Part shown: in pieces, positions 1 through 64,000 of the stretch
Numbering within the stretch: the first letter of the stretch is position 1
Layout of the letters: every line of letters begins with the position of its first letter
DNA from: Martelella mediterranea
GTDB taxonomy: Bacteria > Pseudomonadota > Alphaproteobacteria > Rhizobiales > Rhizobiaceae
DNA: 64,000 nt
Reading direction: 5' to 3'
Assembly: GCF_021021415.1 (NCBI RefSeq)
Contig: NZ_JAINWJ010000029.1
Location: forward strand, 1 to 64,000
Made by a program: the position numbers and the translations under genes
Notes under the pieces: model-generated
What the model saw: only the letters and a program-made list of their open reading frames with translations
Database searches by the model: none
Told to the model about the DNA's origin: nothing

Positions 1-417
1 ATATTGTTTCCCGTCATGAACTTTTGAATCCGGCTCTAAGGGCGACGCGCAGAAGGCGCAGACGGGGGAGCCGTCAAAGGACACGATCGGCACATCGCCC
101 GGGATATTCCATCCAAGCTTGCGCATGCCGTTCATGAACGAGATCGCCATGTCGTCGCTGGTCGCGATGACCGCCGTCGGCTTGGTCTAAAGTGCATCGA
201 AGTCCACCACGCCGTTGAGGCCGATCTCGAAGCCGCGTGGGTACTCGAGCACGCCGCCCGAGCGGACCACCGCCTCCTTCGAGATCCCGGCCTCTTACAA
301 CGCCTCGAGGACAGCATAGGCTCGCTGATATCTACTATTTACGAGCCCCTTCGTTCGATATTGCAAATTCACCGCATCGAACATTGGAACCTTCTCAGCT
401 GAGATGAGGTGATCCCC
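1..417 (-). pseudogene. LacI-family transcriptional regulator, C-terminal remnant with internal stops
   Basis: Read on the minus strand in one frame, the stretch encodes a LacI/GalR effector-binding domain: GDHLISAEKVPMFDAVN, then RYQRAYAVLEAL, VRSGGVLEYPRGFEIGLNGV, and TAVIATSDDMAISFMNGMRK followed by GDVPIVSFDGSPV. The frame is broken by a TAA after AVLEAL and by a TAG at 187-189 just before TKPTAV. No HTH region lies upstream: the homology ends abruptly against the 3' end of pdxY near 417. The gene is therefore truncated at its 5' side and carries two nonsense codons, so it cannot give a working repressor. The window edge cuts its 3' end. Confidence 0.8.
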
Positions 418-419
418 GC

Positions 420-1265
420 TCAATAATCAAGCGTCAGCAGCGCGCGGCGGAATTCCGGTTCGCTCAGAACCACTTCGCCGGCGCCAAGCGCGCTGGCGTG
501 AGCGAGGGCGCGCGCGGTGAGGCGCTGGGCGATCTCCACCGCACGCGGCAGGGTTTGCCCGCGCGCCAATCCCGCAACGACAAGGCCGGCGAACAGATCG
601 CCCGTACCGGGCAGTGCGATCGGCAGGTGCTCCACCGGATGGCGGCTGGGCCCATCATCGCCGAGAATGACGCTCTCGATATGACCGGCGGGGGTGTCTT
701 CCAGCGCGCAGCCCGTGGCGATCAGATGGGCGCCGTGCGCGATGCGGAGAAAGGTTCTCGCGGCTTCCAGGTCCTTCATGGTCGTGATCGTCTGCCCGGT
801 CAGCCAGCTCAGTTCGAACGGGTTCGGCGTCGCGATATCGGCCATCGGCAGCAGGCGGTCGCGCATGACGTCGGCAATGGCTTCCGGCACATAGAGGCCC
901 GGACCGGCATCGCCCATCACCGGGTCGCAGACGTAAGTGAGGCGGGGATTGACGGCTTTGGCCTCGGCCACGAAGTCGGCCACCATCAGCGCCACGTCGA
1001 GCGAGCCGATATAGCCCGTCAGGATGAAATCCGCCCGCTCCGGCAGGCCGCGTTCGCGCGCGCCCTGCAGCAGATCGGAAAAGAATTCCGGTGGCAGGGC
1101 GCGGCCGCGCAGCGTCGGATAATCGGGCGTGTTGGAAAAGATCACGGTCGGGATCGCCGCCACGTCCAGCCCCGCCGCCTGCATCGGAAACAGCGCCGCT
1201 GAATTGCCGACATGGCCGAACACGACCTGGCTCTGGATCGAGATCACGAAGGGGGGAGGGGTCAT
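420..1265 (-). CDS. pdxY: Pyridoxal kinase PdxY
   Basis: PfkB/ribokinase-fold pyridoxal kinase (ATP + pyridoxal to PLP), a cytoplasmic vitamin B6 salvage enzyme. The product is 281 aa, close to the usual 285-290. It opens with ISIQSQVVFGHVGNSAA, the conserved PdxY/PdxK substrate-binding start; CDPVMGDAGPGLYVPEA and the C-terminal GTGDLFAGLVVAG (anion hole and catalytic Asp) are intact. The start at 1265 is chosen over a Met 25 codons upstream because homology begins there and the ATG overlaps the stop of the MOSC gene (ATGA), typical of translational coupling. It is the last gene of a three-gene operon facing a MocR/PdxR-type regulator, a classic arrangement for PLP-responsive control. Confidence 0.93.
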   Translation of the reverse strand: MTPPPFVISIQSQVVFGHVGNSAALFPMQAAGLDVAAIPTVIFSNTPDYPTLRGRALPPEFFSDLLQGARERGLPERADFILTGYIGSLDVALMVADFVAEAKAVNPRLTYVCDPVMGDAGPGLYVPEAIADVMRDRLLPMADIATPNPFELSWLTGQTITTMKDLEAARTFLRIAHGAHLIATGCALEDTPAGHIESVILGDDGPSRHPVEHLPIALPGTGDLFAGLVVAGLARGQTLPRAVEIAQRLTARALAHASALGAGEVVLSEPEFRRALLTLDY

Positions 1266-1942
1266 GAAGTGCCGTCCAGTCTTTTGCGCCAGTCCTCGAC
1301 CCGGCCGCTTGCAAGCCGCCGGACCGCGTATTTCCGCCAACCCTCGGCCAGAACGTCGAGCGCGGCCATGTCCTTGAGCTCGTCGAGGTTGAGCCGGTCA
1401 ACATAGAGCGCGCGCCACAGCCGGTGCAAGGTCCAGTCCGGCGCAATGCGGTCGACGAGCGTGAGCCGGTCGCCCGTCTTCACGATGCCCTGTTCCAGCA
1501 CCCGGTAGTACCAGCCTGTCCGGCCGGTCTGCTGCACGCGGCGGGCCATGTCGGACACATCGAAGCGATGGTTGAGCTTCCAGCACGGCTGCCGCCCCTG
1601 GGAGACCTGCACCAGCGCCGTGCCCAGCCGGAAGATGTCGCCGACGGCGACGGTATTTTCGGTCAGGCCGGTCGCCGAGATGTTCTCGCCGAAGCCGCCG
1701 GCAGCGCCCAGCGCCGGCCGTTCGCCGAGCTCTTCGCGCCAGAGCGGGTAGTGATCGAGCGGGTAATGATGCACCGCCTTTTCGACGCCGCCATGGACGC
1801 GCCGGTCCGCCTGTTCATCGCCCTCGAAGCCTTCGGGGCCGAGCCGAAGCGGCCCGTCCGCCAGCGTCTTCATGATGCCGCTCAACGCTTCGCTTCCCGG
1901 AAGCTGCCTGGCGCGGCCGGTCAGAAGGGTGATCGCGATCAT
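1262..1942 (-). CDS. yiiM: MOSC domain protein, YiiM-like
   Basis: A 226-aa MOSC-domain protein (MOSC near residues 30-165) with the YiiM signature QVSQGRQPCWKLNHRFD; Cys around residue 120 is the conserved MOSC cysteine expected to bind molybdenum cofactor. E. coli YiiM (224 aa) reduces N-hydroxylated purines such as 6-N-hydroxylaminopurine, and that role is inferred here from the family. The start at 1942 (MIAITLLTG) overlaps the amidotransferase stop by four bases, and the stop overlaps pdxY. A longer frame upstream only shadows the previous gene. Co-transcription with a PLP kinase suggests shared cofactor or detoxification duty, but the sequence does not show a direct link. Confidence 0.82.
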   Translation of the reverse strand: MIAITLLTGRARQLPGSEALSGIMKTLADGPLRLGPEGFEGDEQADRRVHGGVEKAVHHYPLDHYPLWREELGERPALGAAGGFGENISATGLTENTVAVGDIFRLGTALVQVSQGRQPCWKLNHRFDVSDMARRVQQTGRTGWYYRVLEQGIVKTGDRLTLVDRIAPDWTLHRLWRALYVDRLNLDELKDMAALDVLAEGWRKYAVRRLASGRVEDWRKRLDGTS

Positions 1943-2637
1943 GTCGGCAGGTCCTGCAACCAGGCGCTGAGCATGGATTGGCCTGCGTCTCGCAGGGCCG
2001 CTCCATGTGCGCTGGCAGCGCGGCGCAGGTCGGCCGGGTCGACGCCGGCGCCGGCCAATTCCACGCTGTGGCCGATCAGCCAGCGTTCGAAGGCTGGCAG
2101 TTCGCCAGCCTCGGGATGAAATTGCAGCCCCAGTATGGCCGGTCCCATGGCAAAGGCCTGGGTGGCGCAGGCGGAGGTCGCGGCCAGGTTTTCCGCCCCG
2201 ACGGGCGTTTCGAATGCCTCGCCATGCCAGTGGAGAACGGGCGTGTCCGCAAGGTGGTCGAGCGGGCCGCCTTTGCCGGCCTCCGTCAGCGTCAGCGTGG
2301 AAAAGCCGATTTCCTTGCGCGACATCGGCGCGACCCGCGCGCCAAGGGCGGAAGCCATGATCTGCGCGCCGAGACATATGCCGAGGGTCGGGCGGCGGGC
2401 GGCAAGGCGGGGGGCCAGCCAGTCGCGCTCCGCCACCATCAAGGGGTAGGCGGCAGCGTCATTCACCCCGATCGGGCCGCCGAGAACGACGACGAGATCG
2501 GCGTCAAGCGGATCCGGCAAGGGATCGACGCCCGCCTCGCTATCGATGAGCCGATAGCCTTCCTCCTCGAGCACGGGAGCAAAACTGCCAAGGTCCTCAA
2601 AGGCGAGGTGGCGCAGGATCAGGGCGGATTTCGGCAT
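1939..2637 (-). CDS. Class I glutamine amidotransferase-like protein (GMP synthase GATase-domain type)
   Basis: A 232-aa free-standing GATase1 protein. VVLGGPIGVND, the nucleophile elbow LGICLGAQIMA (Cys) and GLQFHPEA (His-Glu) complete the catalytic triad. No synthetase domain follows, so this is the stand-alone GuaA-GATase-like group (COG0518) whose substrates are mostly unknown; members include glutamyl-peptide hydrolases. The start MPKSALILRH at 2637 is preceded by an AGAGG-type ribosome site. It is first in the operon with the MOSC protein and pdxY. Its promoter lies in the 88-bp gap shared with the divergent MocR gene, so PLP-responsive regulation is plausible. The specific reaction is not inferable. 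Confidence 0.85.
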   Translation of the reverse strand: MPKSALILRHLAFEDLGSFAPVLEEEGYRLIDSEAGVDPLPDPLDADLVVVLGGPIGVNDAAAYPLMVAERDWLAPRLAARRPTLGICLGAQIMASALGARVAPMSRKEIGFSTLTLTEAGKGGPLDHLADTPVLHWHGEAFETPVGAENLAATSACATQAFAMGPAILGLQFHPEAGELPAFERWLIGHSVELAGAGVDPADLRRAASAHGAALRDAGQSMLSAWLQDLPT

Positions 2638-2675
2638 CGGAACCTCTTGCGTTTTGGTATTTGTCTCGCGAATAT

Positions 2676-2720
2676 CCGGCCTGTGAAAAAGAGCCAGTTT
2701 TTGAAATTGAGATAGGCCGG
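2676..2720. promoter_or_regulatory. Candidate MocR/PdxR operator: inverted repeat in the divergent promoter
   Basis: The 88-bp gap between the amidotransferase (minus) and MocR regulator (plus) starts contains CCGGCCT at 2676-2682 and its inverse AGGCCGG at 2714-2720, with an AT-rich stretch between. MocR/PdxR proteins bind paired elements in such divergent spacers. Assignment as the operator is inference. Confidence 0.4.
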
Positions 2721-2725
2721 TTGTC

Positions 2726-4141
2726 GTGGCCCCTGATCCCCTTGCGCTGGAAATCGCGAAAAACCCGCATGGACCGCTGTTCCTGGCGATTGCCGAGGCG
2801 ATTACCCGCGACATCCTGCGCGGCCGCCTGAAACCCGGAAGCCGCCTGCCGGGAACGCGCGCGCTGGCGCGCGAACTCGGCGTTCACCGCAACACGGTCG
2901 ATGCCGCCTATCAGGAACTCACGACCCAGGGCTGGCTCAAAGCCGAACCGGCACGCGGCACATTCGTTGCGCAGGATCTTCCTGATGAGATGACGCCGCC
3001 GGTTACCATCCCGGCTCCGGTTGAGCCGGCGATCGTCCGTCCGCCGCTGGCTTTCACCGACGGCGCGCCCGATCCCAAACTGCTGCCTGACAAGGCGCTG
3101 GCGCGCGCCTTTCGCCGCGCATTGCTGTCGCCGGCTTTTCGGACCGGCGTGGATTATGGCGATGCCCGCGGCACACCGGTCCTGCGTCACGCGCTTTCGT
3201 CCTACCTCGCTTCGGATCGTGGCGTGGTCGCCGATCCGGCGCGGCTGCTGATCACGCGCGGCAGCCAGATGGCGCTGTTTCTGGCGGCAAAGGCGGCAGT
3301 GAAGCCCGGCCAGGCGATTGCCGTGGAGGAGCCCGGTTATCCGCTGGCCTGGGAGGCCTTTCGGGCTGCGGGCGCTTCCGTGCAGGGCGTTTCGGTTGAT
3401 GCGGGCGGGCTGTCGGTCGCGGCACTTGAGGAGGCGATCGCAAGCGATCCGCGCATCGCCGCGGTCTATGTCACGCCCCATCACCAGTATCCGACCACGG
3501 TGACCATGGGGGCCGCGCGGCGCTTGCAGCTTCTGGAGTTGGTCGAGCGACACGGCATCACCTTGATCGAGGATGACTACGACCACGAATATCGCTTCGA
3601 AGGCCGCCCGGTCCTGCCGCTTGCCGCCCGTGCGCCCGCGGACCTGCCGCTGATCTACGTGGGTTCGCTTTCCAAGCTGCTCTCGCCCGGCATTCGTCTC
3701 GGCTATGCCATGGCTACCGAGCCGCTGCTCTCCGGCATGGCCGCGGCGCGCGCGGCAATCGACCGGCAGGGCGACGCGCCGCTTGAGGCCGCGCTTGCGG
3801 ACCTGATCCGCGATGGCGATCTCGGCCGTCACGCGCGCAAGGCGCGCCGCATCTATCGCGTCCGTCGCGATGTTCTGGCCGCAGCCTTGACGGAGCGTCT
3901 GGGAAAGCGGATCGCCTTTGATACGCCGGCGGGCGGGCTGGCCTTGTGGCTCGGTTGCGGAGAAGCCTCCGCGGATGTCTGGGCAGAGCGTGCGGGAAAA
4001 GCCGGCCTCGCGCTTCTGCCGGCCACCCGCTTCACCCTGGGGCGCGCCGCCCCGCAGGCGCTCCGCCTCGGCTATGCGGCGCTGGACGAGGCGCAGATCG
4101 TCCACGCCGTCGAAATCCTTGCCCGAAGCCTGCCGAGGTGA
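2726..4141 (+). CDS. MocR-family transcriptional regulator (GntR HTH fused to aminotransferase-like domain), PdxR-like
   Basis: A 471-aa chimeric regulator. A GntR-type winged helix spans roughly residues 12-80 (LPGTRALARELGVHRNTVDAAYQEL). After a linker comes a fold-type I aminotransferase-like domain from about residue 110, with the PLP-lysine motif SLSKLLSPGIRLGY. The product uses PLP as a sensed ligand rather than for catalysis. The GTG start at 2726 matches the N-terminus expected for the family. It is divergent from an operon that ends in pdxY, matching PdxR, which activates PLP synthesis/salvage genes and represses itself. Control of pdxY and its two companions is inferred from the arrangement; other MocR subgroups (GabR, TauR) cannot be excluded by sequence alone. 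Confidence 0.88.
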   Translation: MAPDPLALEIAKNPHGPLFLAIAEAITRDILRGRLKPGSRLPGTRALARELGVHRNTVDAAYQELTTQGWLKAEPARGTFVAQDLPDEMTPPVTIPAPVEPAIVRPPLAFTDGAPDPKLLPDKALARAFRRALLSPAFRTGVDYGDARGTPVLRHALSSYLASDRGVVADPARLLITRGSQMALFLAAKAAVKPGQAIAVEEPGYPLAWEAFRAAGASVQGVSVDAGGLSVAALEEAIASDPRIAAVYVTPHHQYPTTVTMGAARRLQLLELVERHGITLIEDDYDHEYRFEGRPVLPLAARAPADLPLIYVGSLSKLLSPGIRLGYAMATEPLLSGMAAARAAIDRQGDAPLEAALADLIRDGDLGRHARKARRIYRVRRDVLAAALTERLGKRIAFDTPAGGLALWLGCGEASADVWAERAGKAGLALLPATRFTLGRAAPQALRLGYAALDEAQIVHAVEILARSLPR

Positions 4142-4246
4142 GCTTCTCGGCGGCAGAGTTGGACCTTGCGGGTCGGCGGTCCTGCCCGACCGGGGCGTAT
4201 CGCGGGCGGGCAGGGGGAGGTATCAATCGCCTTCCTTGCAGCCCGG

Positions 4247-4369
4247 CTAGTCGGAGGCAGCAGCGTTCACACGGTCGACATGGCTGTCGGGAAAAATGGC
4301 GGCATAGAACGGGGCCGCTTTCCTGGCTTCGCCGTGATCGTACCAGAGGCAATTGATGATATCGGTCAT
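4247..4369 (-). pseudogene. Truncated VOC/PhnB-like (3-dmu-9_3-mt) gene, N-terminal 40 codons
   Basis: ATG at 4369 follows a good AGGAG ribosome site and opens a frame [20 protein letters not shown], then [15 protein letters not shown], which is the start of the PhnB-like VOC family (about 150 aa when complete: first beta-alpha-beta unit with a conserved FPDS). The frame stops at 4247-4249 after 40 codons and no continuation is visible in the next 100 bases. Interpreted as a 3'-deleted relic sitting downstream of the hydrolase gene; a related intact VOC gene lies at 5328-5750. Confidence 0.6.
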
Positions 4370-4431
4370 GAAGCTTCTCCTAATGCCCGTTGCGGCGGGT
4401 AAGCCGCCCCGGGCATAAGGCGCGACGCGGG

Positions 4432-5295
4432 CTATTCGAAGAACCCTTTCGGTGTCGTCCCCTGAAGGAAGGGCTCGATGAATGCGTGCAGAAGCGCGGG
4501 CTGGTTGATGACCGCGGTGTGGGACGTCGCCGGCATCACCGCGAGCCGGGAGACCGGCAGCGGTTGGCCCATGTCGCCCATCACCCCGCCGCCCAGCAGG
4601 CGGAACATCGCGACCGAATGTTCCAGCGTCGCGACATCGGCATCGCCGGTGATGATCAGCACCGGGATCTCCAATGCTTCCACTTCCTCGCCCCAGGCCA
4701 TCGGTTCGTGCTCGAGCGCGATCAGCTTTTCGACGAGCGCGGGAAAACCGTCCGGATCGGCCGCCAGTTCGCGGTATTCGGCGGCAAACGGCATCTCCAG
4801 GAACATCTCGACACTCATCTGCGGGACGAAGTCCCTGAAGGCGGGCTGCCAGCCCTCGTAATCATACGCCACCGATGCTGCGACAAGCTGATCGACCCGC
4901 TCAGGAAAGTCGATGGCGAACCGCAGCCCGGCGGCCGCGCCCATGGAATAGCCGAATATATCGGCCTTCTCGATCCCGACTGCATCCATGAAGGCGGCGA
5001 CATCGCCCGCAAGGTTCGGATAGGTGATCGGCCGGTCGATGTCGGTCGTGCGGCCGTGCCCCTGGAATTCCAGCGCATAGACCTTGTGCGTCTCGGCGAG
5101 CATCGGGATGATTTCGCCCATCGAGGGGATGTTCATGTAGGCGCCGTGCAGGACGATCAGCGGATCGCCCTTTCCGGAGACCTCGTAATACATCGTCATA
5201 CCGTTGACCTCGACGCGATCGCTTGCCGGATCGTCTTCGGCCAATGCCGGGGCGGCGACCGCGAGCAATGCGGTCAGAATGACCATTCGGAACAT
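4432..5295 (-). CDS. Alpha/beta hydrolase, secreted or periplasmic
   Basis: A 287-aa alpha/beta-hydrolase. [19 protein letters not shown] is a signal peptide with an AxA-type cleavage site. The oxyanion-hole motif LIVLHGAYM, nucleophile elbow GYSMGA (Ser), a late Asp ([13 protein letters not shown]) and His (ATSHTAV) form the triad. The start at 5295 is chosen because it begins the signal peptide; a longer frame overlaps the upstream VOC gene. It follows the VOC gene by 32 bp and probably belongs to the tetR-DUF899-VOC-hydrolase transcription unit. Substrate unknown; esterases, haloperoxidases and prolyl aminopeptidases share the fold. Confidence 0.85.
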
Positions 5296-5327
5296 GATTG
5301 TCTCTCCCTGCTTGAGGTGAATTCTCT

Positions 5328-5750
5328 TCAGGCGGAGCCCTTGTCGCCCTCGAAATTGAGCATCCACGGCGTGCCGTACCTGTCGGTGAACACGGCGAAG
5401 CGCTCGGCCCAGAAGGTTTCGCCGGGCGCCATCTCGACGCTCTGCGCATCCTCTGCCAGCGCGTCGTGGATACGGTCGAATTCCTCGCGCGAGGCCGGCG
5501 CGATCGAAACGCGGAAGCCGGCGGGCTTCCTGTACATTTCCGCCGGGACGTCCGAGGCCATGATCGTGGCATTGCCCAAAGTCATGGCCATGTTCATCAC
5601 CATATCGTCGCCGCCGGGCATCCGGCTTTCCGGGTCGGGTGCGTCACCGTTGCGAAAAACGCCGCCGATCTCGCCGCCGAGCACCTCGGCATAACGGGTC
5701 ATCGCCTCGAAGCAGTTGCCCTTGAAGAAAAGATAGATTGTCGGTTCCAT
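5328..5750 (-). CDS. VOC family protein (PhnB/glyoxalase-like)
   Basis: A 140-aa single-chain vicinal oxygen chelate protein of the PhnB type: IYLFFKGNCFEAMTRYAEVL at the start and ERFAVFTDRYGTPWMLNFEG at the end are the two beta-alpha-beta-beta-beta modules. PhnB-like members bind small molecules or metal and often sit near TetR genes in stress or detoxification loci; no reaction can be assigned. It lies between the decayed GST fragment and the secreted hydrolase, on the same strand as tetR and DUF899. Confidence 0.82.
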   Translation of the reverse strand: MEPTIYLFFKGNCFEAMTRYAEVLGGEIGGVFRNGDAPDPESRMPGGDDMVMNMAMTLGNATIMASDVPAEMYRKPAGFRVSIAPASREEFDRIHDALAEDAQSVEMAPGETFWAERFAVFTDRYGTPWMLNFEGDKGSA

Positions 5751-5800
5751 GTCGGTCTCTCCCTTGTGGTTGAAATGCCGCCCTCAACGGCGGCCATTGG

Positions 5801-6025
5801 CTACGGCTCCGCCGCAGCTTTGAAGAAATCCCTCTGCGCAACGAACGCGCGCCTGAAGGTCGGTCGCGCTTCGGCGCGGGCCACGAAGGCCGCGAGATTG
5901 GGATGTTTTTAGAGCAGCCCCGATCCGCCCAGCCTGCGCAGAACATCGGCCGTCATCAGGTCGCCGGCGCTGAAACGGCTATCGAGCCAGTCGGCGGTCA
6001 TCGATTGGCGTCGCGTCTCAGTCAT
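5801..6025 (-). pseudogene. Glutathione S-transferase C-terminal remnant, nonsense mutated
   Basis: Minus-strand frame MTADWLDSRFSAGDLMTADV, LRRLGGSGLL, stop (TAA 5909-5911), KHPNLAAFVARAEARPTFRR, then AFVAQRDFFKAAAEP and a stop at 5801-5803. This is the alpha-helical C-terminal domain of a GST: the DLMTADV..L motif and the AR(P)AFRRA tail are typical. The N-terminal thioredoxin-like, glutathione-binding domain is absent; the frame runs directly into the end of the DUF899 gene. So the gene has lost its 5' half and also carries an internal stop. Its survival between DUF899 and VOC genes suggests the TetR operon once encoded a GST. Confidence 0.75.
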
Positions 6026-6707
6026 ACGCGTCGTGCCTCCGCCACCACTGGTACGGCCTGGTCTGCGGCGTGCCCTCGGGCGCGTCCTCCCAGTCTTCCT
6101 GTCGGCCGAGGGGCGTCAGGTCGAGCAGTGTCCAGACCGTGCCGAGCGTCTCGACCCCGCGAGCGGTCGTGAAGTAGGTCCGGTAGATGTCCGCGCCATC
6201 GCGATAGAAAACGTTGAGGCCGAAGCCTGAGCTCACGTCGAAGTCGGCGTTGAAATTATCCCGTGTCTCGTACCAGGGCATCGACCAGCCCATGCGCTTT
6301 CGGAACGCCTCGATCTCGCTAATCGGCGCTTTCGACACGAAGACGAGCGCGGTGTTGCGGGCGTGCAGATGGGAGAGATGCGGGATCTGGTCGGCGACCA
6401 TGCAGCAGCCTGCGCACGGGCTCGGGTCCGCGGGCTTCAGCATGTGGTGATAGACGATGAGTTGCGCCCGGCCGTCGAACAGATCGGCCAGCGTGCCGGT
6501 TCCTTCGGGGCCGGTGAAGGCATAGTCGCCATCGACCTTCGTCCACGGCATGCGCCGCCGCCTTGCGGCCAGCCGGTCCTGAGCACGGGTCAGGTCCTTT
6601 TCCGCATCGCGCAGGTCGGCGAGTTCGTCGCGCCAGGCATCCGGCGATACCGTCCGGCGGGCAATTCCAGAGATCGTCTTCGTTTCAGGGTTTGGAATTC
6701 CAGTCAT
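6018..6707 (-). CDS. DUF899 family thioredoxin-fold protein
   Basis: A 229-aa DUF899 protein (thioredoxin-like superfamily). Visible family blocks are MPWTKVDGDYAFTGPEGTGT, LIVYHHMLKP, PCAGCCMVADQIPHLSHLHA with the conserved Cys-containing segment, and the C-terminal FYRDGADIYRTYFTTARGVE. Enzymatic function is unestablished; the cysteines suggest redox chemistry. The start at 6707 has an upstream GGAGG ribosome site (6714-6720). It is 13 bp downstream of the tetR stop, so both share the promoter at 7375-7403. Confidence 0.86.
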   Translation of the reverse strand: MTGIPNPETKTISGIARRTVSPDAWRDELADLRDAEKDLTRAQDRLAARRRRMPWTKVDGDYAFTGPEGTGTLADLFDGRAQLIVYHHMLKPADPSPCAGCCMVADQIPHLSHLHARNTALVFVSKAPISEIEAFRKRMGWSMPWYETRDNFNADFDVSSGFGLNVFYRDGADIYRTYFTTARGVETLGTVWTLLDLTPLGRQEDWEDAPEGTPQTRPYQWWRRHDAYD

Positions 6708-6720
6708 GTTATGAACCTCC

Positions 6721-7353
6721 TCAAGAACCTGTCGCTCCGCTCTTCGTTGGCATCTCGAACAGGAGCAGCAGATAGCGTTTCAGATGATCGACGCTGTCGC
6801 GCGCGATGGCGCGGCCGCCCGTCGCCTTGGCCAGTATGAACGCGCCCTGCAGCACCGCCTGGGTATGCGCGGCCAGGCTGGCTGGCGTCCAGTCCGCCAC
6901 GATCCCGCGCGCCTTCATCGCCGCCTCGATATCGGGCTCCAGCGTGGCCGCATGCCCGAAAATGCTTGCCGCGCAGGCATCGCGGATCGCAGGGTTCGAC
7001 CCATAGACCTCTTGCGTCATGGTGCCGACGAGACAGGTGAACTCGGCGAGATCGCCCTCGATGATCGCCTTGCGGAACTCGATGTAGCCGATCAGCCGCT
7101 CGAACGGATCATCATGGTCGTGATAGGGGGCGCCGGCGAAGAATGCGCCGGTGGTGGCCGACCAGTGTTCCGCCGCCGCGATACCGAGCGCGTCCTTGCT
7201 CTTGAAGTGATGGAAGAAGGCCCCCTTGGTCACGCCCGCGGCCGAACAGAGTTCATCGACGGTGGTGGCCGTATAGCCCTTGGCGCGGATCAGCGACAGC
7301 GCCGCAGCAAGCAGCTTCGATCTCGCATCCGGTTTCAGGGTCGTGTTGGACAT
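6721..7353 (-). CDS. TetR/AcrR family transcriptional regulator
   Basis: A 210-aa TetR repressor. The N-terminal HTH (about residues 10-55) reads AAALSLIRAKGYTATTVDEL, CSAAGVTKGAFFHHFKSKD, the standard TetR signature; the C-terminal ligand domain is of the tetracyclin-repressor-like C type with KATGG near the end. The start MSNTTLK at 7353 is chosen because it has GGAGG spaced correctly and places the leader after a recognisable promoter. It is first gene of an operon with DUF899, a dead GST, a VOC protein and a hydrolase. A palindrome inside its own promoter implies autorepression relieved by an unknown, probably electrophilic or organic, ligand. Confidence 0.9.
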   Translation of the reverse strand: MSNTTLKPDARSKLLAAALSLIRAKGYTATTVDELCSAAGVTKGAFFHHFKSKDALGIAAAEHWSATTGAFFAGAPYHDHDDPFERLIGYIEFRKAIIEGDLAEFTCLVGTMTQEVYGSNPAIRDACAASIFGHAATLEPDIEAAMKARGIVADWTPASLAAHTQAVLQGAFILAKATGGRAIARDSVDHLKRYLLLLFEMPTKSGATGS

Positions 7354-7374
7354 GCGTCGCCTCCTGTTCTGGCT

Positions 7375-7403
7375 TACATACCAACTAGTCGGTTTCTTGT
7401 CAA
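7375..7403 (-). promoter_or_regulatory. Sigma-70-type promoter with overlapping TetR operator
   Basis: Reading the minus strand, a consensus -35 TTGACA (7403-7398) is followed by a 17-base spacer and -10 TATGTA (7380-7375). The spacer holds the near-perfect palindrome ACCGACTAGTTGGT (7393-7380) centred on ACTAGT, with its end touching the -10. The ATG is 21 bases downstream of the -10. Such overlap is the usual TetR autorepression layout. Confidence 0.75.
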
Positions 7404-7799
7404 ATTCAGCGGTGATCACGCTTGGCAAGCGAATGCGATCGCGAGCCGGAATAGGTCATTGCCGCAATGACGGCCGATCCTGGGGCACCGCTGGCGCCGC
7501 TACCAAATGTTCGGGCGAAGACAAGTCAGATGAACCCGGCGTCCTTTGACGTCCGGGTCGCACTGTATGATCTCACAGGCAAGATTGTTTGTCGCGCATG
7601 CGCCTGCGACAGGGCGGCTTGCCCCAGGCGCTTCTAGGGGCCGGGCTATCTCTGGGCAGGAGACAGTCCTCGAAAGGAACTCTCTGCAATGCCTGCCTCA
7701 TCCTTTGTGCGTTACCCCAGACAGAAAAGGTTCGAGATATTCGCTTGTGCAGAAACTTATGTTTCTCCATAGTTTTAAAATACATGGCAGGTCTCGAAA
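7404..7799. other. Intergenic stretch with hairpins upstream of the GGDEF-EAL gene
   Basis: No convincing gene. Two stem-loops are visible: GTCATTG-CCG-CAATGAC at 7455-7471 and ACCCGGCGTC-CTTT-GACGTCCGGGT (one bulge) at 7534-7558. Neither has a following T-run. Short frames here lack family resemblance and ribosome sites. The 300 bases before 7800 could be a long structured leader, but no known riboswitch consensus was recognised. Confidence 0.5.
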
Positions 7800-9989
7800 A
7801 TGCGCAGAAAAAAACAGACTTTCAAATTCTCAGGCTTCCTACTGACGCGCGCTCTGCCAATATTGGCGTTGGCCGCTTGCATCGGCCTTTTTGTTCTGGG
7901 GCTCTTGATTTGGGCGGGTCACGAGGCTGATCGCGTCTCTTACAATCGACAGGCAAGCCTGGTTCAGCTCGTTGTTTCTCAACTGCGTTCCAAAGTCGCG
8001 CACGATCAGGAAAGCGTCACTGTCTGGGACGATGCCGTCGAGCAGGTGCGCGCGCGTGATAGCGCCTGGATGGATAGTAATCTCGGAGCCTGGATGCATG
8101 AGTACTTCGGTCTCGATCAGGCTTATGTTCTCGATCCCTCGAACCAGGCAGTTTACGCTTTTGCAGATGGCGGAACGGCCGCTCCGGATGCGTTCAATAT
8201 CGTCAGCGACCAAGCTCTGCCTTTGGTCCTTGCTCTTCGCGACACGCTTCGGGCCGGAGGAGATAGTCAAATCAGCGATACCGCGCTCACGCCGGGCGTA
8301 TCCGATTTGGCAGTCATCCAGGGGCGTCCCGCTGTCGTCAGCGTCAAGCCAATTGTTTCCGACACCGGTGATATCCAGCAAACGCCCGGTGAGGAAGCCG
8401 TTCACGTCGCTGTACGCTTTCTTGACGGAAGCCTGATCGAAGAATTGAAGACCGACTATCTGTTCGAAGATCTGCGTTTTTCATGGTCGGCGAGCGATGA
8501 GCCGCACTATTCCAGCCTGCCGTTTCACAAGGCTGACGGATCCGTTTTGGGTTACATGGTCTGGCATCCCCATCACCCGGGGGAAACGATGCTATCAAGG
8601 CTTATTCCGGTTTTGTCCGCCTTTATTGGCTTGGCGCTTTTCGCGATCGCGTTCTCTTTGTTTCTGTATCACAACCGCTCGAAAGAGCTGGAGGCGAGTG
8701 AGGAGCAGATCCGTTACATGGCGCTCCACGATCCGTTGACCGAACTTCCCAACAGAAATTACTTCAACGAGTATGTCGATGTTGAGTTGGCCAAGGGAGA
8801 GGGCAGCGCTCTACTGTTTCTGGACCTCGATCGGTTCAAGCAGGTCAACGACACGCTCGGTCATCCCTCGGGCGACGCTTTGATTCGCGAGTTTGGCCAA
8901 CGTTTGAAGGCCATCGTACGCCAGGGCGATGTCGTTGCCCGCGTCGGCGGAGACGAATTTACCGTGATGCTCAGGGGAAAGGCCAGTGTGAGGGACGTCG
9001 ACGTTATCTGTCAGCGCATCGTTGATTCTGCTCGCCGTCCTTTTGTGCTCGGTGGCCAAGAGGTCTTTGTCGGAGTCAGTGTTGGAGTAGCGCTGGCGCC
9101 GCGCGATGGCAGCGACCGTGTGAGCTTGCTTCGGAGGGCTGATGTTGCCTTGTACTTTTCCAAGAACTCCGGTCGCAGTCGGTATACGTACTTTTCAGAG
9201 AGCATGGACCAGTTGCTCAGCAGGCGTCAGGAGATGGAAGGGGATATGCGTGCGGCCCTGAAGGCTGGCAACGAGTTTCAGGTTCACTACCAACCCATTA
9301 TTTCCGCACGTGACCATCGGGTCAAAGGGTACGAGGCACTCCTTCGCTGGGAGCATGCTAAATTCGGCTCGATCTCGCCCGAGCTGTTTATTCCGATAGC
9401 TGAAGAAACCGGAATGATTGAAGCCGTCGGTGAGTTTGTTTTGCGGGAAGCCTGCAAGGCGGCGGCTAAATGGTCAGGCAAGAGCGTTGCGGTCAACGTG
9501 TCCGGCGTCGAGCTCCGCGACGAAGGTTACGCCGCCAAAGTCAAAAATATACTGCTATCCACCGGGTTGTCGCCGCAGGCTCTTGAACTGGAGGTGACTG
9601 AAACAGTCGCTACCGATGAGGCTTCGGCAGTTGTCGCAAATCTCGACGCTCTGCGTGCAATAGGTGTGCAGATCGCGATTGATGATTTCGGGACTGGCTT
9701 CTCGTCGCTTGGTCGACTGCGAACCCTGAATGTCGATCGCATCAAGATCGACAGAAGTTTCGTCCAGGGGTTCGGCGAGAAAGCCGGCGATGAAGCCATA
9801 ATCCGGGCTATTGTTGAACTGGCCCACGCGAGAGGCCTCAAGACGACCGCGGAAGGCGTTGAAACCTCGCTGCAGGACGCAGGCCTTGTCAAGATTGGCT
9901 GTGACAGCCTGCAGGGCTTTCTCTACTCGAAGCCGGTTCCTCTTCGTGACATTGAGCACATTTCCTCTCCTGCCGGCTCGCCAAGCTGA
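7800..9989 (+). CDS. Membrane CHASE4-GGDEF-EAL protein (cyclic-di-GMP turnover)
   Basis: A 729-aa inner-membrane protein. A TM helix (about residues 20-41) is followed by a periplasmic CHASE4 domain (SVTVWDDAVEQVRARDSAWM, then YFGLDQAYVLDPS), and a second TM near 262-290 leads to cytoplasmic GGDEF and EAL domains. The diguanylate-cyclase motif RVGGDEF (GGDEF 383-387) is intact. The phosphodiesterase motif YEALLRWEH (EAL 512-514) and catalytic blocks VNVSGVEL, EVTET, DDFGTGFSS and KIDRSFVQG are all present. Both activities are therefore possible, with the net direction set by the periplasmic signal. It stands alone: the flanking genes are unrelated. The ribosome site is weak, which may limit expression. 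Confidence 0.9.
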   Translation: MRRKKQTFKFSGFLLTRALPILALAACIGLFVLGLLIWAGHEADRVSYNRQASLVQLVVSQLRSKVAHDQESVTVWDDAVEQVRARDSAWMDSNLGAWMHEYFGLDQAYVLDPSNQAVYAFADGGTAAPDAFNIVSDQALPLVLALRDTLRAGGDSQISDTALTPGVSDLAVIQGRPAVVSVKPIVSDTGDIQQTPGEEAVHVAVRFLDGSLIEELKTDYLFEDLRFSWSASDEPHYSSLPFHKADGSVLGYMVWHPHHPGETMLSRLIPVLSAFIGLALFAIAFSLFLYHNRSKELEASEEQIRYMALHDPLTELPNRNYFNEYVDVELAKGEGSALLFLDLDRFKQVNDTLGHPSGDALIREFGQRLKAIVRQGDVVARVGGDEFTVMLRGKASVRDVDVICQRIVDSARRPFVLGGQEVFVGVSVGVALAPRDGSDRVSLLRRADVALYFSKNSGRSRYTYFSESMDQLLSRRQEMEGDMRAALKAGNEFQVHYQPIISARDHRVKGYEALLRWEHAKFGSISPELFIPIAEETGMIEAVGEFVLREACKAAAKWSGKSVAVNVSGVELRDEGYAAKVKNILLSTGLSPQALELEVTETVATDEASAVVANLDALRAIGVQIAIDDFGTGFSSLGRLRTLNVDRIKIDRSFVQGFGEKAGDEAIIRAIVELAHARGLKTTAEGVETSLQDAGLVKIGCDSLQGFLYSKPVPLRDIEHISSPAGSPS

Positions 9990-10064
9990 GAGCAAGCGTG
10001 GAGCTGCGGCTCGGGCCGCGAACAGGTTTGCATCCGAGCCGGTCATCCTGACCTTTGTTCCGAA

Positions 10065-10105
10065 CCGAAAAAGCCGTTTCGCCGATCTGTCACGCGCTTT
10101 TTCGG
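10065..10105. repeat. Intergenic inverted repeat (10-bp perfect arms)
   Basis: CCGAAAAAGC at 10065-10074 is matched by GCTTTTTCGG at 10096-10105, with flanking GTTCC and GAAC extending the symmetry. It lies downstream of the GGDEF-EAL gene and could act as a weak terminator or be a dispersed palindromic element. No further copy was noticed in this window. Confidence 0.5.
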
Positions 10106-10198
10106 GAACCAATACAGCGACGCGTCGGTTAGAGCCGCAGGCAATGGCCGCGAGGTCCCGGCGTTCCAGGGCCGGACAATGCAACAGGAGAACGACCC

Positions 10199-10975
10199 AT
10201 GGCAAATTCAGTAGCGTTGGTCACCGGAGCCGGTTCCGGCATTGGCAGGGCGGCGGCACTGGCGCTGGCGGCCGACGGCTATGTCGTCGGCGTCCTGGGC
10301 CATACGCCGGAGGAAAACCGAAAAACGGTCGAGGAAATCGAAGCCAGTGGCGGCACGGCGATCGAGCTTTCCGCCGATGTGGCCCATGAGGAGGAGATGG
10401 CCGCTGCCGTGGACAAACTGGTTTCGAAACACGGCCGACTCGATGCCGTCGTCGCCAATGCAGGCGTCAACGGCGTCTGGGCGCCAATCGATGAACTCGA
10501 GCCAAAGGAGTTCGACCACACCATCGCCATCAATCTGCGCGGCACGTTCCTGACGATCCGCGCGAGCGTGCCGCACCTGAAGGCGGCCGGCGGCGGGTCG
10601 ATCGTGGTGATCTCCTCCATCAACGGCACGCGCACCTTCTCCTCGCCCGGCGCCACGGCATACACCGCCACCAAGGCCGCGCAGCTTGCCATGGTCCAGC
10701 AGCTGGCGCCGGAGCTGGGCCAGTCGTCGATCCGCATCAACGCCGTCTGCCCCGGCGCCATCGACACCGAGATCGACGACAACACCAATATCCGCCATGC
10801 CGAAAAGAGCGGCATCCCAAGCCACTGGCCCGAAGGCCAAATTCCGCTGACAGGCGGCGCGCCCGGCCGCAGCGAAGATGTCGCAGCCGTCATCGCTTTC
10901 CTGATCTCGGAAAAGGCCAGGCACGTCACCGGCACCCCGGTCTGGGTGGATGGCGGTCAGGGGCTGCTGCGCTGA
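10199..10975 (+). CDS. SDR family NAD(P)-dependent oxidoreductase
   Basis: A 258-aa classical short-chain dehydrogenase/reductase. The dinucleotide motif TGAGSGIG (residues 9-16), NAG (about 88-90), catalytic Ser in VISSING, and Y155-x3-K159 (AYTATKAA) are all present. The C-terminal GTPVWVDGGQGLLR is the usual SDR end. It is cytosolic and reduces or oxidises an unknown carbonyl/alcohol. The ATG follows ACAGGAG. It stands as a single gene, convergent with the histidine kinase gene only 18 bp away, and no partner enzyme suggests a substrate. Confidence 0.9.
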   Translation: MANSVALVTGAGSGIGRAAALALAADGYVVGVLGHTPEENRKTVEEIEASGGTAIELSADVAHEEEMAAAVDKLVSKHGRLDAVVANAGVNGVWAPIDELEPKEFDHTIAINLRGTFLTIRASVPHLKAAGGGSIVVISSINGTRTFSSPGATAYTATKAAQLAMVQQLAPELGQSSIRINAVCPGAIDTEIDDNTNIRHAEKSGIPSHWPEGQIPLTGGAPGRSEDVAAVIAFLISEKARHVTGTPVWVDGGQGLLR

Positions 10976-10993
10976 ACGTTTTTGCTGACCTTT

Positions 10994-12328
10994 TTAAAGG
11001 GGCGCATCATGAGCCACTCGAAAATCGCCACGGATCGAGACGCGGAAACCCTGACCATCCGGCAGGTTCTCGAAGGAGAGAGAGGCGCCGAGACGTTTCG
11101 CGGCCATGGCTGCAATCGTCAGCCCAAGCCCGGTGCCGGGCGCCTTGTTGTCGCGACCGCGATAAAACCGGCGTGTCAGAAGCTCAAGGTCTTCTTCTCG
11201 CACACCCGGGCCGTTATCTTCAACGGCTAGTCCGTTTCGTTCGGGTGTCATGCGCCAGCGGACCTCGCCATTCGCGCCTGCATGCTGGACCGCATTTTCC
11301 TGCAGGTTTCTGAGGATCAGATGCAGTGTTTCGGCGTTTGTCTCGGCGCTTAACCGGCCCACAGCCGGATCGATGATCGTTTTCCCGCCTTCGGGCAGGC
11401 CCGCGATCACATCGCGCAGCACCTCGCCGATAACCGTCGGCTCCCGGCGGATCGGCTCTGATCCAGCCTCGAGTCTCGCCAATGTCAGCAATTGTCGGAC
11501 CATACGGTCGGTTCGGTCCACAGAGACAAGAATTTGCCTGAGGGCCTGATCGCGCATCGCGTCCTCTTTGGCCGCACGTGCCACCTGCGCCTGCATGCGC
11601 AAGCCCGCAAGCGGTGTTTTCAGTTCATGGGCCGCAAAGGCCGTCAGCTCGCGCTCGTGTCTGCGTGCGGCATCCACCTTGCCGAACAGGCCGTTCAGCG
11701 CATCCACCAGAGGCCGGACCTCGGAGGGGGCGTCTTCAGCGTCAATCGCGCGCATATCCTCAGCGTCGCGGGCGGTAATGTCGCCGGCGATACGGTTCAG
11801 CGGACGAAGGCCGCGACCGAGGCTGAACCAGATCAGAAAGCCGAACACCGGAAGCACCAGCGCCGCCGGTATCAACAGCCCGGCGACAAGGTCGCGGACC
11901 AGACGGTCGCGAAGGCCGACGCGGTCGCCGACGACCACCCGCACACCCTTTTCCGGGTCGATGATGGTGTAGACCCGCCACGCCTCGCCATTCACCTCGC
12001 GGTCTCCGAAACCCTCCTCATTGAGCGCGATGCTCTCATCCGGCGCGCCGCTGGAGCGGGCCACGAGATCGCCGTCGAGCGACCAGATCTGGCATGACAA
12101 CTGTTTCTCGTAATCGACCGAGGCGAATGTTCCGTTTTTCCGCGCTGCGTCGATATCGCTGCCGGAGACCAGCGAGTGAACCATGCGGGCGGCTTCCTGA
12201 AGCCGGGTATCGAGCACATGCTGAACCTCGAAACGGCTCCAGCTCGAAATCCAGATCACCGCGGCAACCCAGATGATGCCGGAGGCGACGACAAGCAGAA
12301 TGAAAAGACGGCGACGCAGTGAGTTCAT
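10994..12328 (-). CDS. Sensor histidine kinase, QseC/PmrB-like
   Basis: A 444-aa membrane kinase: TM1 about residues 8-28, a periplasmic sensor of roughly 125 residues (2CSK_N-like), TM2 about 150-172, HAMP, then HisKA with AAHELKTPLAGL (phospho-acceptor His234). The HATPase has an N box RNLQENAVQHA and G boxes DNGPGV and GTGLGL. The start codon overlaps the response-regulator stop by four bases, so the two are translationally coupled. The QseC/PmrB subgroup pairs with regulators that bind CTTAA direct repeats, and such a site lies in the adjacent divergent promoter. The signal is unknown: metal ions, acid or redox stress would fit the target operon. Confidence 0.9.
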   Translation of the reverse strand: MNSLRRRLFILLVVASGIIWVAAVIWISSWSRFEVQHVLDTRLQEAARMVHSLVSGSDIDAARKNGTFASVDYEKQLSCQIWSLDGDLVARSSGAPDESIALNEEGFGDREVNGEAWRVYTIIDPEKGVRVVVGDRVGLRDRLVRDLVAGLLIPAALVLPVFGFLIWFSLGRGLRPLNRIAGDITARDAEDMRAIDAEDAPSEVRPLVDALNGLFGKVDAARRHERELTAFAAHELKTPLAGLRMQAQVARAAKEDAMRDQALRQILVSVDRTDRMVRQLLTLARLEAGSEPIRREPTVIGEVLRDVIAGLPEGGKTIIDPAVGRLSAETNAETLHLILRNLQENAVQHAGANGEVRWRMTPERNGLAVEDNGPGVREEDLELLTRRFYRGRDNKAPGTGLGLTIAAMAAKRLGASLSFENLPDGQGFRVSIRGDFRVAHDAPL

Positions 12329-12987
12329 GTTTCCGTCCTCATGCGATAGCCAAGCCCGCGCACGGTCTCGATGCTGGCGCGGCCGATCTTGGCGCGCAGA
12401 TTGTGAATATGGACCTCGATGGCATTGCTTTCGACTTCCTCCTGCCAGCCATAGAGACGGTCTTCAAGCGCCTGCCGGGAGCGGATAACGCCCGGACGTT
12501 CCATAAGCGCCATCAGGATCGCGAATTCGCGGCGCGACAGGACGATCTCCTGGCCTTCGACGCTTGCAAGCATTTTCGAAGGGTCGAGCGCCACGCCATT
12601 GGCGTTCAGAACCGGCGCGGCCTGTCCGTGGCCGCGGCGGGTGACCGCGCGCAGGCGCGCCGCGAGCTCGTCCAGATCGAAGGGTTTGCCGATATAATCG
12701 TCGGCGCCGACATCGAGCCCGCGAATCCGGTCCTCCGTTTCATCGAGCGCGGTCAGCATCAGAACGGGCGTCCGGTTTCCGGCCTGTCTGACATCCGCCA
12801 GCAGGTCGAGCCCGGAGCCGTCCGGCAGCATCAGGTCGAGGATGATCGCGTCGTATGCACCGGCCTTTATGGCCGCAATGGCGTCGGCGCAGGTCGCCAC
12901 GGCGTCGACGGTGTAGCCGTTGAGCCTGAGGCCGACGGCAAGGCCATCGGCCAGAACCGGATCATCCTCAATCACGAGTATGCGCAT
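12325..12987 (-). CDS. OmpR/PhoB-type response regulator, QseB/PmrA-like
   Basis: A 220-aa regulator. The receiver domain has acidic pocket E7-D8-D9, phospho-acceptor Asp51 (ILDLMLPDG) and switch Lys in GKPFDL. The C-terminal winged helix (about 125-218) has the recognition segment SNAIEVHIHNLRAKI typical of QseB/PmrA/TctD. It is first in the operon with the sensor kinase, divergent from dsbD across 106 bp. The palindrome and direct repeat at 13023-13055 in that gap should be its binding site, giving control of both itself and the dsbD operon. Confidence 0.92.
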   Translation of the reverse strand: MRILVIEDDPVLADGLAVGLRLNGYTVDAVATCADAIAAIKAGAYDAIILDLMLPDGSGLDLLADVRQAGNRTPVLMLTALDETEDRIRGLDVGADDYIGKPFDLDELAARLRAVTRRGHGQAAPVLNANGVALDPSKMLASVEGQEIVLSRREFAILMALMERPGVIRSRQALEDRLYGWQEEVESNAIEVHIHNLRAKIGRASIETVRGLGYRMRTET

Positions 12988-13022
12988 GGACTGTCTTTCC
13001 GTTTGAACGTGGCCGTTATTTT

Positions 13023-13055
13023 CCCGCCAGCTTAAGGCTGACTTAAGCTGGCGGG
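13023..13055. promoter_or_regulatory. Perfect 33-bp palindrome containing a PmrA/QseB-type direct repeat
   Basis: CCCGCCAGCTTAAG (13023-13036), spacer GCTGA, then the exact inverse CTTAAGCTGGCGGG (13042-13055). Inside it CTTAAG-N5-CTTAAG (13031-13047) matches the PmrA-box layout YTTAAK-N5-YTTAAK. It sits 36 bp from the response-regulator start and 39 bp from the dsbD start, in the divergent promoter. Binding by the adjacent regulator is inferred. Confidence 0.75.
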
Positions 13056-13093
13056 ACGATCTGACGCGCTGCTTTGATAATCAAGAATCGCGA

Positions 13094-14899
13094 ATGGCCG
13101 CAATGATCCGGTTTCTGTTCTCCCATTTCGTCGCCGCCCTTTTGCTCGCCGGTCTTTCGAGCGCCGCCTTCGCGCAAATGCCGCCGCCCGCCGACGACGT
13201 CTTCCGGCTTCAGGCCGGCCGTGACGGCAGCGGCGCGGTAATGCTCGACTGGACGATCGCGCCGGGCACCTATCTCTATCGCGACAGCATCAAGGCAAGC
13301 GAGGGCGCGGAGATGGTTCCGCTTGCTCTGCCCGGCGGCGTTGAAAAGAACGATCCGAATTTCGGCACTGTGGATGTCTACCACAACCATGTCCGGGCTA
13401 AGCTCCCGCAAGGACTTGAAGCCGACAGGCTGACGGTGCGCTACCAGGGCTGCGCTGAACAGGGCATTTGTTATCCGCCGGTCGAAAAGACGATCGATAT
13501 GGCGAGCCTTTCGATATCGGGAAGCGACAACCGGCTGAGCGCCGCTGCCCGATCCGGCCCCTGGCAAACGGCTTCGCCTGTGCGTCCCGCCGCTTCGGAC
13601 ACGAATGCTGCGGAAACCGGGCCGGACGAGACCGGGCGGGCGGCATCCTATCTCAACGGCAATGTGTTCTTGATGGCGGCGGGCTTTCTCGGCTTCGGCC
13701 TGCTGTTGTCGCTGACCCCGTGCGTCTTCCCGATGATCCCGATCCTGTCGGCCACTCTGGCCGGCGCGGGCACGAAGCTTTCCGCCGGACGCGGGCTCAT
13801 CCTGTCGCTTTCCTATGTGCTCGCCATGGCCGCCGCCTACGGTCTGGTCGGTCTGGTCGCCGGTCTGTCGGGCACCAATCTGCAGGCGGCGCTCCAGACG
13901 CCCTGGGCACTCGGCCTTTCGGCGGCCGTGTTCATCGTGCTTGCGCTTGGCATGTTCGGCCTCTTCGAGCTTCAGTTGCCGTCAGCGCTCACATCCCGTC
14001 TTGCCGGTCGCGGGCGTGGCGGTTCCGTGGCGGGGGCCGCGGTTTTGGGCTTTGGCTCCGCGCTCATCATCGGACCCTGCGTTACCCCGCCACTGGCGGC
14101 GGCGATGCTCTATGCCATCAACACCGGCGAGGCCGCCAGGGGCGCCGTCGCGCTCTTTGCGCTCGGTCTCGGCATGGGGCTGCCGTTGGTCGCCTTCGGC
14201 ACATTCGGCGCGCGTATCCTGCCGAAATCCGGCCCCTGGCTTGTGGCCATCCGTCAGGCCTTCGGCGTCGTGTTTCTCGGTGTGGCCGTAATGCTCGTCG
14301 CGCGGCTTCTGCCGCCGCCCGCCGCCCTTGCCCTTTGGGGCGCGACGGCCATCGGTCTTGCCGTCTTCATCGGCGCCTTCGACAGCATTTCCGCCGGAAG
14401 CGGCTGGGGGCAACGCGCAGCCAAGGCCGGCGGCCTCGTGACGTTCATCGCCGGCGCGGTCATGCTGGTCGGCGCGGCCGCCGGCCAGCGCGACCCGCTC
14501 AAACCGCTGGCGTTTCTGGCCGGCGCTCCGCAACCCAGCCATCAGGTCGCTGAAACGCGGGTCACCGCGTCAGCGGCGTTCGACGAAGCGCTTGCCGGCT
14601 CCGGCCAAACGCCTGTGCTGGTCTCGTTCACCGCAGACTGGTGCACGATCTGCAAGTCCAACGAGAAGATCATGGCCGAACCGGCGATTGCCGCGCGGCT
14701 TCAGGACGTTGCCATGATCACGGTCGACGTCACCCGCCAGAATGGCGACGCGCGGGCGCTGATAGACCGGTTTTCCGTTGTCGGCCCGCCGACGCTTTTT
14801 CTGGTGGATCGCGATGGCCGGGAGATCGGCAATTCGCGGATCACCGGCGCCATCACCCCTGAAACCATCGCACAAAACCTGTCCCGGGCCGGCGCCTGA
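13094..14899 (+). CDS. dsbD: Thiol:disulfide interchange protein DsbD (ScsB-like)
   Basis: A 601-aa inner-membrane electron carrier that moves reducing equivalents from cytoplasmic thioredoxin to periplasmic thiol proteins. It has a signal peptide (residues 1-27), an N-terminal alpha domain with C120 and C126 (YQGCAEQGICYPP), then an eight-helix CcdA-like core with the cysteine pair C210 (LTPCVFPMIP) and C329 (IIGPCVTPPL). The C-terminal thioredoxin domain has WCTIC (C517, C520). All six functional cysteines are thus present. It is the first gene of an operon with a DsbA-like protein and an L,D-transpeptidase, resembling ScsBC (suppressor of copper sensitivity). Control by the divergent two-component system is likely. 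Confidence 0.92.
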   Translation: MAAMIRFLFSHFVAALLLAGLSSAAFAQMPPPADDVFRLQAGRDGSGAVMLDWTIAPGTYLYRDSIKASEGAEMVPLALPGGVEKNDPNFGTVDVYHNHVRAKLPQGLEADRLTVRYQGCAEQGICYPPVEKTIDMASLSISGSDNRLSAAARSGPWQTASPVRPAASDTNAAETGPDETGRAASYLNGNVFLMAAGFLGFGLLLSLTPCVFPMIPILSATLAGAGTKLSAGRGLILSLSYVLAMAAAYGLVGLVAGLSGTNLQAALQTPWALGLSAAVFIVLALGMFGLFELQLPSALTSRLAGRGRGGSVAGAAVLGFGSALIIGPCVTPPLAAAMLYAINTGEAARGAVALFALGLGMGLPLVAFGTFGARILPKSGPWLVAIRQAFGVVFLGVAVMLVARLLPPPAALALWGATAIGLAVFIGAFDSISAGSGWGQRAAKAGGLVTFIAGAVMLVGAAAGQRDPLKPLAFLAGAPQPSHQVAETRVTASAAFDEALAGSGQTPVLVSFTADWCTICKSNEKIMAEPAIAARLQDVAMITVDVTRQNGDARALIDRFSVVGPPTLFLVDRDGREIGNSRITGAITPETIAQNLSRAGA

Positions 14900-14920
14900 G
14901 GACCAATGAAGGAGACAGAC

Positions 14921-15550
14921 ATGAAGCGCAGGACCGTCCTGGCCGCTGCCGCGCTGGCGGCGTTTATCCTTGCAGGCGGCATGCCCGCAATGGCCCAGAC
15001 TATCGACGTCAATGCCATTTTGCACGATCCCGACGCGCCCGAGGCGGGCAATCCCGAGGGCGACGTCACCATCGTCGCCTTCCTCGATTATAACTGTCCT
15101 TTCTGTAAGACATCGGCCCCGGACCTTGACCGTATCGTCGAGGAGGACGGCAATATCAGGCTCGTCTACAAGGACTGGCCGGTGCTTTCCGAAGCCTCCG
15201 TCTATGGCGCGCAACTGGCGCTCGCGGCCAAGTTTCAGGGCAAGTATGAAGAGGTTCATCATGCGCTGATGGGCGTTCCGGGCCACAAGGTTACCGAGGC
15301 GCAGATGCTCGAAGCCGTGCGCGCCACCAGCGTGGACATGCAGCGATTGCAGGACGATGTGACCGGCCACCACGCCGAGATCGCGGCGCTTCTGGGGCGC
15401 ACGATGGAGCAGGGCGATGCGCTCGGCCTGATTTCGACGCCGACCTATCTGATCGGCCCGATGATGACGACGACGCTCGACTATGACGGCTTCAAGGAAA
15501 CGGTGGCGGAGGCCAGACGGCGTCACGCTGCCGGGGAGCGCGTCGAATGA
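14921..15550 (+). CDS. DsbA-family periplasmic thiol oxidoreductase (ScsC/Com1-like)
   Basis: A 209-aa periplasmic thioredoxin-fold protein with signal peptide (AGGMPAMA, cleavage before QTI), DsbA-type active site C59-P-F-C62 (DYNCPFCKTSAP), a helical insertion, and the cis-Pro loop LISTPTYLIG. The start is placed at 14921 because AAGGAG lies eight bases upstream; an ATG at 14906 would put the ribosome site inside the gene. CPFC and a DsbD partner suggest an isomerase or reductase role as in ScsC rather than a pure oxidase. The stop overlaps the next gene (ATGA). Confidence 0.88.
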   Translation: MKRRTVLAAAALAAFILAGGMPAMAQTIDVNAILHDPDAPEAGNPEGDVTIVAFLDYNCPFCKTSAPDLDRIVEEDGNIRLVYKDWPVLSEASVYGAQLALAAKFQGKYEEVHHALMGVPGHKVTEAQMLEAVRATSVDMQRLQDDVTGHHAEIAALLGRTMEQGDALGLISTPTYLIGPMMTTTLDYDGFKETVAEARRRHAAGERVE

Positions 15551-16275
15551 GAAACATTGCAGCAAAGTTCCTTCCGTTCGTCGTCGTCGCCGTGCTCTCG
15601 GCCTGTGCCTCAACCGACAATCCGCCGCAGCCGCCCGCGCCGAAGCCGGTGCTTGAGGACGCGCGCTACGCCGCCGTCACCGACGAGCCGTTCAATGTGC
15701 CGGCCGTCAATCTGAAACAGTTCGATCCCGAATTCCGACGTCAACTTGTCGACGATCCGACCGGCGAGCTGCCGGGCACGCTGGTGGTCGATCCCGAAAA
15801 CCGGTTCCTCTATCTCGTCATGGCGGACGGCAAGGCCATGCGCTACGGCGTCGGCGTCGGGCGCGCGGGCATGGCATGGTCCGGCACGGCCAATGTCGCC
15901 TACAAGCGCGAATGGCCGACGTGGACGCCGACGCAGAACATGATCAAGCGCGATCCCGACACCTATCAGAAATGGGCGGGCGGCATGGAAGGCGGGCCGA
16001 CGAACCCGCTCGGTGCCCGCGCGCTTTATCTGTTCGAGGATGGCAAGGATACGCTTTACCGTATCCACGGCACCAACGAGCCGTGGTCGATCGGTCAGGC
16101 AATGTCGTCGGGCTGTATCCGCATGATGAACCAGGACGTCATGGACCTCTATCGCCGCGTCCCGGACGGCGCAAAGGTCGTCGTTCTGCCCGTCACGGGG
16201 CAGGGGGAACCGGCTGTCGGTGCAGAAAACAACCAGGGCAATGATGGTCGGGCAAAGAGTAGAAATTCTGTCTGA
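15547..16275 (+). CDS. L,D-transpeptidase (YkuD), lipoprotein
   Basis: A 242-aa YkuD-domain protein that forms or remodels 3-3 peptidoglycan cross-links or anchors proteins. A lipobox LSAC at residues 17-20 predicts a lipoprotein. After a Pro-rich linker, the catalytic domain (about 78-220) holds RIHGTNEPWSIG and SSGCIRM with nucleophile Cys190. The ErfK/YbiS-type insert PTWTPTQNMIKRDP is present. Its start overlaps the DsbA-like gene, so the redox pair and this Cys enzyme are made together. Keeping the catalytic Cys reduced in the oxidising periplasm is a reasonable reason for the linkage (inference). Confidence 0.9.
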   Translation: MRNIAAKFLPFVVVAVLSACASTDNPPQPPAPKPVLEDARYAAVTDEPFNVPAVNLKQFDPEFRRQLVDDPTGELPGTLVVDPENRFLYLVMADGKAMRYGVGVGRAGMAWSGTANVAYKREWPTWTPTQNMIKRDPDTYQKWAGGMEGGPTNPLGARALYLFEDGKDTLYRIHGTNEPWSIGQAMSSGCIRMMNQDVMDLYRRVPDGAKVVVLPVTGQGEPAVGAENNQGNDGRAKSRNSV

Positions 16276-16564
16276 GCGGGCGGAAGACTCGAATTTGTTC
16301 GGTCCCGCGCTGAAGCCAGGCGGGGCGTGCCCCACGGTTCGCAGGGCTCTTCACAGGTGAACCGCCGAACCTTGCAAGGATAGAGGAAATGACGGCCTTC
16401 GCGTTGGTCACGCTTGAAGGTAAGGTGAGAGCCTGTCGCGAGCGCCAGGCCACGGAGTGCGCTGCGTTGACGGCGGCGGGCGTCGGACACGTCGACGACC
16501 GGATAGCCGTTCTTTGAAACATGAAGGGCTGGCTGGCGTGCCAGTCCGTTCTCGGAGCGATGAC

Positions 16565-17548
16565 ATGAAGGCGATGGTTCTGCGGGCGTTGCGGACGCCA
16601 CTGGTTTTCGAAGAAAGGCCTGATCCTGTGCCCGGTGCAGGAGAGGTGAGGGTGAGGGTCGAGGCCTGTGCCGTCTGCAGGACCGACCTGCATGTCGTCG
16701 ATGGCGATCTGCCGGAAACGCGGCTGCCCGTCATTCCCGGCCATGAGATCGTCGGGATCGTCGAACAGCTCGGCGAGGGGGTGGCTTCGCTCGCCGTCGG
16801 GCAGAGGGTCGGCATTCCCTGGCTCGGTCAAACATGCGGCCATTGCGCCTATTGCCTGGAAGACAGCGAAAACCTCTGCGACGACCCGCAGTTTACCGGC
16901 TGCACCAGGGATGGCGGGTTCGCCACGCATGTGATCGCCAATGCGGATTTTGCCTTTCCCATGGACGGGTTCGACGATCCGGCGGCCGCCGCCCCGCTGA
17001 TGTGCGCCGGCCTGATCGGATGGCGGTCGCTGAAGATGGCGGGCGAGGGCAGGCGCATCGGGCTTTACGGGTTCGGCGCGGCGGCGCATATCCTCGCGCA
17101 GGTGCTCGTCTGGCAGGGCCGTGAGGTCTATGCGTTTACGCGCGCGGGCGATACCGCGAGCCAGGACCATGCGCGGCACCTCGGTGCGGCCTGGGCCGGG
17201 GTGTCGGAGGACGCGCCCCCGCAGGCGCTCGACGCCGCCATCATCTTCGCGCCGGTCGGCGAGCTCGTGCCTCTGGCGCTCCGCGCCACCCGAAAGGGCG
17301 GCAGGGTTGTTTGCGGCGGCATCCACATGAGCGATATTCCGGCCTTTCCCTATCGCCTGCTGTGGGAGGAAAGGCATATCCTGTCGGTGGCCAATCTCAC
17401 CCGGCAGGATGGACATGAATTTCTGAAGATCGCGCAGGCCGCCCGCGTTTCGACCACAATAAGCCGGTATCCGCTCGAAGCGGCCAACCGCGCTCTCGAT
17501 GATTTGCGGCATGGTCGTTTTCAGGGCGCTGCGGTTCTTGTTCCCTGA
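16565..17548 (+). CDS. Zinc-dependent alcohol dehydrogenase family protein (MDR)
   Basis: A 327-aa medium-chain dehydrogenase. The catalytic zinc site is indicated by the Cys in VCRTDLHVVDGDLP and by PGHEIVGIV. A structural zinc site is given by CGHCAYCLEDSENLC. The Rossmann glycine motif is altered to GFGAAA, and the last third keeps the MDR fold. The start at 16565 is chosen by homology (MKAMVLRALRTP) with GGAGCG upstream. The subgroup is commonly found beside UspA proteins and metal ATPases in hypoxia or FixK-controlled loci, as here. Substrate unknown; ethanol or aldehyde turnover under low oxygen is a guess. Confidence 0.88.
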   Translation: MKAMVLRALRTPLVFEERPDPVPGAGEVRVRVEACAVCRTDLHVVDGDLPETRLPVIPGHEIVGIVEQLGEGVASLAVGQRVGIPWLGQTCGHCAYCLEDSENLCDDPQFTGCTRDGGFATHVIANADFAFPMDGFDDPAAAAPLMCAGLIGWRSLKMAGEGRRIGLYGFGAAAHILAQVLVWQGREVYAFTRAGDTASQDHARHLGAAWAGVSEDAPPQALDAAIIFAPVGELVPLALRATRKGGRVVCGGIHMSDIPAFPYRLLWEERHILSVANLTRQDGHEFLKIAQAARVSTTISRYPLEAANRALDDLRHGRFQGAAVLVP

Positions 17549-17580
17549 TGAAACGGAGCCGGCGTTTGCCGCCTCGTTTA

Positions 17581-17594
17581 TTGATAATGATCAA
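17581..17594. promoter_or_regulatory. FNR/FixK-type (Anr) box, perfect
   Basis: TTGATAATGATCAA is an exact match to the TTGAT-N4-ATCAA palindrome bound by FNR, FixK and Anr. Its centre is 67 bases upstream of the uspA start, compatible with a class II site at -41.5 and a short leader. It predicts oxygen-responsive activation of uspA and perhaps the downstream ATPase. Confidence 0.75.
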
Positions 17595-17654
17595 AGCCCT
17601 TGCCAGCGGAGTATGGTCGACTGGATTCATTCGACGCGCACAATGGAGGCCGAC

Positions 17655-18485
17655 ATGATTACGGATTTGTTTGTTCACCTCGATGGGAGCGATGGCGACA
17701 AGGACCGCCTTGAAGCCGGGCGACAGATCGCGGTGATGTTCGATGCCCATCTTTCCGGCGTCTTCGTCAATCGCCTGCCCGATATGCCGGCGGCGGAGAT
17801 TTACAGCTATTCGGCGTCCGCTCTCGACGACATGCAGAGAAAGGCACGGGAGAAGGGCGACAGGATTGCCGCCGGACTGGAAGACCTGCTTTCCGGCCTT
17901 GATGTCCGGAACGAGCTGCGTCGTTTCGATGTGCTCTCGTCACGGTGGCAGCAGACCATCCTGGCAGAGGCAAGGCTATACGATCTGTTCGTCACGACGA
18001 TGCCGCAGGAGGACGACCATGAAGCCGCGGCGCTGGTGGAATCCGTGCTGTTCGGTGCCGGGCATTCGGTCTTGCTCGTACCGCCGAAATGCGTTTCCGC
18101 CCTTGACTTCTCAACCATTGTGCTCGGCTGGCGCAACACGCGGGAGGCCGCGCGGGCGGTCGACGAGGCCCTGCCGTTCCTCAAACGGGCCGAACGCGTG
18201 TCGGTCTGCATGATCGGCGACGACGAACTGGGCCGGATCGAGCGGGTCACCCAGGGCAATGACATTGCCCGCCATCTCGCCCGCCACGAAGTTCCGGTCG
18301 AACTCAACCCCCTGCCGGAGGGGAAGGGCGTTGGCGCCACCCTGCTCGACGAGGCCGAACTGCTCAACGCCGGCCTGATCGTCATGGGCGGCTACGGCCA
18401 TACGCGTCTGCGCGAATGGGTGCTTGGCGGCGCGACGCGGGAGGTCCTGAAGAGATCGGAAGTTCCCGTTCTGATGGGACACTAG
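17655..18485 (+). CDS. Universal stress protein (tandem UspA domains)
   Basis: A 276-aa protein of two UspA domains (about 1-145 and 150-276). The second has the ATP-binding loop GGYGHTRLREWVLGGATREV, matching G-x2-G-x9-G(S/T); the first lacks it. The start at 17655 follows GGAGG by five bases; earlier Met codons have no ribosome site. A perfect FNR/FixK box lies 61 bp upstream. Cytoplasmic; supports survival during stress, often microaerobiosis or respiratory inhibition. It sits between an alcohol dehydrogenase and a P-type ATPase on the same strand. Confidence 0.9.
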   Translation: MITDLFVHLDGSDGDKDRLEAGRQIAVMFDAHLSGVFVNRLPDMPAAEIYSYSASALDDMQRKAREKGDRIAAGLEDLLSGLDVRNELRRFDVLSSRWQQTILAEARLYDLFVTTMPQEDDHEAAALVESVLFGAGHSVLLVPPKCVSALDFSTIVLGWRNTREAARAVDEALPFLKRAERVSVCMIGDDELGRIERVTQGNDIARHLARHEVPVELNPLPEGKGVGATLLDEAELLNAGLIVMGGYGHTRLREWVLGGATREVLKRSEVPVLMGH

Positions 18486-18486
18486 A

Positions 18487-18530
18487 GCGCGTCCAGGAAA
18501 GGCGGATACCGGTTTTCCGTCCGGACGCGC
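18487..18530. repeat. Rhizobial-type intergenic palindrome
   Basis: GCGCGTCC at 18487-18494 pairs with GGACGCGC at 18523-18530; within the loop GGAAA and TTTCC can pair too. The motif continues with GTAAAAACAAA, as in the short dispersed palindromes frequent between genes of Rhizobiaceae and Brucellaceae (recalled from memory). It directly follows the uspA stop. A second hairpin, TGCGGCC/GGCCGCA, is at 18550-18570. Confidence 0.65.
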
Positions 18531-18660
18531 GTAAAAACAAATGCTCTGATGCGGCCGGTAGGGGGCCGCATTCAATGATCGCGCTGAAACTGCCTGCAGA
18601 ATGTCCCGCTGTTCACGGGCACGTCACCTAACCTCGATGAAGGTACACGGCGCGAGGTGA

Positions 18661-20625
18661 GTGGCCTTGTGCGACACGCTTTTCAGAGGAAGCTTTAGCC
18701 GGGTAAAGATGGGCCCCATGGAAACCACCCGAACCGATCGCCTCAAGACTGTCGTTCTTCTGCTGGCCGCTGTCGGACTGGCCTTGGGCCTTGTGTTCTA
18801 CTTCACGGCTCGGGCCGACATCGCCGACCTCGTCTGGACGGCCGGTGTCGTTCCCGCGCTTATTGTGCTTGTGGTCGAGATCCTGCGCGGCCTGCGCGCT
18901 GGCGAGGCGGGCCTCGACATCGTCGCCGCGCTCTCCATGTCGGCGGCACTCGTCTTTGGCGAGACGCTCGCAGCGGCAGTCATCGCAGTGATGTATTCCG
19001 GTGGCACATTCCTCGAAGCCTTCGCCGAGGGTCGCGCCCGGCGCGAGATGTATGATCTCCTGTCCCGCGTGCCGCGGACGGCTGCCCGGCATCGCGATGG
19101 CGGGATCGAAGAGGTTCCTCTCGACGCGATCATGCCCGGCGACCGCCTGCTGATCCGGCAGGGCGACGTGGTGCCGGTGGACGGCACGGTGGCCTCCGAA
19201 ACGGCCTTCCTGGATACCTCGGCGCTGACCGGCGAGTCCCTCCCGGTACGTCTGGCGTACGGGGACGATGCCATGAGCGGGTCGACCAACGCGGGCGAGG
19301 CCTTCGACCTGACGGCCACGCACGAGGCGAAGGACAGCACCTATGCCGGGATCGTTCGGCTGGTCGAGGAGGCGCAGGCATCGAGAGCGCCGATGTCGCG
19401 GCTGGCGGATCGCTGGTCGCTGGGTTTTCTCGCGGTCACCGTCGGGATCGCCTTTGCCGCCTGGTGGGTTTCCGGCGATCCGGTCCGGGCGGTTGCCGTG
19501 CTGGTTGTCGCCACGCCCTGTCCGCTGATCCTCGCCGTGCCTGTGGCACTCGTCGCGGGCCTTTCGCGCGCGGCGTCTTTCGGCGTGCTCATCAAGGGCG
19601 CGGGGACCCTTGAGACGATGGCGCGCATCCGCACGCTGATCCTCGACAAGACCGGCACGCTGACGGAGGGCCGTCCGCAGATCGTCTCGATCGACAGCCA
19701 TGAGGGCATGGCGGAAAACGATATCCTGCGGCTTGCGGCATCGCTTGACCAGGCATCGAAGCACCCGGTGGCGCAGGCCGTCGTCGCCGCCGCGAAAGAG
19801 CGTGGCTTCTCTCTGCCCGTTCCATCGGACGTGGCGGAGATCGCAGGCGAAGGCGTGGTGGGTCACGTTGAGGACCGCAACGTCATTGTGGGCGGAGACG
19901 CCTTTGTCGCCTCCCGCGTCGGACAGCGACCCGGCGATCATTCCGCCATCGCCGCCGGGTCGGTCCTCGTGGCTGTCGCTGTCGACGGGCGCATGGCCGG
20001 TCACCTCGTCATGTCCGATCCCTTACGCGAAGGCGCTGGCGCGATGCTGGACGGTCTGCGTCGCGAGGGAGTAGCGCGTATTCTTCTTGCCACCGGCGAC
20101 CGCGCGGAAGTGGCCGAACGGGTGACCGAGGGGCTTGGCATCGATGGACTGCGCGCCGGCCTCACGCCGGACCAGAAGGTTCTTCTCGTGCTGACCGAGT
20201 GCAAGCGCGGGCCCGTGATGATGGTGGGCGACGGCGTCAACGATGCCCCGGCGCTTGCCGCCGCCGACGTGGGCGTTGCGATGGGCGCACGTGGTGCGGC
20301 AGCTGCCGCCGAGGCGGCGGACGTGGTGCTGTTGGTGGATCACCTCGACCGGCTCGGCTCGGGTATCCAAATCGCGCGCGGTGCGCGCCGCATCGCCGTC
20401 CAAAGCGTGGTTGCCGGGATCAGCCTTTCAGTGCTCGGCATGATCGCCGCTGCTTTCGGCTATCTCACCCCGGTGCAGGGCGCGCTCTTGCAGGAGGCGA
20501 TTGACGTCGCCGTGATCCTGAATGCGCTCCGCGCTCTCAGTATCGCGCCGCGCCCGCCCGCTCCGCTCCGGCGCCGGGAAGACGCGCCCGGTCATTTCGA
20601 TAGCGCGCAAGAAGCCAAGGCATGA
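18661..20625 (+). CDS. Heavy-metal-type (P1B) translocating ATPase without HMA domain
   Basis: Up to 654 aa (GTG at 18661; ATGs at 18709 and 18718 are credible alternatives, none with a strong ribosome site). The pump has actuator TGES, a phosphorylation loop DKTGTLTEG, the P1B-specific HP dipeptide (SKHPVAQAVV), and hinge GDGVNDAPAL. The sixth-TM metal motif is TPCPLILAVPVAL, so CPL rather than the CPC of Cu pumps or SPC of Co pumps, and no N-terminal HMA metal-binding domain is present. The C-terminus ends after the last TM pair with a basic tail. Metal specificity is therefore not inferable from known rules. It is downstream of a FixK-box uspA, 175 bp apart. Confidence 0.88.
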   Translation: MALCDTLFRGSFSRVKMGPMETTRTDRLKTVVLLLAAVGLALGLVFYFTARADIADLVWTAGVVPALIVLVVEILRGLRAGEAGLDIVAALSMSAALVFGETLAAAVIAVMYSGGTFLEAFAEGRARREMYDLLSRVPRTAARHRDGGIEEVPLDAIMPGDRLLIRQGDVVPVDGTVASETAFLDTSALTGESLPVRLAYGDDAMSGSTNAGEAFDLTATHEAKDSTYAGIVRLVEEAQASRAPMSRLADRWSLGFLAVTVGIAFAAWWVSGDPVRAVAVLVVATPCPLILAVPVALVAGLSRAASFGVLIKGAGTLETMARIRTLILDKTGTLTEGRPQIVSIDSHEGMAENDILRLAASLDQASKHPVAQAVVAAAKERGFSLPVPSDVAEIAGEGVVGHVEDRNVIVGGDAFVASRVGQRPGDHSAIAAGSVLVAVAVDGRMAGHLVMSDPLREGAGAMLDGLRREGVARILLATGDRAEVAERVTEGLGIDGLRAGLTPDQKVLLVLTECKRGPVMMVGDGVNDAPALAAADVGVAMGARGAAAAAEAADVVLLVDHLDRLGSGIQIARGARRIAVQSVVAGISLSVLGMIAAAFGYLTPVQGALLQEAIDVAVILNALRALSIAPRPPAPLRRREDAPGHFDSAQEAKA

Positions 20626-20733
20626 ACCGGCTCTTGCATTCCGAAATCCACATGGTGATTCGACCGGCCGGGTGTGGGCGGTCGTTCTCGGTGCCAAACC
20701 CATCCGCCCGAGATACTGACAAGCACCGGGCGA

Positions 20734-21216
20734 TTAGTCTGCAACGCATGCGGTTGATTTGAAGTAATTCCAGCATTCCAGTGGCGTGAAGAGTTAGCAG
20801 ACGTGGCCTACAGCTCTCACAGGTCGTCTTAGGTTTGCGCCTTTGTCTTCCTGAGAAGCGCCTTGAGCTTTGAGAACGCCTTCTCGATCGGGTTCATATC
20901 CGGTGAATAGCGCGGGAGAAAGAGCACCCATCCGCCGCGCGCCCTGATCGCCTCGGCAGCGCGTGGGCTCTTGTAAACATTGAGATTGTCCCAGACAACG
21001 ACATCTCCGTTGAAAGCGTCGGGGCAAGCCGGGTTGAGACATAGGTGTCGAAAGCCAGGCCGTTGATGGCGTCCTCGAACACTGGCGCTATCAGTTCGTC
21101 GCACCGCAGACCGGCGATGAAGGTCTGTGTGTTCCACTTGCCGAAAGGCGCGTCGACAACAAGTCTTTGTCCCGTCCGGCTGGGTCCGCTCGGCGGCGTC
21201 ATGTTGGTCTTCACAC
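20734..21216 (-). mobile_element. IS630-family transposase remnant, frameshifted and truncated
   Basis: Minus-strand fragments read as an IS630 DDE transposase. KTNMTPPSGPSRTGQRLV then APFGKWNTQTFIAGLRCDEL occupies one frame. After a frameshift near 21030 comes GDVVVWDNLNVYKSPRAAEA, then FLPRYSPDMNPIEKAFSKLK in a second. The tail VGHVC-stop-LFTPLECWNYFKSTACVAD is in a third frame and ends at 20734. The N-terminal HTH half is missing. No terminal inverted repeats were identified. At least two frameshifts and one stop make it inactive. Confidence 0.8.
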
Positions 21217-21307
21217 TCCCGACCAGCCTTCTGGAACTATGTCACTCACGGGACGTCTCACTGCTGCCTATAACGCTGCACCTGAGAGTGATCGGCCGTG
21301 AACGGCA

Positions 21308-22882
21308 TTATCTCCGCTTGAACAGTGCAGGGCCGTCCATGACGAACAGTTCGATCTCCAGCGTTTCGGCCTTGTCCGGACCGCCGGAGAACGTGGCGGC
21401 GGAGCGGGAGCCTTCTGGCGCGTTTTCGGTGTCGATGTCGAACACCATCATCGCGCCGTCCCACGGCATCAGTCGGAACACCTCTGGCTTGGGGCCGACA
21501 AGCAAGACGAGGTCGCCGGTCTCGTCCTCGGCCACCTCGACGGTTCCGAAATAGGGGTGGCTGTAGCGGCCAATCAGATAGCTTGCGGGGGGCGGAGCCG
21601 CGGAAGCCTGCGGGAACGGCTCTCCGGCCGTTTCGCCGAGCGGCGTGTATAGGCCGGCAAACAGCGCCTCATAACCTGCGAACCAGTCGCGGGTCACGCC
21701 GCCGGTCTGAACCATATCGGTAAAGCTCGCGCCGATCGCTTCGACCGCGCCCACCGGGGCGGCGTTGGAGAGCACCACGATGCCGACATCGAGCGAAGGG
21801 ATCAGCGCGAAATAGGTGGCGGCGCCAAGAATGAAGGCGCCGGAGTGGCTGAGGATCACCCGGCCGCTCGGGTCGGTGCCGACGCCGAAGCCATAGCCAT
21901 AAAAGCCCGCACGCTCATCCGGGCTGTGCGGCCGGCTGGAGAAGCTCTGCGGGCTGATCGCCGGCTGCAGGGCCTCCGGCCGGATGAGGTTGCCGCCGCC
22001 GGCGAGCACCATTGTCATCCATTTTGTCATGTCATTGGCCGAAGAACTGACGCCGCCCGCCGGTGATTGGGCATCGGGCTCGCGCTGGTAGAGTGCTTGA
22101 AAGCCGTCTGCGGTTTTGGCATGGGGCGTCGCCCGGTTTTCCCGCGCCATGAAATCGTCAAAGCGCGCGCTGGTCTCGGTCATGCCGAGCGGCTGAAATA
22201 GCGCTTCTTCCGTAAGCTCGCTCCACGCCATGCCGGACGCATCGGCAACAGCTTCAGCCGCCGCCGTCAGGCCGAAATTGGTATAGGCGTAACTGGTGCG
22301 GAAGGGCGAAAGCGGCTGGAGTCTCAGCCGCTCGAGAATGGTCCGGCGGTCGAAGCCGAGGTCCTCGAGTTCATCGCCGGCATGGTCCGGCAGGCCGGAG
22401 CGATGGCTGTAGAGGTCGCCGATCGTCAGCCTTTCGCTCACCGCCGGATCGGAAAGCGAGAACCACGGCAGCAGGTCCTGCATGCGGCTGTCCCACGAGA
22501 CCACGCCGCGACTGACCTGACGGGCGACGGCCGTCGCGCCGACGGATTTGGAGAGCGAGGCGAGCTGGAACACCGTGTCGGGCGTCACGGGCAGGTCTCC
22601 CTCGGCATCGCGCGTGCCGAACCCTTTGGCATAGACGGTCTCGCCGCCATGCACTACGGCGACGGCAATGCCCGGCACGCCGCTGCGGGCCTTGATGTCT
22701 TCGACAATGCCATCAAGCGCCGCTACTGCCTCGTCGATCTGTCCGGGAGGGACTGGGACACCCGATGTGCGCGATGGCGGCAGCATGTCAGCAAGCGCGG
22801 GGAGCGAGAGCAAGGCAATCGAGGCAGACGCCAGCGAAACCGTGGTCAGGAAATGGCGGCGCGAAGCCTTGAACTGTGACAT
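21308..22882 (-). CDS. Tat-exported serine hydrolase (class C beta-lactamase/PBP4* family)
   Basis: A 524-aa beta-lactamase-fold serine hydrolase. The N-terminus SRRHFLTTVSLASASIALL, ending ...LPALADM, is a twin-arginine signal. Catalytic motifs are S-x-x-K in FQLASLSKS, Y-x-N in YAYTNFG, and the HSG variant of the KTG box in LSHSGAF. After about residue 400 comes a smaller beta-rich domain (DUF3471-like) that includes GRYSHPYFGTVEVAEDETGD. Likely an esterase, D-aminopeptidase or carboxypeptidase in the periplasm; beta-lactam resistance is not implied. It is 77 bp downstream of the TpsB gene on the same strand. Confidence 0.88.
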   Translation of the reverse strand: MSQFKASRRHFLTTVSLASASIALLSLPALADMLPPSRTSGVPVPPGQIDEAVAALDGIVEDIKARSGVPGIAVAVVHGGETVYAKGFGTRDAEGDLPVTPDTVFQLASLSKSVGATAVARQVSRGVVSWDSRMQDLLPWFSLSDPAVSERLTIGDLYSHRSGLPDHAGDELEDLGFDRRTILERLRLQPLSPFRTSYAYTNFGLTAAAEAVADASGMAWSELTEEALFQPLGMTETSARFDDFMARENRATPHAKTADGFQALYQREPDAQSPAGGVSSSANDMTKWMTMVLAGGGNLIRPEALQPAISPQSFSSRPHSPDERAGFYGYGFGVGTDPSGRVILSHSGAFILGAATYFALIPSLDVGIVVLSNAAPVGAVEAIGASFTDMVQTGGVTRDWFAGYEALFAGLYTPLGETAGEPFPQASAAPPPASYLIGRYSHPYFGTVEVAEDETGDLVLLVGPKPEVFRLMPWDGAMMVFDIDTENAPEGSRSAATFSGGPDKAETLEIELFVMDGPALFKRR

Positions 22883-22959
22883 GGAAAACCTCTTCTCGTT
22901 GCAATCACCGGCGCAGCCGGAACGTCGTGTTGTTGGATGCTGATGCGGTCTGCACCGCG

Positions 22960-24756
22960 TCAGAGCGGCAGACCCAGCCTGAAGAAAACCCTGAGCCCCT
23001 CATCCTCGCCATTGTCTGGACTATACCACGGCACGGCCGCGATCAGCTGAAAACTCATCTTTTCCGCCAGCATGCCGCTGACCCCGACGCCGACGGAGCC
23101 CAGCGCATCGCGCGCATAATCTGCGCCCGCCTCTTCATTCCAGACGACGCCATAATCCGCGAACGTCGTCCAGGTCAGGCCCGGAAGCGCCGACCAGCCG
23201 GTCTCGAAATCATGGCTGAGCTCAAGGGCGGCTGCTGCGCCGCTGGCGCCGGACAGCGTGCCGCCGTCAAACGCCCAGCCATAGGGATCGCCGCCGAGCG
23301 AGAATTGCGCCGCCGCCGGCAGTGGGGTTGCGGAATACTGCCCGGCACTGCGCAGCCGGATGGAGGTGTCGGCGCCAAGATCATGCGCGATGTCGAAGTT
23401 CACCCGGGCGTACCGGTAATCCTCCGGTACCTCGGGCAGGGCGGTTTCCTGTCCCAGCCCCTGGCCGAATTCCGCCGTTGTGAGGAAGGCGGTGCCGCCA
23501 TTCTGCCGGTCATAGGTGAGCGACATGGCCGCCCAGCGCGTCTGTTCGCGGGCCGCCCGGGCGCCCATCACATCGACGCGGTCATTGCGCAGGTTGACCT
23601 CCAGCCTGCCGAAAAGGCTCTGGTCGATGGTGCGGATAAAGGGATAGTCGAGCCGCGCCGTGCCGATCACCGACTGGATATGAATATCGTCCGCCTTCAG
23701 ATCGCCGCCCGGCTTCTGGGTGATGTAGGAGAGATCATATCCGGCGGAAAGGCCGTTGAAGCCGATCGGGATATCCTGCGAGGCCTGCAGGAAGATCATC
23801 TCCTGCGGCGTGTTGGGAACCGTGACGCCGACGAGGCTCGCCGTATCGAAAAGTCCCAGCATGTCGTTGACGGCGACATTGCCGGAGAGTTCCAGCGGCC
23901 CGACCTCATCGGTACCGAGATTGTCTAGTCCGACGCCACCCGAAGCGCGGTCAAAGCCGATGTCGAGGCGCAATGTTCCGCCGCCCTTCGGGGTCTCCGG
24001 CCGTATCAGCGTGCCCTCGATATCGAGCCCGCCGAGGTCGCTCATCAGCAGCAGAATGCGCTCGGCCTCCTTGATCCGGATCGGCCGCATGGCGATGATC
24101 CGGTCGATATAGGGCGCAAGACGCTCGCGGATACCCGGAATGGAACTGTTGACTTCCAGCGTCTCGACATAGCTTTCATAGACGCGGAGCGTGATCTTTC
24201 CGGAGGAAAAGTCCTGCACCGGCACGACGGTCATCGCGAGATAGCCGGCGCTCAGATACCGGGCGTCGATCTCCGTGGCGATCCGATAGAGATCGGCAAG
24301 CGTGATGACCTTGCCGGTCATGCCTTGCCAGAGATCGGAAAACACCGTGCCGGGCAGCGTCTCCGCGCCCTCAACCGTCAGGGACGTCAGCGTGAAGCGG
24401 ATCGCGGCGGCATCCTTTTCGGGGGTGCGCTTGCGTTGATCCTGAACCTTGATATCGACCGTGCCGATACGCTGGGGCGGGGTGAACCGTTCGAGAATGG
24501 TCGTCTGGCCGGCGACCGTCTGCTCGATCCGCTCCGCGGTTTGCGCCAGCGCCGTGTCGGTACCCGCGAAAAGGCATCCGATGGCGAGCGGTCCACAGGC
24601 GAGAAACCCCCACCATGAGGAGGCCGGGCGCGCGGGCGGTCCGATTTTGCGCGATGGCTCCCGAAGAATAACCTTTTCATCATCGAGCAGTGCGAGCAAT
24701 TGCAGGCGCGTAATCGCGAAGAAACCGGAATTCTCTGACAAGGCTGTTTGACGCAT
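22960..24756 (-). CDS. TpsB-type outer-membrane transporter (ShlB/FhaC/HecB family)
   Basis: A 598-aa two-partner-secretion transporter. The start at 24756 (MRQTALSENS) is chosen for its GGGGGA ribosome site. An unusually long N-terminal region (about 45 residues) precedes the hydrophobic signal WWGFLACGPLAIGCLFAG ending ALAQ. A POTRA_2 domain (LTSLTVEGAETLPGTVFSDL, GKVITLADLYRIA, AGYLAMTVVPVQ) is followed by a ShlB POTRA and a 16-strand barrel with RLDIGFDRASGGVGLDNLGT and QFSLGGDPYGWAFDGG (conserved G-G-D/R region). It ends in VFFRLGLPL. No filamentous TpsA exoprotein is visible in the window, so it is an orphan or serves a distant partner. Confidence 0.9.
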   Translation of the reverse strand: MRQTALSENSGFFAITRLQLLALLDDEKVILREPSRKIGPPARPASSWWGFLACGPLAIGCLFAGTDTALAQTAERIEQTVAGQTTILERFTPPQRIGTVDIKVQDQRKRTPEKDAAAIRFTLTSLTVEGAETLPGTVFSDLWQGMTGKVITLADLYRIATEIDARYLSAGYLAMTVVPVQDFSSGKITLRVYESYVETLEVNSSIPGIRERLAPYIDRIIAMRPIRIKEAERILLLMSDLGGLDIEGTLIRPETPKGGGTLRLDIGFDRASGGVGLDNLGTDEVGPLELSGNVAVNDMLGLFDTASLVGVTVPNTPQEMIFLQASQDIPIGFNGLSAGYDLSYITQKPGGDLKADDIHIQSVIGTARLDYPFIRTIDQSLFGRLEVNLRNDRVDVMGARAAREQTRWAAMSLTYDRQNGGTAFLTTAEFGQGLGQETALPEVPEDYRYARVNFDIAHDLGADTSIRLRSAGQYSATPLPAAAQFSLGGDPYGWAFDGGTLSGASGAAAALELSHDFETGWSALPGLTWTTFADYGVVWNEEAGADYARDALGSVGVGVSGMLAEKMSFQLIAAVPWYSPDNGEDEGLRVFFRLGLPL

Positions 24757-24860
24757 GGTTCCCCCAACACAGATCATTGCACAAGGGACCCTCTGTTGCA
24801 TTCAGCCTGATGACGGCGGCGCGGCGCACTGGAATTGACGAGACCCTGTTTTGCCAAAGC

Positions 24861-25688
24861 TTATCGACCAGCCGCCCTGCGTTTGGAATCCCCTAATCGG
24901 GGGGGTATGGGCTGGCCCAGCCAGAGCGCCATCAGCGCGGCGCGGCTGGAGACGCCATATTTCCGATAGATCCGCTTGACGTGATCATGGACGGTATGGG
25001 GGCTCTGGCCGTTGTTCTCGGCAATCTTGCGTTCCGAAAGCCCCTGCAGCAGGTCGCGCAACACCCTGCCTTCCATCGGCGTCAAGGGGTCGGAAGCGAC
25101 CCCGATCCCTTCCGACAGCATCTGCAAACGATAAAACCAGCGGATGCCGCGCAGGGCGTGCGCCACGATCCGCCGATCGCGCTCTGTAAATCGCGGCTGC
25201 GAGAGCGCGCGGTGAAAGCCGATCTGGATTTCGGCATCGGCATTGATGGGAATGCCCACCCAGATCGAATCCAGCCGGTCCAGCCCATGATAGAAGGTCT
25301 TGTAGGAATAACTTTCAAACCATTCGGGCGTCGCAAGCTCATCCAGCATGAACACCCGGAATTGGCCGGCAAGCTCGGCATTGCGGATCGTGGTAATGTC
25401 GGGTTCGCCCTTTTCCATCAGGGAGAAGGCTTCCTGGATGGTCCTTGCGGTTTCCGCGTCTGGGTAAAGTGCCGACAGGCTGCGCGGCCGCCAGCCGAAA
25501 AGCGGATCGCGATGCATGTTGCCCGCAAGCCGCACGGCGCCGATCCAGTCGGCCTGGCGCGCGTCGATCATGTCGCTGACGACCGTCAGCAGATGCACGC
25601 GCGCCTCAGGCATGCGCGACGCCTCGAAATCCGCCAGTTCGTCCCACAGTGCATAAATGCGTTCAGTATCGATTGTTTCGTCCAGCAT
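24861..25688 (-). CDS. LuxR-type HTH transcriptional regulator
   Basis: A 275-aa regulator. The C-terminal LuxR/GerE helix-turn-helix (about 205-260) reads LTPMEGRVLRDLLQGLSERK, then IAENNGQSPHTVHDHVKRIY and RKYGVSSRAALMALWLG. The N-terminal 200 residues resemble no recognised autoinducer or PAS domain by eye, though the region IQIGFHRALSQPRFTERDRR suggests a GAF-like sensor as in other orphan LuxR proteins. The start at 25688 is chosen because a longer frame would begin in the upstream gap without a ribosome site. It precedes TpsB by 104 bp on the same strand and probably regulates it and the serine hydrolase. Confidence 0.85.
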   Translation of the reverse strand: MLDETIDTERIYALWDELADFEASRMPEARVHLLTVVSDMIDARQADWIGAVRLAGNMHRDPLFGWRPRSLSALYPDAETARTIQEAFSLMEKGEPDITTIRNAELAGQFRVFMLDELATPEWFESYSYKTFYHGLDRLDSIWVGIPINADAEIQIGFHRALSQPRFTERDRRIVAHALRGIRWFYRLQMLSEGIGVASDPLTPMEGRVLRDLLQGLSERKIAENNGQSPHTVHDHVKRIYRKYGVSSRAALMALWLGQPIPPRLGDSKRRAAGR

Positions 25689-26185
25689 GAGCCTATTTGA
25701 CCACGGAGGACGGAGATTCCCACTCTTTTTTTGTAAGCAACGGGTAAAATTATGGAGAAGAACGGCCAGGAAATCATGTGAACTGATGCGGCGGATGCCC
25801 ACCCAGCGGCATCAAGTATACAAAGACGCTTTTATATTCACCGAAACCGAGAAGGCAACGGCACGACATGGCCACAGGGCCGTGGTGAGCGATCGACGAG
25901 CAGGACGCGACACGGACGTCGAAATTCAAGGCAGGGAAATTCAGAGCCGGGGCTCGAGCGCTTGCATCTCTCTGAACCGATGTGACCCCAGCTTTCCGAA
26001 CAGCATACCGGACCGTGGCGTCATCGATGGCCACAATCTGAGGCCTGACACGTATCCGATCGAAGACCCTCGAAAGATCGAAGATAAAGTTTGCCTAACC
26101 CGTATCAAACGCAAATCGGCAAAAGCCTGGAACATTTGCCGGCTCGTCAAGTTCGCGGGGTGCAGGAAACAGAAAGGAGGAAAAA
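25689..26185. other. Intergenic stretch, divergent LuxR and PRC-barrel promoters
   Basis: About 500 bases without a supported gene. Short frames on both strands lack family similarity. An AAAGGAGG ribosome site for the PRC gene ends just before 26186. GGAAC at 26129-26133 with AGTT 16 bases later weakly resembles an EcfG-type promoter but misses a base. Confidence 0.45.
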
Positions 26186-27019
26186 ATGATGAACTTGAAC
26201 ATCAAACGATTGGAAAGAACCACGGCCGTTCTTCTTCTGACGCTCGCTTCGGCGACGCCGGCGATGGCCCAGTCCGATCAGGACACCGCGGATGCCGACG
26301 GTTCCGGAAGCGCCGATGCGGCCAAGGTTCGCGTTCCGGGCTCGAATGCGGGCGCGGTTCGCGCGCCGGATGTCATCGCCCTTGCCGAATGGAACACGGA
26401 CGATCTCTACGCGAGCGGCGTCAGCGTGGACCATATCCTGGATGACGTTGCCGTCTATGGCGAGACGGGCGAGGAAATCGGCAGCGTGGAGAATATCGTA
26501 TTCGACCGAAGCGGCGAGATCCGGTCGGTCATCGCCGAAGTCGGCGGCTTCTGGGATCTGTTTGATACCCACGTGAACGTGCCCTGGGACGAGGTCCAGT
26601 TTACAACCGACCGCATCACTGTTCCGGTTAACGAGGACAACCTCCCGGATTACGGTATGTTCAAGCCGAGCTATCTCGCTGCACGCGAAGCCTCGAGCGA
26701 AACCCGGGTTGTCGATGATGATCTGAGGACCGGCCCGGTCGCCTTCCGGGCAACCGACCTGATCGGAGACTTCGCACGGGTGGAGGATGGCGACGTCTAT
26801 AGCGATTACGGTTATATCAACGATCTCGTCATCGATGACGGGCGGCTTGCCGCCGTGGTCGTCAGCCCCGAGGACGGTTATGGCGTTCGCCGGCCCTACG
26901 CCTATCCCTATTACGGCTACGGCTATGCGCCGGGCAGCAGCTATTACGATATGCCCTATGGCAGGGATGAGGCGACCACCGCCGCCCAGAACGAAGAACA
27001 ACGGTCAGCGACGCAATAG
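26186..27019 (+). CDS. Exported PRC-barrel domain protein
   Basis: A 277-aa secreted or periplasmic protein with signal peptide (ends ATPAMAQ) and two PRC-barrel repeats: about 70-145 (GVSVDHILDDVAVYGETGEE, then IGSVENIVFDRSGEIRSVIA) and about 175-235 (ATDLIGDFARVEDGDVYSDY, INDLVIDDGRLAAVVV). The tail is tyrosine/glycine-rich (YAYPYYGYGYAPGSSYYDMP). PRC barrels mediate protein or RNA contacts; many exported alphaproteobacterial ones are stress-induced with unknown role. AAAGGAGG provides a strong ribosome site; ATG 26189 is an equal alternative. An intrinsic terminator follows directly, so it is monocistronic. Confidence 0.85.
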   Translation: MMNLNIKRLERTTAVLLLTLASATPAMAQSDQDTADADGSGSADAAKVRVPGSNAGAVRAPDVIALAEWNTDDLYASGVSVDHILDDVAVYGETGEEIGSVENIVFDRSGEIRSVIAEVGGFWDLFDTHVNVPWDEVQFTTDRITVPVNEDNLPDYGMFKPSYLAAREASSETRVVDDDLRTGPVAFRATDLIGDFARVEDGDVYSDYGYINDLVIDDGRLAAVVVSPEDGYGVRRPYAYPYYGYGYAPGSSYYDMPYGRDEATTAAQNEEQRSATQ

Positions 27020-27031
27020 TTGACGTTGACG

Positions 27032-27066
27032 AAAACCGGAGCCGCCGGGTGCGGTCTCCGGTTTTT
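27032..27066 (+). terminator. Intrinsic terminator of the PRC-barrel gene
   Basis: AAAACCGGAG at 27032-27041 pairs with CTCCGGTTTT at 27056-27065 and ends in five T. The A-run on the left arm means it can also act on the other strand. Confidence 0.85.
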
Positions 27067-27302
27067 CGTTATCCGCACGGACTGACTGTACGTGCAAGCA
27101 GAATGCGCTGCTGCATGACGCGGCAAAGGAGACCGCGACGCCGGCTTCGGCAGATCGGCAAGACATCGGGTCCTTGGGCCAACAACGGACGCGAGGCGTA
27201 ATGCGGGCGTCGGAAATCTGCTGGCGTCCCGGCTTTTCTACCTCCGCATTCGACGGCGTTCGAACGTCGCAGCACGCATGGAAAAGCTGAAGGGACCGGT
27301 TC

Positions 27303-29858
27303 ATGACACATCAAACAGAACATCGACAATCCCATCATCCCATAGCCCGCTGGTATGCCATCCTGCTTGGAGCGCTGCTGGTCCTGCTTGGCGCCGTGAT
27401 CGGCGCCGGCGGCGCGTGGCTGATTTCGCTTGGCGGCTCCTGGTACTATCTCGTCGCCGGATTGGGCCTTGTGGCTTCAGGCGTACTGATGACAAAAGGC
27501 AAGGTCTCCGGCGCGCTCGTCTATGGCGCGACCTACATTTTCACGCTTGTCTGGGCCCTGTGGGAAGTGGGGCTGCAAGGCTGGCCTCTGGTGCCGCGTC
27601 TGGTGGCGCCCACCGTTATCCTCGCGCTTGTCGCGCTTGCGGTGCCTGAGCTGCGCCGCCGCGATCCGGCGCTTTGGCGCGGCGGCCGGGGGGCAACTGC
27701 GGCGACAGCGGTGCTTGTGGCAATCGGCATCGGCGCGCTGACGGCGCAATGGACCGCAGGGTCATCCGCCTTCGCCCAGGCAAACACCAGTGAAGAAACG
27801 CGATCCGCGCCTGAAACGCCCGCCGATTTGCCGGGCGGCGTTGTGCTGGAGCCGGAAAACAATCCGGACGAGCTAGGCGACGGAACGACGATGCAAACCG
27901 ATACCGACGCATCGGGAGCCAGCGAAACCCGGCCGGCACTGGCGACGCGCAAGGCGGGAGCCGACTGGCCGGCCTGGGGCGGCAGCATCCACGGCGACAA
28001 ATATTCACCGCTCACCCAGATCACGCCCGAAAATGTCGGGGAGCTGGAGCGCATCTGGGAATTTCACACCGGAGACCTTCCCGGACCGGAGGCTGAGGGC
28101 AAATACTCCCCGGAAAATACGCCGTTGAAGATCGGCGGCAAGCTGTTTGCCTGCACCCCCATGGGCAATATCATCTCGATCGATGCGCGGTCGGGCAAGG
28201 AGGAATGGCGCTTCGATCCGGGCGTGCCCGCCGATGCAATCCCCTATGGCGCGACCTGCCGCGGCGTCAGCTATTTCGAAGTGCCTGAGGCCGATCCCTA
28301 CGATCCTTGCGCGACGCGCATCATCTGGGGGACGCTCGATGCCCGCCTGATCGCCATCGATGCCGAAACCGGCCAGCGTTGCAATGACTTCGGCGATAAC
28401 GGTATGGTCTATCTCGAACGCGGCCTCGGCGAGACCGTGCCAGGGTGGTATGCGATGTCCTCTCCGCCGACCATCGTGCGCGGCGTGGTCGTTGTCGGCG
28501 CCCAGGTGACGGACGGCAATGCGGAGGATTCGCCGTCCGGCGTCATCCGCGGCTTCGATGCGGTCACCGGCGAATTCGAATGGGCCTGGGACATGGGCCG
28601 CCCGGGCGACACAAGCCAGGCCGGACCCGACGAGGTTTATACGCGCGGCACGCCCAATATGTGGACCATTGCCGCCGGCGACGAGGAACTCGGCTATGTT
28701 TACCTCCCCCTCGGCAATTCGGCTGTCGATTATTACGGCTCCAACCGCAGTGAAGAGGAGAATGAGTATTCGACCTCTTTGGTCGCCATCGATGTGACGA
28801 CGGGCCGACCTGTCTGGCACTTCCAGACGGTCCATCGGGATGTCTGGGACTATGACCTCGGCAGCCAGCCGACGCTGGTCGACTTTCCGACCGACGAGGG
28901 TTCCGTCCCGGCATTGGTTCTCGCCTCCAAGCAGGGAGATATATACATCCTCAACCGCGAGACCGGGGAATCGCTGTTTCCCGTCGAGGAACGACCGGTC
29001 CCTGGCGGCGGTGTCGAGCCTGACTATATTTCGCCGACACAGCCTTTCTCCGCCTATCATACGCTGGCCTTCCCGCGGCTTGAAGAGAAAGACATGTGGG
29101 GCATGTCGCCGATTGACCAGCTCTGGTGCCGTATCCAGTTCAGGCGGTCGCACTACGACGGCATCTACACGCCGCCGACGACGGCGCAACGTTGGATACA
29201 ATATCCGGGTTACAATGGCGGCAACGACTGGGGTTCGGTCGCCGTCGATCCGGAGCGCGGTCTTCTGATCGCCAACTACAACAACATGCCGAACCACAAC
29301 AGGCTGGTGCCGCGCGAAGAGGCGGAGAAAGCCGGGCTGCGGGCCATTTACGAGCCGCCGACGGAGGGAGAATCCCCGCTCGGCGAGGCAGGCCCGCAGA
29401 TCGGAGCGCCCTATGCGATCGACGTCAATGCCGGCTGGCGCGTCAACTTCACCGGCCTGCTCTGCAAGGAGCCGCCCTATGGCGGAATTCGCGCCATCGA
29501 TCTGGCCACAGGTGACACGGTCTGGGATCGGCCCTTTGGTTCAGCGGCCAGGAACGGACCTTTCGGCATTCCCTCCATGCTGCCGATCACGATCGGCACG
29601 CCGAACAATGGCGGTCCGGCCGTCACCGCCAGCGGGCTGATCTTCATCGCCGCGACCACGGACAATCTGATCCGCGCGATCGACTCTGAAACCGGCGAAA
29701 CGCTCTGGAGCGACCGACTGCCGGGCGGCGGCCAGGCCAATCCGCTCGTTGTTGAGGTCGCGGGGCGACAGTTCGTGATCATCTATCCCGGCGGCCATCA
29801 CTTCATGGAGACGCCGATCAGCGACACGATCATCGCCTACGGTCTGCCCGAGAGCTGA
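27303..29858 (+). CDS. Membrane-bound PQQ-dependent dehydrogenase (glucose/quinate/shikimate family)
   Basis: An 851-aa quinoprotein. The first 150 residues hold about five TM helices that anchor the enzyme and pass electrons to ubiquinone. After an acidic linker the periplasmic eight-bladed propeller starts at DWPAWGGSIHGDKYSPLTQI. Further Gcd/QuiA hallmarks are VHRDVWDYDLGSQPTLVDFP, YVYLPLGNSAVDYYG, IYTPPTT and NDWGSVAVDPERGLLIANYN. It oxidises an aldose, quinate or a related polyol in the periplasm with PQQ and Ca/Mg. Which substrate cannot be told from sequence; glucose dehydrogenase (gcd) is the commonest annotation. It is monocistronic between two terminators. No PQQ synthesis genes are in the window. 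Confidence 0.9.
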   Translation: MTHQTEHRQSHHPIARWYAILLGALLVLLGAVIGAGGAWLISLGGSWYYLVAGLGLVASGVLMTKGKVSGALVYGATYIFTLVWALWEVGLQGWPLVPRLVAPTVILALVALAVPELRRRDPALWRGGRGATAATAVLVAIGIGALTAQWTAGSSAFAQANTSEETRSAPETPADLPGGVVLEPENNPDELGDGTTMQTDTDASGASETRPALATRKAGADWPAWGGSIHGDKYSPLTQITPENVGELERIWEFHTGDLPGPEAEGKYSPENTPLKIGGKLFACTPMGNIISIDARSGKEEWRFDPGVPADAIPYGATCRGVSYFEVPEADPYDPCATRIIWGTLDARLIAIDAETGQRCNDFGDNGMVYLERGLGETVPGWYAMSSPPTIVRGVVVVGAQVTDGNAEDSPSGVIRGFDAVTGEFEWAWDMGRPGDTSQAGPDEVYTRGTPNMWTIAAGDEELGYVYLPLGNSAVDYYGSNRSEEENEYSTSLVAIDVTTGRPVWHFQTVHRDVWDYDLGSQPTLVDFPTDEGSVPALVLASKQGDIYILNRETGESLFPVEERPVPGGGVEPDYISPTQPFSAYHTLAFPRLEEKDMWGMSPIDQLWCRIQFRRSHYDGIYTPPTTAQRWIQYPGYNGGNDWGSVAVDPERGLLIANYNNMPNHNRLVPREEAEKAGLRAIYEPPTEGESPLGEAGPQIGAPYAIDVNAGWRVNFTGLLCKEPPYGGIRAIDLATGDTVWDRPFGSAARNGPFGIPSMLPITIGTPNNGGPAVTASGLIFIAATTDNLIRAIDSETGETLWSDRLPGGGQANPLVVEVAGRQFVIIYPGGHHFMETPISDTIIAYGLPES

Positions 29859-29902
29859 CGGAAGCTTTCGCGCAATAAACGTGCCTTGAATGGCCGATAC
29901 CG

Positions 29903-29936
29903 GCCCGCCTCTCCTCAAGGGAGGCGGGCTTCTCTT
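29903..29936 (+). terminator. Intrinsic terminator after the PQQ dehydrogenase
   Basis: GCCCGCCTC (29903-29911) pairs with GAGGCGGGC (29921-29929), followed by TTCTCTT. The nine-pair GC stem lies 45 bp after the stop codon. Confidence 0.8.
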
Positions 29937-30031
29937 GGGCGGCTTCGAGTTCCATTCATCGCAGCGCCATTGCGGCGGCTGGCCTAACCTAAACGGTCAA
30001 ACCTTCCGGCGCGTGGGCCAGCGACCGAGCA

Positions 30032-33000
30032 TCAACCTTTTGCCTTTCCATGACCGGAAAGCCTCAGATAGAACACGCTGACGGCAGGGACGACGGCGAG
30101 GGTAAAGAACGAGCCGACCAGAATGCCAAAGCCGAGCGCGACGGCTGTCGGGATCAGGAACTGGGCCTGCAGGCTGGTTTCCAGAATAAGCGGCGTGACG
30201 CCGAGGAAGGTCGTCACGGTCGTCAGGATGATCGGTCTCAGGCGCTCCACCATGGCGTCAACCACCGGCCTGGAACTGCCGCTTTCGGCACATTCAAACG
30301 TGCGGATGACCAGAAGCAGGGCGTTGTTCAGAAGAATGCCCATCAGTCCGATGAGGCCGAACATCGACAGGAGCGTCAGTTCAAGCCCCAGCGCCCAATG
30401 CCCGAGTATGGTGCCGACGAGACCGAAGGGCAGAACCGTCAGCAGGATCAGCGGGCGCGTATAGGAACCGAAAGCGAGCGTCAGAAGGGCGTAAATCCCC
30501 AAAAGCGCGAGAACGGCATTGCGCAGAAGCGCCGGCGCGAAGCGGCTCTGCTCTTCCTGCTCGCCGCCCAGCGTGATTTCGAGGTCGGGATAGTCCTGGC
30601 GCAGTTGCGGTACGGTTTCCGTCATCAATTGGTCCGTCACCTCACTGCCGGTGGTCGAGCCGCCGGTGACATCGGCGGTGACCGTGGTCACGCGACTACC
30701 GTCGATCCTTGTGATCGTCGATGGCGCCGGCTGGAAGGCGAGGTCGGCAACCGTGCCGATCGGAACCAGCCCGCCCTCGGCCGGCAGCCGCAGGTCCTGA
30801 AGATCGGCAATGGTATCGCGGTCCGATGCCGGCAGGCGCACGCGCACCTCCACCTCTTCGCGATTGCGTTGGAACTCCGTGGCCACCGCCCCGAACAGCG
30901 CATTGCGAAGGCCGCGCGCCACCGAGTTCAGTTCAACGCCAAGCGCCCGGCCCTGATCGGAAAGCGTGGCGACGACTTCTTCGGAGGAAGAGCCCCGGCT
31001 GTCCCTGACGGCGGTGACGCCGGCTTTTTCAACGAGCGCGCTCCTGATCCGGTCGACCGCGGCGGCGCGCGCCTCCGGCGTGCCGGCCGCAATATTGAGG
31101 ACGATATCGGCGCCGATGCCAACCTCGCTGGTGGAAAAGCTCAGCGAACGCGCGCCGGCGATCTCGCCTGCCTCCGCGCGCCAGAGATCGACCAGTTCGC
31201 CGGCGGAAAAGTCGCGGGTCTCGGCATCGGCAATCTTGACCTCGATGCGCGCCGTGCTGGCGGCTGTACTTTCCGTCCCGCCCGGCGGACCGCCGGAAAC
31301 GGCGGGAATGCCGATCAGGATGGCGCTTGCCTGGCGAATATCGCTCGCATCCTCTCCGGTCTGCTCGGCCAGTTGGCCGGCCGCCCGGTCCATCGCCGCG
31401 GCCAGCTTTTCGGCCTCCGCGCGCGTGGCGGCCACGGATGTGCCATCGCTCATCTGCAGTTCGGCGGAGACGAAATTACCCTCGATATCGGGAAAGAACA
31501 CGAAACGGACGAAGCCGAGCGTCAGCGGCGCCAGCGAGGCGAGAAGCAGGCCGAGGCAGAGCACCAGCGTCGGGCCCGGATGACGGTCGACCGTTTCGGC
31601 GACCCGGCGAAACCGGGTATCGGCAAAGCTGTCGATCCGGCCGCCGACCTGCCGGCGCAGCGGATCGGCCAGACGTCTTGGCGAAAACCGGCGCGGCTCG
31701 CCGGAGCGCAGATGGGAGAGATGCGTGGGAAGCACGAAGAAGCTCTCGACCAGCGACAGACCGAGCACCATGATGACCACGGCGGCCACCGGCGCGAGGA
31801 AGGAGCCGGAAAGGCCCGGAATGAACAGCAGCGGCACGAAGGCGAGAACGGTTGTCGCCACGGAAAAGAAAACCGGCCGCGCCATCCGAAGCGTTCCGTC
31901 CAGCGCTGCCTCGGGCCCGCTTTTTCCCGATTGCCGCTCGGTATAGATGGCTTCGCCGACCACGATGGCGTCATCGACCACGATGCCAAGCGAGAGGATG
32001 AAGGCAAACAGCGAAAGCTGGCTGATGCTGACGCCGAACAAGGCCATCAGCGCGAAGGTGCCGATAAAGGACACGGCGATGCCCACCGACACCCAGGCCG
32101 CGATGCGGATATCGAGCGCCAGCGTCAGGATGACTAGGATCAGCGCCGCGCCGATGATGCCGTTCTTGACCAGGAGGTCGATCCGGCCCTGAAGCGACGT
32201 TGCCTGATTGCGCCACTCGGTGAGCGTCACGGTTTCCGGCAGACGCGGTTCGAGCTCGTTTTCGAGGTAGTCCTGCGTCAGGTTGACGATGTTGAGCAGC
32301 GGTTCGCTTCCGGCGCGGAAAACATTGACGAAGACGGCGGGGTGGCCATCGATCTCGGCCAGAACGGGGTCTTCGGCGAGCCCGTCGGAAATTGTCGCGA
32401 AATCGTCAAGCCGCACCTGCGCGCCAGCCAGCGAGGAAAACATCACGATCTCCCCAATCGCCGCCCCGGTATCGCGTTCGCCGGCGGTGCGCACCGAAAC
32501 GCGGTCCTCCGGCCCGTCAAGCGTTCCGGCGGAATAATCCGCAGTCGCATTGCCGATGCGATCGGCAAGCGCGCCGAGCGTCGTGCCATAGGCAAGAAGC
32601 TGCGCCTGCGGCACCTCGACCGATATGCGATCCTCTGGCGCGCCGCTGATCCTCACCTGCGATATGCCGTCGATGGCCTGAAGGTCCTCGCGGGCGGAAA
32701 CGGCGATCGCCTTTAGCGTGTCCGCGGGCAGATCGCCGGAAAGGGCAAACTGTATCGCAAGTTCCTCCGGCTCGACCTCGACGATTACCGGTTCTTCGGC
32801 GGATTGGGGCAGCGAGGTGAGACTTCGCACCTCGGTCTGGATATCGTCCTTCACCGTCTCGGGGTCTGCCCCGCGCGTCAGGTCCGCGATCACCCTTGCC
32901 TGGCCTTCGCTCGCCGTGGCGGTGATCTTGCGGATGCCCTCAATGCTGCGGATGGCCGATTCAATCGGCTCGACCACGGAATCGGAGACATCCTGCGCCG

Positions 33001-33166
33001 TCGCGCCCGGATAGGCGACGGTGATGCTGATGGTGCCGGTCGAAAGGTCGGGGAAGTTCTTGACCGTCAGCGTGGCGAGCGACAGAAGCCCCGCCGCGAC
33101 CAGACCGACCAGGAGAAGATTTGCAAAAACGCCCGTCTCGAAAACGCGTCTGATCAGCCAGTTCAT
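30032..33166 (-). CDS. RND efflux pump, inner-membrane permease (HAE1/AcrB type)
   Basis: A 1044-aa RND transporter with 12 TM helices and two periplasmic loops. It starts NWLIRRVFETGVFANLLLVG and carries the proton-relay segment SLGIVVDDAIVVGEAIYTER (the two Asp of TM4), plus porter-domain landmarks NFPDLSTGTISITVAYPGAT and GLIGLMGILLNNALLLVIRT, where a usual Asp is replaced by Asn-rich LLNNAL. It exports small molecules by proton antiport with the adaptor encoded upstream (four-base overlap). No outer-membrane TolC-type gene or local repressor is adjacent, so it probably uses a shared channel. Substrates unknown. Confidence 0.92.
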   Translation of the reverse strand: MNWLIRRVFETGVFANLLLVGLVAAGLLSLATLTVKNFPDLSTGTISITVAYPGATAQDVSDSVVEPIESAIRSIEGIRKITATASEGQARVIADLTRGADPETVKDDIQTEVRSLTSLPQSAEEPVIVEVEPEELAIQFALSGDLPADTLKAIAVSAREDLQAIDGISQVRISGAPEDRISVEVPQAQLLAYGTTLGALADRIGNATADYSAGTLDGPEDRVSVRTAGERDTGAAIGEIVMFSSLAGAQVRLDDFATISDGLAEDPVLAEIDGHPAVFVNVFRAGSEPLLNIVNLTQDYLENELEPRLPETVTLTEWRNQATSLQGRIDLLVKNGIIGAALILVILTLALDIRIAAWVSVGIAVSFIGTFALMALFGVSISQLSLFAFILSLGIVVDDAIVVGEAIYTERQSGKSGPEAALDGTLRMARPVFFSVATTVLAFVPLLFIPGLSGSFLAPVAAVVIMVLGLSLVESFFVLPTHLSHLRSGEPRRFSPRRLADPLRRQVGGRIDSFADTRFRRVAETVDRHPGPTLVLCLGLLLASLAPLTLGFVRFVFFPDIEGNFVSAELQMSDGTSVAATRAEAEKLAAAMDRAAGQLAEQTGEDASDIRQASAILIGIPAVSGGPPGGTESTAASTARIEVKIADAETRDFSAGELVDLWRAEAGEIAGARSLSFSTSEVGIGADIVLNIAAGTPEARAAAVDRIRSALVEKAGVTAVRDSRGSSSEEVVATLSDQGRALGVELNSVARGLRNALFGAVATEFQRNREEVEVRVRLPASDRDTIADLQDLRLPAEGGLVPIGTVADLAFQPAPSTITRIDGSRVTTVTADVTGGSTTGSEVTDQLMTETVPQLRQDYPDLEITLGGEQEEQSRFAPALLRNAVLALLGIYALLTLAFGSYTRPLILLTVLPFGLVGTILGHWALGLELTLLSMFGLIGLMGILLNNALLLVIRTFECAESGSSRPVVDAMVERLRPIILTTVTTFLGVTPLILETSLQAQFLIPTAVALGFGILVGSFFTLAVVPAVSVFYLRLSGHGKAKG

Positions 33167-34506
33167 CGCGCCGCGCCACCTGCCGTGTTTGCGCCGGCGG
33201 CATTGGCGCCGCCGGTCGGGGTTGCGCCTGCGGCGGAGGACGCCGCGCCGGAGGCAATGTCATCCGGCACATCGACGAGACCCGAAGGGGCCGTGGCGAT
33301 CCGGTCCGCGACCGCGTCGGAAAGATCGCCGACGGTAACCGGCGTATCGCCGTCGACCCTGACCTTCAGGCCGTCGACCGGCGTGTCGACCGGCGTCAGC
33401 AGCAATCGTTTTTCGGCGAGATCGCCGCTCAGAAGAACGGCGTCGTCGATCCGTCGGCGCACTTCTGCTTCCAGCCGAACCAGCCTGTCGTCACCGTCAA
33501 CGCCCCAGACCTGCTGACCGGCCTGCACGACGCCCGAAGGGGCGGCGAAAGGGCTTTCGTCATCGGGAAGGGCGAAATGGACGCGAACGACCTCTCCGAT
33601 CCTGAGCGCCGGCGCGCCTTCGTCGGCGACGAAGGGATTGCGGATGCTGACGATGACCTCGGTGGTTCTGGCGGATGACTCGATGCGCGGAATGACGGCC
33701 GTGACCGTGCCGATCCGGACGTCCTGGTCCTTGCCGTCCGCCCGCACGGGGAGGATGCCGACGGGCTTGCCCAGAAGCGCGGCCTCACCGCCCAGAAGCT
33801 GGAAATCGCGTTCGGAAAGCCCGACGGCCGCCTCCGCATATCCCGCGAGCGCAGCCGTGCCGACGCTTGTGCCGGCGCTGACCAGTTGGCCCCGCGCCGC
33901 ATCGGCGCTCAGCACGGCGGCGGCAAACGGCGCTTCCAGGCGCGTATCGTCCAGCGCAATCTCCGCGCTTTGAAGCTGCGCGCGCGCCGAAGACAGGCTG
34001 GCGCGGGCGCGTTTGACCCGTGCGGCGGCGTCCTCGGTCGTGGCTTCCGGCGTTGCGCCGCGCTCGGCAAGCTGGTTCTGGCGATCGAGATCGGCGCGGG
34101 CTTCCTCAAGGCTGGCCTCAGCCTCTTCAACTGCGGCCTGTGCAGCCTGGAGATCGGACCGGAAACGGGCGTCATCGAGTTCGATGACAAGATCGCCCTC
34201 GGCCAGTCGGCCGCCCGCGGCGAAATTTTCGCCGATCCGTTCGATGCGTCCGCCAACCTCAGGTGCCAGGACCACATCCGCGCCCGAACGGACCAGCGCC
34301 GTTTGCGATATCGTCAGCGGCTGGTCCAGTTCAACGGGGCTGGCGACCCTGACCAGCGGCGCGGCCGGCGCCTCCGCCTGGGTCTCATCCGAGGACCAGA
34401 AAAAACTGAAGGCGGCGACAGCGCCGCCTGCCAGCAGAACCGCAATGGCAACTGCCCAGCCGATAAGCTGTGTTCGGTTTTTGCGGCCTTTGCCATCTTC
34501 GGGCAT
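33163..34506 (-). CDS. RND efflux periplasmic adaptor subunit (membrane fusion protein)
   Basis: A 447-aa HlyD/AcrA-family adaptor. An N-terminal membrane anchor (about residues 13-35) is followed by lipoyl half-motifs (VLAPEVGGRIERIGENFAAG and LEAPFAAAVLSADAARGQLV) flanking an alpha-helical hairpin rich in Ala/Glu/Arg (about 110-185), then beta-barrel and membrane-proximal domains. The C-terminus is a low-complexity Gly-Ala-Asn tail of about 40 residues. Its stop overlaps the permease start, forming a two-gene operon. The region upstream holds no regulator. Confidence 0.9.
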   Translation of the reverse strand: MPEDGKGRKNRTQLIGWAVAIAVLLAGGAVAAFSFFWSSDETQAEAPAAPLVRVASPVELDQPLTISQTALVRSGADVVLAPEVGGRIERIGENFAAGGRLAEGDLVIELDDARFRSDLQAAQAAVEEAEASLEEARADLDRQNQLAERGATPEATTEDAAARVKRARASLSSARAQLQSAEIALDDTRLEAPFAAAVLSADAARGQLVSAGTSVGTAALAGYAEAAVGLSERDFQLLGGEAALLGKPVGILPVRADGKDQDVRIGTVTAVIPRIESSARTTEVIVSIRNPFVADEGAPALRIGEVVRVHFALPDDESPFAAPSGVVQAGQQVWGVDGDDRLVRLEAEVRRRIDDAVLLSGDLAEKRLLLTPVDTPVDGLKVRVDGDTPVTVGDLSDAVADRIATAPSGLVDVPDDIASGAASSAAGATPTGGANAAGANTAGGAAR

Positions 34507-34951
34507 GATGTCGCTCGCTCGTGGAGGATAGCCTGTGGGTGCGCGCCGCGCTGACGCAGCGGGTTTTCATAGGTTGAACCGGCAGAGCGGCAGATTGTTC
34601 CGTTTGTCCCGGAGCGGGAAGCGCTCTTCCGAAATTTGGGCACACACTTGCTCCGCGTTCGACCTGAACCGTGAGAACGCTCTCGTTGCCTATGTCGCAA
34701 GCCTGCCGACAAACACGATCGATCCTGTCCCGCAGCGTGGTGTAGATGCGGGATGGTCACAAGTGTTCTCCGGTAAGGGCGGGTTTTTGAAGAGCTACCT
34801 GACGGAAAGACTACTGTTGGCATGATGAAGCGGCACTTCCTCGTTGAGAAAAACGCCGATGCCGATTTGCTGCGCGAGCGGATTGGCGACTGGCGCGCAA
34901 GCGAAGGGACGATAGTATGGCCGCACGAGCAACCAGGGAGAGCGTCGGCCG
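34507..34951. other. Intergenic stretch with a possible IS256 fragment
   Basis: About 445 bases between divergent RND and DUF6653 genes. Apart from the possible IS256 relic at 34822-34887, no gene, hairpin or recognisable promoter was seen. A plus-strand frame that ends near 34825 has a fairly normal codon pattern but matches no family known to me. Confidence 0.4.
34822..34887 (+). mobile_element. Possible IS256-family transposase N-terminal relic
   Basis: The frame MMKRHFLVEKNADADLLRER followed by IG resembles the start of IS256-type transposases (LVEKxxDADLLREMIGFAAxRLMELE), then similarity stops abruptly. Only about 22 codons remain. Assigned from memory of the family, so tentative. Confidence 0.4.
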
Positions 34952-35473
34952 ATGAGATTTGCGGAATACGCAGAAAAGCTGATGGGAATGAACGACAGCA
35001 CATGGCAGCGCCACGCGAACCCGTGGAGCGGCTGGAGCCGGCTGACCGTTCTGCCAGTGATTGCCCTTAGCGCCTGGAGCCGGGTGCTGATCGGCCCCTG
35101 GGCCATCCTGCCAGCCAGTGTCGCCCTTGCCTGGGTCTGGCTGAACCCGAGGCTTTTTCCTCCACCCAGCCGCAAGGATAACTGGATGACGCGCGGGATT
35201 TTCGGCGAACGGGTCTGGCTCAAGCGCAAGAGCGTGCCCATCCCAGCCGGCCATCAGCGTGCCGGCAATGTGCTGAACGCGCTTTCGGCTGTTTCCGGCC
35301 TGCTGTTCATTGCCGGTCTGATCTGGCTCGATTTATGGGTCACGCTTTCCGGCATGGCGCTGACCATGCTGCTGAAGCTCTGGTTCCTCGACCGCATGGC
35401 CTGGCTCTACAGCGATATGGAGAAGGTCAACGCCGACTATGCCGAATGGTCGCAAAGCGATCGGACGGGCTGA
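34952..35473 (+). CDS. DUF6653 family membrane protein
   Basis: A 173-aa protein with a conserved core NDSTWQRHANPWSGWSRLTV, then AWVWLNPRLFPPP, NWMTRGIFGERVWL and KRKSVPIPAGHQRAGNVLNA. Four hydrophobic segments (about 28-45, 47-65, 108-125, 128-145) predict an inner-membrane protein. The function is unknown. AGGGAGAG precedes the ATG by about nine bases. It stands alone between regions with IS relics. Confidence 0.75.
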   Translation: MRFAEYAEKLMGMNDSTWQRHANPWSGWSRLTVLPVIALSAWSRVLIGPWAILPASVALAWVWLNPRLFPPPSRKDNWMTRGIFGERVWLKRKSVPIPAGHQRAGNVLNALSAVSGLLFIAGLIWLDLWVTLSGMALTMLLKLWFLDRMAWLYSDMEKVNADYAEWSQSDRTG

Positions 35474-35966
35474 ATATCGCAACGATCCTTGCGCGACAAA
35501 CTCTCCGGCGCATGCGCAGTTATCGGATGGAACAAGTTTGCCTCGCCTTGCAATCTCGGTTCCATTGCCACGTCGAGGCCGAAACAGTCCCGCCCAAGCG
35601 ATGTCGCGACAAACAGAACCGGATCGTCGCCAGCCCCTGGAGTTCAGCATCCGCCTTCCACCTCGCAACATAACGCCGGCTCTTGCTTTCCGGTTTATGC
35701 TGCAGCCCCGGAACAGACGCCCGATCCCATTCGACAAGAGCAGCGTCATTTCCCGCGATGGCTGCGGTTGGCAGCAGATTCATGATGCTTGCCACCGCCG
35801 GGATTATTCGCCTTCTCCTGCTTGATGTCCGGCTAGAGGGTTCGGCGCTGATCACGCGGCGCCTGGCTGCGGTTTTCGCGGTTTTATCCGGCCCGTTTCT
35901 GAGGTTGCTTGATACTATACGAACGTGCAATAAGGGGCGCGTTCGTATTCCAGAAGAGGACATCTG
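35474..35966. other. Intergenic stretch upstream of the catabolic island
   Basis: About 490 bases without a supportable gene; several short frames on both strands lack ribosome sites or family likeness. The last 60 bases contain the candidate TetR operator (35913-35932). The drop in codon structure suggests a decayed region at the island's left edge. Confidence 0.45.
35913..35932. promoter_or_regulatory. Candidate TetR operator, copy 1
   Basis: TACTATACGAACGTGCAATA, 34 bp before the 2-hydroxyacid dehydrogenase start. It shares TACTATAC-N3-CGT-N-CAA with the site at 39782-39801 in the tetR/M20 divergent promoter. The core ACGAACGT is palindromic. Control by the BetI-like TetR is inferred. Confidence 0.5.
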
Positions 35967-36923
35967 ATGACCGGATCTCGGCCAGTTCATGGCGTGTATC
36001 TCAGCCCCATGCTTGATCTCGAAGATCTCTATGGCTCCGCTGTCGCGGCGGCCGGAGAGGAGGTGGTGCTGCGCCGCCCCGAACAGGTTTCAGACCCGGA
36101 GCGGATCAGCTTTGCCGTCTGCTGGCTGCCGACGGCTGAGAGCCTAAAGGCCTATCCCAACCTCAAACTGGCCATGTCGATTGGCGCAGGCGTCAACGAC
36201 CTGCTCGATAACCCAGGGCTGCGACCGGAGATTGCTATTGCGCGGGTGCGCGATCCGCACCAGGCGGCGTTGATGGCGGGTTATGCCGCTCATGAGGTGC
36301 TGCATGTCTCGCGCGGATTTTCCGCGCTTGCGCGCTCGGCGGCCGAGGTGCGCTGGGCGCCGCTGCCGATGCGCCCGCCGGAAGATACGATCGTTGCGGT
36401 GCTGGGCAATGGCACGATGGGCGCGGCCGTTACGAAAGCGTTGCGCGCGCTGGGGTTCAGCCTGCGGGTCGCTTGCCGCACCGCGCCTGCCGAGCCGATC
36501 GACGGTGTCCGGTATTTCAGTGGTCCCGATGGCGTGATCGAGGCGACGACGGGCGCCCATTTCGTCATCAATGCCCTGCCGCTCACGCCTGCTACCGAGA
36601 ACGTGCTGAACGAGCGCCTGTTTGCGGCCATGGCGGCGGAGAGCTGGCTGATCCAGATCGGCCGGGGCGAGCATCTGGTCGAGGCCGATCTCGTGCGGGC
36701 GCTGGATGCCGGGCAGCTTGCCGGCGCCACGCTCGATGTCTTCCGAGAGGAGCCGCTGCCCGAAAATCACCCGTTCTGGCAGGATTCGCGCCTGCGGATC
36801 ACGCCCCATATCGCAAGTGATTCAATGCCTGAGGTGGTTGGCGAGCAGATCGTGGCAACCGCTCGCGAACTGCGCGACGGCATTCCCCTCAGCCTCGGCG
36901 TTGAACGCGCGCGCGGCTACTGA
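35967..36923 (+). CDS. D-2-hydroxyacid dehydrogenase (glyoxylate/hydroxypyruvate reductase A-like)
   Basis: A 318-aa NAD(P)-dependent 2-hydroxyacid dehydrogenase. The Rossmann motif VAVLGNGTMGAAVTKAL is near residue 140. The catalytic trio is Arg in IQIGRGEHLV, Glu in DVFREEPLP and His in RITPHIAS, as in GhrA. It interconverts a 2-oxo acid and its D-hydroxy acid in the cytoplasm. The next gene, a class II aldolase, begins 19 bp downstream, so both are co-transcribed. In this island it could reduce the keto acid produced by the aminotransferase. Confidence 0.88.
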   Translation: MTGSRPVHGVYLSPMLDLEDLYGSAVAAAGEEVVLRRPEQVSDPERISFAVCWLPTAESLKAYPNLKLAMSIGAGVNDLLDNPGLRPEIAIARVRDPHQAALMAGYAAHEVLHVSRGFSALARSAAEVRWAPLPMRPPEDTIVAVLGNGTMGAAVTKALRALGFSLRVACRTAPAEPIDGVRYFSGPDGVIEATTGAHFVINALPLTPATENVLNERLFAAMAAESWLIQIGRGEHLVEADLVRALDAGQLAGATLDVFREEPLPENHPFWQDSRLRITPHIASDSMPEVVGEQIVATARELRDGIPLSLGVERARGY

Positions 36924-36942
36924 CCTGATGAAGGAGAGCGTA

Positions 36943-37710
36943 ATGACTGAAGCAGCCCACCCAGCCCCTGCGGGTATGAGCGAGGCCGAGTGGCAGGCGC
37001 GCTGTGACCTTGCGGCCTGCTACCGGCTGGCCTGGCACTACCGCTTCACCGACCTGATCTACACACATATCACCGCCCGCGTTCCGGGCGAGGAAGGCCA
37101 TTTCCTGATCAATCCCTATGGCCTGTCCTGGGAGGAGATCACCGCCACATCGCTGGTCAAGATCGATGTCGACGGCAACAAGGTCGGGGACCGTCCTTAC
37201 CCGGTGAACCCGGCGGGTTTCACCATTCACTCGGCGATCCACCGCGCCAGTCACGACGCCGCCTGGATCATGCACACGCACACCCGGGCGGGCGTGGCCG
37301 TGTCGACGCTGGAGGAGGGGCTGCTGCCGCTCAACCAGATCGCATTGCAGTTCCACAACCGGATTTCGTATCATGATTACGAGGGCATCGCGCTGGATCT
37401 CGCCGAGCGCGACCGGCTGGTGGCGAGCCTTGGCGACAATCCCGTGCTGGTGCTGCGCAACCACGGCCTGCTGACGACCGGATCCACTGCGGCCTCGATG
37501 TTCAACACGATGTTCTACATGGAGCGGGCCTGCGAGATTCAGGTTGCCACGCTCTCCATGGGGCAGCCGATTCGCGCCGTGCCCGCCGATATCGCCGCCC
37601 ATGTGGCAAGGCAGTATGAAAGCTCGATGGGCGATGAGGACGATGTGGCGCTAGAATGGGCCGCGCATCTGCGCCTGCTGGAACGGATTGCGCCGGACTA
37701 CCGGGACTGA
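36943..37710 (+). CDS. Class II aldolase/adducin family protein
   Basis: A 255-aa class II aldolase-fold protein. Metal-site candidates are the histidines of IMHTHTRAG and the distal His in LVLRNHGLLTTG; FLINPYGLSWEEITATSLVK is the substrate-phosphate region. Lacking a kinase or sugar partner, it belongs to the adducin-like subgroup that includes decarboxylases and non-sugar aldolases. The start at 36943 has AAGGAG seven bases upstream. It is second gene after the 2-hydroxyacid dehydrogenase; the terminator at 37733 ends the operon. Confidence 0.86.
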   Translation: MTEAAHPAPAGMSEAEWQARCDLAACYRLAWHYRFTDLIYTHITARVPGEEGHFLINPYGLSWEEITATSLVKIDVDGNKVGDRPYPVNPAGFTIHSAIHRASHDAAWIMHTHTRAGVAVSTLEEGLLPLNQIALQFHNRISYHDYEGIALDLAERDRLVASLGDNPVLVLRNHGLLTTGSTAASMFNTMFYMERACEIQVATLSMGQPIRAVPADIAAHVARQYESSMGDEDDVALEWAAHLRLLERIAPDYRD

Positions 37711-37732
37711 GCGTTACTCAACCGAACGATTG

Positions 37733-37769
37733 AAAGAAGAGCCGGCGCGGCAAGCGCCGGCCCTTCTTT
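37733..37769. terminator. Bidirectional intrinsic terminator
   Basis: GCCGGCGC (37741-37748) pairs with GCGCCGGC (37754-37761), flanked by AAAGAAGA on the left and CTTCTTT on the right. It separates the convergent aldolase and aminotransferase genes and has a T-rich end on both strands. Confidence 0.85.
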
Positions 37770-37771
37770 GT

Positions 37772-38971
37772 TCAGGCCGGGGTTGCGGCCTCGGCTCCTG
37801 CCTCACAAAGCCGGGACGCCAGCGCCGCGATGCGACGCACGGCCTCGTCCAGTTCATCATCGGGCAGCGTCAGGCCAAGGCGGATCAGGTGTCCGGCTTC
37901 GGTGCCGAAGCTTTCGCCGGGCATCACCGCCACGGCTTCCTCTTCCAATAGCCGCCAGGCGAAGGCTTCGCCGCCAAGGCCGGTCTGTGAGACATCGACC
38001 ATCATGAACATGCCCCCCTGCGGCGGGAAGGACGACAGCCCTTTCGCTGCCTCGAAGGCCGCCTGACAGGCGCGCGCCCGACGGGAAAGCGCGTTGCGCA
38101 GGCGCTCGGCGGTGTCATAGTCATTGGTCAGCGCCGCTTCGGTCATGTCCGCGATGAAGGGCTGGTTGCCGAAAAGCATCGTTTCCGAGATCGGCAGGAC
38201 AAGGCGCATCGCCTCGACCGGGCCCACGGCCCAGCCACTGCGGAAGCCCGTGGCGGCGTGGCTTTTCGAGATCGAGGACACGACGATGGTCCGCTCGCGC
38301 AGCGCCGCAAATTCCAGCGGCGAGCAGAAGTCGCCCATAAAGATCAGGGATTCATAGACCTCGTCGCAGACGATCCAGAGATCCTTCTCGATCGCGATGT
38401 CACCGATGGCCTTCATGGTGTCGCGATCGATGACCGAGCCGCTGGGATTGTGCGGCGTGTTCAGCAGCAGCACGCGGCTTTGCGGCGTTATCGCCTCCCG
38501 CAGATCCTCGGGCTGCGGTACGAAACCGTGCTCCATCTTCAGCGGCACGGGCTGCACCCTGGCCCCGGTCGCCTCGACCACGCCGTCATAGGTGGCGTAA
38601 TAGGGATCGCCGATCAGGACGCCGTCGCCGTCTTCGACCAGCGCCAGCATTACGGCGAAAAGCGCGGTCTGGGTGCCGGGAAAGCACAGGATGTTCTCCG
38701 GGCCGATACCGGGCAGGCGCGGGGCATAGGTGGCCTCCAGCGCGCTGACCAGCCCGGTTTCGCCGCGGCCGTTGGAATAGCGGGTGCGGCCCTTACGCAT
38801 CGATTGCGCGCAGATCTCGACAAGGTCCGGATCTGTGGGAATGTCCGGCTCGCCGATGGTCAGCATGATGATCGCCTCGCCTTGCGCATTGCGGTCGCGG
38901 GCGGCGTTGTGAACGGCCCATTTATCGCCGCCCAGATCCCTGAGCCTGCGGGTGATTGATGCGTAGTGCAT
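37772..38971 (-). CDS. Pyridoxal phosphate-dependent aminotransferase (class I/II)
   Basis: A 399-aa fold-type I aminotransferase. Landmarks are GEPDIPTDPDLVE, YSNGRGETGLVSAL, NTPHNPSGSVIDR, the aspartate in DEVYESL, the Schiff-base lysine at about residue 236 (SSISKSHAATGFRSGW), and RLGLTLPDDEL with the carboxylate-binding Arg. It converts an amino acid to the 2-oxo acid. It follows the TetR gene by 15 bp on the same strand. The likely substrate is whatever the island imports; aspartate- and arylpyruvate-type enzymes share these motifs. Confidence 0.9.
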   Translation of the reverse strand: MHYASITRRLRDLGGDKWAVHNAARDRNAQGEAIIMLTIGEPDIPTDPDLVEICAQSMRKGRTRYSNGRGETGLVSALEATYAPRLPGIGPENILCFPGTQTALFAVMLALVEDGDGVLIGDPYYATYDGVVEATGARVQPVPLKMEHGFVPQPEDLREAITPQSRVLLLNTPHNPSGSVIDRDTMKAIGDIAIEKDLWIVCDEVYESLIFMGDFCSPLEFAALRERTIVVSSISKSHAATGFRSGWAVGPVEAMRLVLPISETMLFGNQPFIADMTEAALTNDYDTAERLRNALSRRARACQAAFEAAKGLSSFPPQGGMFMMVDVSQTGLGGEAFAWRLLEEEAVAVMPGESFGTEAGHLIRLGLTLPDDELDEAVRRIAALASRLCEAGAEAATPA

Positions 38972-38986
38972 GTATTTTCCTTATTG

Positions 38987-39634
38987 TCAGAGTGCGACAG
39001 CGCGCACCAGTGTCTGGTCGGGCAGGCGTAGAATGCCCTCGGCGGCGGCGAGCGCTATGCCCGGCAGGCGCGCGGGATCGTAAAGCCCGTGCCCGAGAGA
39101 GCCTTCCAGCCAGAGGCCGTCGATCAGCCCGTTGAGTGCGATGGCATGGCGGTGGCACGCCGCCGGATCTGCGGGCAGCCCGTGCTGCACCAGAACCGGA
39201 TGGACCAGTTCCTCCAGCAGATCGAGGAACTCGCGGTAGCTTTCCCGGTGGATATCGGCGTAGCGCTGCCCGGAGCGGACACGCCCGATGAATGTCGCCC
39301 ACAGCGAAACCTTGCGCGCGGAAAGGTTCGGTTGCCTGACATTGGCCGCGATGAAATGCGCCAACGCCTGCGCCGGTCCTTCCGAGGCCGCATGGGCGGA
39401 GGCCGCCGCCGCCCCCGTCAGATTGTCCATCAGGTAGGCGTAGGCTTCATGGACCATTTCGTCCTTGGACGCATAGTAGTGCCGGATCAGCCCCGGCGAA
39501 ACGCCCGCGCGATCCGCGATTTTGCGCACGCTGGCGCCGCCCATGCCGTCTTCGGCCAGACAGTCCAGCGTTGCCTCGAGGAGTGCGCTGCGCCGCGCAT
39601 CCACGCCCAGACGTTGGTAGCTCCGCCTTGTCAC
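38987..39634 (-). CDS. TetR-family regulator, BetI-like
   Basis: A 215-aa repressor. Its HTH reads LLEATLDCLAEDGMGGASVR then KIADRAGVSPGLIRHYYASK, the BetI-type signature (VSPGLIRHY), and a TetR_C_6-type ligand domain follows. The start is GTG at 39634 with AGGAGG nine bases upstream; the first ATG would remove the N-terminal arm. Upstream, in the gap to the divergent M20 amidohydrolase, is an operator candidate that recurs before the 2-hydroxyacid dehydrogenase. It probably governs its own aminotransferase operon plus both plus-strand operons. Ligand unknown. Confidence 0.88.
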   Translation of the reverse strand: MTRRSYQRLGVDARRSALLEATLDCLAEDGMGGASVRKIADRAGVSPGLIRHYYASKDEMVHEAYAYLMDNLTGAAAASAHAASEGPAQALAHFIAANVRQPNLSARKVSLWATFIGRVRSGQRYADIHRESYREFLDLLEELVHPVLVQHGLPADPAACHRHAIALNGLIDGLWLEGSLGHGLYDPARLPGIALAAAEGILRLPDQTLVRAVAL

Positions 39635-39781
39635 CCTGATGTCCTCCTGCCTTTTGATGCCTCTGCGACAGCTTTGGGGGCTTTCGTGGCGGCAACCAAG
39701 TCATTCTTTTATTCATTTTTCAGACCGAACCGCCCCGGGAAACAACGCGTCGGGAACCGGCTGGTCGCTAATTTGTTTCCG

Positions 39782-39801
39782 TTACTATACATTCGTACAA
39801 C
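39782..39801. promoter_or_regulatory. Candidate TetR operator, copy 2
   Basis: TTACTATACATTCGTACAAC in the 256-bp gap between tetR and the M20 gene. It matches the copy at 35913-35932 in TACTATAC, CGT and CAA, and its reverse complement carries ACGAATGT against ACGAACGT there. The TACTAT could also serve as a -10. Confidence 0.5.
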
Positions 39802-39890
39802 ATTGCGGTAAATAGCCTACCGCACCCGAACCTGAAATACCCAATGCCCCGTGTTGGAGAGGCGGTCTCCGCATGGGCGGAAGGATACAA

Positions 39891-41078
39891 ATGAACAAGA
39901 TTTCGAATGACCCCGGACCCGAGATCGAAGCGCTCGTCCGAAAGGTCGAGGCGCGGATGATCGAGATCCGGCGCGATATTCACGCGCACCCCGAGACAGG
40001 CTTCGAGACCGTACGCACCGCCGCTAGGGTCGCCGAGGAGTTGCGCGCCATCGGGCTCGAACCGAAGACCGAAGTCGGGCGTACCGGCGTCGTGGCCGAG
40101 ATCAAGGGCGGCGCCCCGGGGCCATGCCTGATCCTGCGCGCGGATATGGATGCCCTGCCGATCCAGGAAAAGACCGGCCTGCCCTATGCCTCGACCGTGC
40201 CGGGCAAGATGCATGCCTGCGGCCATGACCTGCATACCTCCGCTCTTCTGGGGGCGGCCCATGCGTTGAAAAAACTGGCGCCGAAGCTGCGCGGCACTGT
40301 CCGTCTGGTGTTCCAGCCCGCCGAGGAAACGCTGGAGAGCGGGGCCGCCGCGATGCTGGCCGATGGCGCGGGCGAGGGGGCGGACATGGCCATCGCCTTC
40401 CATAACCGTCCCGAACTGGAGGCAGGCAAGGTGCGGCTGAACCGGGGCGCGGGCACCGCGTCCAGCGACGAGTTCAAGGTCACCATTCGCGGCAAATCCG
40501 GCCATGCCGCGCGGCCCCATGCCGCGATCGACCCGATCGTCGGCGCGGCCCATGTCATCGCCCAGCTTCAGACCATCATCTCGCGCGAGATGAACCCGGC
40601 GCAGTCGGCCGTTCTGACCATTGGCCATATTTTCGGCGGCGAGACGCAGAACATCATTCCGGACAGCTGCACATTCGAAGGCACCGCGCGTTGCCGCAGC
40701 GCCGAATCGCGCGATCGCGTGGAAGACTCCTTCCGCCGGATCTGCACCAATGCGGCCGCGGCCATGAATCTCGAAGCCGAGATCGACTATGTGCGCGGCG
40801 TGCCGGCCCTGATCAACGACGACGCCATGGTCGACCGCGCCGCCGCCGCCATCGAGGCCCAGTTTGGCGTGGCGCCGCTCGCGTCCGAGGAGCCGAGTTT
40901 CGGGGCCGAGGATTTCTCGCTTTTCAGCGAGCGCATGCCCTCGATCCAGATTCATGTCGGCGCGCAGACGCCCGGCCGCAACGACCGCGTCCATAACTCC
41001 GACTACCAGCCCAATGAAAGTTGCATCGCGGACAGCGCTATCGTGCTGACCCGCATGGCCACCGAACTGCTCGCCTGA
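39891..41078 (+). CDS. M20 family metallo-amidohydrolase (aminoacylase/hippurate-hydrolase type)
   Basis: A 395-aa M20D hydrolase that cleaves N-acyl or N-carbamoyl amino acids. Di-metal ligands lie in KMHACGHDLHTSALLG (C110, H112), PAEETLESGA (Glu pair), FHNRPE (His) and the C-terminal histidine in DRVHNSDY. A dimerisation lid includes KSGHAARPHAAIDPI. The start at 39891 is chosen for GGAAGGA upstream; a Met six codons earlier lacks one. It is first gene of an operon with a complete polar amino-acid ABC transporter, so the imported substrate may be an acylated or amide-linked amino acid. Confidence 0.9.
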   Translation: MNKISNDPGPEIEALVRKVEARMIEIRRDIHAHPETGFETVRTAARVAEELRAIGLEPKTEVGRTGVVAEIKGGAPGPCLILRADMDALPIQEKTGLPYASTVPGKMHACGHDLHTSALLGAAHALKKLAPKLRGTVRLVFQPAEETLESGAAAMLADGAGEGADMAIAFHNRPELEAGKVRLNRGAGTASSDEFKVTIRGKSGHAARPHAAIDPIVGAAHVIAQLQTIISREMNPAQSAVLTIGHIFGGETQNIIPDSCTFEGTARCRSAESRDRVEDSFRRICTNAAAAMNLEAEIDYVRGVPALINDDAMVDRAAAAIEAQFGVAPLASEEPSFGAEDFSLFSERMPSIQIHVGAQTPGRNDRVHNSDYQPNESCIADSAIVLTRMATELLA

Positions 41079-41117
41079 GCGGTTCCAAATTCAGAAAACC
41101 AACAGAGAGGACTATTG

Positions 41118-41972
41118 ATGTTCAAGATCACACGCGCCCTTGCCGGCGCCGCGCTTTCCGCCGCCCTTTTGGCCGCCTCCGGCGTCCAGGCCGACGTCAC
41201 CGACCGGACCATCGTCATGGCCACCGAAGGCTCCTTCCCGCCCTCCAACATGACGCGCCCCAACGGCGAACTCTACGGGTTCGAGATCGACATGGTGAAT
41301 GAGATCGCCAAGCGCCAGAACCTGAAGATCGAGCTGATCTCGCAGGCCTGGGACGGCATGATCCAGGGCCTCATCGACGGCAAGTACGACGCCATCGTCG
41401 ACGGCGTCAGCATCACGCCAGCTCGCCAGGAAGTGGTCGACTTCACCCACAACTACACGCTTGGCGGCTCGACCTTTGTGGTCATGAGATCGTCCGGCAT
41501 CGATTTGCCGATGGATGGCGAGTCCGCGCGCCTCGACAATCCCGAGAGCATCGGTCCCGCGATCGACGCCGTTGCCGAGGTTCTCGCCGGCAAGACGGTC
41601 GGCGTGCAGCAGGCGACGATCCAGTCCAAGTTCCTTGAGGAATATCTCGAGGATCGCGGCGTCAACGTGCGCACCTACCCGAACGGCCCCGATGTCTACC
41701 AGGACCTCAGCGTCGGACGCATCGATGCGGGCATCGCCTCGCTGACCAATGTCTCGGCCTTCCTCGAAAAGAATGCCGACAAGGCCGCCGCGACCGGCCC
41801 GGCCTTTGGCGGCGGGATAATGGGCAATGGTTCCGGTCTCGTTGTGCAGAAGGGCGACGCCGAGCTGCGCGACGCGCTCAATGCCGGGCTGGAAAGCATT
41901 GTGGCCGATGGCACGCTGGCCGATCTGTCGCGGAAGTGGTTCGGCCTGGTCGTGACCCCGCAACAATACTGA
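41118..41972 (+). CDS. Amino-acid ABC transporter, periplasmic substrate-binding protein
   Basis: A 284-aa SBP_bac_3 protein. Signal peptide ends GVQADV. Domain landmarks are TIVMATEGSFPPSNMTRPNG, GFEIDMVNEIAKRQNLKIEL, QAWDGMIQGLIDGKYDAIVD and the ligand-carboxylate segment SITPARQEVVDFTHNY. It has a cleft Arg as in cationic or polar amino-acid binders. The start at 41118 follows AGAGGA. It lies 39 bp after the amidohydrolase and 7 bp before the first permease. Confidence 0.9.
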   Translation: MFKITRALAGAALSAALLAASGVQADVTDRTIVMATEGSFPPSNMTRPNGELYGFEIDMVNEIAKRQNLKIELISQAWDGMIQGLIDGKYDAIVDGVSITPARQEVVDFTHNYTLGGSTFVVMRSSGIDLPMDGESARLDNPESIGPAIDAVAEVLAGKTVGVQQATIQSKFLEEYLEDRGVNVRTYPNGPDVYQDLSVGRIDAGIASLTNVSAFLEKNADKAAATGPAFGGGIMGNGSGLVVQKGDAELRDALNAGLESIVADGTLADLSRKWFGLVVTPQQY

Positions 41973-41979
41973 CGGGCGC

Positions 41980-42699
41980 ATGACTTCAAATCTGTATCTC
42001 CTGGGCTTCGGCCCCGAGGGATGGGGGCCGGTGCTCGTGCGCGCCGGTCTCATGACCCTCGCCGTTTCGATCGCGGCCTTCCTGCTGGGCACCGTTCTGG
42101 GAACGCTGACCGTCTGGGGACGGGTTTCGGGCAATATCTGGGCCCGCCGGCTCGCGGAAACCTATGTGGTAGTGCTGCGCGGCGTGCCCGACCTTCTGGT
42201 CATCTTCCTGTTCTACTTCGGCGGTCGCCAGGTGGTGGCCTTCTTCGGCACGGCGCTCGGTTTCGAAGGCCCGTTCGACATCAGCGGCTTCGTCGCCGGC
42301 ATGCTGGCGATCGGCCTGATCTCGGGCGCCGCCCAGTCCGAGGTGCTGCGCGGAGCCTACCAGGCCGTGCCGACCGGCACGCTTGAGGCCGGCCGCGTGG
42401 TGGGCATGACGCGCTGGCAGCTTTTCCGCCGCATAACCGCGCCGCAGGCAATGGTGACCGCGATCCCGGGCATGGGCAACCAGTGGCAATCCGTGATCAA
42501 GGAAAGCGCGCTGGTCTCGGTCACCGGTCTGGTTGAAACCATGCGTCAGGTCTCGATCGCCGCCGGCACCACGCAGGAACCTTTCCTTTTCTACGCCGCG
42601 GCAGCCGTCATCTATCTGGTGATCACCACCATGTCCGACCAGGTCTTCCGCCTGCTCGAACGGCGCACGATGGCGGGTTATTCCGGAGAGGCACGCTGA
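41980..42699 (+). CDS. Amino-acid ABC transporter permease (HisQ/M type)
   Basis: A 239-aa inner-membrane permease with about five TM helices and the EAA loop LEAGRVVGMTRWQLFRRITA. The conserved RGVPDLLVIFLFYFGG is in the N-terminal half. It pairs with the following permease, whose start overlaps its stop (TGATG). Confidence 0.9.
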   Translation: MTSNLYLLGFGPEGWGPVLVRAGLMTLAVSIAAFLLGTVLGTLTVWGRVSGNIWARRLAETYVVVLRGVPDLLVIFLFYFGGRQVVAFFGTALGFEGPFDISGFVAGMLAIGLISGAAQSEVLRGAYQAVPTGTLEAGRVVGMTRWQLFRRITAPQAMVTAIPGMGNQWQSVIKESALVSVTGLVETMRQVSIAAGTTQEPFLFYAAAAVIYLVITTMSDQVFRLLERRTMAGYSGEAR

Positions 42700-43385
42700 T
42701 GGATTTTTCCTATTTCGTTTCCCTCTTCAAGGCGCTCCTCTCCGGCCTGCCGCTAACGCTGAATCTCGCATTCTTCGCTCTGTTGGGCGGCTTTATTATC
42801 GGTCTGCTGCTGAACCTTGCGCGCACCACGCGGGTCGGCAACGCCGTCGCCGGGTTCTACGTTTACATCTTTCGCGGCACGCCGTTGCTGGTGCAGCTGT
42901 TCATGATCTATTTCGGCCTGCCGCAATTGGAGTTCATCCGGTCCAGCTTTCTGTGGCCGCTGCTGCGCGAACCCTATTGGTGCGGCCTGATTGCGCTGAT
43001 GCTAAACGACGCCGCCTACACGTCCGAGATCCTGCGCGGCGGACTGCGCGCCGTCCCGAAGGGGACGCAGGAAGCCGCACGCGTCAGCGGCATGTCGGGC
43101 CTTCAGGTCCTGCGCCGCGTGACCCTGCCGATTGCGTTCCGGCAGGCCTTGCCGGCCTATTCCAACGAGATCATCTCGATGCTGAAATCCACGGCGCTCG
43201 TCAGCATGATCAGCCTGATGGACATCACCGGCATCGCCCGCGAGGCCGTGGCGGAGACCTGGCACGCGGTCGAGATCTTCATGTGCGCCGGTCTGATCTA
43301 CCTGGCGATGTCGCTGATTATCACCCGCGCGACATCCCTTGTCGAACGCACCCTTTCTCCCTGGCAATTCGGAGCAAGACAATGA
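42699..43385 (+). CDS. Amino-acid ABC transporter permease (HisM/Q type)
   Basis: A 228-aa permease with five TM helices, IFRGTPLLVQLFMIYFGLPQ and the EAA loop QEAARVSGMSGLQVLRRVTL. It forms the heterodimeric channel with the preceding gene product. Its stop overlaps the ATPase start by four bases. Confidence 0.9.
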   Translation: MDFSYFVSLFKALLSGLPLTLNLAFFALLGGFIIGLLLNLARTTRVGNAVAGFYVYIFRGTPLLVQLFMIYFGLPQLEFIRSSFLWPLLREPYWCGLIALMLNDAAYTSEILRGGLRAVPKGTQEAARVSGMSGLQVLRRVTLPIAFRQALPAYSNEIISMLKSTALVSMISLMDITGIAREAVAETWHAVEIFMCAGLIYLAMSLIITRATSLVERTLSPWQFGARQ

Positions 43386-44155
43386 CTTCCAATCTTTCCG
43401 CAGTCTCCGTCAAGGGCCTGCACAAGAGCTTCGGCGAGAACGAGGTGCTTCGCGGCATCGATCTGACGGCGCATGATGGCGACGTTATCTCGCTGATCGG
43501 CGCCAGCGGCTCCGGCAAGAGCACGCTTCTGCGCTGCATTCCCATGCTCGAAATCCCGGACAACGGCTATATTTCTGTCGGCGACGCGTCTCTGTCACCC
43601 AACGGTGGCGGGCTGACCCGATCCGAGATGCGCACCGTGCGCGCCATGCGCCGCGACCTCGGCTTCGTGTTCCAGGACTTCAACCTGTGGCCGCATCGCA
43701 CCGTGTTGCAAAATGTGATCGAGGCGCCGCTGATCGTGCAGCGTCGCAACAAGGCCGAATGCCGGGAGGAGGCGCTGGCGCTCCTCGAAAAGGTGGGCCT
43801 GCCTGAAAAGGCGGATGCCTGGCCGAACGAACTCTCCGGCGGGCAGCAGCAGCGCGTCGCCATCGCCCGCGCGCTGGCGCAAAAGCCCCGCGCGCTGCTT
43901 TTCGACGAGCCGACCTCGGCGCTTGACCCGGAACTGGTGGGCGAGGTGCTCAAAGTCATGCGCGACCTCGCCGACGAGGGCCGCACCATGATCATCGTCA
44001 CCCATGAAATGGGCTTTGCCCGCGAGGTCTCGACCCGCACGGTCTTCCTGCACCAGGGGATTATCGAAGAGGACGGCACGCCCGACGAGGTCTTCGGCAA
44101 TACCCAATCGGAACGCTGCACCGCCTTCCTCAGCGGCTATTTCGATCGCGCATGA
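43382..44155 (+). CDS. Amino-acid ABC transporter ATP-binding protein
   Basis: A 257-aa ABC ATPase of the polar amino-acid (HisP/GlnQ) group. Walker A GASGSGKST, Q-loop FVFQDFNLWPH, signature LSGGQQQRVAIARAL, Walker B LLFDEPTSALDPE and H-loop VTHEMGF are all intact. The start at 43382 overlaps the permease stop (ATGA); a longer frame only shadows the permease. It is the last gene of the M20-ABC operon and convergent with lysR. Confidence 0.93.
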   Translation: MTSNLSAVSVKGLHKSFGENEVLRGIDLTAHDGDVISLIGASGSGKSTLLRCIPMLEIPDNGYISVGDASLSPNGGGLTRSEMRTVRAMRRDLGFVFQDFNLWPHRTVLQNVIEAPLIVQRRNKAECREEALALLEKVGLPEKADAWPNELSGGQQQRVAIARALAQKPRALLFDEPTSALDPELVGEVLKVMRDLADEGRTMIIVTHEMGFAREVSTRTVFLHQGIIEEDGTPDEVFGNTQSERCTAFLSGYFDRA

Positions 44156-44237
44156 CAAACCGGTTTGGGGTTTGCTATTTTCGATCAGGGCGTTCTTAAA
44201 GGGTTTCTCCGCCAGGTGGTCGCTCGGCGTGAATAGG

Positions 44238-45137
44238 CTACGCCGTCGGCATTTCGAACCTGTTGCGAAGCCGGAACAACTCGGCCGTGAAGCCGCGGAC
44301 GAGGGTGGACTTCTGGATGTCGGCGGGAAAGAGAAGGTAGACGCGGAACATCACGTCGGGCGTGAAGGGGCGGAGCGCGACGGTTCTGCTTTCCGCTTCG
44401 CCGATGACCAGCGGGTTCACCAGTCCCACGGCGTCGCCCTCCTGCGCCAGTGCGCAGATGGTGGCGGCGTTCGGGGTCTCGATCACATATTTGGGCTCGT
44501 GCCCGGCATTCTTCATCGTCTCGTCAAAGCGCTGCCGCGCCCGGTCCTCGGGGCTGAGGCCGATCAGTGGCCATTCCGCGATCAGATCGGGGGTGATCGA
44601 CTTGTGAAGGGTCAGCGGATGGGATTTCGGCATGGCGATGAGGCCCGGAAAGCTGCCGAATAACTGGCTGTCGATGCCCGAGCGGTCGATTTCGTCGGCT
44701 GCGAGCCCCAGATCATACTGCCCGTCGGTGATGCCGTTGCGGATCGCCGACGACCAGGTGATGTGGAAGGTGATCCTGACGCCCGGATTCTGTTTCCGGA
44801 AGGCGCGGATGGCGGCGGGCGCCAGAATAGCCCCGGCCGCCGCCAGCGAGGCGATCTTCAGCGTGCCGGCCCCGTAGTCGCGGATGCTGGCCGCCGTTGC
44901 CTGTAGCCGGTCCAGCCCCTTGAAGCTGACCTCGACCTCCCGGAAGAACAGCGTTCCTTCGGGCGTCGCGATCAGCCGACCGCGCACCCGATCGAACAGC
45001 GGAAACCGCACCGCCGCTTCCAGCTCGGCGATCAGACGCGAGACGGCCGGCTGGGTGACGCCCATCAGCTCGGCGGCCCGGACGGTCGAGCCCGAGATCA
45101 TGACGGCGTTGAAGGCTTCGAGCTGGCGAAAATTCAT
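44238..45137 (-). CDS. LysR-family transcriptional regulator
   Basis: A 299-aa LTTR. N-terminal winged helix FRQLEAFNAVMISGSTVRAA then MGVTQPAVSRLIAELEAAV; the C-terminal two-lobe effector domain includes LKIASLAAAGAILAP and ITFHITWSSAIRNGITDGQY. Resembles regulators of amino-acid and opine catabolism. It is divergent from the cystathionine beta-lyase-like gene, and the 93-bp gap has the palindrome CATAG-AA-CTATG. It likely controls that gene and the AapJQMP operon. Confidence 0.9.
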   Translation of the reverse strand: MNFRQLEAFNAVMISGSTVRAAELMGVTQPAVSRLIAELEAAVRFPLFDRVRGRLIATPEGTLFFREVEVSFKGLDRLQATAASIRDYGAGTLKIASLAAAGAILAPAAIRAFRKQNPGVRITFHITWSSAIRNGITDGQYDLGLAADEIDRSGIDSQLFGSFPGLIAMPKSHPLTLHKSITPDLIAEWPLIGLSPEDRARQRFDETMKNAGHEPKYVIETPNAATICALAQEGDAVGLVNPLVIGEAESRTVALRPFTPDVMFRVYLLFPADIQKSTLVRGFTAELFRLRNRFEMPTA

Positions 45138-45153
45138 GCCTATAAGGTTTCCG

Positions 45154-45165
45154 CATAGAACTATG
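45154..45165. promoter_or_regulatory. Candidate LysR-type operator palindrome
   Basis: CATAGAACTATG has perfect 5-bp inverted arms with a two-base centre. It lies 17 bases from the lysR start and 66 bases from the divergent lyase start, a usual position for an LTTR recognition site. Inferred only. Confidence 0.4.
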
Positions 45166-45230
45166 TGTCCTGATCAGTATTCCTGCTGCCAACAAAAGGC
45201 AATGATGGCGTCGTTATTTCAGGAGTTCAC

Positions 45231-46412
45231 ATGCGCGACGCAACCAAGAGCGTTCACCACCCGAAGATCAGCGAAGAGGGCTATGCCGCTCTCGGCGTTC
45301 CGACCCACCGGGCTTCGACCATCGTCTTTCCGGACGCGGAAGCCTATGCCACTCGTTCGCAACGGGATCTCGACAGCTATTCCTACGGCCTGCACGGCAC
45401 GCCGACGCAGCGCGTGCTGGAGGCGCAGCTTACAGCACTCGAAAACGGGTTGAAGACGGTCATCCTACCCTCCGGCCAGGCCGCGATCGCGGTCGTGATG
45501 CTCTCGTGCCTGAAGCCCGGCGACCATGTTCTGGTGGCCGACAACGCCTATCCCCCGGTCATCGGTCTCTGCCGCAATTTCCTGGAGCCGCGTGGCATCG
45601 AATGGTCCGTGTTCGAGCCGGGTATTGGCGCCGGAATCGAAGGCGATGTGCGCGACAACACAAGGCTGATCTGGATGGAATCGCCCGGTTCCACAACCAT
45701 GGAAATCGAGGATGTGCCGGCCATCACCGCGATTGCGAAACGGCGCGGCATCCTGACCGGCATCGATAATACCTGGGCGACGCCGCTTCTGTTCAAGCCG
45801 CTCGACCATGGCGTCGACTTCTCGATGCAGGCCCTGACCAAATATCCGGGCGGTCACTCCGACCTGCTGATGGGCTCGGTCAGCGTCAACGATCTGGACC
45901 TGCGCAAGGCCTTGCGCGACACCATGCGCATGCTGGGCTTCGGCGTTTCGCCGGATGCCGTGCAACTGGTGCTGCGCGGACTGGAAACCATGGCCGTGCG
46001 TCTCGCCCATGTCGGGCGTGTGGCCGGCGAAATCGCGGCGGAGCTGGAAAGCCGCGATGTCGGGCCGGTTCTGTTTCCCGCGCTCGCCTCCAGTCCCGGA
46101 CATGCCATCTGGAAGCGCGATTTTACCGGCGCCAGCGGCCTGTTTTCGGTCGTCCTGCCGGTCGAGCATGAAGCGCGCCTCGATGCCGCGCTCAATGGTC
46201 TGCGCTATTTCGCGATCGGCGCCTCGTGGGGCGGCACCCGCAGCCTGATTGCGCCGATGAGCGTCAAGACATCGCGGCAGATGCCGCATCCCCACAAGGA
46301 CCGCATCATTCTGCGCGTCAATATCGGCGTGGAAGACCCCTCCGATCTCAGGGAAGACCTCGACGGCTTCTTCACTGCGCTCGGTGGCTCACAAGTCACA
46401 TGCAGCATATAA
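45231..46412 (+). CDS. Cystathionine beta-lyase-like PLP enzyme (MetC family)
   Basis: A 393-aa Cys/Met-metabolism PLP enzyme. Landmarks are SYSYGLHGTPTQRVLEAQLT, LPSGQAAIAVVMLSCLKPGD, DNTWATPLLFKPLDHGVDFS and the PLP lysine K204 in QALTKYPGGHSDLLMGS. YGLHGTPT replaces the usual YxRxxxPT and is typical of the alphaproteobacterial MetC group. It cleaves cystathionine or another beta-substituted amino acid to ammonia and pyruvate plus thiol. It is 22 bp upstream of an AapJQMP-type importer, which suggests use of imported sulfur amino acids rather than methionine synthesis. CAGGAG precedes the ATG. Confidence 0.88.
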   Translation: MRDATKSVHHPKISEEGYAALGVPTHRASTIVFPDAEAYATRSQRDLDSYSYGLHGTPTQRVLEAQLTALENGLKTVILPSGQAAIAVVMLSCLKPGDHVLVADNAYPPVIGLCRNFLEPRGIEWSVFEPGIGAGIEGDVRDNTRLIWMESPGSTTMEIEDVPAITAIAKRRGILTGIDNTWATPLLFKPLDHGVDFSMQALTKYPGGHSDLLMGSVSVNDLDLRKALRDTMRMLGFGVSPDAVQLVLRGLETMAVRLAHVGRVAGEIAAELESRDVGPVLFPALASSPGHAIWKRDFTGASGLFSVVLPVEHEARLDAALNGLRYFAIGASWGGTRSLIAPMSVKTSRQMPHPHKDRIILRVNIGVEDPSDLREDLDGFFTALGGSQVTCSI

Positions 46413-46434
46413 AATCCAACAAGGAGACGGGAAC

Positions 46435-47457
46435 ATGACCTGCAAGACCACATTGACCGCAATGGCGATGATCGCCGCGCTAACTGCGCCGGCATTGGCG
46501 CAATCGACATCGACGCTTGACACCGTGAAGGAGCGGGGGCGGCTGATCTGCGGCTCCAGCCAGGGCACGCCCGGTTTCGGCGCGCCGGATGACAATGGCT
46601 ACTGGCGCGGCCTCGACGTGGAAACCTGCCGGGCCGTCGCCGTGGCTGTGCTTGACGACAAGGATGCGGTCGATTTCGTGCCGCTTTCGGGCCAGCAGCG
46701 CATTCCGGCCCTTCAGACCGGCGAGATCGACATGCTGCCGCGCACGCTTACCTGGACGCTGCAGCGCGATGCCAATGGCATCAATTTCACGTCGCCGAAC
46801 TATTACGAATTCACCGGCTTCATGATGCCGAAATCGCTCGGCATCACCAGCGTCGAGGACATGGCGGGCGCGTCCGTCTGCGTGCAGACCGGCTCGACCA
46901 CCGAGGTTGTCGTCAACGACGTCTCGACCAAGAACGATCTCGATCTTCAGCCCGTCGTCTTCGACAACACCACCGCCGGCCGTCAGGCCTTCTTCTCCGG
47001 CCGCTGCGATGCGCTGATCACCGATGCCGGGGCGCTCGCCTCCGTGCGCGCGACGATGGCCGACAATCCGGACGACTACGTCATCTTCCCGGCAACGCCC
47101 TATATGGATGCGCTGACGCCTGCGGTCCGCCATGGCGACGACCAGTGGCTCGATATCGTGACATGGTCGATCCAGGCGATGATCGCCGCCGAGGCATTCG
47201 GGCTTACCAGCGAGAATATCGACGACTATCTCGACAGCGACGATCCGCGCATCCGCCGGTTTCTGGGCACGGATCCGGGCAATGGCGCGGCCCTCGGTCT
47301 CAGCGATGACTTCGCCTACCGGATCGTGAAATCCGTTGGTAATTACGCCGAGGTCTATGATCGCAATGTCGGCATGGACAGCCCGCTGAAGCTGGAGCGC
47401 GGTTACAATGCGCTGTTCAACGACGGCGGGCTGATGTTCCCGCTGGCCTTTCAGTAA
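46435..47457 (+). CDS. aapJ: General L-amino-acid ABC transporter substrate-binding protein (AapJ-like)
   Basis: A 340-aa periplasmic binding protein of the AapJ/BztA size class. Signal peptide ends APALAQ. Landmarks are RLICGSSQGTPGFGAPDDNG, GLDVETCRAVAVAVL, LSGQQRIPALQTGEIDMLPR and GASVCVQTGSTTEVVVND. The start at 46435 follows AAGGAG; a longer frame would start inside the lyase gene. Broad amino-acid specificity is known for AapJ homologues; the ligand here may be narrower given the linked lyase. Confidence 0.9.
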   Translation: MTCKTTLTAMAMIAALTAPALAQSTSTLDTVKERGRLICGSSQGTPGFGAPDDNGYWRGLDVETCRAVAVAVLDDKDAVDFVPLSGQQRIPALQTGEIDMLPRTLTWTLQRDANGINFTSPNYYEFTGFMMPKSLGITSVEDMAGASVCVQTGSTTEVVVNDVSTKNDLDLQPVVFDNTTAGRQAFFSGRCDALITDAGALASVRATMADNPDDYVIFPATPYMDALTPAVRHGDDQWLDIVTWSIQAMIAAEAFGLTSENIDDYLDSDDPRIRRFLGTDPGNGAALGLSDDFAYRIVKSVGNYAEVYDRNVGMDSPLKLERGYNALFNDGGLMFPLAFQ

Positions 47458-47465
47458 AGCCGGTT

Positions 47466-48614
47466 ATGCTGTCGCTCTGGTATTCACAACGGGCCCGATC
47501 CTGGGCCATGCAGATCGCCCTTCTGGGCGGTCTGGTCCTGTTCGTCTGGTGGCTTGCGGGCAATACGCATGAAAACCTGACCGAACGCGGCATCCGCACC
47601 GGCTTCGACTATCTCTGGCGGCCGGCGCGCTTTCCGATTTCCGAAAGCATCGTCCGCTACGATGCATCGGACAGCTTCTTCTGGGCCTATGTTGTCGGTC
47701 TCGCCAATACGCTGTGGCTGTCGTTCCTGTCTATCCTGTTTGCAACGCTGCTCGGGCTGGTGGTCGGCCTCTCGCGCCGCTCCGCCCATCCGCTGCTGTC
47801 GCGCTTTGCCGGTACTTATGTCACCGTGCTGCGCAACGTTCCGCTGATCGTCCAGCTTCTCTTCTGGTATGCGATCGCCACCTCGCTGTTTCCGGTTCCG
47901 CGCGAGGCGCTCAATCCGCTGCCCGGCGTGTTCTTGTCCATTCGCGGCGTCTATGCTCCGGCCCTGACGCTCGGCCCCGGCGCCAGCATGCTGCTGATCG
48001 TTGCGACGTTTCTGTTCGTGCTTGCGATCGTCGCCGGCTTCAAGGCTGCGGCCGGACGGCGTTTGCCGGCAAAGGCCGCATCTGTCGGCATTTTCCTGTG
48101 TGTATGGGTGGCTGTCGTCGTCTGGCTCTCCGGCATGCTCGGCCATCCGGTCGGTCTTGAGGCGCCGGCCCTGAAGGGGCTCAATTTCAGAGGCGGTATG
48201 GTGCTGTCGCCCGAATTCGCCGCCATCATCACCGGCCTGACGATCTATACCTCCGCCTTCATCGGCGAGATCATCCGCGGCGGCATCGACGCCGTTGAGA
48301 AGGGCCAGTGGGAAGGCGGCAGGGCGCTGGGGCTCAGCGAACGCCACATCATGTTCCGGATCATCCTGCCGCAGGCGCTGAGGATCATCGTGCCGCCGAT
48401 GACGTCGCAATATCTTTCCACCGTCAAGAACACCACGCTTGCCGTGGCGGTCGGCTATCCAGAACTCGGCCTCGTGGTCAACACGGTGATCAACCAGACC
48501 GGTCAGGCGATCGAGAGCATCCTGATCATGCTGGCGGTCTTTCTCAGCATTTCGCTCTCCGTTTCCGCTTTCATGAACTGGTACAATGCGCGCGTTGCGC
48601 TGGTGGTGCGCTGA
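47466..48614 (+). CDS. aapQ: Amino-acid ABC transporter permease (AapQ-like)
   Basis: A 382-aa permease, long like AapQ (about 400) because of additional TM segments and a periplasmic loop between FDYLWRPARFPISESIVRYD and the EAA region KGQWEGGRALGLSERHIMFR. LGLVVGLSRRSAHPLLSRFA and YVTVLRNVPLIVQLLFWY are conserved. It partners the next permease; start eight bases after aapJ, stop overlapping aapM. Confidence 0.9.
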   Translation: MLSLWYSQRARSWAMQIALLGGLVLFVWWLAGNTHENLTERGIRTGFDYLWRPARFPISESIVRYDASDSFFWAYVVGLANTLWLSFLSILFATLLGLVVGLSRRSAHPLLSRFAGTYVTVLRNVPLIVQLLFWYAIATSLFPVPREALNPLPGVFLSIRGVYAPALTLGPGASMLLIVATFLFVLAIVAGFKAAAGRRLPAKAASVGIFLCVWVAVVVWLSGMLGHPVGLEAPALKGLNFRGGMVLSPEFAAIITGLTIYTSAFIGEIIRGGIDAVEKGQWEGGRALGLSERHIMFRIILPQALRIIVPPMTSQYLSTVKNTTLAVAVGYPELGLVVNTVINQTGQAIESILIMLAVFLSISLSVSAFMNWYNARVALVVR

Positions 48615-49702
48615 TGACCGATATTACCTTCAACACCGCAGCCGATGCGCCGCAGAAACCGCCAAGGGCCAAGCGCAAGCCGCTGCTGAAGCTGCTGTTC
48701 GGCGATCTGTTGTCGGCATTCCTCACGGTTCTCGCCATCCTGATCATCCTCGGCCTTATCCCGGCCTTCAACTGGGCCGTTCTTGATGCCCACTGGGTCG
48801 GCGGCCCGGCGGCCTGCCAGGGCGGCGGGGCGTGCTGGACCTTTATCGGCGCCAAGGCGCGGCTGATCCTGTTCGGTCTCTATCCGCCGCAGGAGCAATG
48901 GCGGGCCACCATCGTGATCGTGCTGATCGTCGCCATGGTGCTCGTTTCGCTGTCGCCGAGATTGTGGAACGCGCGGCTGCTGCTGGTCTGGGCCGCCGCG
49001 ATTGCCGCCATGCTGGTGCTGATGGGCGGCGGCGTGCTGGGGCTCGATTACGTGCCGACGTCGAAATGGGGCGGCCTGCCGGTGACACTGCTTTTGGCGG
49101 TGCTGTCGCTCGGCCTTGCCTTTCCGCTGGCCGTTTTGCTGGCGTTGGGCCGACGGGGAAAACTGCCCGTGGCGCGAGCGATCAGCATTTTTGTGATCGA
49201 GCTTGTGCGCGGTCTTCCGCTGGTCGGCCTGCTGTTCGTGGCGGCGATCCTGTTGCCGCTGCTGCTGCCGCCGGAATGGACGGTCGACAAGCTCGGCCGC
49301 ACGCTTGCCGCGCTGACGATCTTCGCCGCCGCCTATCTGGCGGAGGTCATTCGCGGCGGCCTTCAGGGGCTGGACGACGGGCAGATCGAGGCGGCCGAGG
49401 CGCTCGGCATTCCCTACTGGAAAATGATCTGGCACATCGTTTTGCCGCAGGCGATCCAGAACGTGATCCCGCCGCTGACCAACACCGCCATCGTGATGAT
49501 CAAGAACACCTCGCTGGTGCTGATCGTCGGTGTGTTCGACATGCTGAGCGCGGCCCGCAGCGCCAGCACCGACCCGGCATGGCCGGCGCCTTCCACCGAG
49601 GCCTATCTGTTCGTCGCGGCGATCTACTTCATCATCTGCTTTTCCATCTCAATCTATTCGCGCCATCTCGAACGGGGCGTAGCCGCAAGGACACACGGAT
49701 GA
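48614..49702 (+). CDS. aapM: Amino-acid ABC transporter permease (AapM-like)
   Basis: A 362-aa permease. The AapM hallmark is a periplasmic segment with two Cys (PAACQGGGACWTFIGAKARL); the EAA loop is QIEAAEALGIPYWKMIWHIV. The start at 48614 overlaps the aapQ stop (TGATG), and the stop overlaps aapP (ATGA). Extra N-terminal TM helices fit the Aap/Bzt family. Confidence 0.9.
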   Translation: MTDITFNTAADAPQKPPRAKRKPLLKLLFGDLLSAFLTVLAILIILGLIPAFNWAVLDAHWVGGPAACQGGGACWTFIGAKARLILFGLYPPQEQWRATIVIVLIVAMVLVSLSPRLWNARLLLVWAAAIAAMLVLMGGGVLGLDYVPTSKWGGLPVTLLLAVLSLGLAFPLAVLLALGRRGKLPVARAISIFVIELVRGLPLVGLLFVAAILLPLLLPPEWTVDKLGRTLAALTIFAAAYLAEVIRGGLQGLDDGQIEAAEALGIPYWKMIWHIVLPQAIQNVIPPLTNTAIVMIKNTSLVLIVGVFDMLSAARSASTDPAWPAPSTEAYLFVAAIYFIICFSISIYSRHLERGVAARTHG

Positions 49703-50442
49703 AACCTGCGATCGAAATCGATAACATCGACAAATTCTACGGCGATTTTCACGTGCTCAAGGGCGTTTCGCTGACGGTTGCGGCCGGCGAGAAAGTGGTG
49801 GTGTGCGGGCCGTCGGGATCGGGCAAATCGACGCTGATCCGCTGCATCAACCGCCTCGAGGAGCATCAGGCGGGCCGGATTGTCGTCAACGGCGTCGAGC
49901 TTGGCGACGATCTGCGCAATCTCGATGCGGTCCGGCGTGATGCGGGCATGGTGTTTCAGCATTTCAACCTGTTTCCGCATCTGACGGTGCTCGAAAACTG
50001 CGCTCTGCCGCAGATCCTGTCGCGGCGCACGCCGCGCGCGGAAGCGGAGACGGCTGCGGAAACCTTCCTGAAGCGCGTCCGCATTCTCGACCAGGCGCCC
50101 AAATTTCCCGGGCAGCTTTCCGGCGGGCAAAAGCAACGCGTCGCCATAGCGCGGGCGCTCTGCATGCGACCGCGGATCATGCTGTTCGATGAGCCGACAT
50201 CGGCGCTCGATCCGGAGATGATCCGGGAAGTGCTCGACGTGATGGTGGAACTCGCCGATGACGGCATGACCATGGTGGTCGTCACCCATGAAATGGGCTT
50301 CGCCCGCCAGGTCGCCGACCGCGTCGTCTATATGGAAGCCGGCGGGATTGTCGAAACCGCCGCCCCGGATCAGTTCTTCGATGCGCCGGAAGACGAGAGA
50401 ACCCGACGTTTTCTGTCCAGCATCCGGACGATGATCCACTGA
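49699..50442 (+). CDS. aapP: Amino-acid ABC transporter ATP-binding protein (AapP-like)
   Basis: A 247-aa ABC ATPase with Walker A GPSGSGKST, Q-loop MVFQHFNLFPH, signature LSGGQKQRVAIARAL, Walker B MLFDEPTSALDPE and H-loop VTHEMGF. The start at 49699 is the ATG overlapping the aapM stop. It is the last gene of the lyase-aapJQMP operon; a terminator follows. Confidence 0.93.
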   Translation: MKPAIEIDNIDKFYGDFHVLKGVSLTVAAGEKVVVCGPSGSGKSTLIRCINRLEEHQAGRIVVNGVELGDDLRNLDAVRRDAGMVFQHFNLFPHLTVLENCALPQILSRRTPRAEAETAAETFLKRVRILDQAPKFPGQLSGGQKQRVAIARALCMRPRIMLFDEPTSALDPEMIREVLDVMVELADDGMTMVVVTHEMGFARQVADRVVYMEAGGIVETAAPDQFFDAPEDERTRRFLSSIRTMIH

Positions 50443-50466
50443 CGGTTGGGATCCGTGCCCCTCAGG

Positions 50467-50498
50467 AAAAAACATCGCCGCCCGGTGGAGGGGCGGCG
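50467..50498 (-). terminator. Intrinsic terminator of the minus-strand metal operon
   Basis: CGCCGCCC (50476-50483) pairs with GGGCGGCG (50491-50498). On the minus strand the stem is followed by ATGTTTTTT (50475-50467), the T-run of a terminator for the DUF1775-PCuAC gene that ends at 50512. The stem may also stop aapP transcription. Confidence 0.8.
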
Positions 50499-50511
50499 AC
50501 AGGTCTGAAGC

Positions 50512-51522
50512 TCAGTTGGCGTTCGTGTCGCCACGGTCCATATGGTCTTGATCCATGCCATGCATGTCGTGGCCGGCATCTTGTGCGGCGATGCTTCTCA
50601 CGGCGAAGGGCACGGTCACCGTGCCGGCCTTTTCGAAGGTCAGTTCGACATCGACGACGCTGCCTTCGGCAAGCGGGCCGTTGAGCTGCATGAACATCAC
50701 ATGCATGCCGCCGGGCGAGAGCGTCACGGTTTCATGAGCCGGAACCGGAACGCCGTCGGTCATCCGGTACATCTTCATCACCTCGCCATCCATGCGCATG
50801 TTGTGAAGCTGCAATTCGCCGGCGGCATCGGAAGAGGCGGCAATGAGGCGGTCGTCGGCATCGCCATTATTGGTGATCGTCATGAAGCCGCCGCCGACGG
50901 GCGCGCCGGGCAGGGTGGCGCGGGCAAAGGCGCCGTCGATCGCGAGATCGCCGAGCGTCACATGGTCCGGCGCCATCGCGTCGTCGTGGCCGTGATGGTC
51001 GTTGCCGCCCTTGGCAGCGGTGACCGTCAGCTTCGGCGCGGGCTCGCCGTCGCCGGCCTCGCCCGTGGCGGTCCAGTGGTTGGCGCTGCCATCGGCGCAG
51101 AGCTGGACGGCGGGGAAATAGAGCGCCGTACCGGGCGCGATATCGGAAGAGAGCGAGCCGCGCATCGCGAATTCATCGTAGTGGGCGTCGCGCAGTTCGC
51201 CGCCCTTCCAGACCACCTCGGTGACCCCTTCGCTGACCGGGCTGCCGTGGTTCATGTAGGTATTGGCATAGTCGCCGGTGACGGTTTCGAGCACCCAGCC
51301 GGCATGCGGCATCGGTTTTACGCTGTAAAAACCCTCCGGCACCTGAACGCGGATTTCGGTGGTCGCCGCGCCATCGCAGCCGTGCGGCACGCGGATAACG
51401 GCTTTGTAGCTGCCGCCGGCGGCCGCTTCCGCGGTTTCAAGCGTCATGTGGGCGTTGGCGGCGGAAAGGCTGGCAAGGCTGATCGCGCCGGCCCATGCGA
51501 GACGGGTCATGAACGTGGTCAT
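50512..51522 (-). CDS. DUF1775 (YcnI) - PCu(A)C copper chaperone fusion
   Basis: A 336-aa periplasmic copper protein. Signal peptide cleavage after AANA exposes His25 (HMTLE), the copper-brace histidine of YcnI. The DUF1775 domain (about 25-165) has VRVPHGCDGAATTEIRVQVP. A PCu(A)C cupredoxin-like domain (about 185-310) follows, with Cu(I) ligands H240, M242/M251 and H274-V-M276 (GGMHVMF). The C-terminus is a His/Met tail (HDMHGMDQDHMD). The two modules are separate genes in many bacteria. The role is copper delivery, probably to cytochrome oxidase (family knowledge). It lies downstream of DUF2946 on the same strand. Confidence 0.9.
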   Translation of the reverse strand: MTTFMTRLAWAGAISLASLSAANAHMTLETAEAAAGGSYKAVIRVPHGCDGAATTEIRVQVPEGFYSVKPMPHAGWVLETVTGDYANTYMNHGSPVSEGVTEVVWKGGELRDAHYDEFAMRGSLSSDIAPGTALYFPAVQLCADGSANHWTATGEAGDGEPAPKLTVTAAKGGNDHHGHDDAMAPDHVTLGDLAIDGAFARATLPGAPVGGGFMTITNNGDADDRLIAASSDAAGELQLHNMRMDGEVMKMYRMTDGVPVPAHETVTLSPGGMHVMFMQLNGPLAEGSVVDVELTFEKAGTVTVPFAVRSIAAQDAGHDMHGMDQDHMDRGDTNAN

Positions 51523-51584
51523 GGAAAATACTCCGTTTGGAATTGTCGTGATTTTACGGACCCTGAAAGGTCCGCTTTGCGAAA

Positions 51585-51992
51585 TCAGACAACAAACGGC
51601 GGTGCGCGCGGATTGTAATGATCGGTGTGGAGGACAAGCGTTGGAGCTTGGTCGTTCACCGTGAATACATGCGCCACAAGGCAAGTGTAAGCCGGGACGG
51701 CATCGTCCGGCGGCGGCGGCAGGATGGCGGCATCCTGGCGGCAGGCATGGCAAGGGCCATGGCTTGCGGCACCGTGATCGGCGGGACCGCTGCCGCAGAC
51801 AACGCTCTGGGAAGAGACCAGAAGCGCACCGGCATCATGGTGTGTCAAAGCCGGCATATAGGGCTGATAGACGAAAGACAGCGCAAAAACGGCGATCGCG
51901 GCCAGTGCCGCCGCCAGTTCCCGCATTGCTGCCTTCAATCCCCGCAAACCCAATGCCTCCCTCTCATCCAGCAGTTCCGCCGAAGCGTGCAT
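51585..51992 (-). CDS. DUF2946-like small membrane protein
   Basis: A 135-aa protein; an internal ATG at 51926 (MRELAAALAAIAVFALSFVY) gives 113 aa and a better fit to the family length. One TM helix or uncleaved signal is followed by a His/Cys segment with CGSGPADHGAASHGPCHACR, which could bind copper. The tail reads TLVLHTDHYNPRAPPFVV. DUF2946 genes usually flank PCuAC/DUF1775 genes or TonB-dependent copper receptors, as here. Function unknown. Confidence 0.7.
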   Translation of the reverse strand: MHASAELLDEREALGLRGLKAAMRELAAALAAIAVFALSFVYQPYMPALTHHDAGALLVSSQSVVCGSGPADHGAASHGPCHACRQDAAILPPPPDDAVPAYTCLVAHVFTVNDQAPTLVLHTDHYNPRAPPFVV

Positions 51993-52078
51993 AAGCTCGG
52001 CGAAACAAGAATGGAAGCCGCAATTTATTGCAACTTGTCAATTTGACGCAAGCGAAACGTCGGCCGGGCGCGCCGGTT

Positions 52079-52366
52079 TCATGCGCTGTCTTGAATATTC
52101 ACAACGACCTGCCGGACGTCCTCGAATGTGACATCCGCCATCGCCTTGTGAATGGAAAATTGACGTGTGTCGTTTGGCCCCGCCATCACCAGAATGACCG
52201 TTTCTCGTGGCGGGCAGCCGGGGAGGTGGCAGGCGAGCTCGTTGACCGAGACGATGGTTGCATCATCGATCGCCAGCAGATCGCGCGTCCAGCTCTTGAT
52301 CCTGCGCGCTGCCTCGATGACGCCCGGCTGTTTCCGGGCGAGCGGGTTCACGAACGCATTGCTCAA
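52079..52366 (-). CDS. Conserved 95-aa protein linked to the COG0523 GTPase
   Basis: A 95-aa protein of unknown function beginning SNAFVNPLARKQPGVIEAAR and containing VNELACHLPGCPPRETVILV with two Cys separated by five residues. The start is TTG at 52366, whose TTGA overlaps the GTPase stop, indicating translational coupling. I recall similar small ORFs next to CobW-type genes in alphaproteobacteria but cannot name a family. The Cys pair and position suggest a metal-handling partner. Confidence 0.65.
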   Translation of the reverse strand: MSNAFVNPLARKQPGVIEAARRIKSWTRDLLAIDDATIVSVNELACHLPGCPPRETVILVMAGPNDTRQFSIHKAMADVTFEDVRQVVVNIQDSA

Positions 52367-53433
52367 GCGGTTTTCCTCCTGCTTTTCTTTGAGCGGGCGA
52401 CAAGGGCGGCGAAAAGCGCGCGGATCTGCTGTTGCGGAAGATCCATGCCGATGAGGACGATCCGCGTGCCGCGTTCCTCACCCGGCCATTGCGGCAGGCG
52501 CACGGTCGGGTCCATCCTGTGCTGCACGGCGTGGATCACCATTGGCCTTTCGGGATCGTCGTTGAGCGCAACCAGCCCCTTCATGCGGATGAGGCCGCGG
52601 TTTTGCGGGCTGACGAGAACGCCCAGCAGAATGCCGATCGCATCCGGGTCCAGCGGCGTCTCGCTCGTCAGGTAAAACGCCTCGATCTCGTCGCCATGGC
52701 GATTGGGGTCGTGGTTGTGTTCCGGGTGAGGGGAGAGCCGTTCCATCGCCAGCCAGCCATTGACGTCGTCTGCCTTGTGCGACACCGAGTAGGGCGCGGC
52801 GCCGAACAGCGAGACGAGGTCGAAGCCCGGCGCATGCCGGTCATGAAAGCGCGCTGCCGGATTGAGCACCGCCAGTTCCTGCGCCCAGTTTCGTTTTTCC
52901 TCGGCGATATCGGTTTTCGTCAGGATCACCTCATCGGCAAAGGCAAGTTGTTTCCAGCCCTCGATGAAGCTTGCAAGCGTTGCGCGCCCGTCAATCGTAT
53001 CAAAGGCGGTGATGACGCCTTGCAGATAGAAGTGACGCGCAATGGCGTGGTCGCGCAGCGCAGTCGCCGGCGCGCCGCCCGGGATGAGACTGTTGATGAT
53101 CGGGGCGGGATCGGCAAGTCCGGTCGTTTCGATGACCACCCGGCTGATCGGGCCGATTGCGCCTTTCATCCGGGCCTCGTGCAATTCGTGAAGCGAGGTG
53201 CGAATATCGCTGGTGGCGGAGCAGCAGAGACAGCCGGTCGTGGTGCGAAGGTAGCGTTCCGAGCCGGTGCGGACCAGATCGTGATCGATGGCGATGGAGC
53301 CGAACTCGTTGATGATCACGGCCGTGTCGGCCATGCGCGGATCGTTGACCAGTGCATTGATCAGCGTCGTCTTGCCGGAACCGAGAAAGCCGGTCAGCAG
53401 CGTTACCGCAACAGGGTCGTAGAACTGCTTCAA
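52363..53433 (-). CDS. COG0523 (CobW-like) metal GTPase/zinc chaperone
   Basis: A 356-aa G3E GTPase. Walker A GFLGSGKTT (residues 14-22), the metal motif C-x-C-C in TTTGCLCCSAT, switch segment ETTGLADPAP and the base-recognition motif TKTD are visible. A His-rich insert SPHPEHNHDPNRHGDE precedes the CobW_C domain. The start is TTG at 53433, nine bases after AAGGAG; no ATG is suitably placed. Zur-regulated COG0523 proteins move zinc to client enzymes under zinc limitation; the adjacent AztD-ZinT gene and Zur-like boxes support that subgroup. Cobalamin involvement is unlikely because no cob genes are near. Confidence 0.87.
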   Translation of the reverse strand: MKQFYDPVAVTLLTGFLGSGKTTLINALVNDPRMADTAVIINEFGSIAIDHDLVRTGSERYLRTTTGCLCCSATSDIRTSLHELHEARMKGAIGPISRVVIETTGLADPAPIINSLIPGGAPATALRDHAIARHFYLQGVITAFDTIDGRATLASFIEGWKQLAFADEVILTKTDIAEEKRNWAQELAVLNPAARFHDRHAPGFDLVSLFGAAPYSVSHKADDVNGWLAMERLSPHPEHNHDPNRHGDEIEAFYLTSETPLDPDAIGILLGVLVSPQNRGLIRMKGLVALNDDPERPMVIHAVQHRMDPTVRLPQWPGEERGTRIVLIGMDLPQQQIRALFAALVARSKKSRRKTA

Positions 53434-53533
53434 TCCATTACTCCTTGCAGCGGAGTGTGAGGTCCGGCTTGCCGACAAACCGCTGCGCCCGGCCATGTCG
53501 GCCGAGCGCTTGTTTCTGCCTTTCACACACGGC

Positions 53534-55333
53534 TCAATGCGCGAGCATTTCGTCGACGATCTGGTCGGCGTTGAGCGATGACGGGTAATAGGTCGGCCAG
53601 TTGGTGAGCTCTTCCAGCAAGGCCGCGCGGTCGTCGCCCCAGTAGAGGTGATAGTGATCGGCGTCGGCCGGTGCGATCCGGTGGTCGGAGAACTGGATGA
53701 ACTGCGGCGCGGCTTCGTCGCCGCCGGCCTTTTCGAAGATGAAGCGGACGCCCCTGTTACCCTTGGCATAGGTCAGGATTTCATAGCCGTCGCTTTCGTA
53801 GCGGCCTTCAACGGCCGCGCTATCCCTATAAAAGGTGACCATGTCGCCGTCGATGGTGATGCGCCCGACATCGGTCTTGTAGCCGGTGTCGTAATAGGCC
53901 TTGTATTCTTCGGCGGTCATGCTGCCGGTCTCGGCCTTGTGCTCCATTACCGGGTCGAGCGTGCCGTCCTGAAGATAGGGATAGACCGACTGCCAGTCGC
54001 CTTCCCAGTCGGAAAGCGGACGGTCCGCGATCTGGCTGTCCTCGAAATAGCCCTTGTAGATCTGCGGATCGCCATGATCGTGGGCATGCGCTTCGTGGGC
54101 ATGGGCGTGATCATCGTGCTCGCCTTCATGCATCATGCCGCTGCCGCCGGCAACGGCGATGTTGTAGGGCATGCCGCCGACGTCGATCGTACCGACTTCC
54201 GTCAGGTCCTCCTTGGCGATGCGGCGGACGAGACCGGCATTCGGGTCGCTCATCACGATTTCATCGCCGGCCATGGCGATGCGCGGACGCGGGTCGTTCC
54301 AGTGACCGTCCATCGAATAGGGCTCGGTGACCTTGGCGCTTGTCGTGAGGCTACCGGCCAGAATGTCGATCTGGTGCAGGCTGCCGTCTTCGGTAAGGAC
54401 ATAGCCGAAGCGCGCATTGGCCGGATCGAGCGCGAAGTCGACGCGGCGGAAGGGCAGCTCGATATAGCTGAAATGCGGTTCGCCGGCCGGGTCGATGACG
54501 ACGAGGCCATCCTTGCCGTAATTGCCGAGAAACACCTGCATGCTTTTCGCGCCAAGCAGGGTGCCCGTGGTCTCGCCTTCCGGAAGATCGTCGGGGTAAG
54601 TGAGCATCTCGAAGACGGGGCCGTCTTCGCCCGGGGTTACGGTCAGCACGCCTTCCTGGCAACCGGCGGCAAGAAAGGCGCCGGAGAAAGCTTCGCCGTG
54701 AATGCCGGTGCAGGTGGCGACATCGCCGGTCGGCTCGCCGTCTTCGGTGACGGCGCGCAGGCCGATGCGGGTGCCGTCGACCGGCGTATCGGTGGCGACG
54801 GTCGTGACCCAGTACTGGCCGACGGGGGCGGCAAAACCGTGATGGGCGCGGTCCTGTTTCAGTTCGCTGGTTTCAATCTCGCCATGGGAGAGTTCATGGG
54901 CATCGACGATTGCGGCATAGCCGCCCTTGTCGAAATTGATGACGACCTTGCCGTCATGATCGATGAGATGGAACGGGCGCGGGCCGGTGAGGCTGCCCTC
55001 GATGGCGCCCGGCTCTTCAATGTCGATATCGGTGTGATCGCCATGGGAATGCAGCGAGATTCCGCTGTCGATGAAGTGAACCGCATCGCTGTCCGACTGC
55101 ACGGCGACAATGGCCGCGCCGTCATCGACCGCGTAGAGCTTGTTCTGGCCGGCGGTGTCGAAGGACCAGCGATGGTCGGGTTCGGCAAGGTCGAAGGCCG
55201 TGACCTTGGCGTCAGCATGGTCCCCGACGAAAACCCTGTAGAGGGTGACGCTGTCCTCGTGGTCCTCGGCGAAGGCCGCCGATGCACCGAGCGAAATCGC
55301 GAGTGCGGATGCACCCAGGATCCATTGTTTCAT
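53534..55333 (-). CDS. AztD-type zinc metallochaperone fused to a ZinT domain
   Basis: A 599-aa periplasmic protein; signal peptide ends ASAAFA. Residues about 25-400 form an AztD-like propeller: VTLYRVFVGDHADAKVTAFD, SGISLHSHGDHTDIDIEEPG, TGIHGEAFSGAFLAAGCQEG, QVFLGNYGKDGLVVIDPAGE. A linker at 402-420 has eight His in 19 residues. The last ~175 residues are a complete ZinT domain: LSDWEGDWQSVYPYLQDGTL, GYEILTYAKGNRGVRFIFEK, FIQFSDHRIAP and zinc ligands in ADHYHLYWG (H560, H562), ending NWPTYYPSSLNADQIVDEML. AztD normally feeds zinc to the AztC binding protein; ZinT buffers zinc. The two are usually separate proteins. The start at 55333 has AAGGAG. Confidence 0.9.
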   Translation of the reverse strand: MKQWILGASALAISLGASAAFAEDHEDSVTLYRVFVGDHADAKVTAFDLAEPDHRWSFDTAGQNKLYAVDDGAAIVAVQSDSDAVHFIDSGISLHSHGDHTDIDIEEPGAIEGSLTGPRPFHLIDHDGKVVINFDKGGYAAIVDAHELSHGEIETSELKQDRAHHGFAAPVGQYWVTTVATDTPVDGTRIGLRAVTEDGEPTGDVATCTGIHGEAFSGAFLAAGCQEGVLTVTPGEDGPVFEMLTYPDDLPEGETTGTLLGAKSMQVFLGNYGKDGLVVIDPAGEPHFSYIELPFRRVDFALDPANARFGYVLTEDGSLHQIDILAGSLTTSAKVTEPYSMDGHWNDPRPRIAMAGDEIVMSDPNAGLVRRIAKEDLTEVGTIDVGGMPYNIAVAGGSGMMHEGEHDDHAHAHEAHAHDHGDPQIYKGYFEDSQIADRPLSDWEGDWQSVYPYLQDGTLDPVMEHKAETGSMTAEEYKAYYDTGYKTDVGRITIDGDMVTFYRDSAAVEGRYESDGYEILTYAKGNRGVRFIFEKAGGDEAAPQFIQFSDHRIAPADADHYHLYWGDDRAALLEELTNWPTYYPSSLNADQIVDEMLAH

Positions 55334-55345
55334 ATCCGTCTCTCC

Positions 55346-55363
55346 TTGATGGTATAACATAAC
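55346..55363 (-). promoter_or_regulatory. Candidate Zur box next to the aztD-zinT ribosome site
   Basis: On the minus strand GTTATGTTATACCATCAA matches 15 of 18 positions of the Zur palindrome GTTATGTTATAACATAAC (consensus from memory). It abuts the ribosome site, 12 bases before the start codon, so bound Zur would block transcription or early elongation. Confidence 0.5.
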
Positions 55364-55402
55364 ATCGAACGGCAAGGTTCGGCCTTGCCTTGTTTATTTG
55401 TG

Positions 55403-55645
55403 TCAGCCCTTGTTGATGGCGGCGGCGAGCGTTTCGACTTTGTGTTGCAGCATGTCGAGATAACTCGGCGCGGGACCGTTGGCTGAAGACAACGCATCCG
55501 AATAAAGTGTTCCGGATTTCCGTTCTCTACCGCCGATGACTGCTATCAGGCCGCCCTTGCCGACATCCCCGGTCAGGTCATGCACGGCCGTATGTCGGGC
55601 ATATCCAGGCGCAAGATCGCAAAAGTTCAGGCAAGCCTCGGTCAT
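55403..55645 (-). pseudogene. Chimeric aztA-aztC deletion scar
   Basis: An 80-codon frame. Its first half, MTEACLNFCDLAPGYARHTA then VHDLTGDVGKGGLIAVIGG, is the start of an ABC ATPase of the AztA type and stops just where Walker A (GPNGAGKST) should follow. It then jumps, with no frameshift, to SGTLYSDALSSANGPAPSYL and DMLQHKVETLAAAINKG, the C-terminus of a ZnuA/AztC zinc-binding protein. In the known order aztA-aztB-aztC-aztD, an internal deletion would join exactly these ends. The junction is near 55528. Neither half can function. A TTG nine codons upstream is an alternative start. Confidence 0.75.
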
Positions 55646-55676
55646 CGAAAGCCTCTCACTCCGGTGCGGCAAATAA

Positions 55677-55694
55677 GTAATGTAATATCATTAC
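55677..55694. promoter_or_regulatory. Zur box upstream of the azt remnant
   Basis: GTAATGTAATATCATTAC has perfect GTAATG/CATTAC arms and closely resembles alphaproteobacterial Zur sites (recalled form GTAATGTAATAACATTAC). It lies 31 bases upstream of the remnant's ATG and is the expected promoter operator of the original azt operon. It may still drive aztD-zinT, the GTPase and the copper genes. Confidence 0.7.
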
Positions 55695-55695
55695 G

Positions 55696-55996
55696 ATTAT
55701 CGAAGCGACGATGCGAAGGCAACCGCTTTTTCCGCCTTGTTGAAAACCTGCCTCGGGTTTCAGAGTCGCGCCCGAAAATAGGGGCGCCGGCCGTGTGGAT
55801 TTGCTTCACTGCGGAAATTTCCGCGCACCCTTCCGCATGCCGGCTCCCACGCCGCATCTCTGTCTCGGCCATCGCAGCGTTTCCCGGAGCCGAACACCCG
55901 CTTTTTTAGGCTGCCATCGCTGGGGACATTCATGCCGCCGTCAAGAAAGCCCTGTAGGGTCGATCCTGTAATGCTATTAAATTACGAGGACCTTTC
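55696..55996. other. Divergent intergenic region between azt remnant and phoX
   Basis: About 300 bases. No gene is supported. CTGTAGG at 55952 and CTGTAAT at 55966 are 14 bp apart, which does not match the 11-bp period of a Pho box. The phoX ribosome site GAGGA lies at 55986-55990. Confidence 0.4.
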
Positions 55997-57889
55997 ATGA
56001 CCAAGATACCGCCCATCAAGATGCCCGCCGACGCGTGGGATGAACTCAATTTTCCCCGGCCCGAAGAAAACGATTTTGACCGCGTTGTCGAACGCGCGAT
56101 CTCGCGCCGCGGCTTCCTCGGCGGCGTTGTTGCCTTCGGCTCGGGCGCCGTAGCCATGAGCGCCGGCCTGCTGCCGGGCGGCGCGGCGGAAGCGGCAGCG
56201 CCGCAATCGCGTTTTCCGTTCACGCCGATCGCCGCCCAGACCGATTACGCCTTTCACGTGCCCGAAGGCTATAAAGCCAGGGTTCTGGTGAGCTGGGGCG
56301 ATCCGCTTTATGACGGCGTGGCCGAATTCAACCACGAGACCGGCGGCTCGGTCGAGGAATCTGACAAGGTCTTCGGTGAAAACACCGATGGCATGGAAAC
56401 CTTCGAGATCGGTGGTCACCAGATTCTCGCGGTCAACAACGAATATGTGAACAGCGATATCAATCTGCCGCACACCGAAGACGGCGTGCCGCAGAGCGCG
56501 GCCGATGTTCTGAAGCTGCAGAACCTGCAGGGCGTGACCGTGGTCGAGATCGCGGAAGGCGCGGACGGCTGGTCCGTGGTGCGTTCCAGCCCCTTCAACC
56601 GCCGCCTGCACCACAATGCGCCGATGGCGATTTCGGGTCCGGCTGCCGGCCATCCCCTGCTGAAAACCGAAGCCGACCCTGATGGTCGCGCCGTCCTCGG
56701 TACGCTCGGCAATTGCGGCGCCGGCAAGACGCCCTGGGGCACCTATCTGACCTGCGAAGAGAACTTCAACGGCTATTTCGGCGCGACCGAAGAGACGAGC
56801 TACAGCGATGACGTCGCCGCCGGCTACGAGCGCTATGGCATGGCTGCCGAAAGCCAGTACGGCTACGAAAAGTTCGATCCGCGCTTCGACACGTCGAAGA
56901 ACCCCAACGAGCCGCACCGCTTCGGCTGGGTGGTCGAGATCGACCCGACCGATCCTGACAGTACGCCGGTCAAGCGCACCGGGCTCGGCCGCTTCAAGCA
57001 TGAAAACGCCGAAGTGACGCTCGCTCCCGATGGCCGCGTCGTGGTCTATCTTGGCGATGACGAGCGCGGCGAATTCCTGTACCGCTTCGTCTCGACCCAT
57101 CCCTATGTCGCCGGCGGCGATACCGATGGCCTGCTCGATGACGGCACGCTCTATGTCGCGAAGTTCAACGACGACCAGACCGGCGAATGGCTGGCGCTGA
57201 CGCCGGAAACCACCGGCATGGAACCCGCCGATATCCTGATCTTCGCCCGTATGGCTGGGTCAAAGGTCGGCGCCACGACCATGGACCGGCCCGAATGGGT
57301 CGCCGTCAACCCCTATGCCGTCGAGGCCTATTGCTGTCTCACCAACAACAAGAACCGCGGCGTCAAGGCCAATGCCGGTGGCGACGCCACCCCGGTCGGC
57401 GGGCCCAACCCGCGCGAGGCCAATAATTACGGCCAGATCGTGCGCTGGTATCCCGATGGCGACGACCATGCCGCCGACACGTTCCGTTGGGACCTGTTCG
57501 TCATGGCCGGCAATCCGGAGGTCCATTCGGACGCCTATGCCGGCTCGTCCAACATCAACAGCGGCAATCTGTTCAACTCGCCCGACGGCATGGCCTTCGA
57601 CACGAGCGGCCTCGTCTGGATCCAGACCGACGGCGAGGACAGCAATGAGGGCGATTTCGCCGGCATGGGCAACAACCAGCAGCTTGCCGGCGATCCGGCA
57701 ACGGGCGAGATCGTGCGCTTCCTGACAGGGCCGCGCGGCGGCGAGATCACCGGCCTTTGCTGGTCCGCCGACCGGCGCACCATGTTCGTCGGCGTCCAGC
57801 ATCCGGGCGGCTCGTGGCCGGCGGAAGAAGGCCTGCCGCGCTCCTCGATCATGGCGATCAAGCGCGACGACAACGGCCTCGTCGGCTGA
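55997..57889 (+). CDS. phoX: PhoX family phosphatase (DUF839), Tat-exported
   Basis: A 630-aa PhoX-type Ca/Fe-dependent alkaline phosphatase or phytase-like enzyme. A Tat signal with SRRGFLGGVVAFGSG starts after a 35-residue extension. Landmarks are AVNNEYVNSD, GTLGNCGAGKTPWGTYLTCE (with the iron-ligand cysteine) followed by ENFNGYF, EPHRFGWVVEIDP, FKHENAEVTLAPDGRVVVYL and SPDGMAFDTSGLVWIQTDGE. Usual family length is 600-700. It releases phosphate from organic esters in the periplasm. No Pho box is convincing upstream. It stands alone, divergent from the zinc block. Confidence 0.9.
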   Translation: MTKIPPIKMPADAWDELNFPRPEENDFDRVVERAISRRGFLGGVVAFGSGAVAMSAGLLPGGAAEAAAPQSRFPFTPIAAQTDYAFHVPEGYKARVLVSWGDPLYDGVAEFNHETGGSVEESDKVFGENTDGMETFEIGGHQILAVNNEYVNSDINLPHTEDGVPQSAADVLKLQNLQGVTVVEIAEGADGWSVVRSSPFNRRLHHNAPMAISGPAAGHPLLKTEADPDGRAVLGTLGNCGAGKTPWGTYLTCEENFNGYFGATEETSYSDDVAAGYERYGMAAESQYGYEKFDPRFDTSKNPNEPHRFGWVVEIDPTDPDSTPVKRTGLGRFKHENAEVTLAPDGRVVVYLGDDERGEFLYRFVSTHPYVAGGDTDGLLDDGTLYVAKFNDDQTGEWLALTPETTGMEPADILIFARMAGSKVGATTMDRPEWVAVNPYAVEAYCCLTNNKNRGVKANAGGDATPVGGPNPREANNYGQIVRWYPDGDDHAADTFRWDLFVMAGNPEVHSDAYAGSSNINSGNLFNSPDGMAFDTSGLVWIQTDGEDSNEGDFAGMGNNQQLAGDPATGEIVRFLTGPRGGEITGLCWSADRRTMFVGVQHPGGSWPAEEGLPRSSIMAIKRDDNGLVG

Positions 57890-58509
57890 CGAGATCGCGG
57901 ACTTGATCTCAAGATGGCATGGCGCGCCAAGCGCCATGCTCATGGCTTCGGCGTGGACCTGCTGCCTTTGTTGCCCGAGCGGCCTTTTCAAAGCAGAGGC
58001 TGTTGCGAAAGCCGGGACGCGCCATCAACGCCGCTGGGTTTTCGGAGCTCCTGGTTGGCCAATCGGTCGGATGGCGGTTCGATGTATCGACTGCACGGAT
58101 GGATATAGGCGACCAGTTCGTTTGGCGCGCCTTTCGGGAGGGCCTGTCCTCACCCGCCGCGCCGGGTTCTCGGCTTGGAATACAAGGCCGATGCCGGCGG
58201 CATGACGAAAGGCATCTGCCGCAACAGCTCGATCTTCGGTGAGCGGGTGCGGTCAAGCTTCTGTTCGTAGCGGGAACGCTTATTCAATCCAAAGTACAAG
58301 CCAGACCGTCGCGTCAATAATGGCGCCGAGTTTCGGGCGTTCACGCGAAACGCCGTCGCGACGGATGTACGGCATGCCGACCGACAGTGCGAATTCATCC
58401 GCATTTCGATGAACGTGGTTATTTTTTCGATGAACCGGCATTCGTTCCCGCGCGGGATGAGCGTAAGTTGGCGGCAATCGACGCGGGGGGAAGGGAAGGG
58501 TGCCCGACC
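57890..58509. other. Gene-poor stretch after phoX
   Basis: A stem GCATGGCGC/GCGCCATGC at 57917-57939 follows phoX and may terminate it, though it lacks a T-run. From about 57940 to 58380 only short frames occur on both strands; a minus-strand one (RSRYEQKLDRTRSPKIELLR, ending near 58150) has no family I recognise. It may hold decayed sequence. The last 120 bases are the leader of the histidine kinase gene. Confidence 0.45.
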
Positions 58510-59613
58510 ATGTTCAGTGATACGGCGCATCTTGATGCCGCGGATGTCAGTGTGGGCAAAAACCCGCAGCTTGGCAGACATGTGCCCATCCTCCGGACAT
58601 TCTGGGGCGCGCAGTGCGCCGTGTGGAGCTTTCTGATCCTGTTTGGCTGGACCGCGCGGCTCATCACCTTCGGCGATGTCTTCGCCGCAACGGCGATGAC
58701 GCTGATCGTGGATCCGATCGCCTTTCTCATGACCGGCGCGGTGCATGTATTTTTCCTGTCGCGTCGCCGCCGGGTTACGTCCATCCCGATCGTCGTCTTC
58801 CTGCTCTGTTTTTCCGTCGTCGGCGGCTTCCTGCTGCACGGCATCGCCGATATCGTGCGCCGTCTGGTGCTCGACGACATGCCTCTTCCGCTCAGCCCGG
58901 CGATGATGACCGTATTCTACACGATCCTGCTTATCGGCTGGTCGCTGATGTATTTCTGGCGCACGGCGCTGCTGGAGGCGCGCTCCGAGCGCCTGCGCGC
59001 CGCCGAGGCGCAGGCAGAGGCCGTCCGGCTGGAAATGGAGCGGCTGCATCTGCAACTTGCCCCGCATTTTCTCTTCAACGCGCTGAATTCGGTCGCCTCG
59101 GAAATTCACGATCGGCCCGACGAGGCGCTGGAGATGGTGCGCCGCATTTCCGCCTATCTGCGCTATTGTCTCGACCACGCCGCCCATTCGCGCTGCCCGC
59201 TCGCCGACGAAGTGGAAGCGATGCGCGCCTATCTGCGCATTCAGGAACTGCGCTTCGAGGAAAGGCTGAGGACGACCGTCACCGTCGATCCCGAAGCCCT
59301 CAACGTGCTGGTGCCGCACATGATCCTTCAGGCGCTGGTGGAAAACGCCGTCAAGCACGGCCTGCGGCATCAGGATGACGCCATTGAGATCGGCGTGACG
59401 GTCCAACGCTTCGACGCGGGCAGTATCGTCATCGAGGTCGTGAACTCGGGAACGCTGCTGCCGGAACGGCCGGACAGACCGGCCATCGGCCTTGCCAATA
59501 CCAGACAGCGTCTTCATCTTCACTATCCGGAGGGCTACGAACTGACGCTGAAACAGGTCGGCGACCGCGTCGTCGCCAGGCTGATGCTGAGGGGGTCCGC
59601 ATGCCGCGTGTAG
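58510..59613 (+). CDS. LytS/YehU-type sensor histidine kinase
   Basis: A 367-aa membrane kinase of the His_kinase (PF06580) group. Four TM helices occupy about residues 30-155 (FWGAQCAVWSFLILFGW; VFFLSRRRRVTSIPIVVFLL; AMMTVFYTILLIGWSLMYFW). A short coiled coil leads to the phospho-acceptor H186 in QLAPHFLFNALNSVA, and the ATPase N box is LVENAVKHGLRH with GLANTRQRLHLHY near the end. No separate extracellular sensor is present, so the signal is probably membrane-embedded. The start at 58510 has GGGAAGGG upstream; a GTG-initiated frame 41 codons earlier is possible. It overlaps the LytTR regulator by 13 bp. Confidence 0.88.
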   Translation: MFSDTAHLDAADVSVGKNPQLGRHVPILRTFWGAQCAVWSFLILFGWTARLITFGDVFAATAMTLIVDPIAFLMTGAVHVFFLSRRRRVTSIPIVVFLLCFSVVGGFLLHGIADIVRRLVLDDMPLPLSPAMMTVFYTILLIGWSLMYFWRTALLEARSERLRAAEAQAEAVRLEMERLHLQLAPHFLFNALNSVASEIHDRPDEALEMVRRISAYLRYCLDHAAHSRCPLADEVEAMRAYLRIQELRFEERLRTTVTVDPEALNVLVPHMILQALVENAVKHGLRHQDDAIEIGVTVQRFDAGSIVIEVVNSGTLLPERPDRPAIGLANTRQRLHLHYPEGYELTLKQVGDRVVARLMLRGSACRV

Positions 59614-60323
59614 TTCTCATCGATGACGAACCGCCGGCCCGGCGCGGCCTCACGCGCATGCTCGCCGCCTTCGATGATATCGACATCGTCGGCGAGGCCG
59701 GTACGATCGACCAGGCGCGCGACCTCGTCGCCACGCTGCGCCCTGATGCGGTGTTTCTGGATATCGAGCTGTCGAGCGGCAAGGGCTTCGACATCATCAC
59801 CGACTTGTCGCCCGATACCGCGGTGATCGTCGTGACGGCCTACAGTCTTTATGCAATCGATGCGTTCGACGTGGCTGCGCTCGACTTTCTGGTGAAACCG
59901 GTTGACCCGGACCGGCTGGAAACAGCGGTCAACCGACTCAGGGAACGCCTTGCCCAGCAGCAGCCGGCAGGCGCCGTCAAAACCCGGCCGCCGGCGCGCA
60001 TTCTGCTGAAATCGATGATGTCGTCGGTGATGGTGTCGGTCAATACGATCACGCTGCTGCAGGCCGAGGCGGATTTTACCCGCGTACATCTCGATAGCGA
60101 CCAGACCTATCTCGCCGGCGGCCTGCTCGGCAAGTTCGAGGCCGACCTGCCATCGCCTCCCTTTTGCCGGCTGAGCCGCTCGCTGATCGTCAACCTCGAA
60201 CAGATCCACGCGGTCGAATGGCAGGCCGGCGGGCGAGGCGTTCTGCGTTTCAGTGCGGCCGGTCGTGAAATTCCCCTCGGCCGCTCCGCAACCAGGCGCC
60301 TGCGCCAGCTTCTGGATGACTGA
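59601..60323 (+). CDS. LytTR-family response regulator
   Basis: A 240-aa regulator. Receiver domain with D8-D9, phospho-acceptor Asp54 (VFLDIELSSG) and Lys in LVKPVDPD; LytTR DNA-binding domain from about 135 to 238 (ADFTRVHLDSDQTYLAGGLL; FCRLSRSLIVNLEQIHAVEW; IPLGRSATRRLRQLL). Pair of the kinase encoded immediately upstream. Typical targets are cell-wall, carbon-uptake or virulence genes; no LytTR direct repeats were identified here. Confidence 0.9.
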   Translation: MPRVVLIDDEPPARRGLTRMLAAFDDIDIVGEAGTIDQARDLVATLRPDAVFLDIELSSGKGFDIITDLSPDTAVIVVTAYSLYAIDAFDVAALDFLVKPVDPDRLETAVNRLRERLAQQQPAGAVKTRPPARILLKSMMSSVMVSVNTITLLQAEADFTRVHLDSDQTYLAGGLLGKFEADLPSPPFCRLSRSLIVNLEQIHAVEWQAGGRGVLRFSAAGREIPLGRSATRRLRQLLDD

Positions 60324-60367
60324 GCGTCGGCTGATTGCAGTTACTTGGAGGCAAGCGAAAGTATGCC

Positions 60368-61996
60368 CTATCGGGCGCGCTCCAGCACCAGCCGCGCCTT
60401 CCGGTGTTCTGCCTGCACGTCCGGATCGGGATCGAGGCCGGCGGCGAGGAGGCGCTGGGTGTAGAGTTCCTGCGGGTTTTCGAAAATCTGGCGGACGCTG
60501 CCCTGTTCGACAATCTCGCCGCGCTGCATCACCAGCACCCGGTCGGCGAAGTCGCGCACCACGGGCAGGTCGTGGGCAATGAAGATGAAGGCGATGCCGA
60601 GCCGGTCGCGCAGTTCGCCGAGAAGGGCGATCACCTGTGCCTGGATCGAGACATCGAGCGCGGAGACCGCCTCGTCGCAGATGATCACCTCGGGCTCGAG
60701 CGCAAGGGCGCGGGCGATCGCGATGCGCTGGCGCTGGCCGCCGGAAAACTGATGTGGATGTCGCGCCGCATGCTCGGGCTTCAGCCCCACCTGCTGCAGC
60801 AGCTCATTCACCCGGTCGCGCCATTGCGCCTTCGGCAGGATGTCGGGGTGAATGACCCAAGCCTCTGAGATGATCTGGTAGATCGACATATGCGGGTTGA
60901 GCGACTGCGTCGGGTCCTGAAAGACCATCTGCAGGTGGCGGCGGACGGCGCGCATCTGCCGGTGCGATTTGGTCAGCAGATCCTCGCCCTTCCAGAGCAC
61001 CTTGCCGCCGGAGGCCTCCTCGAGCCTGAGGATCAGCTTGGCGACGGTCGATTTGCCCGAGCCGCTTTCGCCGACGACGGCGAGGGTCTCGCCGGCATGA
61101 AGCTCGAAATCGGCGTTCTTCAGCGCGGTGAACGCGCCGTAGGTCTTGGTGAGGCCGGAGACCTGCAGGATCGGCTGGCGCGCGCTTTCGCCCGTTCGCA
61201 TCTCGCCCTTGCCGGGGGCCGCGGCCAGAAGCTTTCGCGTGTAGGGGTGCTTTGCATTGTGATAGAGGTCGCGCGGCGTGCCGGTCTCGACGATCCTTCC
61301 GCCTTCCATCACCACCGCCCGGTCCGCTGCCTCGGCGACAACGCCGAGGTCGTGCGTGATCAGCAGCAGGCCCATGCCGGTTTCTGCCTGCAACTCCTCC
61401 AAGAGCGACAGCACCTCCGCCTGCACGGTGACGTCGAGCGCGGTGGTCGGCTCGTCGGCGATCAGAATGTCAGGTTTGAGCGCCAGCGCCATGGCGATCA
61501 TCAGCCGCTGGCGCTGTCCGCCGGAAAACTGGTGCGGGTATTTCTTCAGCGCGGCCGTGGCGTCGGGAATGCCGACGCGCTCCATCAGCTTCAGGGCGCG
61601 GGCAAAAGCCTCGTCCTTGCCGGTGCCGTGGCACATCGCCGCTTCGGCAATCTGCCAGCCGACCGGATAGACCGGGTTCAGGTGGCTGAGCGGGTCCTGG
61701 AAGATCATCGCGATCCGCTTGCCGTTGATCCGGCGGCGTTCCTCGCTGGAAAGCGTCAGCAGGTCGCGACCCTCGAACAGCACTTCGCCGCTCACGATCT
61801 CGCCGGGCGGGCAGTCGATCAGGTTCATGATCGCCGACGCCGAGACCGATTTGCCCGAGCCGCTTTCGCCGAGGATCGCCAGCGTCTCGCCCCGGTCCAG
61901 ATGCCATGACACGTCATTGACGGCGTCGACCGTACCGCGCGCGGTGTGGAAGCGGACCGAGAGGTTGCGCACTTCGAGGAGGTGGGAGCTAGCCAT
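60368..61996 (-). CDS. Dipeptide/oligopeptide-type ABC transporter, fused double ATPase
   Basis: A 542-aa protein with two ABC domains (about 5-260 and 275-530), a DppD-DppF fusion as in GsiA/YejF. Each has Walker A GESGSGKS, Q-loop (MIFQDPLSHLNP; MVFQDPTQSLNP), signature FSGGQRQR and Walker B (ILIADEPTTALD; VIICDEAVSALD). The second Walker B has Ala in place of Pro. It powers the two permeases just upstream, whose gene overlaps its start by eight bases. It is the last gene of the operon. Confidence 0.92.
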   Translation of the reverse strand: MASSHLLEVRNLSVRFHTARGTVDAVNDVSWHLDRGETLAILGESGSGKSVSASAIMNLIDCPPGEIVSGEVLFEGRDLLTLSSEERRRINGKRIAMIFQDPLSHLNPVYPVGWQIAEAAMCHGTGKDEAFARALKLMERVGIPDATAALKKYPHQFSGGQRQRLMIAMALALKPDILIADEPTTALDVTVQAEVLSLLEELQAETGMGLLLITHDLGVVAEAADRAVVMEGGRIVETGTPRDLYHNAKHPYTRKLLAAAPGKGEMRTGESARQPILQVSGLTKTYGAFTALKNADFELHAGETLAVVGESGSGKSTVAKLILRLEEASGGKVLWKGEDLLTKSHRQMRAVRRHLQMVFQDPTQSLNPHMSIYQIISEAWVIHPDILPKAQWRDRVNELLQQVGLKPEHAARHPHQFSGGQRQRIAIARALALEPEVIICDEAVSALDVSIQAQVIALLGELRDRLGIAFIFIAHDLPVVRDFADRVLVMQRGEIVEQGSVRQIFENPQELYTQRLLAAGLDPDPDVQAEHRKARLVLERAR

Positions 61997-62924
61997 TGGA
62001 CTTTCCTCCGATTTCCAGCCGCCAGCGCTGGGTCGGGTTCAGCGCGATCCGCATCCAGCTCGAGAGCAGATTGAGCGACATTGTGGTCAGAATGATCGCA
62101 AGCCCCGGCCAGAAGGCGAGCCACCAGGCGCTGGTCAGATATTGCCGTCCCTGGCTTACCATCAGCCCCCAGGTGATTTCCGGCGGCTGTATGCCGATGC
62201 CGAGGAAGGAGAGGGCGGATTCGGCCAGCATCACGAAGGCGAAATCGAGCGTCGCGATGGTCAGCAGCGTCGGCAGCACCACCGGCAGAATGTGAAACAG
62301 CACGATGCGCAGATTGGAGGCGCCCATCACCTGCGCCGCCTGCACGAACATGCGCTTGCGCACTTCCAGCACCTCGGCGCGGGTGGTGCGCAGATAGATC
62401 GGGATGCGGGTAATGGCGAGCACCAGCACCAGATTGGCGATTGACGGCTCCAGCACGTAGAGCACGGTGACGGCCAGAAGCAGCGAGGGAAACGACATGA
62501 TGACGTCGGCAAGCCGCATGATGATTTCGCTGTGCCATCTGTCGCGGTAGCCGGCGATGAGGCCGAGCGTGGACCCGATCAGTAACGAGGCGGCAACCGC
62601 GCCGGCGGACACCACCATTGTGTTGCGGGCTGCGACGATGATGCGGGCCAGAAGCGGGCGGCCAAGCGCATCGCCGCCGAGCAGATAGAGAAAGCCGCGA
62701 TCAAGGGAAAACGGCGGCGCGTTGCGGGCGCGCAGGTTCTGCTTTGCGGCGACGCTGTCGAACAGCATCGGGCCGAAGATCGCGAAAGCCACGATGGCGA
62801 TCAGGAACAGCACGGCCGCGAAGGCGAGCTTGTCGGCCCACAGCATTTTGAGAAAGCGCCGGAAGGCGCCGGGTTCCTGTCGGCCCATGGTCTCGCCGCC
62901 GGTTTGTGTGATGGGTGCACTCAT
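61989..62924 (-). CDS. Dipeptide-type ABC transporter permease (DppC-like)
   Basis: A 311-aa permease with the OppC_N segment (RRFLKMLWADKLAFAAVLFL), landmark GGDALGRPLLARIIVAARNT and EAA loop QAAQVMGASNLRIVLFHILP. Six TM helices. It lies 9 bp downstream of the DppB-like gene and overlaps the ATPase gene. Confidence 0.9.
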   Translation of the reverse strand: MSAPITQTGGETMGRQEPGAFRRFLKMLWADKLAFAAVLFLIAIVAFAIFGPMLFDSVAAKQNLRARNAPPFSLDRGFLYLLGGDALGRPLLARIIVAARNTMVVSAGAVAASLLIGSTLGLIAGYRDRWHSEIIMRLADVIMSFPSLLLAVTVLYVLEPSIANLVLVLAITRIPIYLRTTRAEVLEVRKRMFVQAAQVMGASNLRIVLFHILPVVLPTLLTIATLDFAFVMLAESALSFLGIGIQPPEITWGLMVSQGRQYLTSAWWLAFWPGLAIILTTMSLNLLSSWMRIALNPTQRWRLEIGGKSNG

Positions 62925-62933
62925 CGGCGTTCC

Positions 62934-63848
62934 TCAGGTTCGAATGCGCGGATCGAGCACCGCATAGGCGAGATCGATCAGGAGGTTCATGATGAAGATC
63001 GCGATCGCGGTCACCATGATGGCGGCCAGGATGACGTTGAAGTCGCGCTGCATGATGGAGTCGATCATCAGCTTGCCGACGCCGGGAAAGCCGAAAATGG
63101 TTTCCACGACCACGGCGCCGTTCAGAAGCGCCGCAGCCTGATCGCCGATCACGGTGATCACCGGCAGCATGGCGTTGCGCAGCGCATGGACGAAAATGAT
63201 CGGCCGGTTCTTCACGCCCTTGGCGCGCGCCGTTTTCACATAGGCGGAGCCGAGCGCGTTGATCATCGATCCGCGCACGATCTGCAGGATCAGCCCGAAA
63301 GGCCGGATGAACAGCACGGCCACGGGCAGCACCCAGTGCCAGGGCGTGCCCGTTCCCGAGGTGGGAAGCCAGCCGAGCGTGACGGAAAAGACCACGATGC
63401 CGACGATCGCCACCCAGAAATCCGGCGCCGATGCGCCGATCAGCGACAGGACGGAGGCCGCCCGGTCGAACCAGGTGCCGACATTGAAGGCGGCGATCGC
63501 GCCGACCGTGATGGCGGCGGCCGTGACCAGGACCATGGTGATGAAGGCAAGCTGCAGCGTCCAGGCGAAGGCCTCGATGACCACTTCCAGCGCGGGGCGG
63601 GCCTTTCTCAGGCTGTCGCCGAAATCGAGACGGGCGATATCGGTGACATAGTGCCAGAACTGCACCAGAACGGGGTCGTTCAGGCCGTGTATTTCACGAA
63701 AATTCTCGCGCATCGTCTCGGATGCGTCGACCGGCAAGTAAAGCGATGTCGGATCGCCGGTGAGCCGGGACAGGAAGAACACAAGCACGATCAGGACCAG
63801 CAGCGAGACGAAGCTCGTCAACCCGCGTTTTCCCAGCGTTTTCTTCAT
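62934..63848 (-). CDS. Dipeptide-type ABC transporter permease (DppB-like)
   Basis: A 304-aa permease: N-terminal TM, LTGDPTSLYLPVDASETMRE (DppB-type periplasmic helix), GLNDPVLVQFWHYVTDIARL, and EAA loop YVKTARAKGVKNRPIIFVHA. It ends PRIRT, as usual. It follows the substrate-binding protein gene by about 70 bp with an intervening stem-loop. Confidence 0.9.
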   Translation of the reverse strand: MKKTLGKRGLTSFVSLLVLIVLVFFLSRLTGDPTSLYLPVDASETMRENFREIHGLNDPVLVQFWHYVTDIARLDFGDSLRKARPALEVVIEAFAWTLQLAFITMVLVTAAAITVGAIAAFNVGTWFDRAASVLSLIGASAPDFWVAIVGIVVFSVTLGWLPTSGTGTPWHWVLPVAVLFIRPFGLILQIVRGSMINALGSAYVKTARAKGVKNRPIIFVHALRNAMLPVITVIGDQAAALLNGAVVVETIFGFPGVGKLMIDSIMQRDFNVILAAIMVTAIAIFIMNLLIDLAYAVLDPRIRT

Positions 63849-63880
63849 CGTGTTCTCTCGTTCTCAAAAAAAGGGAAGCA

Positions 63881-63899
63881 CGCGCGGGAGGACCGCGCG
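63881..63899. other. Stem-loop between binding-protein and permease genes
   Basis: CGCGCGG (63881-63887) pairs with CCGCGCG (63893-63899) around GAGGA. Placed just after the binding-protein stop, it could stabilise the upstream transcript so that more binding protein than permease is made. AAAAAAAGGG next to it would read as a T-run only on the minus strand, giving a possible partial terminator there. Confidence 0.5.
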
Positions 63900-63919
63900 C
63901 GCTCTTCGTTCGAAAAGTC

Positions 63920-64000
63920 TTACTTCAGGCCGATTTCGGCAAGCTGAAGCTGGCTGTTGGTCGCGATCGTGGGCGTGAAGTCGACATCTTCACCCACGCG
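63920..64000 (-). CDS. Dipeptide-type ABC transporter substrate-binding protein, C-terminal end (partial)
   Basis: The last 26 codons and stop of a minus-strand gene cut by the window edge: RVGEDVDFTPTIATNSQLQL, AEIGLK, stop TAA at 63920-63922. The sequence fits the C-terminus of an SBP_bac_5 protein, and its place upstream of DppB-, DppC- and DppD/F-like genes makes it the cognate binding protein. The ligand cannot be inferred. Confidence 0.65.
   Translation of the reverse strand, partial: RVGEDVDFTPTIATNSQLQLAEIGLK

Follow-up and report, generated by a model that had tools for sequence, protein, structure and literature searches.

The 64,000-nucleotide stretch of Martelella mediterranea DNA analysed here (the window) contains, on its reverse strand, an aztD-zinT fusion gene (53534-55333) that encodes an AztD-type zinc metallochaperone and a ZinT domain in a single chain of 599 aa. 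The gene runs in one frame from its ATG at 55333, with no internal stop. Based on its signal peptide and domains, the product is predicted to be, in all likelihood, a secreted, periplasmic, two-domain zinc-binding protein. The reading that we prefer, with moderate confidence, is that it acts as a periplasmic zinc scavenger under zinc starvation and that its zinc is now handed to ZnuA.

Domains, ligands and the joint

A signal peptide recognized by eye (residues 1-22, MKQWILGASALAISLGASAAFA; 55268-55333, reverse strand) is followed by the AztD domain (residues 36-397; 54143-55228, reverse strand), which matched the whole of profile NF038015 (1-356 of 356, 1.4e-116, 389.1 bits). Its score lies below the naming cut-off of 400 bits, a line that falls inside the clade (405.7 bits for Paracoccus denitrificans AztD, 396.1 for the AztD stretch of P. 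versutus, 376.9 for the M. radicis fusion and 438.2 for the Mangrovicella fusion) and that we treated as a naming threshold rather than a biological feature. P. denitrificans AztD (6CK1) aligned with residues 4-402 (9.7e-180), and the ligands mapped from it are H122, H165 and H212 for site 1 and H97, H100, D102 and H402 for site 2.

The ZinT domain (residues 424-599; 53537-54064, reverse strand) was matched by PF09223 over profile positions 4-181 of 181 (2.4e-83, 278.9 bits versus a cut-off of 27). It missed the 300-bit cut-off of PRK10306, the NCBIfam ZinT equivalog (225.9 bits), as did a standalone Paracoccus ZinT (227.7 bits). It contains H551, H560 and H562, which we take to be the three-His metal ligands of E. 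coli ZinT. The three matches in a single frame confirmed an earlier sequence-only reading, which had proposed one 599-aa chain with ZinT at residues 425-599, and the eight histidines that it had counted in residues 402-420, as well as H560 and H562, are present. The ten ligand positions (seven in AztD, three His in ZinT) were invariant in 61/61 fused proteins, a count that leaves out partial, broken and repeated copies; the site-1 and site-2 ligands were also kept in 51/51 standalone AztDs. The fusion is the only AztD match and the only ZinT match in the window's genome.

The two domains are connected by a His-rich joint (residues 402-423; 54065-54130, reverse strand) that begins at the site-2 ligand H402. 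The equivalent of H402, the C-terminal site-2 ligand, is the last residue of 38 of the 51 standalone AztDs, the other 13 extending by 1 to 19 residues; the fusion continues onward from this last site-2 His. Since H402 is a site-2 ligand and, according to the accessible part of PMC6689063, zinc passes to AztC from site 2, ZinT is attached at the delivery site of AztD itself. The joint has a median length of 22 residues (9-39) with a median of 7 His (4-12), and in 37 fused sequences H418 was invariant and H416 and H420 were conserved in at least 90%. A His tract also preceded the domain in 12 of 13 standalone ZinTs lying outside the fused lineage (the listed sequence of the thirteenth, L153, is cut short), which makes the 'linker' probably the His-rich N-terminus of ZinT itself. 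The sequence-only reading had described a His relay at this place: the His-rich tract stands, but its interpretation as a relay had to be corrected.

An AlphaFold2 model built from 37 fused sequences had a mean pLDDT of 78, with values mostly above 90 in the propeller, below 50 at residues 405-445 and roughly 40-90 in ZinT. This prediction, which the sequence-only reading had suggested making, recovered the AztD propeller fold, matched by Foldseek to 6CK1 (TM 0.97 over the target, about 67% identity). The matches to E. coli ZinT (4TNN/5AQ6) superposed poorly (rmsd >10 Å, target TM about 0.55), so that the assignment of the ZinT fold rests on sequence. The relative orientation of the two domains is unreadable from the model.

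Distribution and lineage history

Among the best 80 of 258 loci, 50 contained both domains in one frame, 2 had them in different frames (L087, L113), 27 had AztD alone and 1 had ZinT alone; the 50 include one locus in which the match is a partial AztD (L086) and one that breaks inside ZinT (L072). The genera represented in this same set include Martelella, Agrobacterium, Rhizobium, Neorhizobium, Aureimonas, Stappia, Labrenzia, Devosia, Phyllobacterium, Mesorhizobium, Nitratireductor, Pleomorphomonas and some Paracoccus. The count of lineages proposed by the sequence-only reading gave, for 394 genomes of the window's family, AztD in 117, ZinT in 84 and the one-frame fusion in 29, belonging to 15 genera; three more genomes (G134, G272, G336) carried broken or partial fusions. 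Four genomes of the window's genus had neither AztD nor ZinT. We also considered an occurrence outside Alphaproteobacteria: among 398 genomes sampled phylum-wide (24 with ZinT, 25 with AztD) the one-frame fusion was found only in the window's own genome, though rare cases elsewhere may exist.

Eight plasmid records held matches covering 80% or more of the query, some of them conjugative by typing. On the conjugative plasmid of Rhizobium sp. Q54, the fusion gene (L005:6935-8767) has annotated floR-type and beta-lactamase genes within a few kb. Atu1049 is reportedly the ZinT described for A. tumefaciens. Its identity with the fusion was set aside on genus-level counts: in 39 genomes of the genus of Agrobacterium salinitolerans, a separate ZinT frame was present in 35 versus a fusion frame in 6 (one of them broken), with both in 3. 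Database records call the fused proteins either 'metal-binding protein ZinT' or 'zinc metallochaperone AztD'; each name hides the other half, and the family needs a name.

In a tree of the AztD domain (110 rows, of which 60 were labelled fused and 50 standalone; quick method), the labels required 11 changes, and at least 8 when counted by starred branches. In the ZinT-domain tree (80 rows, bootstrap not settled), a 100/98 branch separated 13 standalone ZinTs from all 66 fused domains and one further standalone ZinT, L133. Apart from including this standalone protein, the fused ZinT tails thus make up a single lineage, carried on strongly diverged AztD clades. Mean path lengths in 59 fused proteins were 0.50 for AztD and 0.65 for ZinT within AztD clade 1, and 1.25 and 0.43 within clade 2; between the clades they were 3.00 for AztD and 0.79 for ZinT, where the clade-1 slope predicts 3.7. 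Holding the 45 clade-1 tails together in the ZinT tree was disfavoured (p 0.031), the clade labels needed 5 changes, and the tails of L053 and L030 were closest to the opposite AztD clade. Because a single tail lineage sits on such diverged AztD clades, it was probably passed or swapped between aztD genes, a reading of the trees to be taken with caution given the unequal rates of the two clades.

A strictly fused-only ZinT clade was rejected (p 0.033), L133 lying within. This standalone protein (L157:5237-6136) has the His tract and its own signal-like N-terminus and is encoded beside zigA; judging from these features, it is probably a fission product of the fusion.

The deleted aztABC locus and the Zur-like boxes

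Upstream of the fusion gene, the window contains a deletion scar that the sequence-only reading had overlooked (55403-55645, reverse strand), in which the start of aztA (55529-55645) is joined in frame to the end of aztC (55415-55516), aztB being absent. In the numbering of the query proteins, codons 1-39 of aztA are joined to codons 273-306 of aztC, and about 2.4 kb are missing by comparison with the intact locus L155. The window's genome has no other aztB, its best AztB match having 31% identity. It has therefore lost aztABC, and the fusion gene has outlived the transporter usually encoded beside it.

Other Martelella-type genomes show this locus in different states. M. radicis (L043) and G317 (L155) keep aztABC, with the fusion behind aztA-aztB-aztC and, in L155, an AztC above its NCBIfam cut-off (371.8 versus 350). 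G383 (L156:7099-7526) has two other gaps of about 0.6 and 1.6 kb, and L087 (5060-5919) a single gap of about 1.7 kb, at whose joint the two matches share 11 bases, as would fit the involvement of a short repeat. The window, L156 and L087 thus represent three different sets of junctions. Internal deletions of aztABC recurred and differed from locus to locus; they spared the beginning of aztA, the end of aztC and the aztD or aztD-zinT gene that follows. Remnants of this type were also observed outside the Martelella group, in A. bohemicum (L048:940-1235), in L056:5537-5887 and, with a standalone AztD, in P. gahaiensis (L097:5382-5968); in L095 and L116, aztA and aztB are mostly gone, with all or most of aztC still present.

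Among the 52 fusion loci in the best 80 of 258 (50 in frame and 2 broken), 19 had aztA-aztB-aztC upstream on the same strand. In the other 33, we found aztA-aztB-aztC on the opposite strand in 1 (L082), aztC alone in 11, a partial set in 7 and none in 14, these classes being read by eye and the last ones being upper limits, as some flanks stop at a contig end. At the level of genomes (a non-random sample from the best 80 of 258 loci, minus L065, L105, L113 and L118), AztB of at least 70% identity was present in 24 fusion and 7 standalone genomes, and one fusion genome had a match of 67%. Matches of 54-60%, which may represent another transporter, were found in 11 fusion and 2 standalone genomes. 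AztB of at least 50% was absent from 14/50 fusion genomes and from 17/26 genomes with standalone AztD. A scarred locus is no proof of genome-wide loss: G778 (L045) has one together with a 75% AztB on another contig.

We considered the possibility that the ZinT tail permits the loss of aztABC. Yet the trend in these genomes was the opposite, absence of AztB being commoner with standalone AztD, which indicates that the tail is not needed to retain AztD without aztABC. This non-specific loss of the transporter weakens a simple story in which ZinT rewires AztD. In Chelativorans, the standalone aztD of three loci (L115, L117 and L121, around 3.1-7.2 kb) adjoins an ABC transporter of another kind (AztB about 31%, AztC about 29%), and AztD may accordingly serve receivers other than AztC.

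Two Zur-like boxes are predicted at the azt locus: one upstream of the scar (55676-55695, reverse strand) and one, with 2 mismatches to the 14-base core, directly upstream of the fusion gene (55347-55360, no strand assigned). The core occurs twice in the 64 kb versus 0.06 expected, before the scar and before a divergent phoX-type gene, and a related site with 4 mismatches lies between znuA and znuC (L159). With up to 3 mismatches, the core was found upstream of the fusion gene in 18/31 loci (30 hand-chosen among the 52 fusion loci from the best 80 of 258, and the window), in 0/30 in-gene stretches and in 13/620 shuffles. The box on the fusion side is weak, and is missing in 13/31 loci at the same threshold. 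These predicted boxes are suggestive of Zur control of the fusion, the core having been derived from other boxes after the locus had been viewed. The accessible part of PMC5387054 reports no Zur box in the aztC-aztD gap of P. denitrificans.

The divergent gene encodes a PhoX alkaline phosphatase (PF05787; 55997-57889, forward strand), with its Zur-like box (55967-55986) 10 bases before the start. The same pairing is present in M. radicis (L043) and L087, and PhoX could serve as a zinc-sparing phosphatase controlled by Zur; our literature search returned no relevant paper on PhoX with Zur-like control. Immediately downstream of the fusion is a gene for a CobW/COG0523-type GTPase (52363-53433, reverse strand; PF02492 and CobW_C), which also adjoins the fusion in L043 and L156. 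The window contains a second metallochaperone fusion (50515-51591, reverse strand), in which DUF1775 (YcnI type) and the copper chaperone PCuAC share one frame; homologues are found close to the azt locus in L043, L044, L155 and L156.

Proposed working and known systems

In the scheme that we propose, the fusion would have originated when a ZinT coding region, including its His-rich N-terminus, was joined to the C-terminal His of AztD. Under zinc starvation, Zur repression would be lifted and the protein exported; the propeller with its two sites, the His tract and ZinT would gather and buffer periplasmic zinc, and a cluster A-I binding protein would then receive it. Where relatives have aztABC, the natural receiver would be AztC, and in the window's genome the ZnuA of an intact ZnuABC, most plausibly via the ZinT domain.

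ZnuA is a likely receiver because aztABC is deleted in this genome. It is encoded at L004:1420-2406, divergently from znuCB, has a long His loop and scores above its NCBIfam cut-off (270.8 versus 268). The other remaining receiver is an Mn/Fe-type binding protein (L003) that passes no naming cut-off, and ZnuA is the likeliest of those left. According to the accessible part of PMC6689063, ZinT contacts ZnuA in Salmonella, metal transfer from ZinT to ZnuA being not yet shown as of that paper. As far as the available sources go, the ZnuA of P. denitrificans receives no zinc from the AztD of that species, so that the ZnuA step of our scheme rests on the ZinT domain. The sequence-only reading had thought that a dedicated binding protein might become unnecessary. 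This idea is unsupported in view of the 19/52 loci (best 80 of 258) that have aztA-aztB-aztC, the intact ZnuA of this genome and growth data in the accessible part of PMC7731109, where AztD was unable to support growth in zinc-limited medium without binding proteins and raised zinc accumulation.

The same data are compatible with a passive periplasmic zinc store, the two halves only buffering and ZnuA taking released zinc from solution; AztD is also kept in the 17/26 standalone genomes without AztB of at least 50% (best 80 of 258 loci). We give this explanation limited credence, as the site-2 and ZinT ligands do not vary in any of the 61 fused proteins and direct transfer of zinc from AztD to AztC has been demonstrated, according to the parts of the literature available. 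Still less probable is that the fusion is a relic on its way to loss after the disappearance of aztABC. The upstream genes are deleted in the window, L156 and L087, the L087 fusion is split between frames, and the four genomes of the genus devoid of both domains would fit as well. Yet the window's copy has an undamaged frame, signal peptide and set of ligands, and its comparison with the L156 copy, beside a different scar, gave dN/dS values of 0.10 and 0.12, pairwise values that include the time before the deletions. In the ten pairwise comparisons among five Martelella-type genes, of which two adjoin different scars, dN/dS was 0.08-0.19 for AztD and 0.12-0.24 for ZinT, and the fusion is thus under purifying selection within the genus. 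A sequencing or assembly artefact joining two genes, such as the frame error at 54050-54130 envisaged by the sequence-only reading, is refuted by the recurrence of the same joint, in one frame, in 50/80 named loci (best 80 of 258) and 29/394 family genomes, and nothing was found in its favour.

Returning to the scavenger that delivers to ZnuA, we can tentatively extend it, at the price of a rather doubtful step: the ZinT tail would be a swappable adaptor between diverged aztD genes, with ZnuA as second receiver, and aztABC would have become dispensable, and been repeatedly deleted, because the fusion had its own outlet and promoter. Co-evolution of AztC, as a longer His loop beside fused AztD, was not borne out: the median was 4 His in 28 fused versus 4 in 8 standalone loci, the 28 being distinct loci with a parsable motif while many other AztCs went unparsed. 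The fusion bears on how periplasmic zinc chaperones pick the receiving binding protein: it is a natural tether of a ZnuA-contacting chaperone at an AztC-specific delivery site, which makes the choice of receiver testable by domain deletions. A ready comparison is offered by the closely related Martelella-type genomes, in which aztABC is intact, scarred or absent.

The sequence-only reading knew of no characterised AztD-ZinT fusion, and in agreement with this we found no description in the literature searched, which largely leaves aside subscription papers and supplements. The fusion is unmentioned in the accessible text of PMC6689063, PMC7463823, PMC12183173, PMC7731109, PMC7029138, PMC5387054, PMC9731437 and PMC6103462; a cited survey of 577 AztD sequences must have included fusions. 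New here are the continuation of the fusion from H402, with a joint that resembles the N-terminus of ZinT, the shared lineage of the tails, the aztABC scar and the Zur-like boxes before scar and fusion.

Among known systems, AztD of P. denitrificans (6CK1) shares the whole propeller, the seven ligands and, with many relatives of the fusion, the position after aztC. Unlike the fusion it ends at the site-2 His, without a ZinT domain, and its trait of being encoded with aztABC does not apply in the window, where these genes are deleted. The AztD of Citrobacter koseri (6CMK) resembles the fusion by a His-rich tail after the propeller, but has no ZinT domain and 40% identity. With ZinT (YodA) of E. 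coli and Salmonella, the fusion has in common the whole ZinT domain with its H-x-H site; this ZinT is a separate exported protein, whereas in the fusion it is a C-terminal domain without a signal peptide of its own. In AdcA of streptococci (7JJ9), ZinT is also the C-terminal domain of a zinc-handling protein. An AdcA-type binding domain is absent from the fusion, NF033605 matching only over its ZinT part (324-517 of 517) and Pfam giving ZinT alone: the N-terminal partner of ZinT is a ZnuA-like ABC binding protein in AdcA and the AztD propeller in the fusion.
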